Of a stretch of 64,000 nucleotides of DNA, positions 1 through 64,000 are shown piece after piece; position 1 is the first letter of the stretch, and each line of letters starts with the position of its first letter. The translations under genes were made by a program, and so were the position numbers. The notes under the pieces were generated by a model. The model was not told the DNA's origin and searched no databases. It worked only from the letters and a program-made list of their open reading frames with translations. Source of the stretch: Streptomyces hygroscopicus (GTDB taxonomy: Bacteria; Actinomycetota; Actinomycetes; Streptomycetales; Streptomycetaceae). The DNA lies in assembly GCA_002021875.1 (NCBI GenBank), contig CP018627.1, positions 496,001 through 560,000 on the forward strand. Reading direction: 5' to 3'.

Positions 1-1
1 A

Positions 2-214
2 GGGCATCATGGCACCAGTCTCGCCACCTGGGCACGGCCGGATGGCGGCTGCTTCATCGCGCTCAGCGTCCTCGACGGCCGCGCCCGCGAAGTGGTGCGC
101 CTGGCCGCCGAGGCCGGTATCGCCGCCACGCCGGTCGGGGCCACTCACCCCTACGGCATCACCGTGTGCGTGCGGCGCGCCGGCTACGAGAGGCTGACCG
201 CCCAGCAAGACTGA
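2..214 (+). CDS. Aminotransferase-like protein, C-terminal end (partial)
   Basis: Only the last 70 codons are inside the window; the reading frame enters open at base 2 and stops at 212-214. The fragment carries a pattern (PDGGCF, then LDGRAREVVRLAAEAGI, then TPVGATHPYGI) resembling the C-terminal small domain of fold-type I PLP-dependent aminotransferases, where the substrate carboxylate-binding region lies. The last 15 residues fit the family less well, so the end may be altered. It runs in the same direction as the radical SAM operon but a strong hairpin separates them. Function is inferred from this tail alone. Confidence 0.5.
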   Translation, partial: GHHGTSLATWARPDGGCFIALSVLDGRAREVVRLAAEAGIAATPVGATHPYGITVCVRRAGYERLTAQQD

Positions 215-241
215 ACCAGCGACCACATTCGACAACGAGCG

Positions 242-272
242 CAACAAGGCCGGGCCATGCCCGGCCTTGTTG
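242..272 (+). terminator. Strong stem-loop terminator
   Basis: Perfect 14-bp inverted repeat (CAACAAGGCCGGGC with its complement) around a CAT loop, 28 bases after the stop of the aminotransferase-like gene. There is no long T-run after it, as is common for actinomycete terminators. It should insulate the downstream operon from upstream transcription. Confidence 0.85.
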
Positions 273-457
273 TATTTACGTCAACGGCGATGGTCCGTTT
301 AATGTTGAATTATTCCTTTTGCCCCGTGGCGGGTTTACGTCAGTCGTATGCGCGATCCCTTGCGGCCGCGACAGGTGTCTCATTGCTCAGGCAGGATCGT
401 GGCGCGTCTTAACGCTCGCCCATACCGCTCGGTTTCGAAGAGGGAAAGGGACTCGAA
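273..457 (+). promoter_or_regulatory. Promoter region of the KamA operon with repeated TTTACGTCA
   Basis: This AT-rich leader precedes the radical SAM gene. A 9-bp direct repeat, TTTACGTCA, occurs at 275-283 and 334-342, 59 bp apart. The first copy follows the terminator stem directly. The repeat could be a regulator site flanking the promoter; no regulator gene for it is visible nearby. A GGGAAAGGG stretch at 442-450 provides a ribosome binding site for the TTG start at 458. Confidence 0.4.
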
Positions 458-1795
458 TTGAATATCGGCAAGTTCACGCCCTACAATGGAAAAACAATTC
501 AACGCGCCCCACAATGGGCCCGGGTGCCCGAGGAACTCCGCGAGGCCGTCACTGTGGTCTCCCAGGTTCTCCCGTTCCGCACCAATCAGTACGTACTGGA
601 TGAGCTCATCAACTGGGACAGCATCCCGGACGACCCCATCTTCCGGCTGAACTTCCCCCACCGGGCAATGCTGGACGACGCCGACTACGTCACCCTGCGG
701 GATGCCATCGCCGCCGGCGACAAAGGGCGGATCGCGTTTCACGTGGGGAGGCTCCGCGAGCAGATGAACCCCCACCCTGCCGGCCAGCAAACCCACAACA
801 TACCCGAGTTGGACGGCGAGGAAGTCTCGGGGATCCAGCACAAGTACTCCCAGACAGTACTGTTCTTCCCCAAAGCCGGACAGTCCTGCCATGCCTACTG
901 CACGTTCTGCTTCCGCTGGCCGCAGTTCGTCGGCGACGACGAACTCGCCTTCGCCGCCAAGGATGCCCGGGGTCTGACCGCCTACCTCGCCCGTCACCGG
1001 GAGGTCACCGACGTCCTGATCACCGGCGGCGACCCGCTGATCATGCGGACAAAAACTCTGACCCGCTATATCGAACCACTCCTGACGCCGGAGTTCGAGC
1101 ACATCCAGAACATCCGGATCGGCACCAAATCGGTCGCCTACTGGCCCCAGAGGTTCGTCACCGACCGGGATGCCGACGAACTCATCCGGCTGTTCGAGCG
1201 GGTTGTCACCGCTGGTAAGCACCTGGCGATCATGGGCCACTACAACCACCCCGCCGAGCTGCGTCCCGACATCGCACAGACCGCCCTGAAGCGGATCATC
1301 GCCACAGGCGCGAACACGCGCCTCCAGTCGCCGGTGCTCAGGCACATCAACGACAACGCCGAGGCGTGGCGGGAGCTGTGGACGACCGGGGTGCGGCTGG
1401 GCGCCATCCCCTACTACATGTTCGTCGAACGCGATACCGGCGCCCGCTCCTACTTCGAGATTCCCCTGGTGAGGGCGTACGAGATCTTCCGCGACGCATA
1501 CCAGCGGGTCTCCGGCCTTGCCCGTACCGTGCGCGGCCCGTCGATGAGCGCGTTTCCCGGCAAGGTTCTCATCGACGGCACGCCCACCATCCGCGGCGAG
1601 AAGGTGTTCGCCCTTCAGCTCCTTCAGGGGCGCAACGCGGACTGGGCCCGCCGACCGTTCTACGCCGAGTACGATCCGCACGCGACCTGGTTCGACCAGC
1701 TCATCCCGGCGTTCGGGGCGGAGAAGTTCTTCTTTGAGGACGAACTTCCGGCCCCGGCGCCCGAGGCTCGTGAACTGACGGTGGTGGGCGCATGA
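458..1795 (+). CDS. KamA-family radical SAM 2,3-aminomutase, substrate uncertain
   Basis: Radical SAM and PLP-dependent aminomutase of 445 residues, slightly longer than clostridial lysine 2,3-aminomutase (about 416). The [4Fe-4S]/SAM motif CxxxCxxC is C144, C148, C151. The PLP-binding lysine is K369 in an AFPGK motif. Aligned without gaps to remembered lysine 2,3-aminomutase around the substrate pocket, the two aspartates that bind the lysine epsilon-amino group (D293 and D330 there) are R325 and S362 here. Glutamate 2,3-aminomutase has Lys and Asn at these places, so an acidic or otherwise non-lysine substrate is more likely. It starts at TTG 458 behind GGGAAAGGG. First gene of a six-gene operon; its stop overlaps the next ATG. 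The product is expected to be a beta-amino acid. Confidence 0.85.
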   Translation: MNIGKFTPYNGKTIQRAPQWARVPEELREAVTVVSQVLPFRTNQYVLDELINWDSIPDDPIFRLNFPHRAMLDDADYVTLRDAIAAGDKGRIAFHVGRLREQMNPHPAGQQTHNIPELDGEEVSGIQHKYSQTVLFFPKAGQSCHAYCTFCFRWPQFVGDDELAFAAKDARGLTAYLARHREVTDVLITGGDPLIMRTKTLTRYIEPLLTPEFEHIQNIRIGTKSVAYWPQRFVTDRDADELIRLFERVVTAGKHLAIMGHYNHPAELRPDIAQTALKRIIATGANTRLQSPVLRHINDNAEAWRELWTTGVRLGAIPYYMFVERDTGARSYFEIPLVRAYEIFRDAYQRVSGLARTVRGPSMSAFPGKVLIDGTPTIRGEKVFALQLLQGRNADWARRPFYAEYDPHATWFDQLIPAFGAEKFFFEDELPAPAPEARELTVVGA

Positions 1796-2646
1796 GCCGG
1801 CTGCCAACCCACGAACTCCTCGCGCTCAGGTTCGGGACTCAGACGGGGCGACTCGCGCGGGAGAACTTCCTGTTCGCCGACGACCGCTGCGCCACCGACA
1901 CTCCGGCTGGGTTCGACTTCTACATCTGGGTCATCCGAGGTCAGGATCAGGTGATCGTCGTCGATACCGGGTTTGCCGCCCACACGGGTGCGCGGCGTGG
2001 CCGCGAGCAACTTCATCACCCGGTCGAGGCCCTCGCCGGTCTTGGCATCGACCCCACCGACGTGTCGCATCTGCTGATCACGCACATGCACTGGGACCAT
2101 GCCGGTCACCTCGCCGCCTTCCCCACAGCTCGCGTTCATCTCCAAGAGCGGGAGCTCGCGTTCTGCACCGGCCGCGCCATGCGCCATGCCGCACCCCGCC
2201 GCCCCTTCGAGGCGGAGGATGTGAACGCGGTGATTCGGCTGCTGTTCGACGAGCGCCTCACCCTGCACGAGGGCCCAGCGACGATTGTGCCCGGCGTCGA
2301 GGTGCACCCGGCCCCTGGGCATACCCCCGGCCTTCAAGTAGTGCGCGTTCACACGAAGCGTGGCTGGGTGGTGTTGGCGAGCGATTCGTCGCACCTGTGG
2401 GCCAACATCCGTCGCCGGGCCCCGTTCCCGATCCTCGACCACCTCGCCTCCATGGTCGAGGCGTACGAGACCGTCGAAGATCTGGCGGACGGCGTCGACC
2501 ACGTCATCCCCGGTCATGATCCTCAGGTCGCCACCCGCTTCCCCCGGGTAGCGGACGCCCCCCGCTGGGTGCAGTTGCACGAGGATCCCATAGCCCCGTA
2601 CAGCGACCCGGCGGAGCTGGAGCTGAGCGAGCGGGTGATCTCGTGA
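1792..2646 (+). CDS. Metallo-beta-lactamase-fold hydrolase
   Basis: A 284-residue MBL-fold protein of the quorum-quenching lactonase/glyoxalase II type. The metal motif HxHxDH is seen as THMHWDHAGH near residue 100; further ligands are expected at the HTPG motif near residue 177 and at the DSSH and GHDP motifs. No signal peptide, so cytoplasmic. The start overlaps the KamA stop by 4 bp (ATGA) and the stop overlaps the next gene in the same way, implying translational coupling. Substrate is unknown; in this operon a lactone, lactam, thioester or amide of a beta-amino acid derivative is possible, by inference only. Confidence 0.8.
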   Translation: MSRLPTHELLALRFGTQTGRLARENFLFADDRCATDTPAGFDFYIWVIRGQDQVIVVDTGFAAHTGARRGREQLHHPVEALAGLGIDPTDVSHLLITHMHWDHAGHLAAFPTARVHLQERELAFCTGRAMRHAAPRRPFEAEDVNAVIRLLFDERLTLHEGPATIVPGVEVHPAPGHTPGLQVVRVHTKRGWVVLASDSSHLWANIRRRAPFPILDHLASMVEAYETVEDLADGVDHVIPGHDPQVATRFPRVADAPRWVQLHEDPIAPYSDPAELELSERVIS

Positions 2647-4505
2647 GGGCTGTTCAGGTCACGATTGTCGGGATGGGGCCGCGCGGCCTCGGCATCCTCC
2701 AGCACATCGCCCAGCGAGCCCATCAGCTCCCCGAGGGCGTTGAGCTGGACGTCCACCTTGTCGACCCCGGCGACACCGGGCAAGGGGCACACTCCAACCG
2801 GCAGCCCGAGTATCTGCTCACCAACACGCTCGCCAGCCAGCTCACCATGTTCCCCGACGGTAGCGGCCCGTCGTTCACCGATTGGGCCCAGCAGGTTGGC
2901 TACCGCCGCTTCGCAGGTGGCTACTACCGCACTGGCGAGGCATGTGGGGAGCCGATCGGGCCACACGACTACCTGCCGCGCAACTTGCTCGGCGAGTATC
3001 TCTCCTTCGCGTCCGACCACACCATCAGCTCGCTGCCCGCGAGCGTGCGAGTGGTGCACCACCGGGCTCGCGCCATCGACATGGAGCAGCTCTCCCCGCC
3101 CGGCAGGTACGTGCTGCGGACCGAGGACGGCTACGAGATTCCCTCCGATTTCCTGTTCCTCACCACCGGACACTGCCGGCGCACTCCCACCGACGAGGAT
3201 ATTCGGTTCGAGAATTTCGTCCGCGAACACCAGGGCCGCAACGACCGCCTCGCCTACCTGGCGGACTGCTACCCGGTCGACAAGCTCGGGCGCATCGCTC
3301 CCGGGGCCACGGTGGCCGTGCAGGGTTTCGGGCTGACCGCCCACGACGTCATCGCCCACCTCACCATCGGTCGGGGCGGACGTTTCGAGGGCGACGGCCA
3401 CGACATGCGCTACCTACCGTCCGGGCGCGAGCCGAGCGTGCTGTTGTTCTCCCGTCAGTGCCTACCCGCCGCCGCGCGCGGCATCAACCAGAAGGGCATC
3501 GCCGGCGCCTACCAGCCGCACTTCTTGACCCCCGAGGCCATACGCGGTTTGCGTGAGCACGCGGAGCGGGAGCGCGGCAGCACTCAGGTCGACTTCGAGG
3601 CGGAAGCCGTGCCGCTACTGCTTCGAGAGATGGGCTACGTTTACCGCTCCACGCTGGAGCAACGTCATATCCGGCCCGACCAGTACGAATTCACGGCGGC
3701 CGATCAGGCCGCTGTCGACGCCATCGTCGACCCGCTGGCTGGTAAGAGCTTCAGGGATCTGGACGCCTTCCGCGCCTTCTTCACGGCGTTCGTCACCGAG
3801 GACCTGGAGCACGCCGAGGAGGGCAACCGGACGAGCCCTGTCAAAGCTGCCACGGACGCCATCCGGGACGTGCGTGCCAGTCTGCGCGAGGCCGTCGAAT
3901 TCTCCGGCCTGACACCGGATTCGCATCGGGTGTTCAACACCCGCTGGGTGCCGCTCATGAACAGGATCGCGTTCGGGCCACCCCGCCGCCGTAACTACGA
4001 ACTTCTTGCACTGATGAACGCTGGTGTGGTCGATCTGGCTGGAGGACCGGGCTGCCGTATCGTCCCCGATCCTGAGACCTCCCGGTTCACCGTTGAAACC
4101 GAGTTCACCAACGGCCCGGCCATCCGACATGCCGACGCCTTGGTGGCGGCGCGCCTGGACTTGTTCCACCCCGAGGCGGACAGTTCCCCGCTGACCACCC
4201 GCCTGTTGGCACGCGGCCTGATCCGCCCCTATGGCAACGGCTCCTACGAGCCGGGCGGTGTGGACATCACACCCAGTGGCCGCGTCATCGCCAAGACCGG
4301 GACGCCGCTCACAGGTGTATGGGCTCTCGGATACCCCGTCGAAGGGCCGCGGTACTACACGTACTACCTGCCCAGGGACGGGCAGAAGTCGCGGTTCACG
4401 GACGAGGCGAACGCCGCCGTGTGCGACATGTGGCAGCAACTCACGATCATCGAGGAGGATGATTCCCGTGCCGATCGGCAGCGGCAGCCAGTTTCCATAC
4501 CCTGA
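2643..4505 (+). CDS. FAD/NAD(P)-binding oxidoreductase-like protein
   Basis: 620 residues starting at GTG. The N-terminus has a dinucleotide-binding beta-alpha-beta (VTIVGMGPRGLGIL, residues 7-20), and a further stretch, TVAVQGFGLTAHDVIAHL near 225-242, looks like a second Rossmann segment, as in NAD_binding_9-type proteins (PF13454), which are distant relatives of flavin N-hydroxylases. The C-terminus has a FAD-family-like ending (TPLTGVWALGYPVEGP). The reaction is unknown; an N-oxidation or dehydrogenation of the aminomutase product would fit but is not shown by the sequence. It overlaps the preceding gene by 4 bp and the following cupin gene by 38 bp. Confidence 0.7.
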   Translation: MRAVQVTIVGMGPRGLGILQHIAQRAHQLPEGVELDVHLVDPGDTGQGAHSNRQPEYLLTNTLASQLTMFPDGSGPSFTDWAQQVGYRRFAGGYYRTGEACGEPIGPHDYLPRNLLGEYLSFASDHTISSLPASVRVVHHRARAIDMEQLSPPGRYVLRTEDGYEIPSDFLFLTTGHCRRTPTDEDIRFENFVREHQGRNDRLAYLADCYPVDKLGRIAPGATVAVQGFGLTAHDVIAHLTIGRGGRFEGDGHDMRYLPSGREPSVLLFSRQCLPAAARGINQKGIAGAYQPHFLTPEAIRGLREHAERERGSTQVDFEAEAVPLLLREMGYVYRSTLEQRHIRPDQYEFTAADQAAVDAIVDPLAGKSFRDLDAFRAFFTAFVTEDLEHAEEGNRTSPVKAATDAIRDVRASLREAVEFSGLTPDSHRVFNTRWVPLMNRIAFGPPRRRNYELLALMNAGVVDLAGGPGCRIVPDPETSRFTVETEFTNGPAIRHADALVAARLDLFHPEADSSPLTTRLLARGLIRPYGNGSYEPGGVDITPSGRVIAKTGTPLTGVWALGYPVEGPRYYTYYLPRDGQKSRFTDEANAAVCDMWQQLTIIEEDDSRADRQRQPVSIP

Positions 4506-4941
4506 CTTCAAAAAACGCTACGACACCCCGCTGCCCGAGCCAGTGGTGTGGCGGTGGGCGGACACCTCCGGCCGGCTCGGCGACACGGAGCACCCCGAAC
4601 GCGGCACGCTCGCCCTGTCTCTGCCGAACGGCAGCGCCGAAATCATCCGTGATGTCGCCGTCGCCTACCAGGTCATCTCCGCTGGGAAGAACACCACCCC
4701 GCACGCGCATACCTGGTACCACCTGTTCGTCGTGCAAGCCGGCACCGGCACTGTCACCTTCCACGACACCAGCGAGACCACCGATCTGAACCCCGGGGAC
4801 CTTCTGCTCGTCCCGGCCTGGTCGCTGCACCACTTCAACAACCCCACCAGCCAGAACCTCGTCCTGCTGAACCTGATGAACATCCCGCTGTTGGCCCAGC
4901 TGGGGAACCTGGCCTCCAGGCAACCGGAGCCCGGCGCGTGA
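4468..4941 (+). CDS. Cupin-domain protein
   Basis: Single-domain cupin of 157 residues. The metal-binding motif 1 includes HAHTWYHLFVV, and motif 2 contains PGDLLLVPAWSLHHF. GTG at 4468 is chosen because a GAGGAGG ribosome binding site (4452-4458) sits 9 bp before it; the ATG at 4459 would touch that site. The start lies inside the end of the FAD-protein gene and the stop overlaps the MFS start (GTGA). Cupins of this type can be isomerases, dioxygenases or binding proteins; no specific role can be read. Confidence 0.75.
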   Translation: MPIGSGSQFPYPDFKKRYDTPLPEPVVWRWADTSGRLGDTEHPERGTLALSLPNGSAEIIRDVAVAYQVISAGKNTTPHAHTWYHLFVVQAGTGTVTFHDTSETTDLNPGDLLLVPAWSLHHFNNPTSQNLVLLNLMNIPLLAQLGNLASRQPEPGA

Positions 4942-6206
4942 CCGCGCGAGAGGTCGACGAGGCAGCGCCCGCCGAGACGGCTGTCCACTCAGCGGGCCCG
5001 TACAAGTGGGTCGTGCTCGCCGTCGCCGTTACCGCGCTGACCTCTGGCTCGATCGTCTACTCCGGCGTCAGTGTCCTGCTGCCGTTCTGGAAGGACACCT
5101 ACCACCTGTCCGCGGCCACCGCTGCTCTCGCGGCCACGGCGATCCAGGCTGGGCCGATCACCTCGATGCTGATCATCGGGCGGGCCATCGACCGCTACGG
5201 AGAGCGCTGGGTCGTCTCTCTCACGATGATCGCCATGGGCATCACGGCGTTCATCGCCGCGGCCGCGGGTCGCAATTACCCTGTGCTGCTGCTGTTCATC
5301 CTGGTGATGGGCGCCTTCTACGGATCTATCCTGCCTGGCGGGCAGCGGGCCATCACCCGCTGGTTCGAACCCGGCCTACGAGGTATGGCCACCGGCATAC
5401 GCCAAGCCGGTCTGCCGATCGGCGCCTCCATCGCCGGCGCCATCCTGCCCGCCGTCGCCCTGCACCACAGCTGGACCGCGGCCATGGTCGTCCAGGGAGT
5501 GGCCGGCATTCTCGGGGGCGTGGTCTTCGCCGCCTTCCACCGCAAGGCGGGTGACGCCACTACGAGTGCGCGAAAGACACCGGTAAACCTGCGCCGCTTG
5601 ATCCTCGGCCTCGTACGCGACAGGGCTGTCCGCTCGCTTCTCATCGCCGGACTCGCTTTGGCCGCGTTCCAGTACGTGTTCTCCGTGCAGATCTTGATCT
5701 TCCTCAACGATCACCTGCGCATCCCGATTGTCACGGCGGGCTTCATGTACTCGGTGGCCCAGGCTGCCGGAATCGCCGGCCGGATCGGTCTCGCCTGGAT
5801 CAGTGACCGTCTCTGGCCCGGCATGCGGATGCGCTCCTTGAAGTGGCTTCTCGCCTTCTCCGCGATCCCGATCGCCGCGCTCAGTATGTTGACCCCCGGC
5901 TCGCCCCGCGTGCTCGCATACGCGCTCTGCACGCTGCTGGGCCTGCTCAGCGTCGGCTGGTACCCGCTCTACCTCGTACAGGTCACCGACGTCGCCCCCC
6001 AGCACGCGGTCGCCTCCACAATCAGCTTCGCGATCACCCTGAACCAGATCGTCGCCGCCGCCCTGCCACCGCTGTTCGGCGCGCTCGTCGGCGCCACCGG
6101 CTACACGGTCGGCTGGCTCTTCCTGGTGGTCATTCTGGTTCTGACGGCTGCCCAACTGCACCGCACTCAGGCCGCCCCAAACCCCATCTCATCGCAGACC
6201 TCCTGA
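4938..6206 (+). CDS. MFS transporter
   Basis: 422-residue major facilitator superfamily permease with about 12 hydrophobic segments in two halves separated by a charged loop near residues 205-220. The loop after the second segment holds a GRAIDRYGERW element, a variant of the MFS motif A. The gene starts at GTG overlapping the cupin stop by 4 bp. Within this operon it most likely imports the substrate or exports the product of the KamA pathway; direction cannot be decided from sequence. Confidence 0.85.
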   Translation: MTAREVDEAAPAETAVHSAGPYKWVVLAVAVTALTSGSIVYSGVSVLLPFWKDTYHLSAATAALAATAIQAGPITSMLIIGRAIDRYGERWVVSLTMIAMGITAFIAAAAGRNYPVLLLFILVMGAFYGSILPGGQRAITRWFEPGLRGMATGIRQAGLPIGASIAGAILPAVALHHSWTAAMVVQGVAGILGGVVFAAFHRKAGDATTSARKTPVNLRRLILGLVRDRAVRSLLIAGLALAAFQYVFSVQILIFLNDHLRIPIVTAGFMYSVAQAAGIAGRIGLAWISDRLWPGMRMRSLKWLLAFSAIPIAALSMLTPGSPRVLAYALCTLLGLLSVGWYPLYLVQVTDVAPQHAVASTISFAITLNQIVAAALPPLFGALVGATGYTVGWLFLVVILVLTAAQLHRTQAAPNPISSQTS

Positions 6207-6218
6207 AGGGACCCGCTC

Positions 6219-6632
6219 GTGCTCAAGCGCATTGACCATATCGGTGTCGTCGTCAACGACCTGTTCCGCGCAAAGAAATTCCTCGAAAGCCTCGGTCTCG
6301 CCCTCGAGTTCGAACGCGAGGTGCCCGAACGGCATGTCAAAGCCGCGTTCTACCGGGTGGGTGACGGGGCTCGTATCGAGCTCATCGAACCCACCACCGG
6401 CGAGGCCCGCCAGCGCCGTCTCGGCGACGGCGACCAGGCTCGCATCGAGCACATCGCCGTCGAGGTCGACGGCAGCATCACCAAGATCATGCAGACTCTT
6501 CGCGGCATCGGCGTCGAATTCGTCGCTCCTGAGCCCGTGGCGATCGACGGCAACCTCAATGCCTTTTCCCGGCCCGACACCTCGGAGGGGATCCAGTTTC
6601 AGCTCCTCGAGCGCGACGCCGCGACGGCCTAA
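6219..6632 (+). CDS. VOC-family (glyoxalase/methylmalonyl-CoA epimerase-like) protein
   Basis: 137-residue vicinal-oxygen-chelate protein with two beta-alpha-beta-beta-beta modules. Expected metal ligands are visible: His in IDHIGVVV (residue 7), Glu in RIELIEP, His in IEHIAVEV and the C-terminal Glu in FQLLE. The overall look resembles methylmalonyl-CoA epimerase. GTG start 12 bp after the MFS stop, with GAAGGGA at 6204-6210. It closes the operon and could epimerise or isomerise a CoA- or amino-acid-derived intermediate; inference only. Confidence 0.75.
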   Translation: MLKRIDHIGVVVNDLFRAKKFLESLGLALEFEREVPERHVKAAFYRVGDGARIELIEPTTGEARQRRLGDGDQARIEHIAVEVDGSITKIMQTLRGIGVEFVAPEPVAIDGNLNAFSRPDTSEGIQFQLLERDAATA

Positions 6633-6726
6633 CCTGCGCGTTTCGCCTGCCGCGGTGTCCAGATCTCGATCCGAAAAGCGAAAGCGCCTTCTGAACTGGG
6701 ACGACAGGGCTTGGTCACGGGCGGTA

Positions 6727-7104
6727 TCACCTGGCCAGGCTCCAGGTGGAGAAGGCGACGATGTTCCAGTCCACGGGGGACGTCCGGGCGATCAGGCGGA
6801 TGTGCTCGTGTACCCGCTCACTGATCGCCTTCGGGCGTCCCCCGCTCCATTTCAGGTCCAGCGCGGTAGACCCCCGCTCGTTGAAGGCGTGGATGACATC
6901 ACGGACGTGCCCCTCGCCGACCTGCATCAGCGAGGTGATGTCCCTGACTGTCCGGCCCTGGGCGGACATCAGCACCACGATCGCCCGCCGCAGCCGGAAC
7001 GACGCGCTGGCGGCCACCGGTGGGTGTTCGCGAACAAACCCCGGCCGTAGCGCTGCCGTCAGGCGGCGAAGCTCCTCGCGGTCGCCGGTGTCGCGGGTGA
7101 CCGC
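6727..7104 (-). mobile_element. IS630-family transposase N-terminal remnant
   Basis: The reverse strand encodes the helix-turn-helix part of an IS630-type transposase (FRLRRAIVVLMSAQGRTV, then VIHAFNERGSTALD, then KWSGGRPKAI). The frame is open upstream to about 7104, with a likely N-terminus before residue V at 7017. It ends at SLAR* instead of continuing to the DDE catalytic domain, so only about the first third of an element survives. No terminal inverted repeats were recognised. It lies between the KamA operon and the SGNH hydrolase gene. Confidence 0.75.
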
Positions 7105-7113
7105 GAGGCCCGG

Positions 7114-7782
7114 TCACACGACCAGGCGCAGCCAGGCCGCCGCGAGTGCGGCATGACCGGCCGGCGTCGGGTGTACGCCATCCGCGGCCCAGTACTCCGG
7201 CCCGGTGGTCGCGGCGAGCTCGGCGAACATGCCGTCTGCGGCGAGCAGCTGCGCGCCGTACTTGCGGGCGAGCTCGCGCACGACCTGGATCTTCGGGTCC
7301 AGGTCGGTGCGCCATTCCTTGCGCTCTTCCTCTCCGATGCGCACGACACCGGCACCGGCCTCGACGACGCCGTGGATCGGCAGGAGGAACGGCTCGATGA
7401 GGATCAGCTTCGTGCCCGCCTCGGCGAGGGGCGCGAGCAGGCGGTCATAGCCCGCTTCGAACTCCTCCACGGGGATCACATACCCCTTGGGGTCCAGCGT
7501 GTGCCAGCCCATGTCGTTGACCCCGACGAGGATCGACACCACGTCCGGGCGTGCGTCGAGTACGTCTGTCTGCCAGCGAGCCTCGAGGTCCATTACCTTG
7601 TTGCCCCCGATCCCGGTGTTCAGCCAGGTCACGGGCCGGTCCGGGTACCGGAGCCCCCACTCGCCCGCGACGCGCAGCGGGTATCCGAACCCCAGACCGT
7701 CTTCGCTCTCCAGCCGTTGGCAGTCGGTGATCGAATCGCCGGTGAACATCACGGTGCTTCCCGATCGGACGGTGATCGTCAT
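7114..7782 (-). CDS. SGNH/GDSL hydrolase
   Basis: 222-residue SGNH-superfamily esterase/lipase-like enzyme. Block I is FTGDSITD with the nucleophile Ser, block II glycine in NTGIGGNKV, block III Asn in VGVND, block V DGVHPTPAGH with the Asp and His. The family acts on acyl esters or acetylated sugars. ATG at 7782 is preferred to longer upstream frames because AAGGAG (7788-7793 on the top strand as CTCCTT) precedes it at proper spacing and blocks begin right after. No signal peptide is obvious, so probably cytoplasmic. The gene ends close to the IS630 remnant. Confidence 0.85.
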   Translation of the reverse strand: MTITVRSGSTVMFTGDSITDCQRLESEDGLGFGYPLRVAGEWGLRYPDRPVTWLNTGIGGNKVMDLEARWQTDVLDARPDVVSILVGVNDMGWHTLDPKGYVIPVEEFEAGYDRLLAPLAEAGTKLILIEPFLLPIHGVVEAGAGVVRIGEEERKEWRTDLDPKIQVVRELARKYGAQLLAADGMFAELAATTGPEYWAADGVHPTPAGHAALAAAWLRLVV

Positions 7783-8244
7783 GTGCGCTCCTTGAACTCG
7801 GGTGAGGAGAGGAAGACGGAGGAGAACGGGTGACATTCCGGCGATATGGGTACCCGTCAGAACCTCTCGAAAGGTGCCGGACCCCACCGACATCGGACCG
7901 ACAGTCCCCGATATGCCGCCGACACCACGGCTCCGCCACCCGATCACCCCTGGCCAAAGCGCCGATCAGCCAGGAGGAAGTTTTGAGGGTCTCAACCCCA
8001 GGTCGGCGCGGCGGCTCGCCCGGGACCTCTACATGGGCGAGCCGAGCGTCTTATGAACGCACGCCACCCCGGCGGGGCACTGCGCCCGCCCGGAGTGCGC
8101 CACCGTCAGCCCTGGCCGTGAACCTGCAGGGTGACACGTCATTGCTCGTCGACCAGTTCGTAGGGCGGCGTGCGGCCGCCGGGCGGAGCCGGGCGGAGCC
8201 GGGCGGTGGCATCCGATCCGCGCCACGGCCCCGCCGAATGACCG
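7783..8244. other. 462-bp gene-free stretch
   Basis: No convincing gene in either strand. The left end carries the leader of the SGNH hydrolase. At 8178-8206 a 10-bp unit GCCGGGCGGA is repeated about three times in tandem, just before the end of the small secreted protein gene. Nothing else was recognised. Confidence 0.6.
8178..8206. repeat. Short tandem repeat, 10-bp unit
   Basis: Three near-perfect copies of GCCGGGCGGA, probably replication slippage in GC-rich non-coding DNA. No function is suggested. Confidence 0.7.
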
Positions 8245-8583
8245 TCAGGCGCTGACGACCTTCCGGAGTTTGCGTACGAACTTGACGACGGCCCATACGA
8301 TGAGACCTCCCAGGACGAGCAGGAACAGGATCGCCTGCCACAGGGGCATCTTCTTCTTTCCGGTGGACGAGTCGCCGTCGTTGCTGCTGGAGGAGTAGCC
8401 GCCGCGTTTCGACTTCTTGTTGCCGCCGACCTTGCTGACGCCACCGCCGCCGCTGCTGCCACCGCCTCGCTTCGACGACAGCGCGACGTACGAGACGGAG
8501 TCCCGCGCCGGCGCCGCGTGGGCCGCGGTGGGTGCCACCCCGAGCAGGGCGCCGATCAAGAAGAGAGTGGTTGCCAAACGCAT
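8245..8583 (-). CDS. Small secreted membrane-anchored protein, unknown function
   Basis: 112 residues. An N-terminal signal peptide (MRLATTLFLIGALLGVAPT with an AHAA cleavage region) is followed by a low-complexity Gly/Ser/Lys segment, then one transmembrane helix (LWQAILFLLVLGGLIVWAVV) and a basic tail (RKLRK). The layout resembles small actinomycete surface proteins retained by a C-terminal helix; there is no LPxTG sorting motif. ATG at 8583 is chosen because the signal sequence begins there. Not recognised as any named family. Confidence 0.6.
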   Translation of the reverse strand: MRLATTLFLIGALLGVAPTAAHAAPARDSVSYVALSSKRGGGSSGGGGVSKVGGNKKSKRGGYSSSSNDGDSSTGKKKMPLWQAILFLLVLGGLIVWAVVKFVRKLRKVVSA

Positions 8584-8872
8584 GAGAGATCCCCGTGATG
8601 GTAGGTCGGAAAGACATTCGCGCCAGGGTGCAGCGTTGCACCCTAGGTCATGGATCTGTGCTGTCGAAACTCGCCTTCGCCCGCTTGAAGGGATCAGCCG
8701 CAGTGGAATGATCACGGTGTGGCTGATGTGATCACGACGACGATCGCCGACGGTGGCTACTCCAGTACCGGCCCGGTGACCCACCGTCCGAGCCGGCCAA
8801 CTCGTTCGGCTTTCCACGTCACTGCCGCCGCAGCCGCGCACAGGCCCGGACGGCCCCGCCGCGGAGACGGCA

Positions 8873-9079
8873 TCACGAACGGGCCCTCAGCCCGTCCAGC
8901 GTGAGGTCGAGCAGTCGTTCGGCGCGTTCCCGGTGTTCGGGCATGGCCGAGGTGACGGCGATGCCTTCGAGGGCGGCGCCCATGTCGGTCGGGCTGATGT
9001 CGGTGCGGATCGCCCCGGCGGCTACGCACGCGTCCATCAGGGCGGTGATGGCAGCCTGGACAGGTGCCAGCAGCGGCAT
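8873..9079 (-). pseudogene. TetR-family regulator, C-terminal stump
   Basis: About 68 codons of the ligand-binding C-terminus of a TetR regulator (PLLAPVQAAITALMDA, AGAIRTDISPTDMG, ERAERLLDLTLDGLRAR). The DNA-binding N-terminus and most of the core are missing; upstream sequence passes directly into an oppositely oriented SDR gene that also lacks its start. The two stumps look like a divergent regulator/target pair whose facing 5' ends were deleted together. Confidence 0.75.
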
Positions 9080-9764
9080 CGGAGCGGCGACGGCGATCTA
9101 CCTCGCCGAGAGGGGCGCCCGGCTCGTGCTCGGGGCCCGACGGGAAGACCGGTTGCACGCGGTAGTGGACCAGATCACGACGCGGGGCGGCTCGGCCGTC
9201 GGGACGGTCATCGACGTGACGCGCCGCGAGGACCTCGAGCGCCTGACGGACACGGCGGTCGACCGGTTCGGCCGGCTCGATGTCCTGGTCTCCAACGCCG
9301 GCACGATGGCGGTGTCACCGTTTGACGAGCTGCGCCAGGACGACTGGGACGCGATGGTCGCGACGCACATCACCGGCCTGCTGAACGGTATCGGGGCGGC
9401 ACTCCCCGTCTTCAGGAGGCAGCGCTCCGGCCAGTTCGTCAACATCGCCTCGACGGCGGCCTACGTCGTGAAATCCCCGCAGGCCGTCTACGCGGCCACC
9501 AAGACGGCGGTGAAGGTGCTGACCGAGGGGCTGCGACAGGAGTCGGGACCCCATCTGCGGGTCACCCTGGTCTCGCCCGGGTTCACCAACACCGAGGGCG
9601 TGGGCAAGGGGGCGAGTCCCGAGGCAGCGGCGGCGGCAGCCCGACAGCGCGAGAAGATGGCCATCCCACCGTCCGCCATCGCGTCCGCGATCGGTTACGC
9701 GATCGAGCAGCCCGCCGGCGTCGACATCAGCGAGGTGGTCGTACGGCCCACCGCGCAAGCCTGA
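9048..9764 (+). pseudogene. SDR oxidoreductase lacking its N-terminal strand
   Basis: Short-chain dehydrogenase with TGASSGIGAAT at its very beginning, NAG (VSNAGTM) and catalytic YAATK, ending normally. The first beta strand (usually a Lys-hydrophobic-VLIT stretch before TGxxxGxG) is missing and replaced by sequence antisense to the TetR stump. An in-frame ATG at 9048 would give a protein starting MAAW directly before TGASSGIG; such a protein may fold poorly. Whether it is still expressed is unclear. Confidence 0.7.
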
Positions 9765-9812
9765 CAACCAACGCTTCCGACCGGACGGGCCGACAGGGAA
9801 GACGCTGGGGGT

Positions 9813-10187
9813 TCACGCAGCAAGCGTCTGTGCCGCCGCCACCGCGGGCAGGGGTGCCACCGGGATGCGTACCGGCGCGACCGGGTCATAGGCGGGCCAG
9901 ACGCGGTACGTGGTCTTGCCCGGGTCCACGAGGGGATCACCGAGGGCGATCCGCCCCTGGGAGTACAGCCTGTCGCACACGGGGGTGGGCAGAGCGACGT
10001 AGCAGCCTCCCCTGTCGGCGACGTGGTCGTACGGCTGCCAGTAGCCGTACCGGCGTCGTCCACGTGCATGCACGGTGAGAAACACCGGAGTACGGGAGTC
10101 GGACATGACGCGGAGAACGCCGGCGTCGGCAGCAGCCTCGAACGGGATATCGGAACGGGAGCGGGACTGGTAGAGGACGGGGGACAT
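9813..10187 (-). CDS. Hypothetical protein
   Basis: 124 residues from ATG 10187, which has GGAAGG about 8 bp upstream. No known domain was recognised. A central stretch rich in aromatic and polar residues (VFLTVHARGRRRYGYW, then YVALPTPVCDRLYSQGRI) suggests a small soluble protein; the C-terminus is Ala/Val/Pro-rich. A standalone gene convergent with the SDR stump. Confidence 0.45.
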   Translation of the reverse strand: MSPVLYQSRSRSDIPFEAAADAGVLRVMSDSRTPVFLTVHARGRRRYGYWQPYDHVADRGGCYVALPTPVCDRLYSQGRIALGDPLVDPGKTTYRVWPAYDPVAPVRIPVAPLPAVAAAQTLAA

Positions 10188-10376
10188 CAACGCTGCCTTC
10201 CGAGGGCCGGGACTCACGATCAGCTACCCCAATTAAAGCAGCTATTCGATCTTGATTACAGAACTTCCGCTGGAGCGACGGGACTTGAGAGGGGGCGGAG
10301 AGGGAACTTGAGCACCCCCGCGATGCTCGCTCCCGCCGTGCCCGCGGATCGCCGCGCCCTCACCGGCCGAATGGTG

Positions 10377-11213
10377 TCAGCTACCAGTGGACCGGACGGT
10401 GCCCATGACCTTCTCGATCTCGGCGGCTGTCAGCGCGTTCGGAACCCCTTGGTCCGCGTAGATCACCCAGCCGTGCATGGTGCCGTCGGGGAGCTTCTGC
10501 GCGATGCTGCGCACGATCGCCTTCGGCGGGACGCATGAACTCGGCCGGTTGGTGACGGTGACCTGAGCGGTCGCGGTGTAGCCGTCGATACCCCCCTGCT
10601 TCCACGGCTTGGCCTCGCCGACCTTGATCTTGGGCTTGTGGTCCGCACCCCCGTACGCGGCGAAGCCCCAGTTGCCCGCCCAGTTACGAGCGTTCTCCTG
10701 GAGGGTGCCGTCCTTGCCGCCGCCTGTGGTGCCGACGGTGGCAAGCTGCCCCTTGCCCGCCTCACCGATGGCCTTGGGATTGGGACTCGAGGAGCAGCCG
10801 CCCTCACGGTAGCTGGCGGCCGCGGTCATGACGACGATCGGCTGGCCGTTCTCGTCCGTGTAGGAGAGGGCCGTGTCCTCCCCGAGAACCTTCCACTTCT
10901 TGGCCTTGGCCGGCACGTCGTAGCGGAAGTGGTGCTTCTGCGCGGTCTGCGTCTGCCATCCCGCGACCGACGGCTGATCGCCCGAAGGGCTCGACGGGGC
11001 AGCGGACTGGGACGACCCCACCGAGGGCGCCTTCGACTCCGCGGCACTGGTGTCCTTGTCCGTGGCCTCGCCGGTGTCGTCGTTGCACCCGCTCAAAGCG
11101 ACGGCCATGCCGATGCCGATGGCCGCGATCAGGGTCTTCTTCGTTCGCCGGGACGATATACGGGTGGACCGCGGGTGCTGAGCGATGGGCTCGATGATCT
11201 TTGAGTGAGACAT
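10377..11213 (-). CDS. Secreted lipoprotein, unknown function
   Basis: 278 residues from ATG 11213. A Lys/Arg-rich start, a hydrophobic core (LIAAIGIGMAVALSGC) and a lipobox LSGC with the lipidated Cys near residue 39 mark it as an exported lipoprotein. A Ser/Pro/Asp linker follows, then a globular domain of about 180 residues containing a conserved-looking C...C pair (GGCSSS and SSCVPP). It resembles Streptomyces lipoproteins of unknown function. No operon partner; the end lies 160 bp from the next gene. Confidence 0.7.
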   Translation of the reverse strand: MSHSKIIEPIAQHPRSTRISSRRTKKTLIAAIGIGMAVALSGCNDDTGEATDKDTSAAESKAPSVGSSQSAAPSSPSGDQPSVAGWQTQTAQKHHFRYDVPAKAKKWKVLGEDTALSYTDENGQPIVVMTAAASYREGGCSSSPNPKAIGEAGKGQLATVGTTGGGKDGTLQENARNWAGNWGFAAYGGADHKPKIKVGEAKPWKQGGIDGYTATAQVTVTNRPSSCVPPKAIVRSIAQKLPDGTMHGWVIYADQGVPNALTAAEIEKVMGTVRSTGS

Positions 11214-11379
11214 GATCGGCACTCTAAGCGAGCCACGTTGCCGCCCGTCCCCCACGTGGACGACCCACTGCGAGACGGATACCGGCTCGTGACACATCAC
11301 ATGAAGCTGATACGCGCGGCTCGGCTCGCGAAGTACCGCTCTAGTCATCGCTCGGCAGGCGCACTCGCCCGAGTACCGG

Positions 11380-11556
11380 TCAGCGGGTGCTGGTCGCGCG
11401 GTCGGGCAGCACGGCCGGGGAGTCGGCCAGGCGGTCCATCAGGCGGGCGGCGAGCAGCAGGACCTGGCGCTCGGTCTCATTGAGGTCGGCCAGGGCGATG
11501 TCGAGCCATGCGTCGCGCTGCGCCAGGTCCTGGGCGAGGGCCTCACGGCCCGGCTA
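11380..11556 (-). pseudogene. MarR-family regulator, C-terminal fragment
   Basis: The bottom strand, in a short frame, encodes 58 residues typical of the C-terminal dimerisation helix of MarR regulators (DAWLDIALADLNETERQVLL, LAARLMDRLAD) and stops at 11380. In-frame stop TAG directly upstream shows that the winged-helix part is gone. The region next to it holds a FUSC-like fragment on the other strand; the two are probably remains of a regulator-exporter pair. Confidence 0.6.
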
Positions 11557-11618
11557 TCCAGAGGAAGACACAGCCGAAGGCCCGATCGCACGTATTCCAT
11601 CGGCGGTGATGCTACGTA

Positions 11619-12158
11619 ATGCTTACGTTTTCGATGCCGCTGCGCCGGACACTGCACTTCGACCCGAGGTGGATGCACCTGCGGGCGACCGCCGTGACCA
11701 TGGCAACCGTGCTCGGTACGTATGGCTGCGCGCGGCTCATCGGGCACAAGGCCGGACTGCGCGTGGACAGCATCGTGCAGTGCGTCGTGATCGCCTCCGC
11801 TCTCGGCCGGATACAGCGTGTCCTGGACCGGACCGACCGGCTGCCGGCGTGCGCCGTGCTGCCATGCGCGGCGGCCGGCGGAACGGAGCTCACCACGCTG
11901 ATTCAACGCCATCCCCAGGTGGGTGACGTGGCATTCGTCCTGGCCATGGCTGGGTCGATCTGGTTGCGGCGGTCCGGGCTCCGCGCCACACGGGTGGGCA
12001 CTCTCGTCGTATTGCCGCCCCGACCTCGCCCGCCGCTGATCCCTCGGTCTCGCGCCCGGCTGCTCGAGTCCCGCGGACGGATCGCCACGGCCGTCGGTAT
12101 CGCGGTCGACGGATCGTGGACCGCCTCCGGCACGATGAGTGCCGGCGGGTCGGCCTGA
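11619..12158 (+). pseudogene. FUSC-family (aromatic acid exporter-like) fragment
   Basis: 179 codons. Residues 8-130 resemble the internal part of FUSC-type efflux proteins (LHFDPRWMHLRATAVTMATV, VDSIVQCVVIASALGRIQR, and a segment ending VGTLVVLP). After LVVLP the frame loses family character, suggesting a frameshift, and neither the full membrane portion nor the C-terminal half is present. Probably non-functional. Confidence 0.45.
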
Positions 12159-12190
12159 GCCATGCGCCCGGCCGACCCGTTGCCGACTGG

Positions 12191-13357
12191 TCACCAGCCG
12201 CTGATGCGGTGCCAGACTGCTTGGACAGCGGGTGCGTCAGTCGCCGTCCGGCCACTGTCGATGACGTGGTAGCCGCGGTGTTGGGCGGCTGTGGCGCAGG
12301 CATGGTTGGGCAGGACGCGCAGACGGGTGCCGACTGGCAGGTCGGGCAGGGTGGCGCCGTCGCGGGCGGTGATGGTGCCGTGTTCCTGGCTCGCGGCGCT
12401 CATGACCAGGCCGGGGATCAGATGCCCCGCCAGGTCGGTGACCAGACCGTACCCCTGGTCCTGCGGCTGGGCCGCCGTGCCGCGGTCGCGGGACATCGCC
12501 ATCCAGCCGCCGTCGGTGACGATCCAGCCGTGCTCGGGACGATGCCCGATGACGGTGACGACGACCGACAGCGCGAGGTCGTCGACCTGGCACACTCCGA
12601 GACCGGCCATCACCAGGTCGAAGAAGACGTAGTTGCCCGCGCGCAGTTCGGTGACGCCGGTGAGGTCCTCGGCGGCGTGTGCGGTGGGCGTCGAGCCGAC
12701 GCTGACGGTGGCCACCGGCAGCCCGGCGGCGCGCAGATTCTCGGCGGCGGCGACGGCGGTGTCGCGTTCGTTCTTCGCCGCCAGCCGCTGCTCCTCCGCG
12801 GAGTAGGTGAAGTAGGACTCGCCCGCGTGGGTCAGCACACCGTCCAGGCATCCGGCGTCGTGCAGGGTGCGACCGATGTCGACGAGGGCGGGGGCGTCGG
12901 TCTTGAGGCCGCCGCGGTGGCCGTCGCAGTCGATCTCGATCTGGGTGGGAATGGTGATGCCCTCCCGACGGGAGGCTGCCGCGACGAAGGCGGCCTGCTC
13001 GGTGCTGTCCAGCAGGACGCGGAGGGTGACGCCGCGGCGCAACAGGGCGATCACACGGGGGAGTTTGTGGGGGGCGATGCCGACGGCGTAGGTGATGTCG
13101 GTGTAGCCGCCGTCGGCGAACGCCTCGGCTTCGGCGAGCGTGGAGACGGTGACGGGGTGGGGCGCGCCGCCGTGCATAAGGGCGGCGACGTCAAGGCTCT
13201 TGGCCGTCTTGACGTGCGGCCGCAAGGCGACGCCGAGGTGGTCGGCCTTGGCCGCGAGGCGGTCGATGTTGCGCAGCGCCTTGTGTACGTCGACGACCGC
13301 GAAGGGGGTGTCGGGGTCGGCGAGCGTCCTGGTACTGGTGGACGGGGTGGTGGTCAT
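12191..13357 (-). CDS. D-threonine aldolase/D-serine deaminase-type PLP enzyme (DSD1 family)
   Basis: 388-residue fold-type III PLP enzyme. The N-terminal alanine-racemase-like barrel has RPHVKTAKS with the cofactor Lys near residue 51. The C-terminal domain carries PNHAC, the His/Cys metal site known from eukaryotic-type D-serine dehydratase and D-threonine aldolase. It likely degrades a D-hydroxy-amino acid in the cytoplasm; the exact substrate cannot be read. ATG 13357 starts directly before the conserved region. The promoter region upstream holds an inverted repeat at 13466-13484. Confidence 0.8.
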   Translation of the reverse strand: MTTTPSTSTRTLADPDTPFAVVDVHKALRNIDRLAAKADHLGVALRPHVKTAKSLDVAALMHGGAPHPVTVSTLAEAEAFADGGYTDITYAVGIAPHKLPRVIALLRRGVTLRVLLDSTEQAAFVAAASRREGITIPTQIEIDCDGHRGGLKTDAPALVDIGRTLHDAGCLDGVLTHAGESYFTYSAEEQRLAAKNERDTAVAAAENLRAAGLPVATVSVGSTPTAHAAEDLTGVTELRAGNYVFFDLVMAGLGVCQVDDLALSVVVTVIGHRPEHGWIVTDGGWMAMSRDRGTAAQPQDQGYGLVTDLAGHLIPGLVMSAASQEHGTITARDGATLPDLPVGTRLRVLPNHACATAAQHRGYHVIDSGRTATDAPAVQAVWHRISGW

Positions 13358-13465
13358 GGGGTGAGGTCCGTTTCCTCGAAGGTTGTTCGTCGCCCGGATC
13401 GCCTGCACACCGTCGCCCTGGGGCATGGTCCGCGACGCGCTCACATCATCAACTAAAATTCCACT

Positions 13466-13484
13466 TCTAGACAATAGCGCTAGA
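13466..13484 (-). promoter_or_regulatory. Inverted repeat upstream of DSD1-family gene
   Basis: TCTAG-N9-CTAGA lies in an AT-rich patch 109 bp before the start codon of the DSD1-type gene, between it and the truncated decarboxylase. It could be an operator or part of the promoter. No matching regulator is adjacent. Confidence 0.35.
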
Positions 13485-13566
13485 TTCTGTGTCCGGGCGG
13501 GCTGTACAGCAGAACGGCGGTCCGCCCGGGCACACGGGCGCACGGACGCACCCCTGTGGTGTGCGC

Positions 13567-14238
13567 TCAGGAGACGGGCGCGTGGTGGTAGTCCGCGGTG
13601 GCGAACGCCTTGCCCAGCTTGACGAGAGACTCCGGGGCATCCAGGCGTTCCATGACTGCCTCGATGAAGACGAGCGGGTCGCGGTTGCTCCTGGCCGTGT
13701 CGAGCGCGGCCGCGAGGGTGTCCTCGGTGTCCGCCTTGGCGGTGATGGCCAGGTTCTGGGGGTCGAATGCTTCGACCAGCCGGTCGTACCGCCAGGTGGC
13801 GATGTTGTTGTAGCTCGCGTCCGCGCCGAGGATGCGGCGCTCGACCGTATAGCCGTCGTTGTTGACCAGGATGATGACGGGGGTGAACCCCTGCCGCAGC
13901 ACCGTGGACAGCTCCTGCGCCGTCAGCTGGAAGGAGCCGTCGCCGATCAGCAGGATGTGGCGGCGGTCGGGCGCCGCCAGCATGGGTCCCAGCAGCGCCG
14001 GAAGCGTGTAGCCGATCGACCCCCACAGCGGCTGGCCCACGAAGGTGCAGCCGTGCGGGAGAGGCAGTTCGGCACATCCGTAGTACGAGGTGCCCTGGTC
14101 GGCGATCACCACGTCGCCGGGCTCGAGGAACGCCTGGAGCTGCGGCCAGAAGCGCTCCTGGACCAGCCGGGCCGAGCGCACGGGCTCGTACGCCTGCCCC
14201 ATGACGCGACCTTTCTCGATGCTCTCGATTCCTGCCAC
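13567..14238 (-). pseudogene. Indolepyruvate/phenylpyruvate decarboxylase, C-terminal half only
   Basis: 223 codons matching the TPP-binding C-terminal domain of thiamine-diphosphate decarboxylases: the TPP motif begins LLIGDGSFQLTAQELS and ends near LVNNDGYTVERRI. Complete enzymes of this family have about 550 residues; the PYR domain that supplies the catalytic Glu and the central domain are missing. A short non-homologous lead (MAGIESIEKGRVMGQ) precedes it. It cannot form a complete active site alone. Confidence 0.75.
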
Positions 14239-14432
14239 GCCGGTCTGCCCGTGACGATGCTGTCACCGGTGGCCCCCCAGCCACCGGGCCCCCGGACGTG
14301 CCCCGCCGAACGGGTTACGGCCACCCGGGCGCGCAGCCCGCGGCGCCGTCGGTGAACTTGGCAGCGGTCGGTGTAGCCGGGGCGGCGATGATGCCGCCGA
14401 CTGGGAGCGACGGGAATGATTCGGCTCGCGAT

Positions 14433-14449
14433 GTTGTATAACGTTCAAC
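14433..14449 (+). promoter_or_regulatory. Operator-like inverted repeat upstream of pirin gene
   Basis: GTTGTATAACGTTCAAC has GTTG/CAAC outer arms and a central AACGTT, about 52 bp before the pirin start, in an AT-rich promoter-like patch. MarR-type redox regulators bind sites of this general shape; the identity of the regulator is unknown. Confidence 0.45.
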
Positions 14450-14501
14450 TACATCACCGGGTCGACCCCCCGGCCGCGCGGACAGAAAGGACACCACCAC
14501 C

Positions 14502-15263
14502 ATGGCCTCCCTGCTCGACATCCGGCGCGCCAACGAGCGTTTCCACACCCGCGCCGGCTGGCTCGACTCCCACCACTCCTTCTCCTTCTCGCGCCACTGG
14601 GACCCCAAGAACACCCATTTCGGGCTTCTGCTGGTCTCCAACGACGACGTGGTCGCCCCCGGCACCGGCTTCGAGACCCACCCCCACCGGGACATGGAGA
14701 TCATCACCTGGGTCCTCGACGGCGGCCTCGTCCACCAGGACTCCGAGGGGCACAACGGGGTGATCTACCCCGGCCTCGCCCAGCGGATGAGCGCCGGCAC
14801 CGGCATCCTCCACAGCGAGAAGAACGACTCCTGGACCCTTACCGGCCGACCCGAGCACGATGACCCCGTCCACTTCATCCAGATGTGGACCATCCCCGAC
14901 GAGTCCGGTATCCGGCCCGGCTACGAGCAGCTCGACATCAACGCCGAACTCGCCCTCGGCGGCTGGGCCACTCTCGCCTCCGGCATGCCCGAGCACAGCA
15001 ACCAGCGCGCGATCGGCATCCGGCAGAAGCACGCCGCCCTGCACGTGGCCCGCATCCGCCCCGCCGAGACCCTGGAGATCGTCACCGCTCCCTTCGTCCA
15101 CCTCTTCGTCGCGCGCGGCAGCGCCGAGCTGGAGGGCGCGGGAACACTGGCCACCGGCGACGCGGTCCGTATCACCGGCGCGGAGGGCCAGCGCGTCACC
15201 GGCGGCCCCGACGGCGCCGAGGTGCTCATGTGGGAGATGAACGCCGCCATCTCCACGGCCTGA
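14502..15263 (+). CDS. Pirin-family protein
   Basis: 253-residue bicupin. The N-terminal cupin carries the pirin metal motif (FETHPHRDMEIITW, then HSEKND) with three His and one Glu expected to bind Fe(II). Bacterial pirins are quercetinase-like or redox-responsive regulators of metabolic enzymes. GAAAGGA at 14484-14490 precedes ATG 14502. Single gene, ending in a shared terminator with the convergent ABC permease gene. Confidence 0.9.
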   Translation: MASLLDIRRANERFHTRAGWLDSHHSFSFSRHWDPKNTHFGLLLVSNDDVVAPGTGFETHPHRDMEIITWVLDGGLVHQDSEGHNGVIYPGLAQRMSAGTGILHSEKNDSWTLTGRPEHDDPVHFIQMWTIPDESGIRPGYEQLDINAELALGGWATLASGMPEHSNQRAIGIRQKHAALHVARIRPAETLEIVTAPFVHLFVARGSAELEGAGTLATGDAVRITGAEGQRVTGGPDGAEVLMWEMNAAISTA

Positions 15264-15295
15264 GCCCAGCTCCCCGGGCCTGAGCCCAGCTCCTC

Positions 15296-15330
15296 CCCCG
15301 GGTGGGAATCCCCGCGAGTCCCACCCGGGG
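15296..15330. terminator. Bidirectional stem-loop terminator
   Basis: Perfect 12-bp arms CCCCGGGTGGGA and its complement separated by 11 bases, between the convergent pirin and ABC permease genes. A 14-bp direct repeat CTGAGCCCAGCTCC (15260-15273 and 15280-15293) precedes it; the first copy includes the pirin stop codon. Confidence 0.8.
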
Positions 15331-15340
15331 AGGGCGCGGA

Positions 15341-16162
15341 CTAGACGAGTTCGACGAGTCGCCACGAGCGCGGCCGTCCGCTCTTGCCGAGGGTGTTGCG
15401 GGTGCGGCAGTGGAAGGCAAGGAGGGCGATGAGTGCGGCGGCGGTGAACCAGCCGGCCTGGATGGCGAGGTACTTCGGAAGTGGCGTGCTGGAGAACCCG
15501 GCGCCGGTGGCGGCCTGCATCGCACCGTAGGAGGGCAGGTAGCGCACCACGCTGCCGTCGGAGCTGGAGCTGTAGAGGGGATTTTGCAGGGCGAGGTCGA
15601 TCACGCTGGTCATCACGATGGCGAACATGCCCTCCACTTCACGGCGCAGCAGTGAGCCGAAGGCGACGCCCAGGGCGCCATAGGTGATGCCGGCGCAAAA
15701 GAGAGCGGCGGCGAGCAGGGCGGGCTGCTCGGGTGCCCAGAAGGTGCGGGTGAGGATGGTCGCGTAGGCGGCCACGGCGGCGGAGGCCAGCGTCAAGGAG
15801 GTGAGCTTGGCCAGGACGAGATGGGTGCGGGGGTAGCCGGCCAGGGCCAGTCGGCGGTCGAAGTGGCCGCCCGCGAAAGAGGCCGCGAACATCATGAAGC
15901 CGACGATCAGGGTGACGGCGTTGAGGGCGCCGGTGATCTCGGTGAGCTGGTTGCCGTGCGGGGTGAGCAGGTCACCGGTCGCACGCAGCCGGAAGCGGGT
16001 GGGGGTGCTGGGTACGGACCAGAACGCCAGCGCGGTCCACACGGGGATGAACAGGGCGATGAGGACCATGGCGAAGCGGTTGCGCAGGTGCTCGATCAGC
16101 GCGTAGCGGGCCGCGGTCATGAAGAGGGTGCGGTTGCGGCGTACGGCTCGGGGAGGTGTCAT
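15341..16162 (-). CDS. ABC transporter permease, exporter type
   Basis: 273-residue integral membrane protein with about six hydrophobic helices (for example MVLIALFIPVWTALAFW and AVTLIVGFMMFAASFAGG) and an ABC-2-like layout with short loops. Downstream partner of an ABC ATPase; the start overlaps the ATPase stop by 4 bp (ATGA). This architecture fits small-molecule, lipid or antibiotic export. Substrate unknown; the divergent neighbour is the CrtC-like/prenyl synthase fusion, so an isoprenoid product is one possibility. Confidence 0.75.
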   Translation of the reverse strand: MTPPRAVRRNRTLFMTAARYALIEHLRNRFAMVLIALFIPVWTALAFWSVPSTPTRFRLRATGDLLTPHGNQLTEITGALNAVTLIVGFMMFAASFAGGHFDRRLALAGYPRTHLVLAKLTSLTLASAAVAAYATILTRTFWAPEQPALLAAALFCAGITYGALGVAFGSLLRREVEGMFAIVMTSVIDLALQNPLYSSSSDGSVVRYLPSYGAMQAATGAGFSSTPLPKYLAIQAGWFTAAALIALLAFHCRTRNTLGKSGRPRSWRLVELV

Positions 16163-16767
16163 GCGGTGGGCTCCGCGATCTGCCCGTGGAGACGGCCCCC
16201 GTCCAGGCGCCACAAGGTGTCGAGGCGTTCGGCGTCGTAGGCCAGGTGGGAGACCACGAGGACCGATCGGCCGTCCTCGCGCAGCCTTGTGGCCAGGTCC
16301 CAGAACCGCTGGTAGGTCTCCCAGTCGAAGCCCTGGTAGGGCTCATCCAGCAGCAGTGTCCGGGGATTGTGCATGAGGGCCAGGGTGAGGTTCAGTTTCT
16401 GCCGGGTTCCGCCGCTGAGGACTCCGGCCCGTTCGTCGGCGTACTCGCTGAACTGGAGTGCCTCCATGACCTCTTCGGCTCGCACCAGGTCACTCAGGCC
16501 GTAGGCGGCCTTGAAGTACTTCAGGTGCTGGCGGACGGTGAGCGCGTCGTTGAGGACGGCGGCCTGCGGGCAGTGACCGAAACCGCCGTAGTGGTGGACC
16601 GTGCCGCGGTCGGGGGCCAGTTCGCCTGAGAGAATCCTCAGCAGGGTCGTCTTGCCCGCGCCGTTCTCCCCCACGATTCCGGCCAGTACACCGGGGCGCA
16701 GTCGCAGGTCGACACCGCCCAGCACCGCACGTCGGCCGTAGGCGTGGTACACGCCGGTCACCTCCAT
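16159..16767 (-). CDS. ABC transporter ATP-binding protein
   Basis: 202-residue ABC ATPase, short for the family. Walker A GENGAGKTTLL (near residue 33), signature LSGGTRQK, Walker B TLLLDEP and the H-loop VVSHL are all present. Paired with the following ABC-2-type permease. Its start is 153 bp from the divergent start of the fusion gene, so the intergenic stretch 16768-16920 holds both promoters. Confidence 0.85.
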   Translation of the reverse strand: MEVTGVYHAYGRRAVLGGVDLRLRPGVLAGIVGENGAGKTTLLRILSGELAPDRGTVHHYGGFGHCPQAAVLNDALTVRQHLKYFKAAYGLSDLVRAEEVMEALQFSEYADERAGVLSGGTRQKLNLTLALMHNPRTLLLDEPYQGFDWETYQRFWDLATRLREDGRSVLVVSHLAYDAERLDTLWRLDGGRLHGQIAEPTA

Positions 16768-16920
16768 CGAGGGCCTCCTCCCCTTGGCGTTCCGCTATAA
16801 CGAGCGGGCGGCGTCGAGGGCACGGCGACGACCCGATATCCGGGCCGCGTTGTCATCCGATGAGGTGGGGCCGTTACGACAGCACCCGGTGAGCGGGGTA
16901 CGGACGTCTAGGTTTCCGGC

Positions 16921-19221
16921 ATGACCATCTCCGCGTCCCGTCCCCCGGCGCAGGGCCCTTCGCAGGCCGCACCGCAGCACACCGCCGGCTCAGCGCCCAT
17001 TGGCCTGCCGCACCCTTCGGCCGGTGCCGAAGGGTGGTATCTCAACGGGCATCTGCGGGATGAGAGCGGCGACGAGTACACGTGGATGGTCAGCGTCCTG
17101 AAACACCACGACGTACGGGACCGCGCGGCCGGTCCCGGGTACGGCGTGGTGTCCACGTGCTCGGGACCGGCAGGGGTCACCCACGGCGCCTGGCTCACGC
17201 CCACCATGCATCGCGCGGTCCGCGAGGCGCTCCGCGGCGACACCGCGCAGGATCACCGGGTCCGCGAGGCGCTGGCGGAGGCCCTCGCCGAGGGCCCGCT
17301 GCTGCCCGACCGGCTGCTGGCCGAGCCGGTGGTGGAGTCGGCCGAAACGCTGGACATGTCCTTCGGGGACGTGGCCGCGCTGCGCCGTGCGGAGGACGGC
17401 GGATACCGCCTGGCCTTCCAGGACAGGGAACGCTTCGAGCTTCTCCTCACCCCCGTCAAGGCGGCGGTCCCGCAGTTCGACGCACGTGGGCGCTATCCGG
17501 GGCGGCTTCCGACCGACGCGGACGCGATGACGTCGTACTTCGTGCCCCGGCTGCACGCCCACGGGACCCTGCGTCGTGCGGACGGCACCCAAAGACGGGT
17601 GGCGGGGCACGCCTGGTTCGAGCAGGACTGGGGCAGCACCTACTACGACGTCGAGCGGACCCCGGGAACGCCGGACCACACCTGGGAGTGGGCCGGCATC
17701 CAGCTCGGCAACGGCTGGGAGATCAGCTGCATTCACGCGCGCAACACCGATCCCGCCACGGGCGCCGCCACGCTGGAATTCACCCGCGCCACGGCGGTTG
17801 CCCCGGATGGCGGCGTCGGCTACCACGACGTGGACTGGCAGCCCGTGCGCCACTGGACCTCACTGGCCACCCTCAACACCTACCCCACCGCGGTGCGCGT
17901 GCGCGTCCCCGACCTCGGGCTGGACGTCGAGGTGATCGCTCCGGCGGCGGAGGGCGAGGTCCGTACTCTGCTCGTCGGACGCGCCTTCTGGGAGAGCCCC
18001 GCCACCGTGCGCGGCGTCATGGGAAACACGTCCGTGGCCGGCACGGCATTCCTTCAGACCCTCCCGACCAACACCATCGGCGATATCGAGCACTACATGC
18101 GCCGCACCCACGACATCGCCCGTGCGGAAGCCGCCGCGCTCTATTCCACCGATGCCGCCGACGAGACCGCGCTGGGTCTGCTCACCGGCACCAGCGGCGG
18201 AACGGACCTGGACACCGCCGCCCGGATCCGCCTCCACCAGGCGGTCGCCGCTCCCCTTCTGCACCTGCTGGACAACCCCGGACGCTCCTGGCGCCCCTAC
18301 GTGGCCGCGGCCGTCCTCTGCCTTCTCGGCGCCGACCCCGAGCCCTACCGGCCGCTGACCGCGGTCACCGAGCTGCTCCATGTCTCGGCTCTGGTCATCG
18401 ATGACATCCAGGACAACTCGCCCACCCGGCGCGGCCGTCCGAGCGTCCACGAGATCTTCGGCACCGCTCCCGCGATCACCGCGGGCACCCTCGGCTACTA
18501 CACCTTCGACGCCCTCATCCAGCGCGTCCCGCAGGCCGACCCCGCCACCATGCTGCGCATCTACCGCCTCTATCTGCGAGACCTGCGCGCCGCCCACGCC
18601 GGTCAGGCCCTCGACCTCGCCGGGCACCACACCGCATTCGACCAAGCCGTGGCAACCGGTGACGCCCGCCCCCTCCTCGACCAGATCCGCACCGCCCACC
18701 GGCTCAAGACGGGCATGCTCGTCCGCAGCACCGCCGAGGTCTCCGCGATCCTCGGCGGCGCCGACGAGACCCAACTCGACGCGATCTGCGCGTACTTCGA
18801 AGCCGTCGGAATCGCCTACCAGATCACCGACGACGTCTTCGACCTGTACGGGCAGTGCACCCCCGACGAACACCGGCAGGGCATCACCACCCGCTCCCCC
18901 GCCGAAGACCTCCGCAACGGCGAGGTCACCTACCCCGTGGCCCACGCCACCCGCCTCCTCGACACCACCGACCGCCAACGCCTGCGCGACGCCCTCCGGC
19001 AGTGCTCCGACGCCGGTGCGCTCCAGGCGTCCGACCTGCTGATGCGCAGCGGAGCCCTCGACGCGTGCATGGCCGAGGCCCGCGAACTCGTCGACAAGAC
19101 CTGGGACACCCTCGCCCCCTTGCTCCCGCCCACCCCGCACAAGGCCATGGTGCGCGCACTGGGCTGGTACGCCGCTCAACGCGAAACCGACCACATCCCG
19201 CGGGCAACAGCACTGCGATGA
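16921..19221 (+). CDS. CrtC/AttH lipocalin-like domain fused to trans-isoprenyl diphosphate synthase
   Basis: 766 residues in one frame. After a Pro/Ala-rich lead (1-36), residues about 37-395 match the CrtC/AttH lipocalin-like family (carotenoid 1,2-hydratase relatives): WYLNGHL, then GHAWFEQDWG followed by WEWAGIQLGNGWEI, then AFWESPA. Residues about 420-755 are a trans-isoprenyl diphosphate synthase: first Asp-rich motif DDIQDNS (D494, D495, D498), a KTG motif, and second Asp-rich motif DDVFD (D637, D638, D641). The usual GGKRxRP substrate motif is replaced by PGRSWRP. Ser and Ala occupy positions -5 and -4 before the first motif, which suggests a long-chain product such as GGPP. Likely role: make a prenyl diphosphate and hydrate, cyclise or hand it over in the same polypeptide (inference). 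No terpene synthase gene lies nearby in the window. Confidence 0.8.
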   Translation: MTISASRPPAQGPSQAAPQHTAGSAPIGLPHPSAGAEGWYLNGHLRDESGDEYTWMVSVLKHHDVRDRAAGPGYGVVSTCSGPAGVTHGAWLTPTMHRAVREALRGDTAQDHRVREALAEALAEGPLLPDRLLAEPVVESAETLDMSFGDVAALRRAEDGGYRLAFQDRERFELLLTPVKAAVPQFDARGRYPGRLPTDADAMTSYFVPRLHAHGTLRRADGTQRRVAGHAWFEQDWGSTYYDVERTPGTPDHTWEWAGIQLGNGWEISCIHARNTDPATGAATLEFTRATAVAPDGGVGYHDVDWQPVRHWTSLATLNTYPTAVRVRVPDLGLDVEVIAPAAEGEVRTLLVGRAFWESPATVRGVMGNTSVAGTAFLQTLPTNTIGDIEHYMRRTHDIARAEAAALYSTDAADETALGLLTGTSGGTDLDTAARIRLHQAVAAPLLHLLDNPGRSWRPYVAAAVLCLLGADPEPYRPLTAVTELLHVSALVIDDIQDNSPTRRGRPSVHEIFGTAPAITAGTLGYYTFDALIQRVPQADPATMLRIYRLYLRDLRAAHAGQALDLAGHHTAFDQAVATGDARPLLDQIRTAHRLKTGMLVRSTAEVSAILGGADETQLDAICAYFEAVGIAYQITDDVFDLYGQCTPDEHRQGITTRSPAEDLRNGEVTYPVAHATRLLDTTDRQRLRDALRQCSDAGALQASDLLMRSGALDACMAEARELVDKTWDTLAPLLPPTPHKAMVRALGWYAAQRETDHIPRATALR

Positions 19222-19375
19222 ACGCGGAGCAGGCCGCGACCAGGCGGTGCGGCGGGTTCGTTCCGCTACGGGTAGCCGAACGAACCGCTCCACGTGGCGT
19301 CCCCGCGGCTCGATGACTCCCTTGACAGCGGTATTCGGACCGAAACACACTCATTCAACTAGCCAGAATAGATGC

Positions 19376-19386
19376 TGGCCAGACCA
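19376..19386. promoter_or_regulatory. FadR-like operator, TGGCCAGACCA
   Basis: An imperfect palindrome matching TGGYCNGRCCA, 56 bp before the formylglycine-generating enzyme gene. A second match (TGGCCTGACCA) lies at 30645-30655 in the promoter of the importer operon, next to a GntR/FCD regulator gene, the family that binds TGGTC-type sites. Shared control is inferred. Confidence 0.5.
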
Positions 19387-19442
19387 GTCACCTCAGGAGA
19401 CCTGGAGTCGGGCGAGAAACAGCGGCCGCGGTTGGAGGAGCG

Positions 19443-20423
19443 ATGTCAGGAGCCTGCTGCGCCCCCACATCAGGGGGCGGCCGGGAGATCCCCGAACCGT
19501 CCGCCGTGCGGCTCCAGGCCTCGGATCGGGACCGGGCGCAGGGGCTGCGCGCCATGCTTCGCATCCCCGCGGGGACGTATCTGATGGGAGGCGATGACGC
19601 CGACGCGTTTCCCGAGGACGGTGAGGGGCCGGTCCGGGCCGTGCGGCTGTCGCCGTTCCTCATCGACGCGACCGCTGTCACCAACCGGCAGTTCGCGACG
19701 TTCGTGCGCAGCAGCGGCTACCGGACCGATGCCGAGCGCTACGGCTGGTCCTTCGTGTTCTACGCACTCGTCCACCCCGACGCCCGGCATCTGGTGCGCG
19801 ACGGCACGGTGGCGCAGGCACCCTGGTGGCTCGCGGTGGACGGGGCGTGCTGGCGGGCCCCCTACGGGCCGGGGTCGTCATGGACCGATCTGTCGAACCA
19901 CCCTGTCGTCCATGTCTCCTGGCGTGACGCGTCCGCCTACGCGGCCTGGGCGGGCAAGCGCCTGCCCACGGAGGCGGAGTGGGAGATGGCGGCACGTGGC
20001 GGTCTGGAGCGCGCCCGCTACCCGTGGGGGAATGAGCTCCTGCCTCGCGGGCAGCACCGCTGCAACATCTGGCAGGGGCAGTTCCCACAGGTCAACACGG
20101 GTGAGGACGGGTATCTGGGAACCGCGCCGGTCAAGTCCTACCGGGCCAACAACCTCGGCGTGTACAACACCTCGGGCAATGTGTGGGAATGGTGCTCCGA
20201 CTGGTGGAGCACCACCTGGCACGCGGCCGACCGCCCGGAGACCCGCCAGGACCCGGCCGGACCTCCCGCCGGGGAGGCGAAGGTGATCCGCGGCGGCTCC
20301 TACCTGTGCCACGCGTCGTACTGCAACCGCTACCGCGTCGCCGCGCGCACCTCCAACACACCCGACAGCAGCACCGGGCACATGGGGTTCCGCTGCGCGG
20401 CGGACCTGCCCCCGCCACGCTGA
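19443..20423 (+). CDS. Formylglycine-generating enzyme (sulfatase-modifying factor)
   Basis: 326 residues. Copper-dependent oxidase that turns the cysteine of a CxPxR motif in type I sulfatases into C-alpha-formylglycine. The C-terminal signature is complete: SYLCHASYCNRYRVAAR with the active-site pair C289 and C294, then SSTGHMGFRC. N-terminal features such as MRIPAGxYLMGG-like (MLRIPAGTYLMGG) and KRLPTEAEWEMAARGG are also present. Start ATG 19443 follows GGAGGAG. It is cytoplasmic and acts on unfolded substrate. Its natural partner, the sulfatase directly downstream, is broken. Confidence 0.92.
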   Translation: MSGACCAPTSGGGREIPEPSAVRLQASDRDRAQGLRAMLRIPAGTYLMGGDDADAFPEDGEGPVRAVRLSPFLIDATAVTNRQFATFVRSSGYRTDAERYGWSFVFYALVHPDARHLVRDGTVAQAPWWLAVDGACWRAPYGPGSSWTDLSNHPVVHVSWRDASAYAAWAGKRLPTEAEWEMAARGGLERARYPWGNELLPRGQHRCNIWQGQFPQVNTGEDGYLGTAPVKSYRANNLGVYNTSGNVWEWCSDWWSTTWHAADRPETRQDPAGPPAGEAKVIRGGSYLCHASYCNRYRVAARTSNTPDSSTGHMGFRCAADLPPPR

Positions 20424-20471
20424 CGGACCGCCGGCACAGCGCACCAGTGTCCATGTAAAGGAGCGTCCTGG

Positions 20472-21877
20472 ATGACCAACTCCTCTCCGCGTCCGCCGTC
20501 CGCGAGCGGCACTTTCCAAGGCGAGATCGGCACGACCTACGAGGAGTCGACGCCGTGGTGGCCCGAGCAGCCGACGCCGCCCGAGGACACGCCCAATGTC
20601 GTGGTCATCGTGCTCGACGACGTCGGCTTCTCCGACCTCGGCTGTTTCGGCTCGGACATCGAGACCCCGGCCATGATGGAGCAGACCACCGCGTCCGGGC
20701 CGTACACCCAGTGGCCGCTCTCCCGTGGGTTCGAGCGCTGCTACGGGATTCCTGGAAGCCGAGACGGACAGTTTCTATCCGGAGCTGTTCTACGACAACC
20801 ACGCCGTGGCTCCGCCGAAGAGCCCGGAAGAGGGCTATCACCTCAGTGAGGACCTGGTGGACCGGGCGATCGAATTCGTCACGGACCAGACGTCGGTCAC
20901 TCCCGAGAGGCCCTTCTTCATGTACCTGGCCTTCGGTGCGGCGCACGCCCCGCACCAGGCCCCGCGGGAGTACCTGGAGAAATACCGGGGCCGGTTCGAC
21001 CACGGCTGGGACGCCGAGCGCGCGACCCGGCACGCCCGCCAGATCGAACGGGGCATCCTCGCGCGCGCACGCAAACTACCCCTGGGCTGGGCGCAGGCGG
21101 GCAACACACCGTTCAAGCGCTACAAGCAGAACACCCACGAGGGTGGCCTCCTTCGACGACGACAAGTGGGAGCTCTACCACCCCGACACCGACTTCTCGG
21201 AATGCAACGACCTGGCGGAGGAGCGGCCCGAGCAACTGCAGAAGATGGTCTCCCGCTTCTGGGTGGAAGCCGGGAAGTACGATGTGCTGCCGCTGGACGA
21301 CAACGGATTCGCCTACCGGGCGAAGATTCCGCGCCCCGGCTCTCCGCGCAGGCGCGCCACCTTCACCTACTACCCCGGCATGGCCCATCTGCCCATCGCC
21401 GCGGTGCCACCGGTGATGAACCGCGCGCACCCCATCACCGCGTACGTCGACCGGGCCGCCACGTCGGACGAGGGTGTCCTGGTCTCCCTGGGCAACATCA
21501 GCAGCGGATACGTCCTGTACGTCAAGGACAACCGGCTGGTCTACGAGTACAACTTCCTCGGCACCCGGTACACGGTGACCTCGGCGGAGGAGCTCCCGGT
21601 CGGCCCGGCGGAGCTGACCTTCGCCTTCGACAAGACCGGAGACATGCGGGGCGTTGGACACCTGTATGTGTCAGGCAGGTCGGTGGGCAGCGCGGACATT
21701 CCGCGGGTGCTTCCCCACTTCCTGGGATGGCAGGGCCTCGACATCGGCCGGGACACCCTGTCGCCCTCCTCACCCAGCTATGACGGCGAATTCGCGTTCA
21801 CCGGGAAGTTCGAGAAGGTCGTCTTCACGGTCGCGCCGGACGAAGCGGGCACGACACCCTTCGAGCGCATCGACTGA
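20472..21877 (+). pseudogene. Arylsulfatase, decayed by deletions and a frameshift
   Basis: A type I sulfatase with recognisable order but pieces missing. The start (ATG 20472, AAAGGAG before it) retains the metal-binding VLDDVGFSDLG. Then the segment that should contain the CxPxR formylglycine site is absent: IETPAMM passes directly to GPYTQWPLSRGF. An extra base near 20747 shifts frame; family sequence continues as YPELFYDNHAVAPP and EEGYHLSEDLVDRAIEF. A second deletion near 21085-21145 joins GILARARKLPLGW/AQAGNTPFKRYKQN to FDDDKWELYHPD. The C-terminal domain is intact to 21877. Not catalytically competent. Intact relatives have about 750 residues. Confidence 0.85.
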
Positions 21878-21885
21878 TACGGCCT

Positions 21886-21929
21886 TCAGGCCCCCTCGGC
21901 CGGGTTGAACCCAGGAAAAGGGGGCCTGA
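21886..21929. terminator. Stem-loop terminator between convergent units
   Basis: TCAGGCCCCCT pairs perfectly with AGGGGGCCTGA across a loop that contains a smaller GGGTTGAACCC hairpin. It lies between the sulfatase remnant and the convergent SDR gene and can serve both. Confidence 0.75.
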
Positions 21930-21946
21930 GAGTGTCCGGCGCCCCG

Positions 21947-22744
21947 TCAGTTGGGCGGCGTATAGCGTCCGTCGATCGCCGTCCAGCCTCCGTCCACGAA
22001 GAGCTGGCTCCCGGTGACGAAGGATGACGCGTCCGACGCGAGGTAGACGACGGCGCCGGCCAGCTCGTCGGGCCGGGACCAGCGGCCCAGGGCGCTCTTC
22101 GCCGCATAGGCCTCGGACCATTCCGGTACGGCCCTGATCTGCGCGGTCAGCGGTGTGTCCACGACGCCCGGGGCGACGGTGTTCACCCGCACGCCCGACG
22201 GTCCCAGCTCGGCCGCCGCGGTCCGCAGCATCTGGACGAGACCGGCCTTCGTGGCCGCGTACACCCCCTGCCCCGGTTCGACGGCCACCGCGCGGATCGA
22301 GCTGAAGCCGATGATGCTTCCCCTGCCGCGTTCGGCCATGCCGCGGCCGAACGCCCGCACCAGGTCGAAGGACGCACGCAGATTGAGCGCCACGACCCGG
22401 TCGAACTCCTCCGCCGTGTAGTCGAGCAGGTGCTTGCGCACGTTCGTCGCGGCGGTGAAGACGAGCACATCGACGGGTCCGAGCTCCTCGGCGGCACGCG
22501 CGACCGCCTCGCCGTCGAGCACATCGAGGGCGTACGGCGACAGGCCCGGCCCCATCGACGCCGACTCCGTGGCCGCCGTCAGATCACGGTCGGCGCACAC
22601 CACCGTGGCCCCGTGCGCGGCGAGGGCCAAGGCGCTCTCGCGGCCGATCCCACTGCCCGCGCCCACCACGACAGCCCTGCGGCCGTCGAGCCGGAACAGG
22701 CCGGAGTACGCGTCCACCGCATCGGTGCGGTCCTTTGCTTGCAT
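21947..22744 (-). CDS. SDR-family oxidoreductase
   Basis: 265-residue classical short-chain dehydrogenase: nucleotide motif VVGAGSGIGRE, catalytic Ser in IIGFSSIRA, catalytic YAATK, and a C-terminal GSQLFVDGGW. NAD(P)-dependent oxidation or reduction of an alcohol/ketone. ATG 22744 is chosen since GAGGA lies about 6 bp upstream; a GTG at 22756 overlapping the preceding stop is an alternative. Last gene of the importer operon, after the aldehyde dehydrogenase, suggesting the two act in series on the imported compound. Confidence 0.85.
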   Translation of the reverse strand: MQAKDRTDAVDAYSGLFRLDGRRAVVVGAGSGIGRESALALAAHGATVVCADRDLTAATESASMGPGLSPYALDVLDGEAVARAAEELGPVDVLVFTAATNVRKHLLDYTAEEFDRVVALNLRASFDLVRAFGRGMAERGRGSIIGFSSIRAVAVEPGQGVYAATKAGLVQMLRTAAAELGPSGVRVNTVAPGVVDTPLTAQIRAVPEWSEAYAAKSALGRWSRPDELAGAVVYLASDASSFVTGSQLFVDGGWTAIDGRYTPPN

Positions 22745-22752
22745 GGTGGTCC

Positions 22753-24243
22753 TCACGGCTTCGTTGTCGTCGGACGGATCACTGCCATACGGGTCACGGT
22801 GAGCTCTTCGATGGCGAACCTCGGGCCCTCCCGTCCGGCCCCGGAGTCCTTCACACCGCCGTACGGCATGACATCGGAACGGAAACCGGGAACCTCATTG
22901 ACCACCACTCCGCCCACCTCCAGGCGGTCGAGAGCGGCGAACGCGGTGTCCAGGGCGCTGGTGTAGACGCTCGCGTGCAGTCCGTAGCGCGAGTCGTTGA
23001 CCAGGTCGAAGGCAGTCTCCAGATCGGGGACTGACCGTACGGCGACCACGGGGCCGAACACTTCCTCGTCCCAGACGGCGAGGGCGCGGTCCACATCGAG
23101 CAGCAGGGCGGGCTCGATCACACCATCGGTGACCGATCCTCCGGCCACCAGCGACGCCCCCGCCTCCACCGCCTCGGCCAGCCACGCGCGCACCCGCTCG
23201 GTCGACCGCTTGTCGATGAGTGCCGAGACACGCGTCTGCGGATCACGGGGATCGCCCACGGCCACCTGGGCCACTCGCTCCGTCAGGCGGGCCACGAACT
23301 CCTTCCGCACGGAGTCCACCACGATGACCCGCTGCACGCTGATGCACGCCTGGCCCGACGCGTAGTACCCGCCGCGCACCACCGCGTCGGCGGCGGCGTC
23401 GAGGTCGGCGTCGGCGGCCACCACCAGGGCGGCGTTGGAGCCGAGTTCGAGCAGCACCTTGGTGGGTGCCGCGTCCCGGGCGATCTGGTGGCCGACGGCG
23501 GCGGAACCGGTGAAGGACACCGCTCCGATCCGGCGGTCGGTGGTCAGCGCGATGCCCACCTCGGGGCCCCCGGTCACCAGCTGCACCGCGGCCTGTGGCG
23601 CACCGCCGGCGCGCAGGGCCTCACGGAGGAGGTGCACCAGCCACAGGGTGGCCAGCGGGGTCTGCGGGGCGGGCTTGGCGATGATCGGGCAGCCGGCGGC
23701 CAGCGCCGGCGCGATCTTGTGCGCGGCGAGCAGCAGCGGGTAGTTGAAGCCCGCGATGCCCACCACCACGCCAATCGGCTTGCGGGTCCAGAAGCCGAGC
23801 AGCCCCTCCCCCGACGGCAGCAGGTCCAGCGGCACCGTCTCCCCGTGCAGCCGGGCCACTTCCTCGGCCGCCGTGAGCAGGGTCAGCAGGGTGCGGTCCA
23901 CCTCGACCCGGCAGTCGACCAGCGGCTTGCCGGTCTCCAGGACGAGGAGCCGCTCGAAGTCCGCGCGCCGGGAACCGACCGCCTCGTGCGTCGCGAGCAG
24001 CGCCGCCCTGCGTACGTGCGAGGGGAGCCGGCCGACGCGCTCGCGGATCGCGAGGGCCGCGTCGACCGCGTGGCGGGCGAGGGCGGTGTCCCCGATCGGC
24101 GCCCGTGCGACGAGCGTCCCGTCGTAGGGGAAACGGACGTCCTCGGTGGCGGGTGCCTCCACCCAGGTGTCACCGATGGGAAGACCCTCGGGAAACTCCC
24201 TCGCCACGGGGCTTTCGCCGGCGGGTTCGGCATGGGTCGTCAC
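22753..24243 (-). CDS. NAD(P)-dependent aldehyde dehydrogenase
   Basis: 496 residues, usual family length. Catalytic Glu in LLELGSNAALV and catalytic Cys in ASGQACISVQR are present, with the nucleotide-binding SFTGSAAVG. Oxidises an aldehyde to a carboxylate, possibly a semialdehyde. Starts at GTG 24243, overlapping the ABC ATPase stop by 4 bp; its own stop overlaps the beginning of the SDR gene region. Cytoplasmic. Substrate not specified by sequence. Confidence 0.88.
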   Translation of the reverse strand: MTTHAEPAGESPVAREFPEGLPIGDTWVEAPATEDVRFPYDGTLVARAPIGDTALARHAVDAALAIRERVGRLPSHVRRAALLATHEAVGSRRADFERLLVLETGKPLVDCRVEVDRTLLTLLTAAEEVARLHGETVPLDLLPSGEGLLGFWTRKPIGVVVGIAGFNYPLLLAAHKIAPALAAGCPIIAKPAPQTPLATLWLVHLLREALRAGGAPQAAVQLVTGGPEVGIALTTDRRIGAVSFTGSAAVGHQIARDAAPTKVLLELGSNAALVVAADADLDAAADAVVRGGYYASGQACISVQRVIVVDSVRKEFVARLTERVAQVAVGDPRDPQTRVSALIDKRSTERVRAWLAEAVEAGASLVAGGSVTDGVIEPALLLDVDRALAVWDEEVFGPVVAVRSVPDLETAFDLVNDSRYGLHASVYTSALDTAFAALDRLEVGGVVVNEVPGFRSDVMPYGGVKDSGAGREGPRFAIEELTVTRMAVIRPTTTKP

Positions 24244-25121
24244 GGTTGGTACTCCCGGTTGAGGTCGGCCGCCGACACTCCGGACAGTGCCTTGCCCAGA
24301 GTGGGAACGGCGGAGATCAGCCTGCGTGTGTAGGAATGTTGCGGGTCCTCGTACACCTGCTCGGTGGCCCCGGTCTCCACGATCTGCCCGTTGTGCATGA
24401 CCGCGACCCGGTCGCACACATGGCGGACCACGGACAGGTCGTGGGAGACGAAGACCAGCGTGAGGGACAACTCGTCGACGAGGTCGGCGATGAGGTTGAG
24501 GACCTGGGCCCGTACGGACACGTCCAGGGCGCTCACCGGCTCATCGGCCACGATGATCTTCGGGCGGGGGGCCAGAGCGCGCGCGATCGAGATGCGCTGC
24601 CGCTGACCGCCGGAGAACTGGTGCGGATACCGGTCCGCCGCGTCGGCTCGCAGGCCGACGGCCTCGAGCAGCTCGGACACCCGCTCGCGGCGGTTCCCGT
24701 GACCCTGTGCGACGAGCGGCTCGGCCACGATGTCGCCGACGCGCATGCGCGGATCCAGCGAACTCATCGGGTCCTGGAACACGAGCTGGAGCCGCTCGCG
24801 GACGAACCGGAGCTGTCTCTCCCGGAGCCCGGTGATGTCCCGGCCGTCGATCGCGACGCTGCCGCTGGTGGGGCGGTCGAGCCCGGCCAGAATCCGCAGC
24901 AGGGTCGACTTGCCGCACCCCGACTCGCCCACGATGCCGAACCGTTGCCCCGGCGGGACGGCGAAGCTGACGCCGCGCAGCGCGTGCACCGGCGGGCTGG
25001 GGTGGCGCAGCGAGGTACGAGGTCGCCGGTAGTCGCGGGTGACGTCGCGGACGCTGATGGCATCCGCCGGGCCGGTCCCCCGCCCGGGGGCACGGGGGGC
25101 GCTGGTCGGCTGCTCAGCCAT
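24240..25121 (-). CDS. Oligopeptide-type ABC importer ATP-binding protein (DppF/OppF-like)
   Basis: 293 residues. Walker A GESGCGKSTLL, signature [15 protein letters not shown], Walker B IIVADEPVSALD, H-loop FVSHDLS. Second of two ATPases of a five-component peptide/nickel-type importer. Short C-terminal extension without the Cys-rich segment seen in the partner. Overlaps its upstream neighbour by 8 bp and the downstream aldehyde dehydrogenase gene by 4 bp. Confidence 0.9.
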   Translation of the reverse strand: MAEQPTSAPRAPGRGTGPADAISVRDVTRDYRRPRTSLRHPSPPVHALRGVSFAVPPGQRFGIVGESGCGKSTLLRILAGLDRPTSGSVAIDGRDITGLRERQLRFVRERLQLVFQDPMSSLDPRMRVGDIVAEPLVAQGHGNRRERVSELLEAVGLRADAADRYPHQFSGGQRQRISIARALAPRPKIIVADEPVSALDVSVRAQVLNLIADLVDELSLTLVFVSHDLSVVRHVCDRVAVMHNGQIVETGATEQVYEDPQHSYTRRLISAVPTLGKALSGVSAADLNREYQP

Positions 25122-26190
25122 GGCCGGCCTCCTGGTTCGTGGGGGTGCCGGTCCCGGGTGCGCCGCTCTCGGACACCGGGTGGAAGCAGGCGTAGCCGGA
25201 GTCCGGCCCGGTCGCGACCCATTCCGGCCGGGTGGCGCACACCTCGGTGGCCTGGGCGCATCTGTTTCTGAAGACGCATCCTGCGGGGAACTGTCCCGCG
25301 GGCGGAACCGACCCGCCGATGGTGACCAGCCGGCCTCGGTCGTCGACCACGGTCAGGTCGGAGGCGCCGATCAGACCCTGGGTGTAGCGGTGCCGGGGGC
25401 GCGTGAACACCTCCCTGACCGGGCCGGACTCGACCACCCGCCCGCCGTACATGACCATGACCCGCTCGCAGGCGGTGGCCACCACGGGCAGGTCGTGGGT
25501 GATGAAGAGCATGGCCGACCTGCGGTCCTGGACGCCCCGCACGATCAGGTCGAGCACTCGCGCCTGCACCGTGACGTCGAGTGCGGTGGTGGGTTCGTCG
25601 CAGACCAGCAGCGCGGGGTCGTTCGCGAGGGCGATGGCCAGCACCACCCGTTGCCGCTGGCCGCCGGAGAACTGGTGCGGGTAGGCGTCGGCGGCGACCG
25701 CGGGATCGGGCAGTCCCACCTGGTCGAGGAGTTCCACGGCGGCGGCGCGAGCGGACGCGCGGTCGGGCCTGGTCCGGTGGATCAGCAGTACCTCGGCGAT
25801 CTGCCGCCCGACCTTCATCGTGGGGTTCAGAGCGGTCATGGGCTCCTGGAAGACCATGGCGATCTCCTTGCCCCGCACCCGGGACATCCGCGCCTCGTCG
25901 GCCCCCACCAGGTCGTGGCCGACTCCGGCGAGCCGCACCGAACCCGTGGCCCGGAGCTCCTCGGGAAGCAGGCCCATGACGCTCAGCGCGGTCAGCGACT
26001 TGCCCGACCCCGACTCGCCGATCAGGCCGACCCGTTCGCCCGCCCGGATGGTGAAGTCGACGTCCTCGACGAGCTTGCGGCCGCCGACCGCGACGTCGAG
26101 TTTCCGCACGGTCAATACGTCATCGGGCGAGTCGGGAGAGTCGGGGGAGCCCGCTGCGGAGGCCGGTGCCGTGTCAGGTGCCGGGGTCAT
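25114..26190 (-). CDS. Oligopeptide-type ABC importer ATP-binding protein (DppD/OppD-like)
   Basis: 358 residues. Walker [12 protein letters not shown], signature [15 protein letters not shown], Walker [13 protein letters not shown]. The C-terminal extension has the cysteine cluster typical of Opp/Dpp ATPases ([16 protein letters not shown], then YACFHP), which may hold an iron-sulfur cluster in such proteins. N-terminus has [10 protein letters not shown], a short Ser-Pro-Asp repeat. Pairs with the downstream DppF-like ATPase. Confidence 0.9.
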
Positions 26191-27065
26191 CGGCGGTCCT
26201 CCATCTTGGGGTCGAAGCGGTCGCGCAGGCCGTCACCGAGCAGATTGAATCCGAGCACCGCCACCGCGATCGCGATGCCCGGAAACACGGCGAGCCGGGG
26301 AGCGATCGACAGCATCTCCTGGCTCTCCTGCAGCATCCGGCCCCAGGACGGTGTGGGGGGCGGGGTTCCGAAGCCCAGGAACGACAGCGCGGCTTCGGCG
26401 AGTACGGCGATGGCGAATCCGACCGACGCCTGCACGATGACGAGACCGCTGACGTTGGGCAGGACATGCCGCAGGGCGATCGCGAACGGCCCGCGGCCCG
26501 CCGCGCGCGCGGCGATGACGTATTCGGTCCGCATGACCTGCAGCGTGCCGCCGCGGATCAGCCGGGCGAAATGGGGGATGGACGCGATGCCGATGGCGAC
26601 CATCGCGACCAGCGTGCCGGCACCGTACACGGCGGAGAACATGATGGTCAGCAGGAGCGCCGGGAAGGCGAGAATCAGGTCGTTGCCGCGCATGAGCAGC
26701 TCGCCGAACCAGCCGGGCGCCATTCCGGCGACGATGCCGAGGGGCACTCCGACCAGGGCGGCGACCCCCACCGCCACGAAGCCGACGAACAGCGTGGTGC
26801 GCGAGCCCATCATGATCTGGCTGAACACGTCGCGGCCGAATTTGTCCGTGCCGAACCAGTACTCCGACGACGGCGTCTCCAGCCGTGCCGCGGGGTTCAC
26901 CAGCGTCGGATCGTGCGGGGTCCACACGAAGGACAGCAGCGCCATGCCGAGTACGACCACGACGATGAGAGCGCCCACCAGGAGGCTGCCCGGCACCGGG
27001 CGGCGCCGCCGACGGCCCTCGGGCGCCACGGACGCGACAGCGGCTTCCGTGTCCGGAACACTCAT
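26187..27065 (-). CDS. Oligopeptide-type ABC importer permease (DppC-like)
   Basis: 292 residues, with an N-terminal DppC-type region (an FGTDKFGRDVFSQIM motif) and about six membrane helices. The EAA loop for ATPase contact is seen around EYVIAARAAGRGPFAIALRH. Start ATG 27065 overlaps the stop of the DppB-like gene by 4 bp; the stop overlaps the next ATPase start. Confidence 0.9.
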   Translation of the reverse strand: MSVPDTEAAVASVAPEGRRRRRPVPGSLLVGALIVVVVLGMALLSFVWTPHDPTLVNPAARLETPSSEYWFGTDKFGRDVFSQIMMGSRTTLFVGFVAVGVAALVGVPLGIVAGMAPGWFGELLMRGNDLILAFPALLLTIMFSAVYGAGTLVAMVAIGIASIPHFARLIRGGTLQVMRTEYVIAARAAGRGPFAIALRHVLPNVSGLVIVQASVGFAIAVLAEAALSFLGFGTPPPTPSWGRMLQESQEMLSIAPRLAVFPGIAIAVAVLGFNLLGDGLRDRFDPKMEDRR

Positions 27066-28012
27066 GACGCACCCACCCTCAGTCGCGGGTCGATCAGCAG
27101 ATAGATGATGTCCACCAGGAAGTTCACGAGCAGCACCGCCGTTGCGATGATCATGACCACGTCCTGCACCAGGATGAGGTCGCGGTTGGAGACGCTGTCC
27201 AGCAGCAGGCTCCCGAGCCCGGGGATGACAAAGACCCGTTCGATGACGACGGCGCCCACCAGCAGCGTGGCGAGTTGCAGCGCCAGGACGGTGACCACGG
27301 GCACCGCCGCGTTCCGCAGGCCGTGCCGCAGCAGCGCCTGCGTCGGGCGGAGTCCCTTGGCCCGAGCGGTGCGCAGATAGTCCTCCCTGAGGACATCGAG
27401 CACGGCGCTGCGGACATAGCGGGTGAGCACTGCCCCCTGCACCACGCCGAGGGACAGCGCGGGCAGCACCAGCTGCTTGAGGAAGAGGACCGGATCCTCG
27501 ACCGGCGGTGTCCAGCCGTTCGCCGGCAGCCACCCGAGCCCCACCGCGAACACGGTGATCAGGAGGATGCCCGCGAGGAAGGCCGGGACGGCCACGCCGA
27601 TCTGGGACAGGGCCGAGAGGATGAGCCCGGACGGCCTGCGGTGCCGCACGGCCATGACCATGCCCATGGGAATCGCCACGATGCAGGCGATCACCATCCC
27701 GGTGCCGACCAGCCACAGGGTGACCTGGAGACGGTCGGAGATCTGCGGGCCGATCGGCGCGTGGGAGATGTAGGAGTTGCCCGGGTCGAAGGTCACCAGT
27801 CCGTGGATCCAGCTCAGGTACTGCTCCACGAGCGGCCGGTTGAGCCCGAACTGCTCGCGCAGTTGCGCCACCGCGGTGTCCGAGGCGCTGGTGCCGAGTG
27901 CGACGCGCGCCGGATCCCCCGGCAGGACCGCCATGAACGCGAACACCAGGACGGAGCTCACGGCAAGGCTGGCCAGGAGGATCGCGATCCGCTGCGCCAG
28001 ACGGACGATCAT
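27062..28012 (-). CDS. Oligopeptide-type ABC importer permease (DppB-like)
   Basis: 316 residues. First membrane helix at the N-terminus (ILLASLAVSSVLVFAFMAV), then the periplasm-facing PGDPAR element typical of DppB, five more helices, and an EAA loop (EDYLRTARAKGLRPTQALLR). Forms the channel with the DppC-like protein. ATG 28012 lies 16 bp after the solute-binding protein stop. Confidence 0.9.
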   Translation of the reverse strand: MIVRLAQRIAILLASLAVSSVLVFAFMAVLPGDPARVALGTSASDTAVAQLREQFGLNRPLVEQYLSWIHGLVTFDPGNSYISHAPIGPQISDRLQVTLWLVGTGMVIACIVAIPMGMVMAVRHRRPSGLILSALSQIGVAVPAFLAGILLITVFAVGLGWLPANGWTPPVEDPVLFLKQLVLPALSLGVVQGAVLTRYVRSAVLDVLREDYLRTARAKGLRPTQALLRHGLRNAAVPVVTVLALQLATLLVGAVVIERVFVIPGLGSLLLDSVSNRDLILVQDVVMIIATAVLLVNFLVDIIYLLIDPRLRVGAS

Positions 28013-28028
28013 GGGTTGAGGCCGCCTT

Positions 28029-29543
28029 TCATGACCGGCCCAGGCCGGTGAGATCCAGTGACTCGGAGACGGTGTTCACCGGCAGGCCGGTGATGTCCTT
28101 GTTCGCCACCATCAGGTTCGGGAGCAGGAACAGCCAGTCGGCCGCGGCGTCCTTGGACAGCAGCCGGGCGGCCGCCCGCATGGCGGTGATCTGCTCCTTC
28201 TGGGTGCCCTGGTCCGCCTTCTTCAGCAGCGCGCGGAATTCAGGGCTGTCGTAGCGGGTGTAGGAGGTCTTGCTCCCGAACACCGCCTGCATGTCGCGGG
28301 GTTCCACATGGCTGATGATGGACATGTCGTAGTCGGCGTTCTTGAACACGGTGGTCAGCCAGGCGGCGGGGAACTCCAGCTGGTCGAGCTTGACCTTGAA
28401 CCCGGCCTGTTCGAGCTGGCTCTTGACCACGGTGCCGCACGCGGTGGCATAGGGCAGCGTCGGAAGCCGCAGCCGCAGCGTACGGCCGGCTTGGCCGGAC
28501 TCCTCGAGGAGCTTCTTGGCTTTGTCGCGGTTGTACGGATACTCGTTCGTGAGGTTCTGGTACCACGGGTCGGTCGGCGGGACCATGCTGCCGATGAGCT
28601 TGCCGCGGCCCGCCCAGCAGGTGTCCATCAGGGCTTTGTGGTCGATGGCGTAGCGGACTGCCTGGCGGACCCTCGGATTCTTCAGCGGGCCCGAGCCGTT
28701 GTTGAGCGAGAGGACCACCTCGCCATTGGTCGTGCCCTCGATGACCTTGTACTTCGGGTTGTTCGCGAACCGGTACAGGGAATCCGGGGACTGCATCGTG
28801 CCGATCACGTTGATGGTGCCCGTGAGCAGCGCGTTGTTCATGGCCGTCGGGTCCTTGAAGTACTTGAGGGTGACCGACGCGAAGTGCGGCTTGCGCCCCC
28901 AGTAGTCATGACGACGGCCGAGCGTGATCGAGTCGCCGCGGTTCCACTTCTTCACCACATACGGGCCGGTGCCCACCGGCTCGGTGGCCAGCTTGTCCAC
29001 GCCGGTCCGGCTGAACATCGCGCCGACGCGAGTGGTCATCCGGTACAGCCAGTCGTTGCTCGGCCGCTTCAGGGAGACCTTCAGTTCGGTGGGCGACACC
29101 GCCCGCGCCGTATCGACGACGTCCATCTGGGCCTTCTGCGCGATCGTCCAGTCGGAGCTGACACGCTGGATGGAGAATGCGGCGTCCTTGGCCGTGAACG
29201 GTGCGCCATTGCTGAACCTGGCGTTCTTCACCAGGTGGAAGGTGTACGTCTTGCGGTCCTTGGACAGGGTCCACGACGTGGCCAGTTGGGGCCGTATCTT
29301 CCCGGACTGGTCCAGCTTCACCAGGTTTTCGTAGACGTTGTAGAGCAGTGCCTGCGAAATGGCGGCGCCTTCGGTCTTGGTGAAGTCGAAGTTGGCCGGC
29401 TCGGCGGTGAGGCCGACGTTGAGGGCGTTCTTCCCGGTGCCGCCGGATGCCGTGGACCCGGCCGAGCAGGCTGCCAGCAGCAGGCATGCGAGCGTGGCCG
29501 CGAGGGTCCCGGTCCCCCGCGCCAGCCGCCTGGTATCTCTCAT
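28029..29543 (-). CDS. Extracellular solute-binding lipoprotein, family 5
   Basis: 504 residues. Signal peptide with lipobox LLAACS, Cys near residue 26, then the family 5 fold with LNVGLTAEPANFDF and a central DAAFSIQRV segment of the peptide/nickel-binding proteins. Captures the ligand outside the membrane and delivers it to the adjacent permeases. Ligand could be a peptide, an amide or another small molecule; the divergent amidase and the oxidoreductases in the operon suggest an amide-bearing carbon source (inference). Confidence 0.9.
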   Translation of the reverse strand: MRDTRRLARGTGTLAATLACLLLAACSAGSTASGGTGKNALNVGLTAEPANFDFTKTEGAAISQALLYNVYENLVKLDQSGKIRPQLATSWTLSKDRKTYTFHLVKNARFSNGAPFTAKDAAFSIQRVSSDWTIAQKAQMDVVDTARAVSPTELKVSLKRPSNDWLYRMTTRVGAMFSRTGVDKLATEPVGTGPYVVKKWNRGDSITLGRRHDYWGRKPHFASVTLKYFKDPTAMNNALLTGTINVIGTMQSPDSLYRFANNPKYKVIEGTTNGEVVLSLNNGSGPLKNPRVRQAVRYAIDHKALMDTCWAGRGKLIGSMVPPTDPWYQNLTNEYPYNRDKAKKLLEESGQAGRTLRLRLPTLPYATACGTVVKSQLEQAGFKVKLDQLEFPAAWLTTVFKNADYDMSIISHVEPRDMQAVFGSKTSYTRYDSPEFRALLKKADQGTQKEQITAMRAAARLLSKDAAADWLFLLPNLMVANKDITGLPVNTVSESLDLTGLGRS

Positions 29544-29548
29544 AGGTA

Positions 29549-30622
29549 CTACCCCTGGCTTTCCATCGTGTGCAGGACGGCGGATGCCACCTCCGCCGTG
29601 GTGGCGTTGCCGCCGAGGTCGGCCGTGTGGTGCCGGGCGTCGCGCAAGGTGGCCGCCACGGCCTCGCGGAGGCGGCGAGCCGCGCCGGCGTGTCCGAGGT
29701 CGTCGAGCAGCATCGCGCCGGAGAGCATGCATGCCACCGGATTCGCCACGCCCTTCCCGGCGATGTCGGGTGCGGAGCCGTGCACGGGTTCGTAGATACC
29801 CGGCACGTCCGCGCCCGGAAGGACGTTGGCACTGGGCGCCATGCCCATACCGCCGGCCAGCACCGCGGCGAGATCGGACAGGATGTCGCCGAACAGGTTG
29901 CTCGCGAGCAGCACGTCAAGCGATCGCGGAGCCTGGATCATGCGGGCGGCCATGGCGTCGACCAGCACGGTTTCCAGCCGCACCGCCGGATAGTGCTCGC
30001 CGACCTCGCGCACCACCCGGTCCCACAGCGGATAGCCGTATCGCATCGCGTTGGACTTGGTCACCAGACACAGATGTCCCGACCGCCGGCCGGCCAGGGC
30101 GAACGCCTGGTGCGCCGCCCGCTCGATGACGCGACGGGAGTGCACCGCGACCTCGATGCCGAGATCGTGTCCGCTGCCGGCGTGCGCCACCCCGCCGGCG
30201 CCGACGTACTCGCCCTCGGTGTTCTCGCGCACGATCACCAGGTCCACCCCATCGGTGTCGCGCACCTTGGTGGGAACGCCGGGGAACGCGCGCACCGGGC
30301 GGAGGTTCACGGCGAGGTCGAGTTGCTGCCGCAGGCCGATGATCAGCCCCCAGACCAGTTCGTGTTCCGGCACATCGGGACGTCCGACGGCGCCGAACAG
30401 CACGGCGTCCGCCTTCTTGACGAGGTCGGCCGCATCGGCCGGCATCGCCGCGCCCTGCCGGAGGTACCGCTCGCCTCCCCAGTCGTACGAGGTCACGTCG
30501 AGCCGGTGGCCTTCGGCCTCCAGCGCGGTCCGGAGCGTGGGCACGGTCGCCGCGACGACCTCAGGGCCGATCCCGTCACCCGGTATGACGGCGAGCCGCA
30601 CGACCTCGGGGTCCCGCGCCAT
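29549..30622 (-). CDS. Tartrate/D-malate/isopropylmalate-type dehydrogenase
   Basis: 357-residue member of the isocitrate/isopropylmalate dehydrogenase family. N-terminal IPGDGIGPEV, substrate-binding NLRPVRAFPG, VRENTEGEY, and a metal-binding DAMAARMIQ plus SNLFGDILSDLAA. The NLRPV form and overall pattern are closest to the tartrate/D-malate branch. NAD-dependent oxidative decarboxylation of a beta-hydroxy acid is expected. ATG 30622 has GAAAGG 8 bp upstream; GTG 30631 is possible. First gene of the minus-strand operon. Confidence 0.82.
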   Translation of the reverse strand: MARDPEVVRLAVIPGDGIGPEVVAATVPTLRTALEAEGHRLDVTSYDWGGERYLRQGAAMPADAADLVKKADAVLFGAVGRPDVPEHELVWGLIIGLRQQLDLAVNLRPVRAFPGVPTKVRDTDGVDLVIVRENTEGEYVGAGGVAHAGSGHDLGIEVAVHSRRVIERAAHQAFALAGRRSGHLCLVTKSNAMRYGYPLWDRVVREVGEHYPAVRLETVLVDAMAARMIQAPRSLDVLLASNLFGDILSDLAAVLAGGMGMAPSANVLPGADVPGIYEPVHGSAPDIAGKGVANPVACMLSGAMLLDDLGHAGAARRLREAVAATLRDARHHTADLGGNATTAEVASAVLHTMESQG

Positions 30623-30644
30623 GGACGACACCTTTCGTTGTGAC

Positions 30645-30655
30645 TGGCCTGACCA
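30645..30655. promoter_or_regulatory. FadR-like operator, TGGCCTGACCA
   Basis: Palindromic site in a longer ACTGGCCTGACCAGT inverted repeat, 23 bp before the dehydrogenase start and in the divergent promoter region that also serves the amidase-GntR unit. Matches the site at 19376-19386. Likely target of the adjacent GntR/FCD regulator. Confidence 0.6.
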
Positions 30656-30772
30656 GTAAGCTCATTTGCCAGGTACCGTGACGACTTAAATTGCTCTTGT
30701 CAAGGGTTCGAATTTCCCAGGTATCGCCAGGGGCACCGCCCAGCGGTGGCTGGGGGAGAAGGGAGACCGCGG

Positions 30773-32233
30773 GTGCTCACGGAACAGGGCCTTGCCACCA
30801 TGCCGGCCGTCGAGATGGTGGCCCGCTTCGCTGACCGCACGTTGTCGCCGGTCCAGGTCCACGAGGCCGTCCAGTCGGTCATCGAGGCGCGCGAGAGTGT
30901 GCTCAACGCGTTCTGGGTGCGGGATCCGGACGAGTCCCGCAAGGCGGCCCAGGCCAGTGAGGCCCGATGGGCGGCGGGGGAACCGCTCGGGCCCATCGAC
31001 GGCGTGCCCGTGACGCTGAAGGAGAACGTCGCCCGCAGGGGTGTCCCCATGCCCGCGGGCAACGCGGGGACCGATCCGGTGGTCCCCGAGGCGGACGCGC
31101 CCATCACCGCGCGGGTCCTCGAATCCGGCGGGGTGATCCTCGGGTCGACCGTGATGCCGGACTGGGGCATGCTCTCCTCGGGAGTCTCCAGCCGGCACGG
31201 CATTTCGCGCAGCCCCTGGAACGCCGCCTGGACCACGGGCGGTTCCAGCTCCGGTGCGGGCGCCGCGGCCGCCGGGGGCTATGGTCCGCTCCACGTGGGC
31301 ACCGACATCGGGGGATCGATCCGGCTGCCGGGCACCTGGCTGGGGCTGGCCACGCTCAAGCCCAGCCACGGGAGGATCCCGCTGGACGCCCCGTACCTGG
31401 GACGCGCCGCCGGTCCGCTGACCCGTACCGTGGCGGACGCGGCCCTGTTCATGGGTGTCCTGAGCCGGCCGGATTCCCGGGACTGGACAAGCCTGCCGCC
31501 GCAGGACATCGACTGGTCGGCGCCGGCCGGCGAGGTACGCGGACTGCGGGTGGGGGTGCACCTGGACGCCGGCTGCGGGGAGCCGTGCGACGCCGAGATC
31601 CTCGCCGCGGTGAACCGCGCCGCCACGGTCTTCGAGGCGGCGGGCGCCATTGTGGAGCCCGTCGAGCCGTTTATGAGCCAGGACCTCCTGGACGACCTGG
31701 ATCTGTTCTGGCGGGTGCGGTCCTGGAACGACTTCCGCGCGCTGACGCCCGAGGCCGGGCTGCGCGTCCACCCCCACATCATCAGGTGGTGTCAGGGAGG
31801 CGCGGACGTACCGGGCACGAAGGTGCTCCAGTGCTACCAGCAGATCACGCGCATCCAGGCGCGGACCGTGGCGGCGACGGAACCGTACGATCTGGTGCTC
31901 TCGCCGGTGGCTCCGGTGGCGGCGTTTTCCGCCGAGCAGCCGATGCCGTTCACGGGGGACGCGAAAACCATGGCCCACATCGGCTTCACCGCGCCGTACA
32001 ACATGTCGGGACAGCCCGCGGCGACCGTCAACTGCGGCTTTACGGCGGACCGTCGGCCCATCGGGGTGCAGATCGCGGGCCGCCGCTTCGACGATATCGG
32101 CGTCTTGAGGGCGGCGGCGTGGTACGAACGGAACCGGCCCGCCGAGGCGGTCCCGCACTGGCCGGACAGCGCCCCGGGTGCGCCCACCGGGGAGAAGCCG
32201 ACATGTACCACGCTCGAAGGGAAGAAGCCGTGA
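30773..32233 (+). CDS. Amidase (amidase-signature family)
   Basis: 486 residues. The Ser-cisSer-Lys triad region is visible: Lys in VTLKENVA, and the Gly/Ser-rich TTGGSSSGAGAAAA with the cis-Ser, then GTDIGGSIRLPG with the nucleophile Ser. Hydrolyses an amide or hydrazide; substrate unknown. GTG 30773 is preferred since GGAGAAGGGA (30754-30763) precedes it at 9 bp. Divergent from the importer operon and coupled to the GntR gene by a 4-bp overlap (GTGA), so the three parts probably form one catabolic unit. Confidence 0.88.
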   Translation: MLTEQGLATMPAVEMVARFADRTLSPVQVHEAVQSVIEARESVLNAFWVRDPDESRKAAQASEARWAAGEPLGPIDGVPVTLKENVARRGVPMPAGNAGTDPVVPEADAPITARVLESGGVILGSTVMPDWGMLSSGVSSRHGISRSPWNAAWTTGGSSSGAGAAAAGGYGPLHVGTDIGGSIRLPGTWLGLATLKPSHGRIPLDAPYLGRAAGPLTRTVADAALFMGVLSRPDSRDWTSLPPQDIDWSAPAGEVRGLRVGVHLDAGCGEPCDAEILAAVNRAATVFEAAGAIVEPVEPFMSQDLLDDLDLFWRVRSWNDFRALTPEAGLRVHPHIIRWCQGGADVPGTKVLQCYQQITRIQARTVAATEPYDLVLSPVAPVAAFSAEQPMPFTGDAKTMAHIGFTAPYNMSGQPAATVNCGFTADRRPIGVQIAGRRFDDIGVLRAAAWYERNRPAEAVPHWPDSAPGAPTGEKPTCTTLEGKKP

Positions 32234-33011
32234 GTGACGGTGCACAGTTCCGGCAGGTCTCACCGGTACGGCTCTACCAGCGCATCGTCGAGCAGATCGA
32301 GCAGGCGATCACGCGAGGTGATCTGAAGCCCGGTCAACGGCTGCCGAGCGAGCGGGAGTTGGTGACGCAGTTCGGGGCGAGCCGGCCCACGGTGCGGGAG
32401 GCCCTGCGCGTACTGGAGAGCAACGGCCTCGTCCGCTCGCGCCGGGTGATCCGAAGGGCCCGGAGATCCTGCCGTTCTCGCCGGCCGGCCTGACCAAGGA
32501 GATGACCCGGCTCGTCCAGTTCGACAACGTGTCGATGGCCGAGTTGATCTCGTTCCGCATGATCCTCGACGGGTCGGCGAGCCTGCTGGCGGCTCGGCTG
32601 CGGTCCGAGGAGGAGCTGTCCGCCATGGAGCGGACGCTCGCCGTCATGTCGGACGCGATCGAGGCAGGGTACGAGGAGTTCAGCAAGGCGGACGTCGCAT
32701 TCCATGAGGCGGTGGCCGTGGCCAGCCGCAACTCCCTCATCGAGGTCTGCAATCAGGTGGTCCGGGGCGCCGTCCTCTCGCTGATCTCGGACAAGGTCAC
32801 CCACGCACACAACAGCACGGCGCTCATGCGGAAGTCGCTCCGCCACCACCAGGAAGTGCTCGAGGCGATCCGGGTACGGAACGGCCAGGCGGCAGCACGC
32901 ATCTCGCGGCGCACACTCTACGACTACTACGCCGGCTACGTCCCCGAGAACGAACAGGGGCCGCTGCTCGCGCTCGTGGACGACGAGGAGACGTCCACCA
33001 CTCGGCCGTAA
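32230..33011 (+). pseudogene. GntR/FCD-family regulator with a -1 frameshift
   Basis: The N-terminal winged helix reads in one frame from GTG 32230 (RLYQRIVEQIEQAI, LPSERELVTQFGASRPTVRE). After GLVRSR the frame moves: the FCD ligand domain continues in another frame as GDPKGPEILPFSPAG and on to the stop at 33011, with the expected helical His/Asp-containing region (HEAVAVASRNSLIEV). One missing C near 32442-32445 explains the shift. Either a real mutation or a sequencing error; all else is intact. Its likely operators are TGGYCNGRCCA sites. Confidence 0.8.
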
Positions 33012-33034
33012 ACGATCGAGGGGGGACCGGCGTC

Positions 33035-33796
33035 TCATCCGCGCTCGCGCAGGTACGCCTCCAGCTCCGCGGCCCCGGTCAGCATCGCCCGCCCGCGGGC
33101 GGACAGCCGACCGTGCCAGTCGCACAGGGCGGCCTGCAGCGGCTCCAGCCCGCCGGCCGCCCGCACCTGGGCGATCAGCGGGGCGATCTGCTCCAGCAGG
33201 TAGCCGCCGCGTCTGAGCTGGTGGGTCAGCCGGGCGTCCCGTACGGCGGCCTCGTCGTAGACGCGGTACCCGGTCAGCGGGTCGCGGCGCGGGCGCACCA
33301 GCCCGGCGCGCTCCCATTTGCGCAGCGTCGCGGGCCCGATGCCGAGCTTTTCCGCCAGCGGCCCGATGAACGTGCCGCCGGGCCCGGACACCGCGGCCGG
33401 CTCGGACCCCACACCGGACCTCACATCGGGCCCGGACGCCGTGGTGCGCTCCAGGTCGCGGAGGGCGCTCTCCACGGCCTGGAGGGTCCGGCGATCATCG
33501 AGGAGCTGGGCGTGGCTCTCGTCGATGAGGTGGAACGCCTCCTCGGCCGAGCCCTGGTTCACGGCCCGCATGATCGACGTCGCCGTCTGGTGGCCGTGGC
33601 CGGGCACCAGGGCGAGGAACGCGCTAAGGGCCGCCGCGTGCAGCGAGGTGTAGGTGCGGTAGCCGTGGGGTGTGCGACCGGCGGCCGGAAGGATGCCGGT
33701 CTCCTCGTAGTTCCTGATCGCCTGCGTGGACAGACCGTGCCCGCGCGCCAGATCAACCGGCCTGAGCCGCTCACCGCTTTGAAGGTTTCGTCCCAT
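33035..33796 (-). CDS. TioE-like transcriptional regulator with two MerR-type HTH domains
   Basis: 253 residues from ATG 33796. First MerR-type winged helix at the N-terminus (LRPVDLARGHGLSTQAIRNY, then GYRTYT), and a second one in the C-terminal half (LAEKLGIGPATLRKWERAGL, then GYRVYD). The tandem arrangement is that of the TioE family. No metal-binding Cys cluster is seen. Divergent from the erythromycin esterase-like gene with 58 bp between starts, so it probably regulates that gene. Confidence 0.82.
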   Translation of the reverse strand: MGRNLQSGERLRPVDLARGHGLSTQAIRNYEETGILPAAGRTPHGYRTYTSLHAAALSAFLALVPGHGHQTATSIMRAVNQGSAEEAFHLIDESHAQLLDDRRTLQAVESALRDLERTTASGPDVRSGVGSEPAAVSGPGGTFIGPLAEKLGIGPATLRKWERAGLVRPRRDPLTGYRVYDEAAVRDARLTHQLRRGGYLLEQIAPLIAQVRAAGGLEPLQAALCDWHGRLSARGRAMLTGAAELEAYLRERG

Positions 33797-33824
33797 GGTT
33801 CTGCCAATATCGCGGAGGAGTTTC

Positions 33825-33849
33825 AACCGAAGGTTCAACGATACCGTTG
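33825..33849. promoter_or_regulatory. Double inverted repeat in TioE-like/esterase promoter
   Basis: AACC-GAA-GGTT (33825-33835) is followed directly by CAACG-ATAC-CGTTG (33836-33849). Two adjacent palindromes fit a regulator with two DNA-binding domains. The second ends 5 bp before the esterase ATG. Confidence 0.55.
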
Positions 33850-33854
33850 AGGGC

Positions 33855-35057
33855 ATGGTTACCGACATCGAGTACACCGCCCATGGCGTCGAGGCCCCCG
33901 CCGTCATGAGGCTGCTCCCGGCCCGGCCCCGGCTGCTCGCCCTGGGCGAGCCCACCCACGGCGAGGACACTCTGCTCGACCTGCGCAACGAGCTCTTCCG
34001 GCAGCTCGTCGAGCAGGAGGGCTACCGGACGATCGCGATCGAGAGCGACTGCGTGATGGGCCTGGTCGTGGACGACTACGTCGCCTCGGGCACAGGCACG
34101 CTCGACGAGGTCATGGAGCACGGATTCAGCCACGGCTGGGGCACCTCCGCGGCCAACCGCGAACTCGTGCGCTGGATGCGCGTGTACAACGACGGCAGGC
34201 CCGCGTCCGAGCGGCTCCGCTTCGCCGGTTTCGACGGCCCGCTGGAGATCACCGGCGCCGCCAGCCCCCGGCAGGCCCTCACCGCACTCCACGGCTACCT
34301 CGCGGACCGGGTGGCCGCGGACCTGCTCCCCTGCACCGGGGAAACGCTCGACCGCCTGCTCGGCGCCGACGACCGGTGGACCCGTCCCGCCGCGATGATG
34401 GACCCGACCCAGTCCGTGGGGCAGTCGGCCGGGGCCGGGGAGTTGCGGCTGCTGGCCGACGATCTGGTGGCCCTGCTCGACACGCAGACGCCGCACCTGC
34501 TCGCGGCGACCTCGCGGGACGACTGGGACCGGGCGCACCTGTACGGGCGCACCGCCACCGGCCTGCTGCGCTTCCACTACTGGATGGCCGACACCTCACC
34601 GGCCCGCATGACCTGGCTGGTGAGCCTGCGGGACCAGATGATGGCCCACAACCTCCTCACCCTCGCGGAACAGGGCCCGGCATTGGTCCACGCCCACAAC
34701 GGCCATCTCCAGCGGGAGAAGAGCACGACGCGGATGGGCGGGATGCCGCTGGAGTGGTGGAGCGCCGGTGCGCTGGTGAGTGCCCGGCTCGGCGAGGAGT
34801 ACGCCTTCGTGGCCACGGCCCTGGGCACGATCCGGCACCAGGGAGTGGACACTCCGCCGCCGGACACCATCGAGGGACTTCTGTACGCGCTCCCGGAGGA
34901 CCGCTGCGTCATCGACGCCCCGCGGCTGGCCACCGCCCTCGGCGACACGGTGCCCACGCCTCGCGTATCCCCCTGGTTCGGCTACTCCCCGCTCGACCCG
35001 GCCCATCTGGCCGGCACTGACGGCATCGTGTTCGTCAAGGACGTCCCGCAGAGCTGA
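33855..35057 (+). CDS. Erythromycin esterase-like protein
   Basis: 400 residues of the Ere/succinoglycan-biosynthesis-like family (PF05139). The catalytic-type GEPTHGEDTLLDLRN near residue 31 has the Glu and His known to be needed in Ere enzymes, and later HAHNGHL and AIESDC motifs fit the fold. Hydrolysis of macrolide lactones is one known activity, but many family members act on other compounds. ATG 33855 is used because the double palindrome lies just before it; longer frames would cover the operators. Confidence 0.82.
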   Translation: MVTDIEYTAHGVEAPAVMRLLPARPRLLALGEPTHGEDTLLDLRNELFRQLVEQEGYRTIAIESDCVMGLVVDDYVASGTGTLDEVMEHGFSHGWGTSAANRELVRWMRVYNDGRPASERLRFAGFDGPLEITGAASPRQALTALHGYLADRVAADLLPCTGETLDRLLGADDRWTRPAAMMDPTQSVGQSAGAGELRLLADDLVALLDTQTPHLLAATSRDDWDRAHLYGRTATGLLRFHYWMADTSPARMTWLVSLRDQMMAHNLLTLAEQGPALVHAHNGHLQREKSTTRMGGMPLEWWSAGALVSARLGEEYAFVATALGTIRHQGVDTPPPDTIEGLLYALPEDRCVIDAPRLATALGDTVPTPRVSPWFGYSPLDPAHLAGTDGIVFVKDVPQS

Positions 35058-35063
35058 CCCGCT

Positions 35064-35990
35064 CTACTTCTCCGGGCTGAATGTCGCCCATGGGCCGAGG
35101 GCGAACCCGCCACTCTTCCGTCGGACTTCCAGGGCGCCCGCTCCACCGAAGTGCGCCGGGACGAGCAACTCTCGTTCATCGGCTGCCCGCCCGAGAATCC
35201 GACGGCGACTGGCCACCGCTTGTTCCGGGGCCAGGCAGGCGTCGCTGTTGCAGCAGGGCTGGAGAATCTGCACCGGGCTGTGCAGCAGATCTCCGACGAA
35301 AACCGCCCGGTCGCTCCCGGAGGCGAGTCGCAGCACGGACGAACCGGGAGTGTGGCCGGGCGCGGACTCCAGGGTGAGGTGTTCGTCGATGCGGTGGAGG
35401 CCGTCCCAGAGCACGGCCTGACCGGCCCGGTGGATGGGCGCGATGCTGTCTTCGTAGATCAGGCGGTCGACCTCCCGCAGACCGTTCCCCTTCGCATTGG
35501 CCGGACCGTAGTGGGAGTCGTCTGCGGCCGGAATGAGGTATTGGGCATTGGGGAATGTCGGTACCCACTCCCCGTCCGCGTCGACGGTGTTCCAGCCGAC
35601 GTGATCGACGTGGAGGTGGGTGTTGACGACGACGTCGACATCCCGCGGGCGCACACCGGCCCTCGCCAGAAGGCCGAGAAAATCACCCTCACACTGGTGG
35701 AAAAACGGCGCCATGCCCGGCCGCTCGCGTCCGTTACCCGCTCCTGTGTCGACCAGGACGGTCCGCCCACCGCTGCGCAGCACCCAGGTCTGCAGCGCAA
35801 GAACCGTCCGGTCGCTGTCCGGCTCCCAGTGGTCCGGTGCCAGCCAGTCCTCGTTGTCCTTCCATATGTCGGCGGTAGCTCCCGGGAACATGCCGGAGGT
35901 GGGCAAGAACGGCGTGTGCCACTCAATGACCCGGATGACTTCGACATCCCCCAGCACCATGCTCTGCACACGCTCGTTCTCGTTCGTCAT
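35064..35990 (-). CDS. Metallo-beta-lactamase-fold hydrolase
   Basis: 308 residues. Metal motif THLHVDHVGWN (near residue 107), downstream HTPGSSVL and a C-terminal PAHFGG, typical of lactonase-like MBL enzymes such as AHL lactonases. Cytoplasmic. ATG 35990 is chosen; a TTG further upstream is possible. It ends 6 bp from the end of the convergent esterase-like gene, and is divergent from the AraC-type regulator, its probable controller. Confidence 0.82.
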   Translation of the reverse strand: MTNENERVQSMVLGDVEVIRVIEWHTPFLPTSGMFPGATADIWKDNEDWLAPDHWEPDSDRTVLALQTWVLRSGGRTVLVDTGAGNGRERPGMAPFFHQCEGDFLGLLARAGVRPRDVDVVVNTHLHVDHVGWNTVDADGEWVPTFPNAQYLIPAADDSHYGPANAKGNGLREVDRLIYEDSIAPIHRAGQAVLWDGLHRIDEHLTLESAPGHTPGSSVLRLASGSDRAVFVGDLLHSPVQILQPCCNSDACLAPEQAVASRRRILGRAADERELLVPAHFGGAGALEVRRKSGGFALGPWATFSPEK

Positions 35991-36090
35991 GTGCTCGAAC
36001 TTAAAGAGGCCGAACGATCCTCTCAATGCGCGTCCAGCTCAAGGAAATACGCATCCGTCTCACGCCTCATACGGGAGATATCCTCGGCCC

Positions 36091-37047
36091 ATGGATGTGG
36101 TGAGCGACGCGATCTCTGCCGTGCACCTCGGCCACCCCTGGTCCCATCGGGTGCGGACGAGTGGGAGTTGGTGCGCACGGCTGGACCCGTACGACGGTGC
36201 GGGCTTCTACGTCGTCCTGGAGGGCAACTGCTGGCTGCTGACCGACGGCGGCACCCTGGTGCCTCTCGGCGTGGGGGACGCGGTGCTGCTGCCCCATGGC
36301 ACAGGCCATGTGATCGCCGACTCCCCCGTCGATGCGGCGGTCGCGGAGGAGAAGGCGGTGCCGTTCGAGCAATGGCTCGTGGCGGAAGGGCCGCGTGCCC
36401 GGCCTGCTCACGACGAGACGGAGATGCTCTGTGGCAAGTACTGGCTCGACTGCAGCCGCATGCACCCGCTCATGGCGGAGCTGCCCGAGGTCGTCCACCT
36501 TCCCAACCGAGTGGGCAGCCACCTCGAACTCCGTGCCGCGATCGACCTGCTCGCCGGTGAGCTGGACGAGAGCCGGCCCGGCTCCTGCGTCGCGCTGCCG
36601 AACCTGCTCGACCTCCTTCTCGTCTATATGATCCGCTCCTGGATGGCCGAGACCACCTGCGGAGTCTGGCCCGGCGCACTGGGCGACCCGGTGACGGCCT
36701 CCGCCCTGCGGGCAATGCACTCCAACCCGGCCGCGCCGTGGAGCAATGACCGCCTGGCGGCTGAGGCGGGCGTCTCCCGTCCCACCCTGGCGCGCCGGTT
36801 CACCACCCTGGTCGGCCGCCCTCCGATGACGTACCTCACATGGTGGCGCGTGATCCTTGCCGCCACCCTGCTCCGAGACACTCCGGATACCCTGGCCACC
36901 ATCGCCGGCCGAGTTGGCTACGGCAGCCCGTACGCACTCTCACACGCCTTCGAGAGGGAGTTCGGCACGACACCGGGGCGGTATCGAGCGAAGGTCGCCA
37001 AAGGGCCGTCTCATGAGCCCAACAGGGCTTCGCAGGCAGGGAGTTGA
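36091..37047 (+). CDS. AraC-family transcriptional regulator
   Basis: 318 residues. N-terminal cupin-type sensing domain (GAGFYVVLEGNCWLLT, GDAVLLPHGTGHVIAD) of the kind grouped as cupin_6, and a C-terminal AraC DNA-binding domain (LAAEAGVSRPTLARRF, then VGYGSPYALSHAFEREFG). Divergent from the MBL hydrolase with about 100 bp in between, which should hold its operator. The following AAA ATPase gene overlaps its end. Confidence 0.88.
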   Translation: MDVVSDAISAVHLGHPWSHRVRTSGSWCARLDPYDGAGFYVVLEGNCWLLTDGGTLVPLGVGDAVLLPHGTGHVIADSPVDAAVAEEKAVPFEQWLVAEGPRARPAHDETEMLCGKYWLDCSRMHPLMAELPEVVHLPNRVGSHLELRAAIDLLAGELDESRPGSCVALPNLLDLLLVYMIRSWMAETTCGVWPGALGDPVTASALRAMHSNPAAPWSNDRLAAEAGVSRPTLARRFTTLVGRPPMTYLTWWRVILAATLLRDTPDTLATIAGRVGYGSPYALSHAFEREFGTTPGRYRAKVAKGPSHEPNRASQAGS

Positions 37048-38251
37048 CTTGGACACCGCACAGGACGCGCAGGACACGGCCAAGCGGCTGCGGGCGATCG
37101 GCGACGAGCTGTCGGACCGTTTCTACGAGCGGGCCGACGTGGTGCGGACGCTGGTGGTGACGCTGCTGGCCGGGCAGCACTCGCTGGTGCTCGGCCCGCC
37201 CGGAACGGCGAAGTCCGAGATGGCCCGGGAGCTCACGGGCCGGATCGAGGGGGCGGCCTACTGGGAGATCCTGCTGTCCAAGTTCACCGCGCCGACGAGG
37301 ATGTTCGGACCCATCGACGTCGCCGCACTGGCCCGAGGTGAGTACCGCCAGGTCTACGACGGCCGCGCCACGACCGCGCATGTCGCCTTCATCGACGAGA
37401 TTTTCAAGTGCTCCACGGCGGCGCTGAACGAGACCCTGGGCTACCTCAACGAGCGGATCTACCACCCCGAGAGCGGCGGCGAGCCAATCCGCTGCCCGCT
37501 GATCGGGGCCATCACGGCGAGCAACGAACTGCCCAGCGGTGAGGATTCGGCCGCGATCTACGACCGGCTGCTGGTCCGGATCGAGGTCGGGTACCTGGAA
37601 GACCCCTCGAACTTCGCCGCACTGGTCCGCTCCGCCGTCAGCCGCCCGGCGGCACCGGACCGGACCACGGTCGAGCTGGCCGCGTTGCGGCACGCCGTGA
37701 CCGAAGCCGTCCCGGGCGTGGACGTCCCCGACGCGATCGTGGACGCGGTGTGTACGCTGCGGGCCGCCCTGCGCCGTAAGGAACTCATCGCCTCCGACCG
37801 CCGCTGGCGGCAGGCGGTGGGCCTGCTCCAGGCGTCCGCGTACCTCGGCGGCCGTCCGGCGGCCGCCGAGACCGATCTGTCGGTGCTGACGCACGTGCTG
37901 TGGGACTCCCCCGCCCAGCGTCCGACCGTCGAGCGCGAGGTGCTGCAACTGGTCAACCCCGACGCCAAGGAGGCGCTCGACCTGGCCGACGGGCTCGAGG
38001 AGCTGGAGGCCCAACTCGACGCCATGGCCGGGCAGTCCCGCGAGGCGCTGAGCGAGTGGGTCATCAAAAAGGCCCACAACAAGCTCGCCATGGCGGGGAA
38101 GCGGCTGGAGAAGCTGCGCCAGGACGCGGCGAGCGCGGGCCGCTCCACCGCCGCCATCGACCGGGTCAGCGGCCGCCAGCGCGCCGTTCGCGCCCGCGTA
38201 CTCACCGAGGCGCTCGGCGTGGACGCGAGCACGGTGCAGGCCCAGCTCTGA
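37013..38251 (+). CDS. MoxR/RavA-type AAA+ ATPase
   Basis: 412 residues. Walker A LGPPGTAKSEMA, Walker B VAFIDEIFKC, sensor-type ITASNELP and an arginine-rich finger region. C-terminal part carries a helical extension (residues about 300-412) as in RavA. Start ATG 37013 has AAAGGG 7 bp upstream and overlaps the AraC gene; TTG 37049 with GCAGGGAG upstream is a serious alternative. Followed after 19 bp by a VWA-domain gene, the usual MoxR partner, for metal insertion or complex remodelling. Confidence 0.88.
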   Translation: MSPTGLRRQGVDLDTAQDAQDTAKRLRAIGDELSDRFYERADVVRTLVVTLLAGQHSLVLGPPGTAKSEMARELTGRIEGAAYWEILLSKFTAPTRMFGPIDVAALARGEYRQVYDGRATTAHVAFIDEIFKCSTAALNETLGYLNERIYHPESGGEPIRCPLIGAITASNELPSGEDSAAIYDRLLVRIEVGYLEDPSNFAALVRSAVSRPAAPDRTTVELAALRHAVTEAVPGVDVPDAIVDAVCTLRAALRRKELIASDRRWRQAVGLLQASAYLGGRPAAAETDLSVLTHVLWDSPAQRPTVEREVLQLVNPDAKEALDLADGLEELEAQLDAMAGQSREALSEWVIKKAHNKLAMAGKRLEKLRQDAASAGRSTAAIDRVSGRQRAVRARVLTEALGVDASTVQAQL

Positions 38252-38270
38252 ACACCGGGGGATCAGGACC

Positions 38271-39899
38271 ATGGGCGAGCCACCGGGCCGGACACCGGGT
38301 CGGCTCGACGAGCTGGCGAGCCGGGCCGGGAAGTGGCTGGGCCGGTCCGCCGCCGCTCCCGAGCGGCACACGGCGGCCGTGGTCGCGGACCGGTTCGACC
38401 GGATCACCTGGCGCGACACCTACGAGCAGTCCGCCGGACTGCGCGATGTGGCCGCGGAGCTGAACGAGCGTTACCGCTACACCACCGACCTCCTGACCGA
38501 CGTGTTCCTGGCGGCCTACAAGGTCGGCCCGCGGTTGCGCGAGCGCGCGGAGATGGACCCCTCCCGGCTGGTCAACCACCAGGTCATCACCTCGCTGGTG
38601 GAGTCACTGGAGTTCGCCGAGCTGCGCCGGGAGACGGCCGGAGACCCCTACGCCGCCGCCATGGCCGTGCTCGCCCAGGCCGCCGCGCTGCGCGGGATGC
38701 TGGAGCGCTCCCGGTCGGCCCAGGAGCGGGCCGAGCGGGCGAAGCAGGCCCAGCAGGACGCCGAAGGCGCGGCGGACGCCGTGGGCGAGGCGCTCCAGCA
38801 GGCCGCCGACGAGGCGGACTGGTCCAACGGGGTCGGGGCCCCGGCCGCCGACGCCGTACAACAGGCGATCGAGGCCGCCGAGACCGCCGACGCCGCTGCG
38901 CGACAGGCCGCCCAGGACGCCGCGCAGGCCCTGGCGGCGGCTCCCGGCATCCGTGCCGCCGCGCGGAACGCGGCGGCGAAGGCCGCCCGGGCGGTGCGGG
39001 AGGAGGCCGCGCTGATGCGGGCATGGGGCGTTGGCTCCGGCGAGCTGGAGCGGATGCCGTTCGACCAGCGCGCCCGGCTCGCCGAGCGGCTGCGCAGCGG
39101 CCGTCTCGCACGGTGGGCCGAGCTGATCGGTCGCTTCCGGCAGATGGCCGGCGGTGAGCGCGCCCGCAAGGTGGAGAACGCCACCGGCGAGCTGGTCGGC
39201 GTCACGCTCGGCGATGACCTCTCCCGCGTCATCCCCTCCGAGCTGGCCAACCTCGGCCTGCCCGAGCTGCGTGCGGTGTTCGCCGCGCGCTACGCCGCCG
39301 GGGAGCTGATGCTCTACGACAGCCAGGGAGAGCAGGCCACCGGCCAGGGCGCCATCATCGCGTGCGTGGACACCTCGCACTCCATGTACGAGGCGGGGCC
39401 CGGCGGCGTCACCCGGGAGGCGTGGGCCAAGGCGTGCGCCCTGGCGCTGCTGGATCAGGCCCGCCATGCGGGGCGTGACTTCGTCGGCGTCCTGTTCTCC
39501 GCCGCCGACAAGATCAAGGTCTTCCGCTTTCCGTCCGGCCGGCCCGCCGGCATCGCCCGGATTCTCGACTTCGCGGAGACCTTCCTCGGCGGCGGCACCA
39601 GCTACCAGGCGCCACTGACAGCGGCCCGCGAACTGCTGGAGGAGGAGTTCAACGACACCGCCCGCACGCGCGGCGACATCGTGATGATCACCGATGACGA
39701 ATGCGGCGTCACCGAGGAATGGATGCGCGGCTGGAACGACGCCAAACACCAGTTGGGCTTCCGGGTCTTCGGCGTGGCCATCGGCGCCCCGCGCGCCGCC
39801 GAAACCGGCTCGGTCCTGGAGGCCCTGTGCGACAACCTCCGCTCCATCGAGGACCTCACCGACGTCCACGCGGCCGCCGACCTCTTCCGTGTGATCTGA
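38271..39899 (+). CDS. VWA-domain protein (ViaA-like), MoxR partner
   Basis: 542 residues. A long Ala/Glu/Gln-rich helical region (about 140-250, with ERAERAKQAQQDAEGAADAV and similar) likely forms a coiled coil. The C-terminal von Willebrand A domain has the MIDAS DTSHSM near residue 367 and later motifs GGTSYQAPL and ITDDECG. Expected to bring substrates to the MoxR ring. No transmembrane helix, so cytoplasmic. Confidence 0.85.
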   Translation: MGEPPGRTPGRLDELASRAGKWLGRSAAAPERHTAAVVADRFDRITWRDTYEQSAGLRDVAAELNERYRYTTDLLTDVFLAAYKVGPRLRERAEMDPSRLVNHQVITSLVESLEFAELRRETAGDPYAAAMAVLAQAAALRGMLERSRSAQERAERAKQAQQDAEGAADAVGEALQQAADEADWSNGVGAPAADAVQQAIEAAETADAAARQAAQDAAQALAAAPGIRAAARNAAAKAARAVREEAALMRAWGVGSGELERMPFDQRARLAERLRSGRLARWAELIGRFRQMAGGERARKVENATGELVGVTLGDDLSRVIPSELANLGLPELRAVFAARYAAGELMLYDSQGEQATGQGAIIACVDTSHSMYEAGPGGVTREAWAKACALALLDQARHAGRDFVGVLFSAADKIKVFRFPSGRPAGIARILDFAETFLGGGTSYQAPLTAARELLEEEFNDTARTRGDIVMITDDECGVTEEWMRGWNDAKHQLGFRVFGVAIGAPRAAETGSVLEALCDNLRSIEDLTDVHAAADLFRVI

Positions 39900-39913
39900 C
39901 CCGGCCTTGGATT

Positions 39914-40837
39914 TCAACGTTGGCCGAGGTGCTCGCGGAAGAAGCCGGCGAGCTTCTCGACGGCGGGGTCCACGTACTGCTTCTTGTCGTAGAGGTCGAC
40001 ATGGCTTGCGCCGTTGATCCAGTGGATCTCCTTGGGTCCGATGGCTCGCTGGAACGCTTCGACGCTCATCCAGGAGGTGACGGCGCGGGTGCCGACAATC
40101 ATGAGCAGAGGCCGTTGCCCGATCAGCGGGATCGGGGTCAAGGCGTCGAAGGTTGCCATCTTGTCGATGCTGGTCCAGGTGAAGAAACGCGCCGAGCGGG
40201 CGTGCCCGGCCCGCGGGGTGCGGTAGTAGTCGAAGCCCTCGGCGCCGTGTTCTCCGCCGAGCGCGCGGGCCTGCTCGGCGGTGTCGGGGAAGAGGGTCAG
40301 GACCTGCGGCGCCTCACCACGAGCCTCGGTGGTGCGTGCTTGAGCCGCGGCGTCCAGCATGCCCTGGAACACCGCCGGGTCCTGGGTTCCGTCGGCTCCC
40401 AGGCGGAACTGGCGGGCGATGTCGACGGCACTGACCGTGGCGACGGCCTTGATGCGGTGATCGCTCGCGGTGGCGGGCAGTACGTAGCCACCGGAGGCGC
40501 AGATGCCGAGTGCGCCGATGCGCTCCGCGTCGACGTCGCCGTGAGTGGTGAGGTAGGAGACGGCCGCCTTGAGGTCCTCGACGCGGTGGGCGGGATCCTC
40601 CAGACCGCGCGGCTCGCCGCCGCTCTCGCCCTGGTGGGCCGCGTCGAAGGCGAGCGTGATGAATCCCCTCTCGGCCAGGCGCCGCGCGTACAGGCCGGCG
40701 GCCTGCTCCTTCACACCGCTGCCGGGGTGGCCGACGACGATCGCCGGACGCGGACCCGGTGCCGGGGCATCGGGAAGGTAGAGGTGGCCGGCGAGCGGGA
40801 CGCGGACACTGTCGAAGGTGACGCTGGTCTTCGCCAC
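39914..40837 (-). CDS. Alpha/beta hydrolase with Cys nucleophile elbow
   Basis: 307 residues from GTG 40837, with AGGGAG 6 bp upstream. The nucleophile elbow reads LGICASGGY, placing Cys where Ser is usual, as in dienelactone-hydrolase-like and YcjY-like proteins. The catalytic His is probably in NGASHVDLY at the end. Cytoplasmic; substrate unknown. Divergent from a MmyB-type regulator gene, its likely controller. Confidence 0.8.
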   Translation of the reverse strand: MAKTSVTFDSVRVPLAGHLYLPDAPAPGPRPAIVVGHPGSGVKEQAAGLYARRLAERGFITLAFDAAHQGESGGEPRGLEDPAHRVEDLKAAVSYLTTHGDVDAERIGALGICASGGYVLPATASDHRIKAVATVSAVDIARQFRLGADGTQDPAVFQGMLDAAAQARTTEARGEAPQVLTLFPDTAEQARALGGEHGAEGFDYYRTPRAGHARSARFFTWTSIDKMATFDALTPIPLIGQRPLLMIVGTRAVTSWMSVEAFQRAIGPKEIHWINGASHVDLYDKKQYVDPAVEKLAGFFREHLGQR

Positions 40838-41018
40838 GGGATGCTCCCTATGCGCTGTCTCGGCGGGGCCGCACCCAGGTGGTGGGCTCCGCGCCCGGCA
40901 CATCGCCAGGCACTTCTCCACCCTCGGCGCGGCTCTGAGCACGCAAAAGGGGCACGTTCTTGGCTGGGAAGAAACCTGCCCCCTCACCACGTGTGCCGCT
41001 CACGCGAGAATGGGGAGC

Positions 41019-41864
41019 ATGACTCCGGCACCCGCCCCCCGCGAGCTCGGAGCCTTCCTCAAGGCTCGCCGAGCACAGCTGGCGCCGCAGGACCTGGGCC
41101 TGCCCGAGACGGACTCTCACCGCAAGGTCGCGGGACTGCGCCGCCAGGAGGTCGCCCAGCTCGCGGCCATCAGCGTCGACTACTACACACGACTGGAACA
41201 GGGCCGCGTCCGAGCATCCGTATCGGTGCTCGACACCCTCGCCCGCGCGCTGCGCCTCGACGACGACCAACAGAAGTACCTCTACGAACTGGCCGGCAGG
41301 TCCGACGCGCGGCCGCGCCGTCGGCGGGGGCCCGCGCAGCGCATGCGGCCCGCCATGCGGCGCCTGCTCGACCAGCTCACGGGGTCCCCCGCCATCGTTC
41401 TCGGCAAGCGGATGGACATCCTGGCCTGGAACGTTGCCGCCGCCGCCCTGTTCACCGACTTCTCGCTGACGCCACCGGGGCGGCGCAACTACGTACGCCT
41501 GCTGTTCACTGACCCGGTCGTCCGCGATATGCACCGGGAGTGGGAGCACGACGCCCGCGACGCCGTCGCCGCGCTGCGCATGGAGGCCGCGGCGGACCCT
41601 GACGACCCCGAGCTGGCCCAGCTCGTCGGCGAACTGTCCGTCCAGGACGCCGACTTCCGCACCTGGTGGGCCGAGCACCGCGTCAACAACCTCAGCTACG
41701 GCACCAAGCACTACCGGCATCGGCTGGTCGGTCACCTGACACTGGACTGCGACGTCTGGAGCAGCCCCGACGGCTCAGGGCAGCGCCTCATGGTCCTCAC
41801 CGCCGAGACCGGCAGTCCGTCGCACGATGCCCTGCGCACCCTCACCGCCCGGACGGCCGGGTAA
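41019..41864 (+). CDS. XRE-type regulator with MmyB-like ligand-binding domain
   Basis: 281 residues. N-terminal helix-turn-helix (KVAGLRRQEVAQLAAISVDY, then YYTRLEQGR) followed by the MmyB-type sensing domain with the typical LAWNVAAAALFTDF and YVRLLFTDP elements, which in this family binds fatty-acid-like ligands. ATG 41019 follows GGGGAG closely; ATG 41010 is possible. Divergent from the alpha/beta hydrolase gene across about 180 bp. Confidence 0.87.
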   Translation: MTPAPAPRELGAFLKARRAQLAPQDLGLPETDSHRKVAGLRRQEVAQLAAISVDYYTRLEQGRVRASVSVLDTLARALRLDDDQQKYLYELAGRSDARPRRRRGPAQRMRPAMRRLLDQLTGSPAIVLGKRMDILAWNVAAAALFTDFSLTPPGRRNYVRLLFTDPVVRDMHREWEHDARDAVAALRMEAAADPDDPELAQLVGELSVQDADFRTWWAEHRVNNLSYGTKHYRHRLVGHLTLDCDVWSSPDGSGQRLMVLTAETGSPSHDALRTLTARTAG

Positions 41865-41933
41865 CCGGAGAACGCCCCACTCCCCCACCGGGCAACCTGA
41901 GTCGTGACCTGTGGAAACCCAGTCGGCGAACTC

Positions 41934-42764
41934 TCACTGGGACGGAGCGGAGGGCGTCAGCGGGGTGAAGTAGGTGGCGTCCTTCGGCACTCCATCATGT
42001 TCGGTGCCGTCGTCATCGCGGTAGCGCCATGCGAAGGGCAGACCATGGGCGGTCTCGGAGTCGGGTCCGCTCATGAGCTGGAAGTGCAGATGTGGCTCGG
42101 AGGAGTTGCCGGAGTTGCCGCACTCGGCCAACTGCCGGCCGACCGTGACCCGGTCGCCCGCGGCCACACGGAGAGATCCGCGCCTGAGGTGCCCGAAGCC
42201 CGCATACACGCCCTCGTCTAGCTTGAGCACGAGGTAGTTGCCCCATAGCTGGCGGGGCCACCCCAGACTGCGTATGAAGCCCTCCAGGTAGAGGTAGGCG
42301 ATGCCGGGCAGCGAGGTGCGGGAGAAGTGGTCGCGCTGGCGGTCGGTGGTTGCCACGACCACGCCGTCGCCGGGGGCCAGGACGGGACTGCCGAAGGCGG
42401 GGTAATGGTGCGGACGGTGGCCCAGTGGCCAGAACCGGCGGAACGGGGGCGTGGCCTGTGCCGAGGGGTGGTGTGTCAGGTCGATGGCGTAGGTCTGCGC
42501 ATGGCTGTGCGTGTGGCTGGGCACCTTCGTGCCCGGGCCGTTGAGGGCCTGCCAGCGTCCGGTGACGGGCACCTCGACCGGGACCGGTGTCTGTCCTTGC
42601 GGCGGGTGCTGCTTGCGCCACAGGTGCCAGCGCATCAGCCCGCCGAGCACCAGAAGAATGACGCCTGCGAACCAGAGCGGGCCCAGCCCCTGTCTGTTCA
42701 CCAGGATGCACACCGCCCCGATGGCGAAGACCAGGCCGTGTCGTTTCCGCAGGGACGTCAACAA
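41934..42764 (-). CDS. Membrane-anchored M23-type peptidase
   Basis: 276 residues. Two N-terminal membrane helices (LVFAIGAVCILVN and PLWFAGVILLVLGGLM) anchor an external domain with M23/LytM motifs: a first His in SHTHSHAQTYAID, GFGHLRRGSL, and EPHLHFQL with the metal/catalytic His pair. Usually peptidoglycan endopeptidase or a regulator thereof. It begins at TTG 42764 behind GAGGAG. Convergent with the regulator gene upstream in the map. Confidence 0.82.
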   Translation of the reverse strand: MLTSLRKRHGLVFAIGAVCILVNRQGLGPLWFAGVILLVLGGLMRWHLWRKQHPPQGQTPVPVEVPVTGRWQALNGPGTKVPSHTHSHAQTYAIDLTHHPSAQATPPFRRFWPLGHRPHHYPAFGSPVLAPGDGVVVATTDRQRDHFSRTSLPGIAYLYLEGFIRSLGWPRQLWGNYLVLKLDEGVYAGFGHLRRGSLRVAAGDRVTVGRQLAECGNSGNSSEPHLHFQLMSGPDSETAHGLPFAWRYRDDDGTEHDGVPKDATYFTPLTPSAPSQ

Positions 42765-43104
42765 GAGTGCTCCTCGTTCCTTGCCGTGGTTCTCTGCCGT
42801 GCGATGTTCACCGCCGATGGGTGAGAGCTTGATACTTGCGCAGATGTCCGGCGGGCCACCAGACCAGATTGATCAGGACTCTCGCGCGCGGTGAGCCGCC
42901 GTCCCGGTGAGGTGGCCCGCACCCTTGGATGCGAAGACCCGGGTTGGCCGATCCACTCACCGCCGGATGGCTGCACACCTTGGATTCCAAGGAAGAAGGC
43001 CGGTTCGAATCGTGAAACAACTGTCCCGTTTGTTCACGTTCCCGGCCTGACTCGTTGGCCATCGGCAGGTTGTCCGGACGAGTGGGCCGATCACAGTTCC
43101 CGGT
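42765..43104. other. 340-bp gene-free stretch with a palindrome
   Basis: Divergent promoter region between the M23 peptidase and the PhnF-like fragment. A perfect palindrome CCTTGGATTCCAAGG is at 42978-42992, a possible operator. No small gene was recognised. Confidence 0.55.
42978..42992. promoter_or_regulatory. Perfect 15-bp palindrome upstream of PhnF-like fragment
   Basis: CCTTGGA-T-TCCAAGG, 113 bp before the PhnF-like GTG start. Symmetry and place suggest a regulator site; a partial half-like copy, CCTTGGATGCGAAG, occurs near 42922. Confidence 0.45.
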
Positions 43105-43475
43105 GTGAGTGCGACCAGGTATCTGGAGATCGCGGAGCGGTTGTCCGCCGAGCTGGCCGAGTGCGCCCGTGGCACACGGGTCGCCAGCGAAGCCGAGATC
43201 GCCCGGCGATTCGGCGTGGGCCGGGCCGCCGCACGGGCGGCCGTCCAGGAATTGGAGCGACGGTTCGTCGTCCGCCGGACCCAGGGGTCGGGCACGTTCG
43301 TCAACCGGCGCATCGACTACGTCATCTCGCGCAGCGTCCCGCCGTCGTGGTCCGCCACGATCGCCGCGGCGGGCGCCACACCTCGCGCACTGGTCAAGTC
43401 GGTGCGCACAATCCCCCTGCCCGCCGCACTGACGGACAGGTTCGAGCGGCCCGCCGGGTCGCCGGTGCACGAGGC
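43105..43475 (+). pseudogene. PhnF-like GntR/HutC regulator, N-terminal fragment
   Basis: GTG 43105 opens a GntR-family protein: winged helix (TRYLEIAERLSAELAE, SEAEIARRFGVGRAAARA, RTQGSGTFVNRRIDYVIS) and the beginning of a HutC/PhnF-type effector domain up to about GSPVHEA. Then the frame runs into the PhnM-like gene and the rest of the effector domain is missing. PhnF-type proteins regulate phosphonate uptake and degradation genes. The DNA-binding part alone is not expected to respond to ligand. Confidence 0.75.
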
Positions 43476-44504
43476 CTGCCCGGTCTGGTGGACGTGCACA
43501 GCGACGGTCTGGAGAAGGAGCTGCTGCCGCGGCCGGGGGCCGAACTGCCCATGGAGTTCGCGCTGTTGTCCTTCGAGGGCAAGCTGCGCGCGGCCGGTGT
43601 GACGACGGCGTTCCACGGCGCGGCGTTCGAGGAGAGCGGTGGCCGCGGGATGCGCCGCACCCTGGAGAGCGCGCGGCGGATCTGCGCGGCCGTGGAGAGC
43701 CGCGGCGACGACGGCCTGGTGGACCACCGGATCCTGCACCGGCTGGACATCCGCTGCCCGGAGGGTCTGGCCGGGCTGCGGCAGCGGCTCGCGGAGATCG
43801 GTGGCGCAGCCCGGGGGCCGGTCCTGGTGTCGCACGAGGACCACACCCCGGGCCAGGGGCAGTACGCGGACCGCGGCTACTACGAGCGGTATCTCGTCGG
43901 CACCCGCGGGGTCACCGAGGAGGAGGCCCGCGCCTACGTCGACCGGCTGATCGAGGACCGGGACGGCCGGCTCGACGTCCGCGAGGAGGCGCTGGAGTGG
44001 CTCGGCGAGCAGGCCGGGGCGGGCCGGATCCGGCTGCTCGGCCACGACCCCAGCTCGCCGCAGGAGATCGAGGAGCTGTGCGACCGGGGCGGCTCGGTCG
44101 CGGAGTTCCCCACCACGACGGCGGCCGCGAAGGCCGCACGCGAGCACGGCATGCCGGTCGTGATGGGCGCTCCCAACGTCCTGCCCGGCCACTCGCACAA
44201 CGGCAACGCGTCCGGCCGCGAACTGGTCGGCCGCGGCCTGGTCACCGCGCTCGCCTCGGACTATCTGCCGTCGGGGCTGCTCTCGGCGGCACTGCTGCTC
44301 GCCGAGGACGGGCTGGCGTCGCTGCCCGAGGCGGTCGGCCTGGTCACCGGCGGCGCCGCGGACGTGGCCGGTCTCCCGGACCGCGGCCGGCTCGCGCCGG
44401 GTCTGCGGGCCGACCTGGTGCTGGCCGAAGCGGGCCGCCCCTGGCCCGTCGTCGCGGCCGTCCTGCGCGCGGCCTCGGGAGCCTCGGGAGGTGACGCGGC
44501 ATGA
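43476..44504 (+). pseudogene. PhnM-like phosphonate amidohydrolase lacking its N-terminus
   Basis: From LPGLVDVHSDGLEKELLPRP on, the sequence follows PhnM, the ribose 1-methylphosphonate 5-triphosphate diphosphatase of the C-P lyase pathway: the HSDGLEKE metal motif, VSHEDHTPGQGQ, MGAPNVLPGHSHNGN and ALASDYLPSG are all present. About 50 N-terminal residues are missing, replaced by the PhnF-like fragment (in another frame). No suitable own start is seen. Its stop overlaps the next ATG by 4 bp, so the gene once headed a coupled operon. The remaining part covers the barrel. Confidence 0.8.
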
Positions 44505-45331
44505 GCGGCCGGATCCCCTGGCCGGTGCCCGAACCGCACCTGCCCTCCGGCGTCCACCCGGCACTGGCCGCGGCGACCCGCGCCGCCACGGACGCGTTCC
44601 GCGCCGCACGCGAGGCGTACGACCGGGCCCAGCTGGCCGAGAAGGTGCAGGTCGGCGCGGACGGTACGCCCACGATGCGGCTGGACATCCTGGTGGACAC
44701 CGCGATCGCCGAGGTCGTGAACGCCCACCGGATCAATCTGCTCAGCGAGGAGCTGGGCCACATCGACAACGGCTCAGCCGTCACACTGGTCACCGACCCG
44801 GTGGACGGCACGGCGAACGCCGCCTCCGGTGTCCCCCTGTCCGCGTTCGCGGGTGTCGTCGCGGTGGACGGAGTGCCGACGGAGGCGCTGACCAGCTGGC
44901 TGGACACCGGGCGCTGCTGGCACACGGTGGCGGGCCAGCCGTCGCCGTACCGCACAAACGGCCGTACGGAGCTGGACGGTGCGGCGGTGAGTCTGCTGCG
45001 CCCACAGGCCCATATCGCCGACGCGTGGTGGCGGGTGGCGACACGGGCGGCCAGGATCCGCATCCTGTCGACGAGTTGCCTGGAAGCGGTGCTGGTGGCC
45101 GAGGGGTCGACGGACGCGTTCGCCGACGCCGGCTCCGACACCCACCGGATCGTGGACCTGGCGGCCGCGATGGTGACGGTCCCCGCGGCGGGCGGCGCGG
45201 TGATCGATGTGCACGGCCGACCGCTGGAGATCGATCCCGACCTCACCCGCCGCTGGTCGGGTGTGGTGGCGGCGACCCCGCGGCTCGCGGAGGAACTGGC
45301 GGAGACCATCCGCGGAACGGAGGACCGATGA
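44501..45331 (+). CDS. Inositol-monophosphatase-family phosphatase
   Basis: 276 residues. Metal motifs of the IMPase/CysQ superfamily: LLSEELG with the acidic pair, then TDPVDGTANAASG, and a third Asp in THRIVDLAAAM. Expected to be a Mg-dependent, Li-sensitive phosphatase acting on a sugar or nucleotide phosphate. Translationally coupled to the PhnM-like stump and to the PhnZ-type gene, so it may dephosphorylate an intermediate in phosphonate or phosphate-ester breakdown (inference). Confidence 0.8.
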   Translation: MSGRIPWPVPEPHLPSGVHPALAAATRAATDAFRAAREAYDRAQLAEKVQVGADGTPTMRLDILVDTAIAEVVNAHRINLLSEELGHIDNGSAVTLVTDPVDGTANAASGVPLSAFAGVVAVDGVPTEALTSWLDTGRCWHTVAGQPSPYRTNGRTELDGAAVSLLRPQAHIADAWWRVATRAARIRILSTSCLEAVLVAEGSTDAFADAGSDTHRIVDLAAAMVTVPAAGGAVIDVHGRPLEIDPDLTRRWSGVVAATPRLAEELAETIRGTEDR

Positions 45332-45906
45332 CCAGCGGTGTTCCCGCTGCCCCGCTCACGGACGAGGAGCTGACCTCACTCGTCGAGGGCCTCGCGGGCC
45401 TGCCGTACGGCGGGGAGGCCGTCGACCAGCGGACCCATGCGCTGCAGACGGCGTGGCTGGCGAGGGACGCGGGCGCGGACGACGAGCTGGTGGTGGCCGC
45501 GGCGCTGCACGACATCGGCCGGGCCCGGACCGGCCGGGCCCGGCCGGTCCGGGCCGAACACCCGGGGCTGCCGCACGAGGTGGCGGGCGCCGAGTTCGCC
45601 CGGCGTCGGGTGAGCGAACGGGCGGCGTGGGTCATCGCCCAGCACGTACCGGCCAAGCGCTATCTGGTGGCGACCGATCCGGCGTACCACGCCCTGCTCA
45701 GCCCGGCGTCGATCGCCTCTCTGAAGGTCCAGGGCGGCCCGATGGACGAGCGCGAGGCGGCGGAGTTCGCGGCGCATCCGCTGTCCGCGGACGCGGTCGC
45801 GCAACGCCGCAGGGACGACGCGGCAAAGGATCCGGACGGCCCGCGGCTCACGATGCCGGACCTCCTGGCGGCCCACGCCCGCTGCGTCGCGGTGCGGCGG
45901 ACCTGA
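45328..45906 (+). CDS. PhnZ-type HD-domain diiron oxygenase
   Basis: 192 residues. Strong by-eye match to PhnZ, the mixed-valent diiron enzyme that oxidatively splits 2-amino-1-hydroxyethylphosphonate to glycine and phosphate. The metal ligands expected from PhnZ are present: His in QRTHALQ, His-Asp in AALHDIG, His in LPHEVAG, His in IAQHVPAKRYL, and a late Asp in RRRDD. The gating pair Tyr/Glu is Y27 and E30 (YGGE). HVPAKRYL and QGGPMDE are nearly identical to PhnZ. The usual partner PhnY/TmpA, a 2-oxoglutarate hydroxylase, is not in the window. The start overlaps the phosphatase stop by 4 bp. Confidence 0.85.
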   Translation: MTSGVPAAPLTDEELTSLVEGLAGLPYGGEAVDQRTHALQTAWLARDAGADDELVVAAALHDIGRARTGRARPVRAEHPGLPHEVAGAEFARRRVSERAAWVIAQHVPAKRYLVATDPAYHALLSPASIASLKVQGGPMDEREAAEFAAHPLSADAVAQRRRDDAAKDPDGPRLTMPDLLAAHARCVAVRRT

Positions 45907-45915
45907 CGTCGGTGG

Positions 45916-45953
45916 CGCCCCGGGGGCAGGCCGCTCGGCCTGCCCCCGGGGCG
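45916..45953. terminator. Perfect 18-bp stem-loop terminator
   Basis: Arms CGCCCCGGGGGCAGGCCG and its exact complement with a CT loop, 9 bp after the PhnZ-type gene and before the convergent TetR gene. No T-tract; probably works for both strands. Confidence 0.85.
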
Positions 45954-45997
45954 TTGTGCGCTTGGTCGACGAAGCGATGAGCGTCTGCTCTCGCGGC

Positions 45998-46567
45998 CTA
46001 GCTTCCCGACGTCGCCGAGAGGGCACGCAGGTCGTCGAAGGCTCGGGAGAGATGCGCGTCCAGGCTCTGTGAGGGGTCGTCGATCCAGGCCCCGGCCGCT
46101 TGGTGAAAGGCGGCCCAGCCGGTCTGAGCGGCCAGACCGGCCAGCCGGTCGGCGACACCGCGCTGCCGCAGCGCCTCCGCTACGGCTTCGGTGAGCGACG
46201 CGGCCTTGGCCAACTCGCGTTCGCGGAGCGCTGGTGTTTTGGCGATGACTTCCAGCCGCGGTTCGGAGAACGGGCGGTTCTCCTCCAGGATCCGTCCGGC
46301 TTCCCGGAAGGCGCGGAGCAGTATCTCGAGGGGCCGCAGACCATCGGGCGCTTCGGTCACCGATCGCATCAGCTCCGCGCGCAGGTCGGCTTCGCCGTGG
46401 AAGAGCACCTCGCGCTTGTCCGGGAAGTGCCGGAAGAACGTGCGCTCGTTGACGCCGGCCCGGGCCGCGATCTCAGCCGTGGTGGTCTGGTCGAACCCCC
46501 GTTCCCGGTACAGCTCCAGCGCCGCCTGCTGAAGACGGCGGCGCGCTTCCAGTCCGCTCCGTGGCAC
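45998..46567 (-). CDS. TetR-family regulator
   Basis: 189 residues. N-terminal HTH (RRLQQAALELYRERGFDQ, TTAEIAARAGVNERTFFRHF, then DKREVLF) and a helical ligand domain with a MftR-like C-terminus (LAAQTGWAAFHQAAGAW). Divergent from an NAD-dependent epimerase-type gene. The 125-bp gap holds four copies of a 13-bp near-palindrome that is almost certainly its operator, so it likely represses both itself and the neighbour. Confidence 0.88.
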   Translation of the reverse strand: MPRSGLEARRRLQQAALELYRERGFDQTTTAEIAARAGVNERTFFRHFPDKREVLFHGEADLRAELMRSVTEAPDGLRPLEILLRAFREAGRILEENRPFSEPRLEVIAKTPALRERELAKAASLTEAVAEALRQRGVADRLAGLAAQTGWAAFHQAAGAWIDDPSQSLDAHLSRAFDDLRALSATSGS

Positions 46568-46588
46568 GCCCCCAGCCTATCGCGTTAT

Positions 46589-46672
46589 GTCAGTGACCGA
46601 CACCACATTGCGCCAGTGACTGGCACTACGCGTAGAGTCAGCGACTGGCGCTAAGTAGTGCCAGTCACTGAC
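46589..46672. promoter_or_regulatory. Array of four TetR-type operator sites
   Basis: Consensus GYCAGTGACTGGC. Copies: GTCAGTGACCGAC (46589-46601), GCCAGTGACTGGC (46612-46624, perfect 6-1-6 palindrome), GTCAGCGACTGGC (46637-46649), and the reverse complement GCCAGTCACTGAC (46660-46672). Starts are 23, 25 and 23 bp apart, close to two helix turns, so dimers could bind on about the same face of the DNA. The array fills the divergent promoter between the TetR and epimerase genes. Confidence 0.8.
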
Positions 46673-46692
46673 GTTACCTGGGAGAGCGTTTC

Positions 46693-47604
46693 ATGCATGT
46701 CTTCGTTACCGGCGGTTCCGGCCTGACCGGCCCCGCCATCGTCGCCGAGCTCGTCGCGGCCGGCCACACCGTCACCGGTCTGGCGCGCTCGGATGCCGCC
46801 GCCGCCCGGCTGGAGTCGCTGGGCGCCACACCGCACCCCGGCTCCCTGGACGACCTCGGCAGCCTGCGGAGCGGCGCCGAAGCCGCCGACGGCGTCCTGC
46901 ACATGGCCTTCGGCGGCGACTTCGCCGACCCCGACGACATGATGCGGCGCGACCGGACCGCGATCGAGACGCTCGGCCGAGCCCTGGAAGACTCGGGCAA
47001 GCCGTTCGTCAGCACCTCCGGCACGCTGGTCATGCCCCTCGGCCGGGAGACCACCGAGAAGGACGAGCCCGACCCGGCCGGGATCGCCGGATTCCGGATC
47101 CCGGGCGAGCGAGCGTGCCTGGGCTTCGCCGCCCGGGGAGTACGCACGAGCGTGGTCCGGCTCGCTCCCACCGTCCACGGCCCCGGGGACTACGGCTTCA
47201 TCGGCATGCTCGTCGCCACCGCGCGAAAGACGGGCAGGTCGGCCTACGTCGGCGACGGCGGCAATCGGTGGCCCGCGGTGCATCGGCTCGACGCGGCGAG
47301 CCTGTTCCGCCTGGCATTGGAGAAGGCTCCCGCGGGCAGCGTGCTGCACGGGGTGGCCGAAAGCGGCGTCACCTTCAAGAGCATCGCGGAGACGATCGCC
47401 CGAGCCCTGAATCTGCCCGTGGTCTCGCTGACCCCGGACGAGGCTGCCGGGCACTTCGTAAGCCCGTTCATGGCCACCGTCTACGGCATCGACGCGCCCG
47501 TCTCCAGCTCTCACACCCAGGAGCTGCTCGGCTGGTCGCCCACCCACCCGACACTGCTCGACGACCTGGAGCACGGCGATTACTTCGCCACGCCGGCCTC
47601 CTGA
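46693..47604 (+). CDS. NAD-dependent epimerase/dehydratase-family (extended SDR) protein
   Basis: 303 residues. Rossmann start HVFVTGGSGLTGPAIV with an atypical-SDR TGxxGxxG-like motif. The usual YxxxK is not obvious; FRIPGERACLGFAAR lies where it would be, so this is an atypical member. Substrate unknown. ATG 46693 has GGGAG just upstream and lies 21 bp from the last TetR-type operator. Confidence 0.82.
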   Translation: MHVFVTGGSGLTGPAIVAELVAAGHTVTGLARSDAAAARLESLGATPHPGSLDDLGSLRSGAEAADGVLHMAFGGDFADPDDMMRRDRTAIETLGRALEDSGKPFVSTSGTLVMPLGRETTEKDEPDPAGIAGFRIPGERACLGFAARGVRTSVVRLAPTVHGPGDYGFIGMLVATARKTGRSAYVGDGGNRWPAVHRLDAASLFRLALEKAPAGSVLHGVAESGVTFKSIAETIARALNLPVVSLTPDEAAGHFVSPFMATVYGIDAPVSSSHTQELLGWSPTHPTLLDDLEHGDYFATPAS

Positions 47605-47631
47605 CCACCTCGCACCGGGGCGGACAAGACG

Positions 47632-47922
47632 TCAGCGGAACCAGACCAATACGGGGACGCGGATCTCGCGGAGTTCGGGGAGTACGACGTACTCGAAAAC
47701 GATCGGCTCCCCGCCGATCTGCAGGCTGTACCGGGCGCCGAGGTCGTCCATCGGGTCGCCCGGCGGCCGCCGGCCGCGGTCGATCGCGCCACCGACCTCG
47801 AGGGCCAACGCGCCGAGGAAGTTCACCACCTTCTTGGAAAGGTCCGGTGGCATGTCGAGCAGCGTCTGCGCGGGGATCTCCTCGGTCCACACCGCCCAGC
47901 CGCGGCGCGGCTGGGCGGTCAT
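47632..47922 (-). CDS. RelE/ParE-like toxin candidate
   Basis: 96 residues starting at ATG 47922, overlapping the stop of the upstream small gene by 4 bp. Features include an N-terminal helix region (QTLLDMPPDLSKKVVNFLGA) and C-terminal strands (IVFEYVVLPELREIRVPVLV) in the order helix-helix-strand typical of RelE/ParE fold mRNA interferases or gyrase inhibitors. No catalytic residues can be named. The partner gene order (antitoxin first, 4-bp overlap) fits a type II toxin-antitoxin module. Confidence 0.5.
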   Translation of the reverse strand: MTAQPRRGWAVWTEEIPAQTLLDMPPDLSKKVVNFLGALALEVGGAIDRGRRPPGDPMDDLGARYSLQIGGEPIVFEYVVLPELREIRVPVLVWFR

Positions 47923-48203
47923 CGACTGATTCCCTCGAGCTGGTCGGCGAGGGCCTCCACGGAGACCAGGCGGGTGCCGGCGGCGGCGTTGGAACGGCTC
48001 TCCGCCGCGCCGGGGGCGCTGTCGAGCATGGCCGCCTTCCACCACTTGCGCATGATGCCGGGGACGGTCTCCTCTTCAGCGGCCAGGACCTCGGCGTAGA
48101 AGTGGGCCCGGTTCGCTCCGGTCAGCGCATCGCCGATGCCGTTGATCGTGTTCGGGATCGCCGGGATCCTGCGGTCAGTGGGGTGTTCGGGCTGTGCGCT
48201 CAT
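47919..48203 (-). CDS. DUF6247-like small protein, antitoxin candidate
   Basis: 94 residues. Central part INGIGDALTGANRAHFYAEV followed by AEEETVPGIMRKWWKAAML resembles the actinomycete DUF6247 family, small proteins often found before RelE/ParE-like genes. Upstream partner of the toxin candidate. No clear DNA-binding motif, but the N-terminal PTDRRIPAIPNT could be flexible. Function as antitoxin is inferred from context. Confidence 0.5.
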   Translation of the reverse strand: MSAQPEHPTDRRIPAIPNTINGIGDALTGANRAHFYAEVLAAEEETVPGIMRKWWKAAMLDSAPGAAESRSNAAAGTRLVSVEALADQLEGISR

Positions 48204-48384
48204 CTCCGAGTTCCCTTCCCCGCATCGGGTGTGACGTTCTGCGGCCCCAGTCGAGACGCCTTCGCTCGGGCTCGGGTCATTCTCTCGCAGGACGTGCGCC
48301 CCATGGGGCGCAGTGGGAGATCAGGGTAGTCGGTGGGGCGCTCGGGAACGTGGCACCGCTCCCGAGCGCCGGCGCCGCGCGGCG

Positions 48385-48789
48385 TCAGCGAGCGCTGCCC
48401 ATGTTCCGGTCTGCCTCGGTGCCCTGCAGCATGAGGGTGGTCTCCTCGATGCGGCGGAAGCGCCCGTCCGGGGCGAACTCGCCGAAGAGGTAGACCTCCG
48501 TGCGCACGGTGGAGCCGTCGGTCTTCGCGACGTCGATGACATGACGGTCCGCGTAGAGGTTGCCCTGCACCAGTTCGTCGAGGACCTGGACCGATCCGCC
48601 GGCGACGATCGTGCGCAGGTGGGCGATGTGGGCCAGGAACTCGCCGCGGTCGTCCCAGCGGCCGTCGGTGCGCTGACGGTAGTCGGGGGTGAAGTGCCGG
48701 TCGGCGGCCTCGGCCAGGTCGAGGCCGGGCGTGAGGAGCAGGTCGGCAAGGGCCGCGGCGATGTCGGGGCGAGAGGTGGCGGTGGCCAT
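48385..48789 (-). CDS. SnoaL/NTF2-like protein
   Basis: 134 residues with the cone-like NTF2 fold pattern: HFTPDYRQRTDGRWDDRGEF then a C-terminal strand with FRRIEETTLML. Family members include ring cyclases, isomerases and ligand-binding proteins; no catalytic set can be assigned. ATG 48789 has GAAGGA upstream. Divergent from a MarR regulator with two operator-like palindromes between them, so probably under its control. Confidence 0.75.
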   Translation of the reverse strand: MATATSRPDIAAALADLLLTPGLDLAEAADRHFTPDYRQRTDGRWDDRGEFLAHIAHLRTIVAGGSVQVLDELVQGNLYADRHVIDVAKTDGSTVRTEVYLFGEFAPDGRFRRIEETTLMLQGTEADRNMGSAR

Positions 48790-48825
48790 GACGGTGTCCT
48801 TCGGTAGGTGGAAGCATCGAAAACC

Positions 48826-48880
48826 GCGTGCGCCGAGCACGCATCTGCACCGTACCGCATATTGCGTGCGCAGCGCACGC
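48826..48880. promoter_or_regulatory. Two MarR-type operators in a divergent promoter
   Basis: GCGTGCG-CAG-CGCACGC at 48864-48880 is perfectly symmetrical in 7-bp arms; a second, near-perfect copy GCGTGCG-CCG-AGCACGC lies at 48826-48842. Starts are 38 bp apart. They sit between the NTF2-like gene and the MarR gene and are the likely MarR target. Confidence 0.75.
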
Positions 48881-48893
48881 TAATCTGGGAGTC

Positions 48894-49355
48894 ATGCCGA
48901 ACGATGTGGGACACGAGATCGCCGACGCGCTGGGCACGCTGCTCAGGCGCAGCACCCGTGAGCAGATCTACCGACGCCTGACCGAGGGCCTGGGCGAGGC
49001 CGTGGACGAGGTCACCTACCCCGTACTCAGCGGCCTCGCCCGCACGGGCCCACGCAGCGCCGCGGGCCTCGCCGACGAGATCGGCCTGGACCGCTCCGGC
49101 GTCACCCGCCGCGCGACCCGCCTGGAGGAGGCCGGCCTGCTACGCCGTGAACCAGACCCCGCCGACCGGCGCGCCACTCTGCTCGCCCTGACCGAAACCG
49201 GGCGACAGGCCATCGAGACCACCCGGCAGCGCCTCGCCGCGCATATCGAGGACTCGCTCGCCTCCTGGCCACCCGGCGAGGCGCGGACCTTCGCCCGCCA
49301 ACTCCACCGCTTCGTCCACGACGGACCCTTCACCGAAGAGCGGCGAAGCGGATGA
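48894..49355 (+). CDS. MarR-family regulator
   Basis: 153 residues. Winged helix with the MarR pattern: YPVLSGLARTGPRSAAGLAD, DRSGVTRRATRLEEAGLL then DPADRRATLLALTETGRQ. ATG 48894 lies 13 bp after the symmetrical operator 48864-48880, consistent with autorepression of a nearly leaderless message. Divergent from the NTF2-like gene. Confidence 0.88.
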   Translation: MPNDVGHEIADALGTLLRRSTREQIYRRLTEGLGEAVDEVTYPVLSGLARTGPRSAAGLADEIGLDRSGVTRRATRLEEAGLLRREPDPADRRATLLALTETGRQAIETTRQRLAAHIEDSLASWPPGEARTFARQLHRFVHDGPFTEERRSG

Positions 49356-49374
49356 AACTCCCGCTGTCGGAGGC

Positions 49375-49908
49375 TCAGACCACCACGGGTCCAGCTCCGC
49401 GGATGAGATGGACGGTGAGCTGTGTTTCGGTGTTACTGGTGTTGACGGCGTGGATGAAGCCGTGGGCTGTGCGGTAGCGCCCCGTGCCTCCGGTGATGGC
49501 CAGGGTGATGTCACCGGGGCCGGCGCCGGTGATGGTGAACAATCCCTGCACGGTGAGCTGCCCCTCGGACAGCGAAAGAGTGATCTGACACTGCAGGTCA
49601 CTCGTATCCATGGGGCCGGTGCGGGTCGCTGTGCACGCCTCGTCGAATCGACCCACCGTGACGTTGGAACGAAAGAGGTCCCCACTGACGATGAGTTGGT
49701 CCCCTTGGCTGTTCCCGGGAGGAGCCACGTCGACGGAGTTGGTCTGAGTGGGCCTCGCCGTCAGAAGGAAGACCTCTTCACCATGGCGAGGCGGCAGGGG
49801 GCCGGTGGCGCCTGCGGCCGGTGCGGCGGCCACCGCCAGGGGCGCGCAGCACAGGGCGGCCGCCAGACCGGCGGCCGCGCTCAGAGCAGAACGTTTGACG
49901 TGGGGCAT
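49375..49908 (-). CDS. Secreted protein with allene-oxide-cyclase/dirigent-like barrel
   Basis: 177 residues. Signal peptide (LSAAAGLAAALCCAPLAVAAA). The mature part has an eight-strand barrel pattern ending in AITGGTGRYRTAHGFIH, the hallmark of the allene oxide cyclase barrel-like/dirigent-like proteins in actinomycetes. Two cysteines (EACTATR and LQCQIT) could form a disulfide. Function unknown; exported by Sec. Confidence 0.65.
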   Translation of the reverse strand: MPHVKRSALSAAAGLAAALCCAPLAVAAAPAAGATGPLPPRHGEEVFLLTARPTQTNSVDVAPPGNSQGDQLIVSGDLFRSNVTVGRFDEACTATRTGPMDTSDLQCQITLSLSEGQLTVQGLFTITGAGPGDITLAITGGTGRYRTAHGFIHAVNTSNTETQLTVHLIRGAGPVVV

Positions 49909-50164
49909 GGCGCTTCTCCCGCGAGAGCATGGGGCGGCCAGTGACCTCGTGCCACCTGAGGTGCCGATCCCAGGTCAGCATCCGGTGGGTGGCGCGCCAC
50001 AGCTACTTCAGCTGGGCATCCAGGTGATCACTGGCCAGCAGTCGCCGGGAACGGCGGGCAGAGAGACCCGGACACCAGTTCGCGAGACACAACGTAGGAG
50101 GTCAGGGCGGTCGGGACCACCGCACCGGGGCGGGCGGGCGCGTTCCGGTTGTAGATATATGCGA

Positions 50165-50260
50165 CTGTGACGCGCGGAACGCGTGCTTCCACGCTGCGGC
50201 CGTGCCACACTGAGGTTGGCCCTCACCGCATCCCCCGTCGGTGAGGGCCACTTTCGTTTC
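50165..50260 (+). ncRNA. Candidate small RNA with promoter and intrinsic terminator
   Basis: An AT-rich promoter-like element (GTTGTAGATATATGCG, about 50147-50162) precedes a stretch with a short stem ACGCG/CGCGT (50170-50184) and ends in a strong stem GGCCCTCACCG/CGGTGAGGGCC (50218-50249) followed by TTTCGTTTC. The size would be about 90 nt. No cloverleaf or known RNA family was recognised. Confidence 0.4.
50218..50249 (+). terminator. Intrinsic terminator with T-rich tail
   Basis: Perfect 11-bp stem GGCCCTCACCG with its complement, 10-base loop, and an ACTTTCGTTTC tail. Directed to the right; it has no protein gene before it on the plus strand, which is why a small RNA is proposed. Confidence 0.7.
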
Positions 50261-50441
50261 CCGGCCCCGGAAGCCGGTGATGAAGCTTCAATTCCGCTCT
50301 GCTCGCAGTTCCGTGAACCCCTTGAGACGCGGACACAGGTAGGGGCTTCCCCACCTCGCTCCGGGGGCTTGTCGGAGTGTTTGAGGCCGACGCCGCATGA
50401 TCCGCTGTGTGCACGAACATCGTGCGAGAGAAGGCGGACAG

Positions 50442-51125
50442 GTGAAGGCTCGAATCGGATATTCCGCGTGGGTGGCGGGTGTGGTGCAGTTCTTCGCGGT
50501 CCACTGGTTCGTCGAGTCGGCCTGGGCGCGACCGTACAGCTGGGCATGGAACAACATCAGCGACTTGGGAAACGCTCACTGCGCTCTGCAGCCCGATCCC
50601 GAGCCACGCTATGTCTGCTCACCTGAACACGCCGCGATGAACGCCTCGTTCATCGCACTGGGAACGCTGCTCGTCATCGGCACCGCCCTGACCGGCACTC
50701 TGTGGCGCCGAGGCTCCGCCTCGACCGTGACCCGACTTCTGTTGGCCGGCGCCGGCGTGGGTTTCGTCCTGGCCGGGCTGGCGCCCGCGGACGTCCACGA
50801 GAACCAGCACGTCCTGGGCGCCCTGCTCATCATGGGAACGGGCAACGTCGGACTTCTTCTGACAGGAGCCAGGCTGGCGGATGATGTTCCGGGGCCCCTG
50901 CGCCGGGTGACCAGTTTGCTGGGAATCACCGCGCTCACGGCCTTCGGGCTCTTTCTCTCCCGCCACTATCTCGGCCTCGGCATGGGAGGCATGGAGCGGG
51001 TCGCGGCCTTTCCCCTCTTGGCGTGGGCGCTGGTTGCCGGCAGCCGCGGCTTGTTCCGCCAGAAGACCCGTACGCCGGACACCGCGCCGGAATCGCGTAT
51101 CGCGCGGGCGCCCCACGGACAATGA
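50442..51125 (+). CDS. DUF998-type membrane protein
   Basis: 227 residues from GTG 50442, with AGAGAAGG 6 bp upstream. About six membrane helices (FIALGTLLVIGTALTGTLW, TRLLLAGAGVGFVLAGLAP, and others) with the DUF998 look: NNISDLGNAHC near the first loop and APADVHENQHVLGA in the middle. Function of the family is unknown. Single gene before an amidohydrolase fragment. Confidence 0.78.
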   Translation: MKARIGYSAWVAGVVQFFAVHWFVESAWARPYSWAWNNISDLGNAHCALQPDPEPRYVCSPEHAAMNASFIALGTLLVIGTALTGTLWRRGSASTVTRLLLAGAGVGFVLAGLAPADVHENQHVLGALLIMGTGNVGLLLTGARLADDVPGPLRRVTSLLGITALTAFGLFLSRHYLGLGMGGMERVAAFPLLAWALVAGSRGLFRQKTRTPDTAPESRIARAPHGQ

Positions 51126-51131
51126 GACGTC

Positions 51132-51407
51132 CTGGCCGACTTCCGGCTCGACCGGCGCGGCGCCGTAGGTGCGGCCTGTTCCAACGGCAGGGTCACGTCA
51201 GAGGTCGAATGGCTGGTACGCGCCGGCCTGTCGGCGGAAGCAGCTCTCGGGGCGGCATCGTGGGCGGCCAGAGCCTGGCTGGGGCTGCCCGGACTGGTCG
51301 ATGGAGGCCCCGCCGACCTCGTCGCCTATGACACCGACCCGACCCTCGACAGCTCGGTTCTGGCCCATCCCCGTCGCATCATTCTGCGCGGCCGAGTCAT
51401 CATCTGA
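51132..51407 (+). pseudogene. Amidohydrolase, C-terminal fragment
   Basis: A frame with no good start encodes about 91 residues typical of the end of imidazolonepropionase/prolidase-like amidohydrolases: EVEWLVRAGLSAEAALGAAS, then GGPADLVAYDTDPTLDSS and HPRRIILRGRVII before the stop at 51405-51407. The catalytic barrel is absent. It begins right after the DUF998-type gene, so a deletion probably joined the two. Confidence 0.7.
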
Positions 51408-51455
51408 GGGGCGAGCTGTCAGCTGTGTGTGCGGTGTGCACGGCCGGAGCTGCGC

Positions 51456-52283
51456 CTACCGACGTGCGGGGACCGTTCGCGACACCCGCAGCTCCGTGAG
51501 ATACCGCTTGGTGACCTGGCCTCCGTACCGCCTGTCGATCAGCCCGGCGATGCACTCCAGCAGCCCCTCCCTGGCCCGCGGCGACAGCGCCCGGTGGCCG
51601 GAGTAGGTCCGCAGCACCGCCAGGTACTCCGCCGTGGTGTACGTCAGGTCCCACTCGTAGCGCCGGAAGTCGACGGGTCCGAACCGGCCGCTGCGTGCGA
51701 CCTCATCCGCGTGATCCGAGGTATCGACGTCCGCTGCGGCCGGAAGCCGCAGCCCCGGCGGGGTGGCCGGATCGAAGCACTCGTAACAGTCCTGGACCTC
51801 GACGAAGAACTCTTCGCTACCGCCCGCCACATGCTGCGTGGCGACGACGGCGAGGGCGCCACCGGGGCGCAGCGCGTCGGCGGCCTTTGCCATTCGCACC
51901 GCCGGATCGATCCAGTGGAAGGCCGTCGCCGAGACGACCGCGTCGAACGGCTCCTCCGGCAGTGGCCAGGTCTCGAAGTCCGCCGTCACGATCTCCACCG
52001 CTTCGAACCGGGCCAGATTGCGCCGGGCGACCGCGGCCATGTCCGCGCCCAGCTCGACGGCCGTGATCCGGCAACCGCGCTCGGCGAGCGGCAAGGTCGC
52101 CTTGCCGGTACCTGCCCCTACTTCGAGGACACGACAGCCGGGGCCGGTGCCGGCCACCTCGGTGAGGTCGTCGAACAGCTCGGGCGGATACCCGGGCCTG
52201 GCCCGGTCGTACAGCTCCGCGTCCTCGTCGAAGCTCCGGCTCAGGTGGACACGGCGCGTTTCGTCAGGCGTGTCGTCGCGCAT
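51456..52283 (-). CDS. Class I SAM-dependent methyltransferase
   Basis: 275 residues. SAM-binding motif I is VLEVGAGTGKATLPLA, motif II TAVELGADM, and a FHWIDP element typical of UbiE/Methyltransf_11-type enzymes (TAFHWIDPAVR). Target unknown. Divergent from a small cupin gene with 76 bp in between. Confidence 0.83.
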   Translation of the reverse strand: MRDDTPDETRRVHLSRSFDEDAELYDRARPGYPPELFDDLTEVAGTGPGCRVLEVGAGTGKATLPLAERGCRITAVELGADMAAVARRNLARFEAVEIVTADFETWPLPEEPFDAVVSATAFHWIDPAVRMAKAADALRPGGALAVVATQHVAGGSEEFFVEVQDCYECFDPATPPGLRLPAAADVDTSDHADEVARSGRFGPVDFRRYEWDLTYTTAEYLAVLRTYSGHRALSPRAREGLLECIAGLIDRRYGGQVTKRYLTELRVSRTVPARR

Positions 52284-52359
52284 GGCAGCACACTAGGGCC
52301 TGGTCGGCGCGCATCAGGCGCGGATCGCGTCCACAAGAGCAACTGCTAGCGTCCGGCGT

Positions 52360-52725
52360 GTGAACGACAGTGTGTACGTGGGCAATGCGGGCAAGGATGC
52401 GGCGCTGGACCGGGGGTGGCTCCTCGGGCACTTCAAGGACGTCGGCGATCCGCGCCACAGCGAGGCCGTAGAGATCAAATGGGGCGTCCACCCTCGGGGC
52501 GACGAGCGAGCGCAGTGGGTGAAGGGCGAGGAACGCACAGCGCTCCTGGTTCTGATCAGCGGCCGTTTTCGCGTTGAGCTCCCCGGCCGCAGCGTTCTTC
52601 TCGAAGAGCAGGGTGACTACGTCGTGTGGGGGCGCGGAGTCGACCACTCGTGGTTCGCGGAGGAGGAGTCGGTGGTGCTGACTGTTCGATGGCCGTCCGT
52701 GCCCGGCTACGCAGTGGCGGAGTAG
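52360..52725 (+). CDS. Small cupin-like protein
   Basis: 121 residues from GTG 52360. Cupin-fold pattern of strands (LLVLISGRFRVELPGRS, GDYVVWGRGVDHSWFAEE) with a His in the second motif; the first motif lacks the usual HxH pair, so metal binding is doubtful. Related proteins are sometimes labelled signal peptidase I without basis. Function unknown. Confidence 0.6.
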   Translation: MNDSVYVGNAGKDAALDRGWLLGHFKDVGDPRHSEAVEIKWGVHPRGDERAQWVKGEERTALLVLISGRFRVELPGRSVLLEEQGDYVVWGRGVDHSWFAEEESVVLTVRWPSVPGYAVAE

Positions 52726-52790
52726 GGCGGGGCGCGACCGGCGCGACCGCAGAGCTGAGCGCGAAAGAGCGTTGAGGCGGTTGATACCGC

Positions 52791-53558
52791 TCAACGGCGC
52801 GGCGTCAGTTGGGTTTGGGTTGCCGCCGTGGGGACGAGGTCGCGGCGGATGTACCACTCAGTGGACACCAGTTTTGCCCGGTCGGCCGGCGGGAGTGCCG
52901 CAAGCCGACCCGGCAGCGCGCCCCGCGCCACTTCGGTGCGGTGGGCGAGCACCGCGCCGATCTTCTGTTCGAGCCAGGGACTGACGTCAACCGTCGCGGT
53001 GACCCACTCGTCGGGGACGCTGTACATCGTCCTGCCTCCCCGGACCAGGTGTGCGCCCAGCGCCTGTGCTGCCGAGTGTGGGTGCGTGGCCAAGTAGAGG
53101 GCGCTCGGCTGCCAGGGCGCTCCGGTGTCCGGGTAGAGCCGGTCCAGCCCTGCGGCCTCGACTGCGAGCGTGGTCACCCTGTGGGTGTGGAGATGGTCCG
53201 GATGGCCGGTCAGCCCGCCATAGGCGTCATGGGTGACGACGATGTCCGGGCGGAACGCGCGGATGTGCATGACCAGCCGACGCACCGACTCACCGAGCGG
53301 CGCGTCGCAGAACCGGACGCTGCCCGGGGCCGACTGCGGTGCCCGAGCGTCGGCATAGCCGAGCATCCGTGGCGCGCCGGCGCCGAGGATGTGGAGCGCA
53401 TCGGCCAGCTCCGCGGCGCGTTGGGTGTCCTCTGCCCAGGTCGCCGTGACGACGGCGGTTCGCGCTCCCGCCGCCGCGTGCTGGGCGAGCACGCCACCCG
53501 CCGACAGGGACTCGTCGTCCGGGTGCGCGAAAACCGCGAGGAGGCTCGAAAGGGGCAT
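52791..53558 (-). CDS. PIG-L family deacetylase (MshB/Mca-like)
   Basis: 255 residues. Zinc motif AHPDDESLSAGG near the N-terminus, and HPDHLHTH near residue 120 giving the third ligand. The family includes mycothiol deacetylase MshB, mycothiol S-conjugate amidase Mca and antibiotic sugar deacetylases; a GlcNAc-type amide is the usual substrate. Which of these is meant cannot be told here. Confidence 0.85.
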   Translation of the reverse strand: MPLSSLLAVFAHPDDESLSAGGVLAQHAAAGARTAVVTATWAEDTQRAAELADALHILGAGAPRMLGYADARAPQSAPGSVRFCDAPLGESVRRLVMHIRAFRPDIVVTHDAYGGLTGHPDHLHTHRVTTLAVEAAGLDRLYPDTGAPWQPSALYLATHPHSAAQALGAHLVRGGRTMYSVPDEWVTATVDVSPWLEQKIGAVLAHRTEVARGALPGRLAALPPADRAKLVSTEWYIRRDLVPTAATQTQLTPRR

Positions 53559-53683
53559 GCCGGGTCACCTTCCAGTGGGAGAGCTGGGATCGGTGGGCTC
53601 GACAGGTTCAAGCGCCGCCCGCCTCCCGGCGGGGTGGGCCTGCGCCGGACCCAGCCGATGTGGCCGGTCGTGCCGAGTCCGGC

Positions 53684-53893
53684 TCAGCGTGCGCCGGCCA
53701 CCAGCTCTTGGTGGACGAAATCCACCAGGAGCTCGCGCATGGTGCCGATGGTCATGCCGGGCACTCCGGTCAGCACCTGGATCGCCGCGCCGTCGGTGAG
53801 TGCGGTCAGCCGCAGCGCGACGACGTGCGGATCGGCGTCCGCGCGGAAGATTCCCTGCCGCTGGCCGCGCTGGACGATCCGGCGGACGGTTCC
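53684..53893 (-). pseudogene. TetR-family regulator, C-terminal stump
   Basis: The bottom strand encodes about 69 residues ending TMRELLVDFVHQELVAGAR and including VVALRLTALTDGAAIQVLTG, the end of a TetR ligand domain. Its upstream part is lost and the sequence passes into an oppositely directed acyl-CoA dehydrogenase that lacks its 5' part. Same scar type as at 8.9-9.1 kb. Confidence 0.7.
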
Positions 53894-54576
53894 TCATCGT
53901 CCTCGCCTATGTGCGGCCGGACAACGAGCCGACGATGTTTCTCGTCGACAAGGACACTCCCGGCGTCTCCGTCAAGCGCACCCCCCGCTACACCCACACC
54001 TTCGTCTACGAACACCCCGAGTTCCTCTTCCAGAACGCCCGGGTCGGCCAGGACGCCGTCCTCGGCAGGATCGGCGAGGGGTACGACCTGACCCGCGACT
54101 GGTTCACCGAGGAGCGGCTGATGATCGCCGCGCGCACCATCGGCGCCGCCGAGCGCGCGCTGCGGCTGGCCGTCGACTGGGCCAAGGAGCGCGAGCAGGG
54201 CGGGGATGTACTGATGAACCGTCAGCTCATCCAGGGCATGATCGCCGACTCGGTGACCGAGATCGCCACCAACCGCGCCTTCACCCACCAGGTGGCCTGG
54301 GAGTTCGACCAGGGTGGCGACCGCAAGACCCTGCACGCCAAGGCCGCCACCGCCAAGCTCGCCGCCTCCGAGGCGTCCAACCGGATCGTCGACCGCTGTG
54401 TGCAGATCTTCGGCGGCCGCGGCTATATGCGGGACATGCCGGTCGAGCGGCTGTGGCGCGAGCTGCGGGTGGACCGGATCTGGGAGGGCACCTCCGAGAT
54501 CCAGCGGCTGGTCATCGCCAACGAGGTCGGCAAGCGCGGCCTGGACGACCTGCTGTCCTTCACCGCCGGGAGCTGA
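53894..54576 (+). pseudogene. Acyl-CoA dehydrogenase, N-terminally truncated
   Basis: About 227 codons of an acyl-CoA dehydrogenase from the middle domain (YVRPDNEPTMFLVDKDTPGV) through the C-terminal helical domain with QIFGGRGYMRDMPVER and WEGTSEIQRLVIANE. The N-terminal helical part, about the first 150 residues, is gone. The catalytic base position and FAD-contacting end are kept, but the protein cannot fold normally. Confidence 0.8.
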
Positions 54577-54709
54577 CCGGCGCCATCCGGCGGCAGGGGC
54601 CGTACGGCACACCCACGGCCCCTGCCGCCGACCACCCCACTGTCGCGCCGCCCGCACACCCGGCGCGGCAACGGCCGTCAAGCAGCGAGGCAGGAGAAGC
54701 AGCAGCGCC

Positions 54710-54980
54710 ATGACCGTCACCGACACAACGCCCGTCACCTCCCCGGAGGCCGGCACCGTGGAGATCGAGCGCACCGGCGAACACCACGACATCGCCGTCC
54801 TCACGCTGCGGCGCGAGCGGAAGCTCAACGCGCTCTCCACCCATCTGGAGTCCGTCCTGCTCGACGCCCTGCGCAGCCAGGAGGTGCGCACCAGCCGGGC
54901 CGTGGTCGTCACCGGAGTGCCGCGGGCCTTCCCGGCCGGGGCGGACACCGGCGAGCTGCGCGAGATGACCCCCGAGGCGG
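54710..54980 (+). pseudogene. Enoyl-CoA hydratase/isomerase, N-terminal fragment
   Basis: ATG 54710 with AGGAGAAG upstream starts a crotonase-family protein: HHDIAVLTLRRERKLNALS and FPAGADTGELREMTPEAV are the first CoA-binding loop region. It then turns into membrane-protein sequence of an NCS1 permease without a stop. Oxyanion-hole glycines and catalytic Glu are lost. Confidence 0.75.
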
Positions 54981-55934
54981 TGTGGTTCGTGGCACTGGTG
55001 ACGTACATCGGCTACACGGCCTTCAACCAGGTGCTGGTCGGCTCGGCGATAGACCACCTGGCGGACACTCCCCCGTCGGTCAGCTATATCGCCTACGCCG
55101 TGATCGGCATCGTGCTCGCCGTGGTCCATCTACGTCTCCGACCACTCCCGCCATCTTCCGCCGACGGTGGGGGTGCGCTCCTCGTTCTGGTGGACGTATC
55201 TGGGTGCGGGCTTCGGTGACGTGTGGATGATGCTGGTGGGGGCGGTGGCCGCGGGGCTGTTCCCGAAGCTGGGCCTGGTGGATGCCGTGGTCAGCGCCGG
55301 TGACCAGCTGTTTTCCGGTTTCGGTGTGGTGCTGTTGCTGTTGTCGGTGATTCCGCCGTTCACCATCGGCACGCTCAACTTCTACGGCGGCAGTCTCACG
55401 CTGCTCTCCAGCATCGACTCGGTGAAGCGGATCCCGCTGGCCCTGGGCACCCGCATCGCCACACTGGTGGTCCTGGGCGTGGTCTCCACCGCGCTCGCCT
55501 TCAGTGCCGACGATGACTTCCTGACCACCTTCGGGGACTTCCTGATCGTCCTCGGCTACCTCTTCACACCGTGGACCGCGGTCAACCTGATCGACTTCTG
55601 TGTGGTGCGGCGTGGCCGCTACTCGATCCGTGAGATCTTCAACCCCCTTGGCATCTACGGCCGGTGGAACTGGCGCGGGCTGACCGCCTATGGCGTCGGT
55701 TTCGTCTCGATACTGCCGTTCGCCGTGATCGGCGACGCGGAGGGGCCGCTCGCGCACTGGGTCAAAGGGACCGACGTCACCATGCTGGTCGGACTCGCCG
55801 TGTCGTCCCCGCCCCATCTGGTGCTGTGCCGCTCGCTCGACATCGACGCCGAGCGCGCCTCATCGCGTCCGCCGACGCCGGTCTCGACCCGGACCACGCC
55901 GGGCACCACGGACCACGCCGGGCACCACGCATGA
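54981..55934 (+). pseudogene. NCS1-type nucleobase/cation symporter, fragments
   Basis: Membrane sequence follows the hydratase fragment: FNQVLVGSAIDHLADTPPS and IAYAVIGIVLAVV. Near 55126 a deletion/frameshift moves the frame; family sequence resumes as IYVSDHSRHLPP and WWTYLGAGFGDVWMMLVGAV and goes to 55934 (C-terminal helices such as FLIVLGYLFTPWTAVNLIDF). The N-terminal helices are missing. The remaining part alone is unlikely to transport. Confidence 0.75.
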
Positions 55935-56033
55935 CCGGAGCCGAACCAACGATCTCGTGCCATATGCCTCGTTTGATTCTCCGGCGAGAAGAAAAGGAAT
56001 GGACGATCCATGCCACCCATCACAAAGATTGCT

Positions 56034-56049
56034 TGTGATTTACATCACA
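56034..56049. promoter_or_regulatory. CRP-like palindrome TGTGATTTACATCACA
   Basis: Perfect 6-bp arms TGTGAT/ATCACA with a TTAC spacer, identical to the classic TGTGA-N6-TCACA form, about 114 bp before the ATP-grasp start, in the most AT-rich part of the window. CRP/FNR-type regulators recognise this form; Streptomyces Crp is usually said to prefer GTG-N6-GNCAC-like sites. Likely a real operator for some regulator. Confidence 0.6.
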
Positions 56050-56162
56050 GGCAACATCTCCGCACCCCTGTGAAATGATGCCACCCGTATTGGCATCGGA
56101 TGACGGTATGGCGCATCACTTCTTCAATGTTTTGGCCAGCCGTAACCGCGGGGGAGACAAGA

Positions 56163-57350
56163 ATGCCGACGATGATTGTCATCGGACATAGGGACGGTCT
56201 GGACCAGGCGCTGCGGCACCGGGGCTTGGACCCCTTCTATATCGTGCAGGCGCCGGCGAACACACCAGAGGGCCGACGCTTCAGGTGTGTCACTGACATG
56301 GAGAACGCCCAGGAAATATTGCGAGCAGCGCTCTCCGCACATCTTGATGATGTAGCGGGAGTACTGACCGTCCATGAAATGGGCGTCTTCGGGGCAGCTT
56401 ATCTGCGGCAGCAGTTGAGCCTTCCCGGAAACACAGACTCGAAGGCAACTCTCTATTTCCGGGACAAGCACCTGCAGAAGAGCAAGTTGCCGCCGCAGGT
56501 CAAGCGAGCGCGCTGCCGATACGTACCCATCGGCACGTCCTTCACGGATCTTGCCAACGATCTGGGGGACGTCTTCGTGGTCAAGCCGGCTACCGGAGCC
56601 GGCGCCCTTCGTACGAGCGTCGTCCGGTCCCCGTACGAGTACGCGCAGGCCGTGAAGCCGTTCTCCGGGCAGTCGGATGTCGAGATCGTCGCCGAGTCCT
56701 TCATAGACGCCTCGGAAGTCTACATAGACGGCGTCTGGATGAACGGCGATCTCCGATGGTCGTCCATGAGCCGCAACCACATATCACCGCTGAGTGCCGT
56801 ACAGGGCGGCGTACTGGCCGCCCACATATTGGACAGAAAGCGGTATTCACCACTGTTCCAGCAAGCGGAGACGCTCGCCAGGCAGGCACTCACAAGCCTC
56901 GACGCACCGGATTGCGTTTTCCACCTGGAAGCGTTCACGGAAGATTCGGGACTGACTTTCGGTGAATGCGCCATCCGTCTCCCGGGAGCGCTCTCCCCTC
57001 AGGTCAATAAGCTGACATTCGGCGTCGATCTCTTCGACGTCGAAATCAGCCTCGCGCTCGGGGAAGAGGTGACCCAGCCGCTGGACAGCAGTGCCCCGGA
57101 TCGATTCTACGGCTACATCCTGCTCCGTCGCCCGAAAAGCGGCAGTCTGACGCAGAGCGATTTCGAACGTCACTTCACGTTCGATGAGATCCAGTATTCT
57201 TCGTCACCTGATGCCCCGGTCGGACCGTATGGCCGTGTTGGACAGGCCATCGTATCCGACCAGGATGAGCTGAAGCTGCAGCGGACGATCGAGGAAATCG
57301 TGCGATTCAACGAAGCCGGCAGCGGATATCCCGAGTCCCCGGACGAGTAG
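56163..57350 (+). CDS. ATP-grasp ligase
   Basis: 395 residues from ATG 56163, with GGGGAGA upstream. ATP-grasp features: VFVVKPATGAGALRT (ATP-binding loop), AESFIDASEVYIDGVW, and HLEAFTEDSGLTFGECAIRL with acidic metal ligands. Enzymes of this fold join a carboxylate to an amine through an acyl phosphate; here an amino-acid or peptide-like product is plausible. G+C is visibly lower than in neighbouring genes and rare-looking codons occur, which suggests horizontal origin together with its promoter region. Confidence 0.8.
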   Translation: MPTMIVIGHRDGLDQALRHRGLDPFYIVQAPANTPEGRRFRCVTDMENAQEILRAALSAHLDDVAGVLTVHEMGVFGAAYLRQQLSLPGNTDSKATLYFRDKHLQKSKLPPQVKRARCRYVPIGTSFTDLANDLGDVFVVKPATGAGALRTSVVRSPYEYAQAVKPFSGQSDVEIVAESFIDASEVYIDGVWMNGDLRWSSMSRNHISPLSAVQGGVLAAHILDRKRYSPLFQQAETLARQALTSLDAPDCVFHLEAFTEDSGLTFGECAIRLPGALSPQVNKLTFGVDLFDVEISLALGEEVTQPLDSSAPDRFYGYILLRRPKSGSLTQSDFERHFTFDEIQYSSSPDAPVGPYGRVGQAIVSDQDELKLQRTIEEIVRFNEAGSGYPESPDE

Positions 57351-57431
57351 TCTCCGACGGTGTCGGCTGAGCGGGAAACGCCGGACGCGTCGCGAGCGGT
57401 GAGGGCGCTTCCGGGAAGGAGAGGGAAGATC

Positions 57432-58289
57432 ATGGCAGACGAGCAGGGCAAGACGCCGGACAGCACCGCCGTGCGGGTCGCCCTCTGGCGGGCGATGCAT
57501 GTCCAGGTCGACCCGCCGCCGCATGTGCTCGACGACGAGATCGGCCTGCGGCTGGCGGCCCCCGACGACGACTGGCGCCGTCGCCCCGACATGGATCCGC
57601 ACACCACCAGCGGGTTCCGGGCGGCCATTGTGGCCCGCGCCCGTTTCATCGAGGACCTGGTCGCCGAGCAGGCCGACCGCGGCGTCACTCAGTACGTCGC
57701 CCTGGGAGCCGGTCTTGACACCTTCGCCCAGCGCAGGCCGGAGATCGCCGCCCGGCTGCAGCTCTTCGAGGTCGACCAGCCCGGCCCCCAGGAGTGGAAG
57801 CGCCACCGCCTGGTCGAGCTCGGCTACGGCATCCCCGACTGGCTGCACCTGGTGCCGGTCGACTTCGAAGCGAGCGAGTCCTGGCTGGAGGGGCTGACCG
57901 CTGCCGGCTTCGACTCCGACCGGCCGGCGGTCATCGTCTCCACCGGCGTCACCATGTACCTCACCGAAGACGCCACCGCGGCCACCCTGCGTCAGATCGC
58001 CGGGCTCGCAGCCGGCTCGACGCTCGCCATGACCTTCCTGCTGCCGGCCGAGCTCCTCGACGACGCCGATCGCCCTGGCCTCAAGGCGAGCAAGGACGGC
58101 GCGCAAGCGGCCGGAACGCCGTTCGTCAGCTTCTATACCCCGCAGGACATGCTGGCGCTGGCCCGCGCATCCGGCTTCAAGGATGCCCGGCACGTGCCGG
58201 GAGCCTCGCTCGCCGAGCGCTACTTCGCCGGTCGCACCGACGGCCTTCGTCCGTCCAGCGGAGAGGACCTGTTGCTGGCCACCACCTGA
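57432..58289 (+). CDS. SAM-dependent methyltransferase (PPM/LCMT-like family)
   Basis: 285 residues. The pattern is that of the leucine carboxyl methyltransferase-like family widespread in actinomycetes: YVALGAGLDTFAQRRP (SAM motif I variant), FEVDQPGPQEWK and STGVTMYLTEDA. It may methylate a carboxylate or hydroxyl of a small molecule. ATG 57432 has GGAGAGGGAAG upstream. 81 bp after the ATP-grasp gene, so the two may be co-transcribed. Confidence 0.8.
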   Translation: MADEQGKTPDSTAVRVALWRAMHVQVDPPPHVLDDEIGLRLAAPDDDWRRRPDMDPHTTSGFRAAIVARARFIEDLVAEQADRGVTQYVALGAGLDTFAQRRPEIAARLQLFEVDQPGPQEWKRHRLVELGYGIPDWLHLVPVDFEASESWLEGLTAAGFDSDRPAVIVSTGVTMYLTEDATAATLRQIAGLAAGSTLAMTFLLPAELLDDADRPGLKASKDGAQAAGTPFVSFYTPQDMLALARASGFKDARHVPGASLAERYFAGRTDGLRPSSGEDLLLATT

Positions 58290-58332
58290 CCTCGCCAACG
58301 CCACCCGCTGCTGCACGCGACCGTGGGTGGAA

Positions 58333-58824
58333 TCAGCGCGCCGCAACGAGCTTGTGGCGATAGCGCATACCCGCGCGCCCGGCCACGGTGACGTTCCCCA
58401 CGACGGTGAATCCATTGCGTTCGAGCACGGTCTTCGAGGCCACGTTGTCGAGGGTGGTGACCGCGGTGAGGGTGGAGAGGCGGTACTCCGTGGCGGCCAG
58501 GCGGCACACTTCTTGCACGGCGGCGGTTGCCACCCCACGGCCCGCGGCGCGCTCGCCGATCCGGTAGCCGAGTTCGGCGTCGCCTTCCTCGACGTCCACG
58601 AGATTGACGCGGCCGACCAACTCCCCCTGGTCGTCCATGACGACATGGAAGTGACACACACCGGCGTCCTGCTCGGCGAGCCGGGCGCGGAGAAGGGAAG
58701 CGAACTCCGCGAAGTAGGCGTCCCCGCGGTCGGAGATCGACCGAGTGAAGTACTCGCGGTTCTCGCGTTCGAAGGCCAGCAGGGCAGGCGCGTGGTCTGC
58801 CCGGAGCCGTTCCAACCTCAACAT
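58333..58824 (-). CDS. GNAT-family N-acetyltransferase (RimJ/RimL-like)
   Basis: 163 residues. Acetyl-CoA pattern ELGYRIGERAAGRGVATAAV then a NVASKTVLERNGF C-terminal motif typical of ribosomal-protein-alanine acetyltransferase-like GNATs. Start ATG 58824; ATG 58836 is possible. Convergent with the methyltransferase gene. Could act on a peptide N-terminus or an antibiotic amine. Confidence 0.8.
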   Translation of the reverse strand: MLRLERLRADHAPALLAFERENREYFTRSISDRGDAYFAEFASLLRARLAEQDAGVCHFHVVMDDQGELVGRVNLVDVEEGDAELGYRIGERAAGRGVATAAVQEVCRLAATEYRLSTLTAVTTLDNVASKTVLERNGFTVVGNVTVAGRAGMRYRHKLVAAR

Positions 58825-58975
58825 GACCCAAAGCATACGTACCCGTGGCCGCGTTCAGCCACGGCCCGGGCGCGCCCGAGGGGCAAACCATGTGGAAACC
58901 GGGCCAGTTCCGCCCCTCAGATCCATGAGCGCGCTGTGCGGATATCGAGCCGCGGGACATTCGGTGGGGAATTCT

Positions 58976-58996
58976 CCCCGGGTGTCGGGCCCGGGG
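58976..58996. repeat. Inverted repeat upstream of carbamoyltransferase gene
   Basis: CCCCGGG and CCCGGGG separated by 7 bases, inside a longer partly symmetrical TTC...GAA region about 110 bp before the carbamoyltransferase start. May be a terminator of an upstream transcript or an operator. Confidence 0.4.
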
Positions 58997-59102
58997 AAAG
59001 AAATCCACAATCTGCTTGTGCATCACGCCTATCCCTCAAGTATGCGGGCCCAGTAGCCTGTTCTTCCTGACGCTACTGTCGTGCTCGGGAGGCTGAGAGC
59101 CA

Positions 59103-60884
59103 GTGATCGTACTCGGTTACAACGGATTCAGCAGAGGTGCGGAACTTTTCGGGCGTCTCTACGGGGCAACTGGTGTCGGCCGTAATCTCTTGGTGGGGCA
59201 CGACGCCGCGGCGGCTCTGGTGATCGACGGCGAGTTGGTTGCGGCGGTCGAGGAGGAGCGGCTGAGCCGGGTCAAGAAGACCTCCGATTTTCCGGCGGAC
59301 GCAATCACGTGGTGTCTGAACTCGGCTGGCGTCGACATCGACCAGGTGGATGTTTTCGCTTTCCCCTGGCGGTTTTCGCCGACCGTGGCCGAGCAGATGA
59401 TTTCGGAGATATGCGACTCCGACATGCCGGTCACGGCCAAGTTCGACGCTCTGCGCAGCACGGGTGAGCTCTACACCGACATGCTCGGCCGGGACGCGGT
59501 GTACAACGACTTCGTCCAGCGCACCGGGCACGAGCTGGATCCCAACAAGCTCACCCTGGTGCCCCATCATCTGGCCCATCTCATGTGCGGCGCCTACCTG
59601 GCCGGCGGGGGCGACGCCGCCTTCCTGGTGAGCGACGGCCGGGCGGAGACCCTGTCCGCCGTCATGGGCGAGCTGCGGAACGGTGTGGTCCGCCTGTTCG
59701 ACGAGAGCGCGGTCCCCATGACCAGCTCGCTCGGGGTGGCGTTCGGGAGGATCACCCGCTACCTGGGGTTCGTACCGAACAACGACGAGTACAAGGTGAT
59801 GGGCTTGGCCGCGTACGGCCCGCCGCCGCACCACAATCCGCTGCTCGAACGCGTGGTGCGGCTGCACGAGAACGGCTCGTACACCATCTCCATCCCTCGG
59901 GACATTGGGGCCTACTATGCGCTGTTCGACAGCCTGTTCGGCGGTGACAGCGAGAAGCGCGAGCAGTTCGACTTCCGTGTGAAGGTCGCAGGGCTGGCAC
60001 AGCACATGGTCGAGGCCATCACCGCTCATCAGCTGCGGACGCTGACCGCGGCCTCCAGCCTGGACACCCTGCTCTTCGAGGGCGGTCTGGCGCTCAACTG
60101 CGTGGCCAATACGAAGATGCTGGAGAGGTCGCCGTTCACCGGTATGGAGGTCAGCTTCGGGGCCAGCGACCCGGGGGTAGCCATGGGCGCGGCCGTGTAC
60201 GCCGCCGGTCTCAGGAACCGGCCCGCCGACGCGGTCACCACCCCCTACCTGGGGCCTTCGTACGACGAGAGGCAGGTCCTGGACACCCTCGCGGAGTACG
60301 CGGACCGCGTCGAGTGGCAGGAGGAGCCCGACGCTGCTTCGGTCGCCGACAGGACGGCGGAGCTGCTGGCCGGGAAGAACGTCGTGGGCTGGTTCCAGGG
60401 CCGGGCGGAGTTCGGACCGCGTGCCCTGGGTAACCGCAGCATCCTCGCCAATCCATCCTTCCCCGACATCAAGGACATCATCAATCTCCGGGTGAAACAC
60501 CGGGAGCCCTTCCGCCCGTTCGCGCCGGTCATCCTCGAATCCGAGGCCCCGCGCGTCTTCGAGATGGGCAAGAAGACCTCGTCCCCCTATATGACCTTCG
60601 TCTTCCCGGTGCGGAAGGAGTACCAGGAGCGGATCCCCGGCGCCTGTCACGTGGACGGCACGGCACGGGCCCAGACGGTGAACGAGCGGCAGAACCCCGC
60701 GCTCGCTCGGCTGTTGCACGCGTTCACCGCGCGGACGGATGTGCCCTGCCTCCTCAACACCTCGTTCAACGTGGCCGGTGAGCCCATCGTCTGCTCGCCG
60801 CGGGACGCGTTGGAGTGCTTCCTCGCCACCGAAATCGACTACCTGGTCATCGACCGGTTCGTGGTCACCAAGAAGGAGAGCTGA
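59103..60884 (+). CDS. O-carbamoyltransferase (NodU/TobZ/CmcH family)
   Basis: 593 residues from GTG 59103. Transfers a carbamoyl group from carbamoyl phosphate, via carbamoyl-adenylate, to a hydroxyl of a natural product. Family motifs: N-terminal GHDAAAALV, VPHHLAHLMCGAY with the metal-type H155, H156, H160, DEYKVMGLAAYG, and the C-terminal GRAEFGPRALGNRS and REPFRPFAP. The length matches TobZ (about 570 residues). No acceptor-specific features can be read. It is a hallmark of specialised-metabolite clusters and the strongest evidence for one here. Confidence 0.92.
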   Translation: MIVLGYNGFSRGAELFGRLYGATGVGRNLLVGHDAAAALVIDGELVAAVEEERLSRVKKTSDFPADAITWCLNSAGVDIDQVDVFAFPWRFSPTVAEQMISEICDSDMPVTAKFDALRSTGELYTDMLGRDAVYNDFVQRTGHELDPNKLTLVPHHLAHLMCGAYLAGGGDAAFLVSDGRAETLSAVMGELRNGVVRLFDESAVPMTSSLGVAFGRITRYLGFVPNNDEYKVMGLAAYGPPPHHNPLLERVVRLHENGSYTISIPRDIGAYYALFDSLFGGDSEKREQFDFRVKVAGLAQHMVEAITAHQLRTLTAASSLDTLLFEGGLALNCVANTKMLERSPFTGMEVSFGASDPGVAMGAAVYAAGLRNRPADAVTTPYLGPSYDERQVLDTLAEYADRVEWQEEPDAASVADRTAELLAGKNVVGWFQGRAEFGPRALGNRSILANPSFPDIKDIINLRVKHREPFRPFAPVILESEAPRVFEMGKKTSSPYMTFVFPVRKEYQERIPGACHVDGTARAQTVNERQNPALARLLHAFTARTDVPCLLNTSFNVAGEPIVCSPRDALECFLATEIDYLVIDRFVVTKKES

Positions 60885-60889
60885 GCGGC

Positions 60890-60920
60890 CGGCCCGCGGG
60901 ACATCCCCTCCCGCGGGCCG
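60890..60920. terminator. Bidirectional stem-loop terminator
   Basis: CGGCCCGCGGGA pairs with TCCCGCGGGCCG over a 7-base loop, 5 bp after the carbamoyltransferase stop and before the convergent cupin gene. Confidence 0.75.
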
Positions 60921-60937
60921 ACCACCCCTCACGCTGT

Positions 60938-61366
60938 TCAGAGCTGAATGGGCTCGTTCGGTCCACCCTTTGTCTCGATGGTCAGGAACGACAGAACCTC
61001 ATCGCCGATATTCTTCAGGTCATGAAGGTGGTATCGCCCATCGGGGCAGCAAAAATGCCGAGACTGTCCTCGGACATAGGAGATCTCGTGAGTGGTGCCA
61101 TCGCTTGAGTGCTGGCGGGCCCGGCCGCTTGTGAGCGCTATCCAGAAGTAGTCCAGCACATGCCGATGGACGGGGATCCGCTCTCCCGGCTGGAGAGAGG
61201 TCTCCCAGATGCGCAGCGAATCGGTCTCCTTCACCAGCGACTGGCCGATCCAGCCGTTATGGGCGTTGTTGTCGAATTCCTTCCGCAGCTCCGGACTCCA
61301 GCGAGCAAAGGCTTCGGCGACTACGGTGCTCGACAGGGTGAGACCGGAGCGGGATTCATTACCCAC
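60938..61366 (-). CDS. Cupin-domain protein
   Basis: 142 residues from GTG 61366, with AAAGGAT 8 bp upstream. Cupin motif 1 contains PGERIPVHRHVLDYFWIA and motif 2 has the late His in RYHLHDLKN. An unusual FCCPDG Cys pair lies between. Possible roles are dioxygenase, isomerase or binding protein for the cluster product. Last gene of the minus-strand operon with the epimerase and the fused aminotransferase. Confidence 0.75.
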   Translation of the reverse strand: MGNESRSGLTLSSTVVAEAFARWSPELRKEFDNNAHNGWIGQSLVKETDSLRIWETSLQPGERIPVHRHVLDYFWIALTSGRARQHSSDGTTHEISYVRGQSRHFCCPDGRYHLHDLKNIGDEVLSFLTIETKGGPNEPIQL

Positions 61367-61397
61367 GAATCGGATCCTTTCGGCTGATCGATGTGGC

Positions 61398-63365
61398 TCA
61401 TACGGCGGAGGAGAGTGCGTCGAGCAGGGCGGTGTTCGCACGCCGATCGCCGATGGTGATGCGGCAGGTGTCCGGGATCGCGCGCCCGGTGTCGGCGACG
61501 ACTATCCCCGCGTCCCGAAGCTGCTCCATGACGCGTTCGTGCTTGTGCAGTCTGACGAACAGGAAGTTGGTCTCCGAGGGGAACACCCGGTCCACCGCCG
61601 GGTGTTCGGCGAGCGCCGAGGCCATCCGGTCACGCTCGGCGCGGATGCGCTGAATGCCGTCGAGCACCGGCCGCGAGTTGGTCAGCCGATCCCGCACGGC
61701 GTGCTGGGAGGCATTGGTGAACCCGAAGGGCACCTGCACCCGCCGCAGCGCTTCGACGATGCCGGGCTGGGCCAGGGCGATTCCGCACCGCGCGGCGGCG
61801 AGGCCCCACGCCTTGGAGAGTGTCCTGAGCACGATGAGGTTGTCGTGTTCTTCGACCAGCCCGGCGTACGAGGGCTTCTCGCTGAACTCGACATAGGCTT
61901 CGTCGATCACCACCAGCCCGCGGCCCCCGACCAGCAGGTCGTGTACCTGCTCCGGATCGAGCCTGGTCCCCACGGGGTTGTTGGGATCGCACAGGATGGT
62001 CACCCGTGGATCGGCCGCGAGGATGCGCTCGGTGTCGAGCCGGGACAGGTCGTCACCGCACAGCGGCACTTCGACCACGGGCAGGCGCAGGAGGTGGGCG
62101 AAGTGGGCATAGAGCGGAAAGGTGGGCGGCGTGACGCAGACGCGCTCGCCGGGTGACGCCAGCGCCGCCAGGAGCAGCATGACGCCGTCGACCGCGCCGC
62201 TGGTGAAGAGCAGGTGATCCGCGCTCAGCGCATCGACCCCGTCGTGGCCGGGCAGCGTCGAGATCGTGGTGAGGTAGGTGTCGGCCAGCTCTGCCGTATC
62301 GAGGTGGGGATACTCGGCCGCGGCGCCCAGGAACGGACTGGTGTTGCTGGACAGGTCGATCGTGTCGAACCGCGGCACCTGGCGAAAACGGGCCGGGCCC
62401 GGGACCGGTACGCCCGTGACGGGGAGAGCCGCGAACTCCGACACCGCCTGCTCCGCTCCCTCGGCCGCCGGGGCCGCGAGGCCAGGGGCCCGCAGCCAGT
62501 GGTCGAGGGGGACGAACAGATCGGCTCCGAGCGGGCGCATGCGGTGGGCATCCCCCCGGCCGAGGTGGACCCACTCCAGGCCGGAGCGCCGGGCGTGGCG
62601 GTACAGCTCGTACAAGGTCGCGACGTGGAGGTTGTGCCGCGCGGCGGGATCGTCGTGGTCAATGGCCTGGGTGAGGTAGTAGAGCCCCCGGCCGTTGTGG
62701 GATGTGGTGATGAGTCCGGCCTGGACGACGGTCTTCTCGCTACGGCGCACGAGCATCTCCGTGCGGTCCGCCAATGAGCCGTGTGCGAGGGCGTCGAGGG
62801 CGTCGGCGTTGTACAGGTTGTCCTGACCGCCGTGGCGCTCCGTCCGGCGCCGGTGGAGTTCCACGAAGGCGTCTTTCGCCCAGGGGTTCCCGTCGAGCTC
62901 GGTCAGCGGGATCCGCTCCCAGGTGACGTCACAGGAGAGCGCGTGGTGGTGGCGGCGCAGATCGTGCAGTTGCCCGGCACCGACGCGGGCCCGCAGGACC
63001 TCGTCCACCTCACCGGGCAACCGGACGACACACTCGCTCTCGGTGGCGAGGGGCACGAGACCTGCCGCCCGCAGCGCGCCGGTGTCGTCACTGCGGCGCA
63101 CATTCGGCACGAGGATCTGGGCCACGTTCAGCTCATCGGCGCGGCGGGCCAGCTCATCGAGGGTGTGGGGGGCTGGGACGGGGCTGGTCGGGTGGTACGG
63201 GGACCCGCCGCCCACCAGGGTGGGGCGCTCGAGCACGGCGGGGTCCAGGGCGGCGAACGCGTCGGCGTCCCGGCCTAGTTGGGCCAGGGAGCACACCGGC
63301 TCGCGAGACCCGAGGGCAGCGGACAGCACCTGCTGAAGCGCGTCGATATCTGCGGACCTGCGCAT
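61398..63365 (-). CDS. GNAT-fold (FemAB/BioF2-like) and HisC-type aminotransferase fusion
   Basis: 655 residues. The N-terminal half (about 60-300) has the FemAB/BioF2-like GNAT layout: VGAGQLHDLRRHHHA, then GLYYLTQAIDHDD and SGLEWVHLGRGD; these transfer acyl or aminoacyl groups to amines. From about 315 on it is a histidinol-phosphate-type class I/II aminotransferase with CDPNNPVGT, VVIDEAYVEF and TLSKAWG, where K518 forms the PLP Schiff base. C-terminal NFLFVRL and RITIGD complete the fold. ATG 63365 with GGAG 7 bp before is chosen; a longer frame exists upstream. Coupled to the upstream epimerase and downstream cupin genes. Likely two successive steps in one protein. Confidence 0.85.
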   Translation of the reverse strand: MRRSADIDALQQVLSAALGSREPVCSLAQLGRDADAFAALDPAVLERPTLVGGGSPYHPTSPVPAPHTLDELARRADELNVAQILVPNVRRSDDTGALRAAGLVPLATESECVVRLPGEVDEVLRARVGAGQLHDLRRHHHALSCDVTWERIPLTELDGNPWAKDAFVELHRRRTERHGGQDNLYNADALDALAHGSLADRTEMLVRRSEKTVVQAGLITTSHNGRGLYYLTQAIDHDDPAARHNLHVATLYELYRHARRSGLEWVHLGRGDAHRMRPLGADLFVPLDHWLRAPGLAAPAAEGAEQAVSEFAALPVTGVPVPGPARFRQVPRFDTIDLSSNTSPFLGAAAEYPHLDTAELADTYLTTISTLPGHDGVDALSADHLLFTSGAVDGVMLLLAALASPGERVCVTPPTFPLYAHFAHLLRLPVVEVPLCGDDLSRLDTERILAADPRVTILCDPNNPVGTRLDPEQVHDLLVGGRGLVVIDEAYVEFSEKPSYAGLVEEHDNLIVLRTLSKAWGLAAARCGIALAQPGIVEALRRVQVPFGFTNASQHAVRDRLTNSRPVLDGIQRIRAERDRMASALAEHPAVDRVFPSETNFLFVRLHKHERVMEQLRDAGIVVADTGRAIPDTCRITIGDRRANTALLDALSSAV

Positions 63366-63387
63366 ACTCGTTCTCCACTCCTCTTCG

Positions 63388-64000
63388 TCACTGAGATGTC
63401 TCGGCTCCGTGCGCATCGATGTAGTCGTCGACGCGGTCGCGGTACTCCTCGAACAAGTCGGCCACGGTGCGGGCGATACCGGTCTTCCAGCCGACGGAGC
63501 AGTCCCCGATCAGGTCGCGGCGGACGCCGTGGTCGAAGGTGGCCGTTTCCCGGCTGTAGTCGCCGCGGTCCAGTTGGACCGGCACTCCGGTGAACGCGGA
63601 CATGTACTCCAGCAGATCGGTCATGCCGACCGCCTCGTCACCGCCCCAGTTCACGACCCGCGCGGGCGCCTGCGCCACGTCCCACAACAGCGGTACCTGA
63701 CGGACGACGTCATCGGTGTGCAGCAGGTCGCAGTAGTTCTGCCCCTCGCGGGGCACCGCGCAGGGCTGCCCCTTGCGCATCTGGTTGAAGAGGATCATGG
63801 GCACACCGCCGTGGCCGTACGGGCCGTAGGCGATGTTGAGGCGGGCTATCACGGTCGGCAGAGCGAGTGCTTCGGACAGACCGCGCGCCACTCCTTCGGC
63901 GGTGATCTTGGCGACGGGGTACGTCGGCAGCCACGGCGCCGCCCCGCCCAGCGGATCGCTCTCCCGGTACCGATGGGTCCGATCGGCTCGGTTGTAGACC
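63388..64000 (-). CDS. NAD-dependent epimerase/dehydratase-family protein (partial)
   Basis: 204 codons are present up to the end of the window; the gene continues beyond it, so its Rossmann N-terminus is not seen. The extended SDR pattern is clear: YPVAK with the catalytic Tyr and Lys, IARLNIAYGPYGHGG, then DLLHTDDVVRQ. Typical of sugar-nucleotide epimerases/dehydratases, which would provide a modified sugar or cyclitol for the cluster. First visible gene of the operon that continues with the GNAT-aminotransferase fusion, 22 bp downstream. Confidence 0.85.
   Translation of the reverse strand, partial: VYNRADRTHRYRESDPLGGAAPWLPTYPVAKITAEGVARGLSEALALPTVIARLNIAYGPYGHGGVPMILFNQMRKGQPCAVPREGQNYCDLLHTDDVVRQVPLLWDVAQAPARVVNWGGDEAVGMTDLLEYMSAFTGVPVQLDRGDYSRETATFDHGVRRDLIGDCSVGWKTGIARTVADLFEEYRDRVDDYIDAHGAETSQ

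Follow-up and report, generated by a model that had tools for sequence, protein, structure and literature searches.

Among the described systems closest to the gene analysed here, CrtC depends on His239, Trp241, Tyr266 and Asp268, all of which are essential (PMC4717167), and according to the accessible part of a further report it converts some geranylgeraniol (PMC6013536). Kievitone hydratase is described, in the available text of its source, as a fungal and predominantly secreted enzyme that hydrates a prenyl double bond (PMC5805349), and chimeric terpene synthases of known type are given as occurring in fungi only in the available portion of the paper on them (PMC8307374).

Here, we analysed a window of 64,000 nt of the Streptomyces hygroscopicus genome (contig CP018627.1), in which one gene joins an AttH/CrtC-type barrel to a prenyl synthetase. 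A sequence-only reading of the window had known of no characterised enzyme with this layout, and in agreement with it no description was found in the open-licence literature searched, partly by title or abstract, which is no proof of absence; the layout itself, however, is not unusual, since it is that of a large family. The family appears uncharacterised, and its members carry generic names at their source, e.g. ‘polyprenyl synthetase family protein’.

Structure of the fusion gene

The gene is read as one ATG-to-stop frame with a GC content by codon position of 0.73/0.53/0.89, like that of coding DNA in this region. Its protein matches three Pfam domains above their curated cut-offs, i.e. CrtC (PF07143, residues 37-239, 38.6 bits versus a cut-off of 22.5), Lipocalin_9 (PF17186, residues 253-379, 54.2 versus 26.2 bits) and polyprenyl_synt (PF00348, residues 440-695, 148.4 versus 27 bits); these were the only Pfam matches at E<=0.1, and no terpene synthase domain was found among them. 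The single 766-residue frame with both domains and the two DDxxD motifs described in the sequence-only reading are thus confirmed, the motifs being DDIQD and DDVFD. A relative with 38 % identity (P0038) falls below the cut-offs of PF07143 and PF17186 alike. The features of the gene are as follows:

16921..19221, plus strand: AttH/CrtC-prenyl synthetase fusion, 766 aa (single ATG-to-stop frame, Pfam, AlphaFold2)
16921..17004, plus strand: N-terminal tail, residues 1-28, largely disordered (pLDDT <50 at residues 1-20)
17005..17655, plus strand: first AttH/CrtC barrel, residues 29-245 (PF07143 at 37-239; fold)
17620..17622, plus strand: Glu234, at the position of the CrtC catalytic Asp268 (alignment)
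17656..18075, plus strand: second barrel, residues 246-385 (PF17186 at 253-379; AlphaFold2)
17683..17691, plus strand: Trp255-x-Trp257, at the position of CrtC Trp283/Trp285 (alignment)
18076..18225, plus strand: linker, residues 386-435 (58 aligned members)
18226..19191, plus strand: prenyl synthetase domain, residues 436-757
18283..18285, plus strand: Arg455, replacing the Lys of GGKxxRP (alignment)
18400..18414, plus strand: first Asp-rich motif DDIQD, residues 494-498 (sequence)
18829..18843, plus strand: second Asp-rich motif DDVFD, residues 637-641 (sequence)

An AlphaFold2 model computed from the alignment of 58 members shows two confident domains (mean pLDDT 90.3, pTM 0.90). The source genome (12.0 Mb) harbours 11 prenyl synthetase matches and a single Lipocalin_9 match, which is the fusion gene.

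Distribution of the fusion

The fusion is a large and widespread family found in several phyla. A protein search with the fusion of the window gave 37 matches at E<=1e-3, one of them the protein itself; CrtC, Lipocalin_9 and polyprenyl_synt, the architecture that had been proposed for such a search, occurred together in 33 of the 37, and the fusion is therefore not due to chance. Every organism-named protein among these 33 is from Streptomyces, as are the nearest named relatives of the window. A patterned scan of a genome collection yielded 403 relatives, and the best 80 loci among them were analysed further; ORF picking kept the matching frame in 72 of the 80 and lost it in eight. Since a single ORF from query residue <=60 to >=748 spans both domains in 67/72 loci (the exceptions being L022, L034, L071, L081 and L088), the fusion is no assembly accident, and two separate genes or an assembly artefact can be ruled out.

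The hosts among the best 80 of the 403 loci comprise actinobacteria (Streptomyces, Nonomuraea, Nocardiopsis, Saccharopolyspora, Lentzea and others), Myxococcales and other deltaproteobacterial assemblies, Legionella quateirensis, Telluribacter, a Chitinophaga assembly (Bacteroidota), the cyanobacterium Cyanosarcina, and Thermoplasmata and Schekmanbacteria assemblies. When one myxobacterial member was used as the query, 1,460 proteins among 7,996 candidates matched at E<=1e-3, and all 120 among the matches listed carry the three domains. In a sample of the genus, in which the gene is rare, 11/199 genomes matched (six over the full length, one with the second half only and four with the synthase only), and in a sample of the phylum at E<=1e-60 the only match among 396 was that of the window itself.

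Two copies of the fusion are found on different contigs of Streptomyces sp. uw30 (L016 and L017), and likewise two copies each in two genomes of the genus sample. In a viral library searched at E<=0.001, none of the matches covered both domains by aligned columns; an uncharacterized Catovirus protein of 342 aa (BFVD A0A1V0SB04) matches the fusion model with an E value of 1.2e-9, the matched part being, at a guess, the barrel.

Coupling of the two domains

The linker measures 45-51 residues in the 58 aligned members, whose identity to the window protein goes down to 26 %, and exactly 50 residues in 44 of them; this near-constant length suggests a rigid coupling of the domains. The distances of the barrel correlate with those of the synthase at r=0.94, a value reached in 0/999 permutations, although shared ancestry alone would give much of that. 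Barrels and synthase are under purifying selection among close relatives: in three close pairs, i.e. the window with L010, L012 and L015, dN/dS was 0.15-0.18 for the first barrel, 0.04-0.30 for the second and 0.08-0.12 for the synthase, with 0.43-1.7 for the N-terminal tail (residues 1-28). On these values, neither domain looks freely drifting. This reading is drawn from the three close pairs, since the distant ones (window-L013, window-L016 and L013-L016; 0.15-0.70 over the domains and 0.49-0.76 in the linker) are near saturation and the method is experimental.

In a phylogeny of the synthase domain, one branch separates all 58 fusions from the rest, with four standalone synthases adjoining them (support 96/90); a further branch (100/100) divides these 62 from a CrtE and from seven additional synthases of the source genome. 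A single origin of the fusion is likely, if not proven, since the branch that unites the fusions has a support of 89/68 only and the outgroups are long-branched. The standalone synthases L088 and L094 to L096 lack a barrel and form a sister clade in Streptomyces; tblastn found no barrel gene beside any of them.

Genomic neighbourhood

An ABC pair divergent to the fusion had already been noticed from the letters of the window, and the minus strand indeed harbours an ATPase and a permease gene:

15341..16162, minus strand: ABC permease, 273 aa (ATGA overlap with the ATPase gene; ABC2_membrane_3 below cut-off)
16159..16767, minus strand: ABC exporter ATPase (DrrA nearest, below cut-off)
16768..16920, no strand: divergent intergenic region between exporter and fusion

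An ABC ATPase and permease pair adjoins the fusion gene in 20/41 actinobacterial loci and an MMPL-family transporter in 11/41; none has both and 10/41 have neither, as counted with query proteins from the window and eight of the 41 loci, so that self-matches are included and unrelated exporters elsewhere would be missed. The pair is divergent upstream in ten Streptomyces loci, with the ATPase match starting 153-235 bp away in nine of them, and downstream on the same strand in nine others (3-111 bp away); the twentieth locus is that of the standalone synthase L088. Loci counted as having neither exporter include L009 (permease match of 27 aa) and L014 (ATPase match of 60 aa), weak ATPase matches at L042 and L044 (32 % identity, no permease) remained uncounted, the ATPase match of L010 spans 107 aa only, and the flanks of L012, L035, L036 and L038 are short. 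Three MMPL proteins have ActII or MmpL3 as their nearest families, with HpnN further down, all below cut-off. Exporters of the DrrA and MMPL types move drugs or lipids. Given the barrel-less relatives, of which L088 has an ABC pair, the exporter may belong to the synthase only. An ABC ATPase match also lies near L096.

Outside the actinobacteria, 78 of the 121 listed neighbours were scanned, a set from which most members of the BLAST groups and some others were left out, and no family occurred in more than three of the 78 (among the 25 families listed out of 110). Three neighbour groups recur by BLAST, i.e. one of about 203 aa in 12 loci, one of 599 aa in nine and one of 642 aa in eight, all in myxobacterial or deltaproteobacterial-type assemblies; the one member of each that was searched had no Pfam match. 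One of the 78 neighbours matches HMG-CoA reductase. An FkbM methyltransferase and a UDP-glycosyltransferase lie next to the cyanobacterial fusion (L072:12117-14392) and a family 2 glycosyltransferase next to one from Thermoplasmata (L065:8715-9818), where the product might therefore be glycosylated.

The gene downstream of the window fusion (19443-20423) was rejected as a third partner, since on the Streptomyces gene maps a 326-aa frame stands at that place only in L009. It encodes a protein of the FGE-sulfatase fold that passes no NCBIfam cut-off, with GldK, SenA and EgtB nearest, and no sulfatase was found among the window ORFs scanned. Elsewhere in the window lie an Erythromycin-esterase family protein (33795-35057) and a MoxR-type AAA ATPase (bpMoxR, MoxR-vWA-beta-propeller ternary system family) with a VWA-domain protein next on the same strand (36857-39899). 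The region 59103-63416 holds a carbamoyltransferase and, on the opposite strand, a single ORF with matches to an aminotransferase as well as to a GNAT-type acetyltransferase; it may lie at the border of a natural-product cluster.

The barrel and its proposed function

Comparison of the model with solved structures assigns the N-terminal part to a double-barrel fold, the nearest structures being AttH, kievitone hydratase, decalin pericyclases and 25-phosphosteroid lyase. The CrtC-related, lipocalin-like domain seen in the sequence-only reading therefore holds, as a fold common to AttH, kievitone hydratase and the decalin pericyclases. At the positions of CrtC His239, Trp241, Tyr266 and Asp268, mapped by motif and spacing, the window has Ala202, Thr204, Trp232 and Glu234, and a true CrtC is ruled out by the missing His and Trp and by Glu in place of Asp268. 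The acid position 234 is Asp in 39/39 non-actinobacterial loci, all of which also keep both Trp; in the 41 actinobacterial loci, Asp or Glu is found there in 31 and both Trp in 22. The ten with neither Asp nor Glu there (four Q, four R, one A and one gap) include the frame-broken L022 and the barrel-less L088, and eroded copies align unsurely. The W-x-D and WxW motifs do not single out a hydratase, since AttH 2ich, a protein of no assigned reaction, carries both.

Those fold relatives of the barrel that have a known reaction, namely CrtC and kievitone hydratase and, as we infer, 25-phosphosteroid lyase, act on the tail ends of isoprenoid groups, and the partner domain of the barrel makes such groups. 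As the simplest reading we therefore favour, with a probability of roughly 45 %, a self-sufficient isoprenoid enzyme carrying two active sites, in which the barrel would act on the product of its own synthase. From IPP and an allylic diphosphate, the C-terminal domain would build a prenyl diphosphate of at least C20, which the AttH/CrtC barrel would take up and modify at the tail (omega) end. There, the acid at position 234 might protonate the terminal C=C, and the outcome would be either addition of water, the course taken by CrtC and kievitone hydratase, or cyclisation through attack by an inner double bond. In actinobacteria, the product would leave via the adjacent ABC pair or MMPL transporter.

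Given the Glu, the lack of the CrtC His and Trp, the erosion of barrels in actinobacteria and Arg455, the barrel might, in the window's branch, instead serve as a non-catalytic carrier or carry out a different reaction. Somewhat unlikely in our view, a barrel that has lost catalysis in the branch of the window, or never had it, might bind the lipophilic product and set chain length, oligomer state or the hand-off to the exporter. The incomplete conservation of acid and Trp in actinobacteria would fit this, as would a mean identity within groups that is lower for the barrel (0.37-0.52) than for the synthase (0.56-0.68), and the sister-clade synthases that do without a barrel, one of them with an ABC pair. 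Against it stand the purifying selection on both barrels in the three close pairs, the acid and both Trp in every non-actinobacterial locus, and the carboxylate (Glu) and both Trp that the window itself keeps.

Bolder, and rather doubtful, is the reading as a bacterial and archaeal chimeric terpene synthase, whose barrel would start a protonation-driven (class II-like) cyclisation of the prenyl diphosphate supplied by its own C-terminal domain and which would yield, as the product of one gene, from IPP and DMAPP a cyclic or hydrated C20-C30 terpenoid, exported in actinobacteria. We see little likelihood in a pericyclase or epoxide-rearranging enzyme that acts on another substrate, like Fsa2/CghA or PenF/AsqC: AttH and kievitone hydratase are nearest and score at least 5 Z units above folds of those types, and no polyketide or peptide partner recurs in the 30 window ORFs and the 78 non-actinobacterial neighbours, among the families listed.

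The prenyl synthetase domain

The C-terminal domain, by which our preferred two-site enzyme would supply its own barrel, has the all-helical prenyl synthase fold, and the solved folds listed as its matches are all prenyl synthases. The first Asp motif, RRG, His510, Gln562, Asp565, Lys596 and Gln634 are present in 58/58 aligned members; among the loci, the first Asp motif reads otherwise only in the frame-broken L022 and L081. The second motif is DDxxN in 30/30 aligned non-actinobacterial rows and 39/39 non-actinobacterial loci, DDxxD in 26/28 aligned actinobacterial rows and DDxxG in L020 and L021. Residue 455 is Arg in the window and in 13/13 rows of the Streptomyces group, and Lys in 39/39 non-actinobacterial loci and in the synthases of the same genome. 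This Lys of GGKxxRP, common in prenyl synthetases and outside the Pfam definition, presumably has a role in IPP binding. The window also has Glu668, where 21/30 non-actinobacterial rows have Lys, and both substitutions could weaken IPP binding. Arg455 lowers the claim of ordinary elongation and leaves the homology to prenyl synthetases unaffected.

Small residues (Ser/Ala or Gly/Ser) prevail at positions -5/-4 ahead of the first Asp motif, next to Asn, Cys and a single Tyr in part of the actinobacterial rows, and small residues there do not block chain growth past C15-C20 in prenyl synthetases. Since no bulky residue stands at -4/-5, our guess is a product of C20 or longer. A family 2 encapsulin cargo polyprenyl transferase was rejected (NF041169, 123.5 versus a cut-off of 450 bits).

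The Arg at the IPP-binding Lys, together with the variable later Lys in the Streptomyces group, might also betray a terpene synthase, in which the prenyl-synthase fold would serve ionisation and cyclisation and would not elongate, and one study, in its accessible part, reports fungal IDS-like terpene synthases (PMC7484799). This is improbable given the invariant first Asp motif, RRG, His510, Gln562, Lys596 and Gln634, Lys455 in all non-actinobacterial loci and the prenyl synthases listed as fold matches. A CrtC-CrtE fusion serving a carotenoid cluster is very improbable, for although 1.6 kb separate crtC from a prenyl synthetase gene in a Roseobacter photosynthesis cluster, no carotenoid gene was found among the 30 window ORFs scanned or the 25 of 110 neighbour families listed, CrtE stands apart from the synthase domain in the phylogeny (on long branches), and the His and Trp of CrtC are absent.

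Comparison with known systems

By structure as well as by profile, the barrel is matched best by the AttH-like protein NE1406 (PDB 2ich), which shares the double-barrel fold, W-x-D and WxW but, unlike the fusion, has no synthase domain. Kievitone hydratase (PDB 7a0q/7a0t) shares the barrel fold, and its WYD..WG and WxW align with the window; it likewise lacks a synthase domain and has Asp where the window has Glu. CrtC matches in PF07143, and its acid position and two Trp align with the window, which differs from it at His239, Trp241 and Asp268 as given above. The chain of 25-phosphosteroid lyase (PDB 9g4c, 9g2i and 9fzn), with about 360 residues, has no room for a synthase domain. Archaeal-type GGPP or short-chain prenyl synthases (PDB 1wy0; IdsA_Meth) share fold and Asp motifs with the C-terminal domain but have no fused barrel and carry Lys where the window has Arg, and with 100.9 bits the window remains far below the IdsA_Meth cut-off of 468 bits.

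Fungal chimeric terpene synthases (PTTS), as we take it, run from a terpene-processing domain at the N terminus to a prenyl synthase, the order also found in the fusion. Like the fusion, they unite two such domains in one protein, going by the available part of their description (PMC8307374), but their first domain is a terpene synthase, which the fusion lacks.

Actinobacterial members are mostly of the Glu type and mostly linked to an exporter, and no exporter was found with actinobacterial queries beside members of the Asp type; the split between the two types is a natural experiment on the role of the acid of the barrel. Should the barrel act on the product of the synthase, terpenoid biosynthesis would gain a lipocalin-fold type of chemistry at the tail end, encoded in single genes that lend themselves to tests in a heterologous host. 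Both halves belong to known enzyme families; what appears uncharacterised is the fusion itself, which is stable across several phyla and has a linker of near-constant length.
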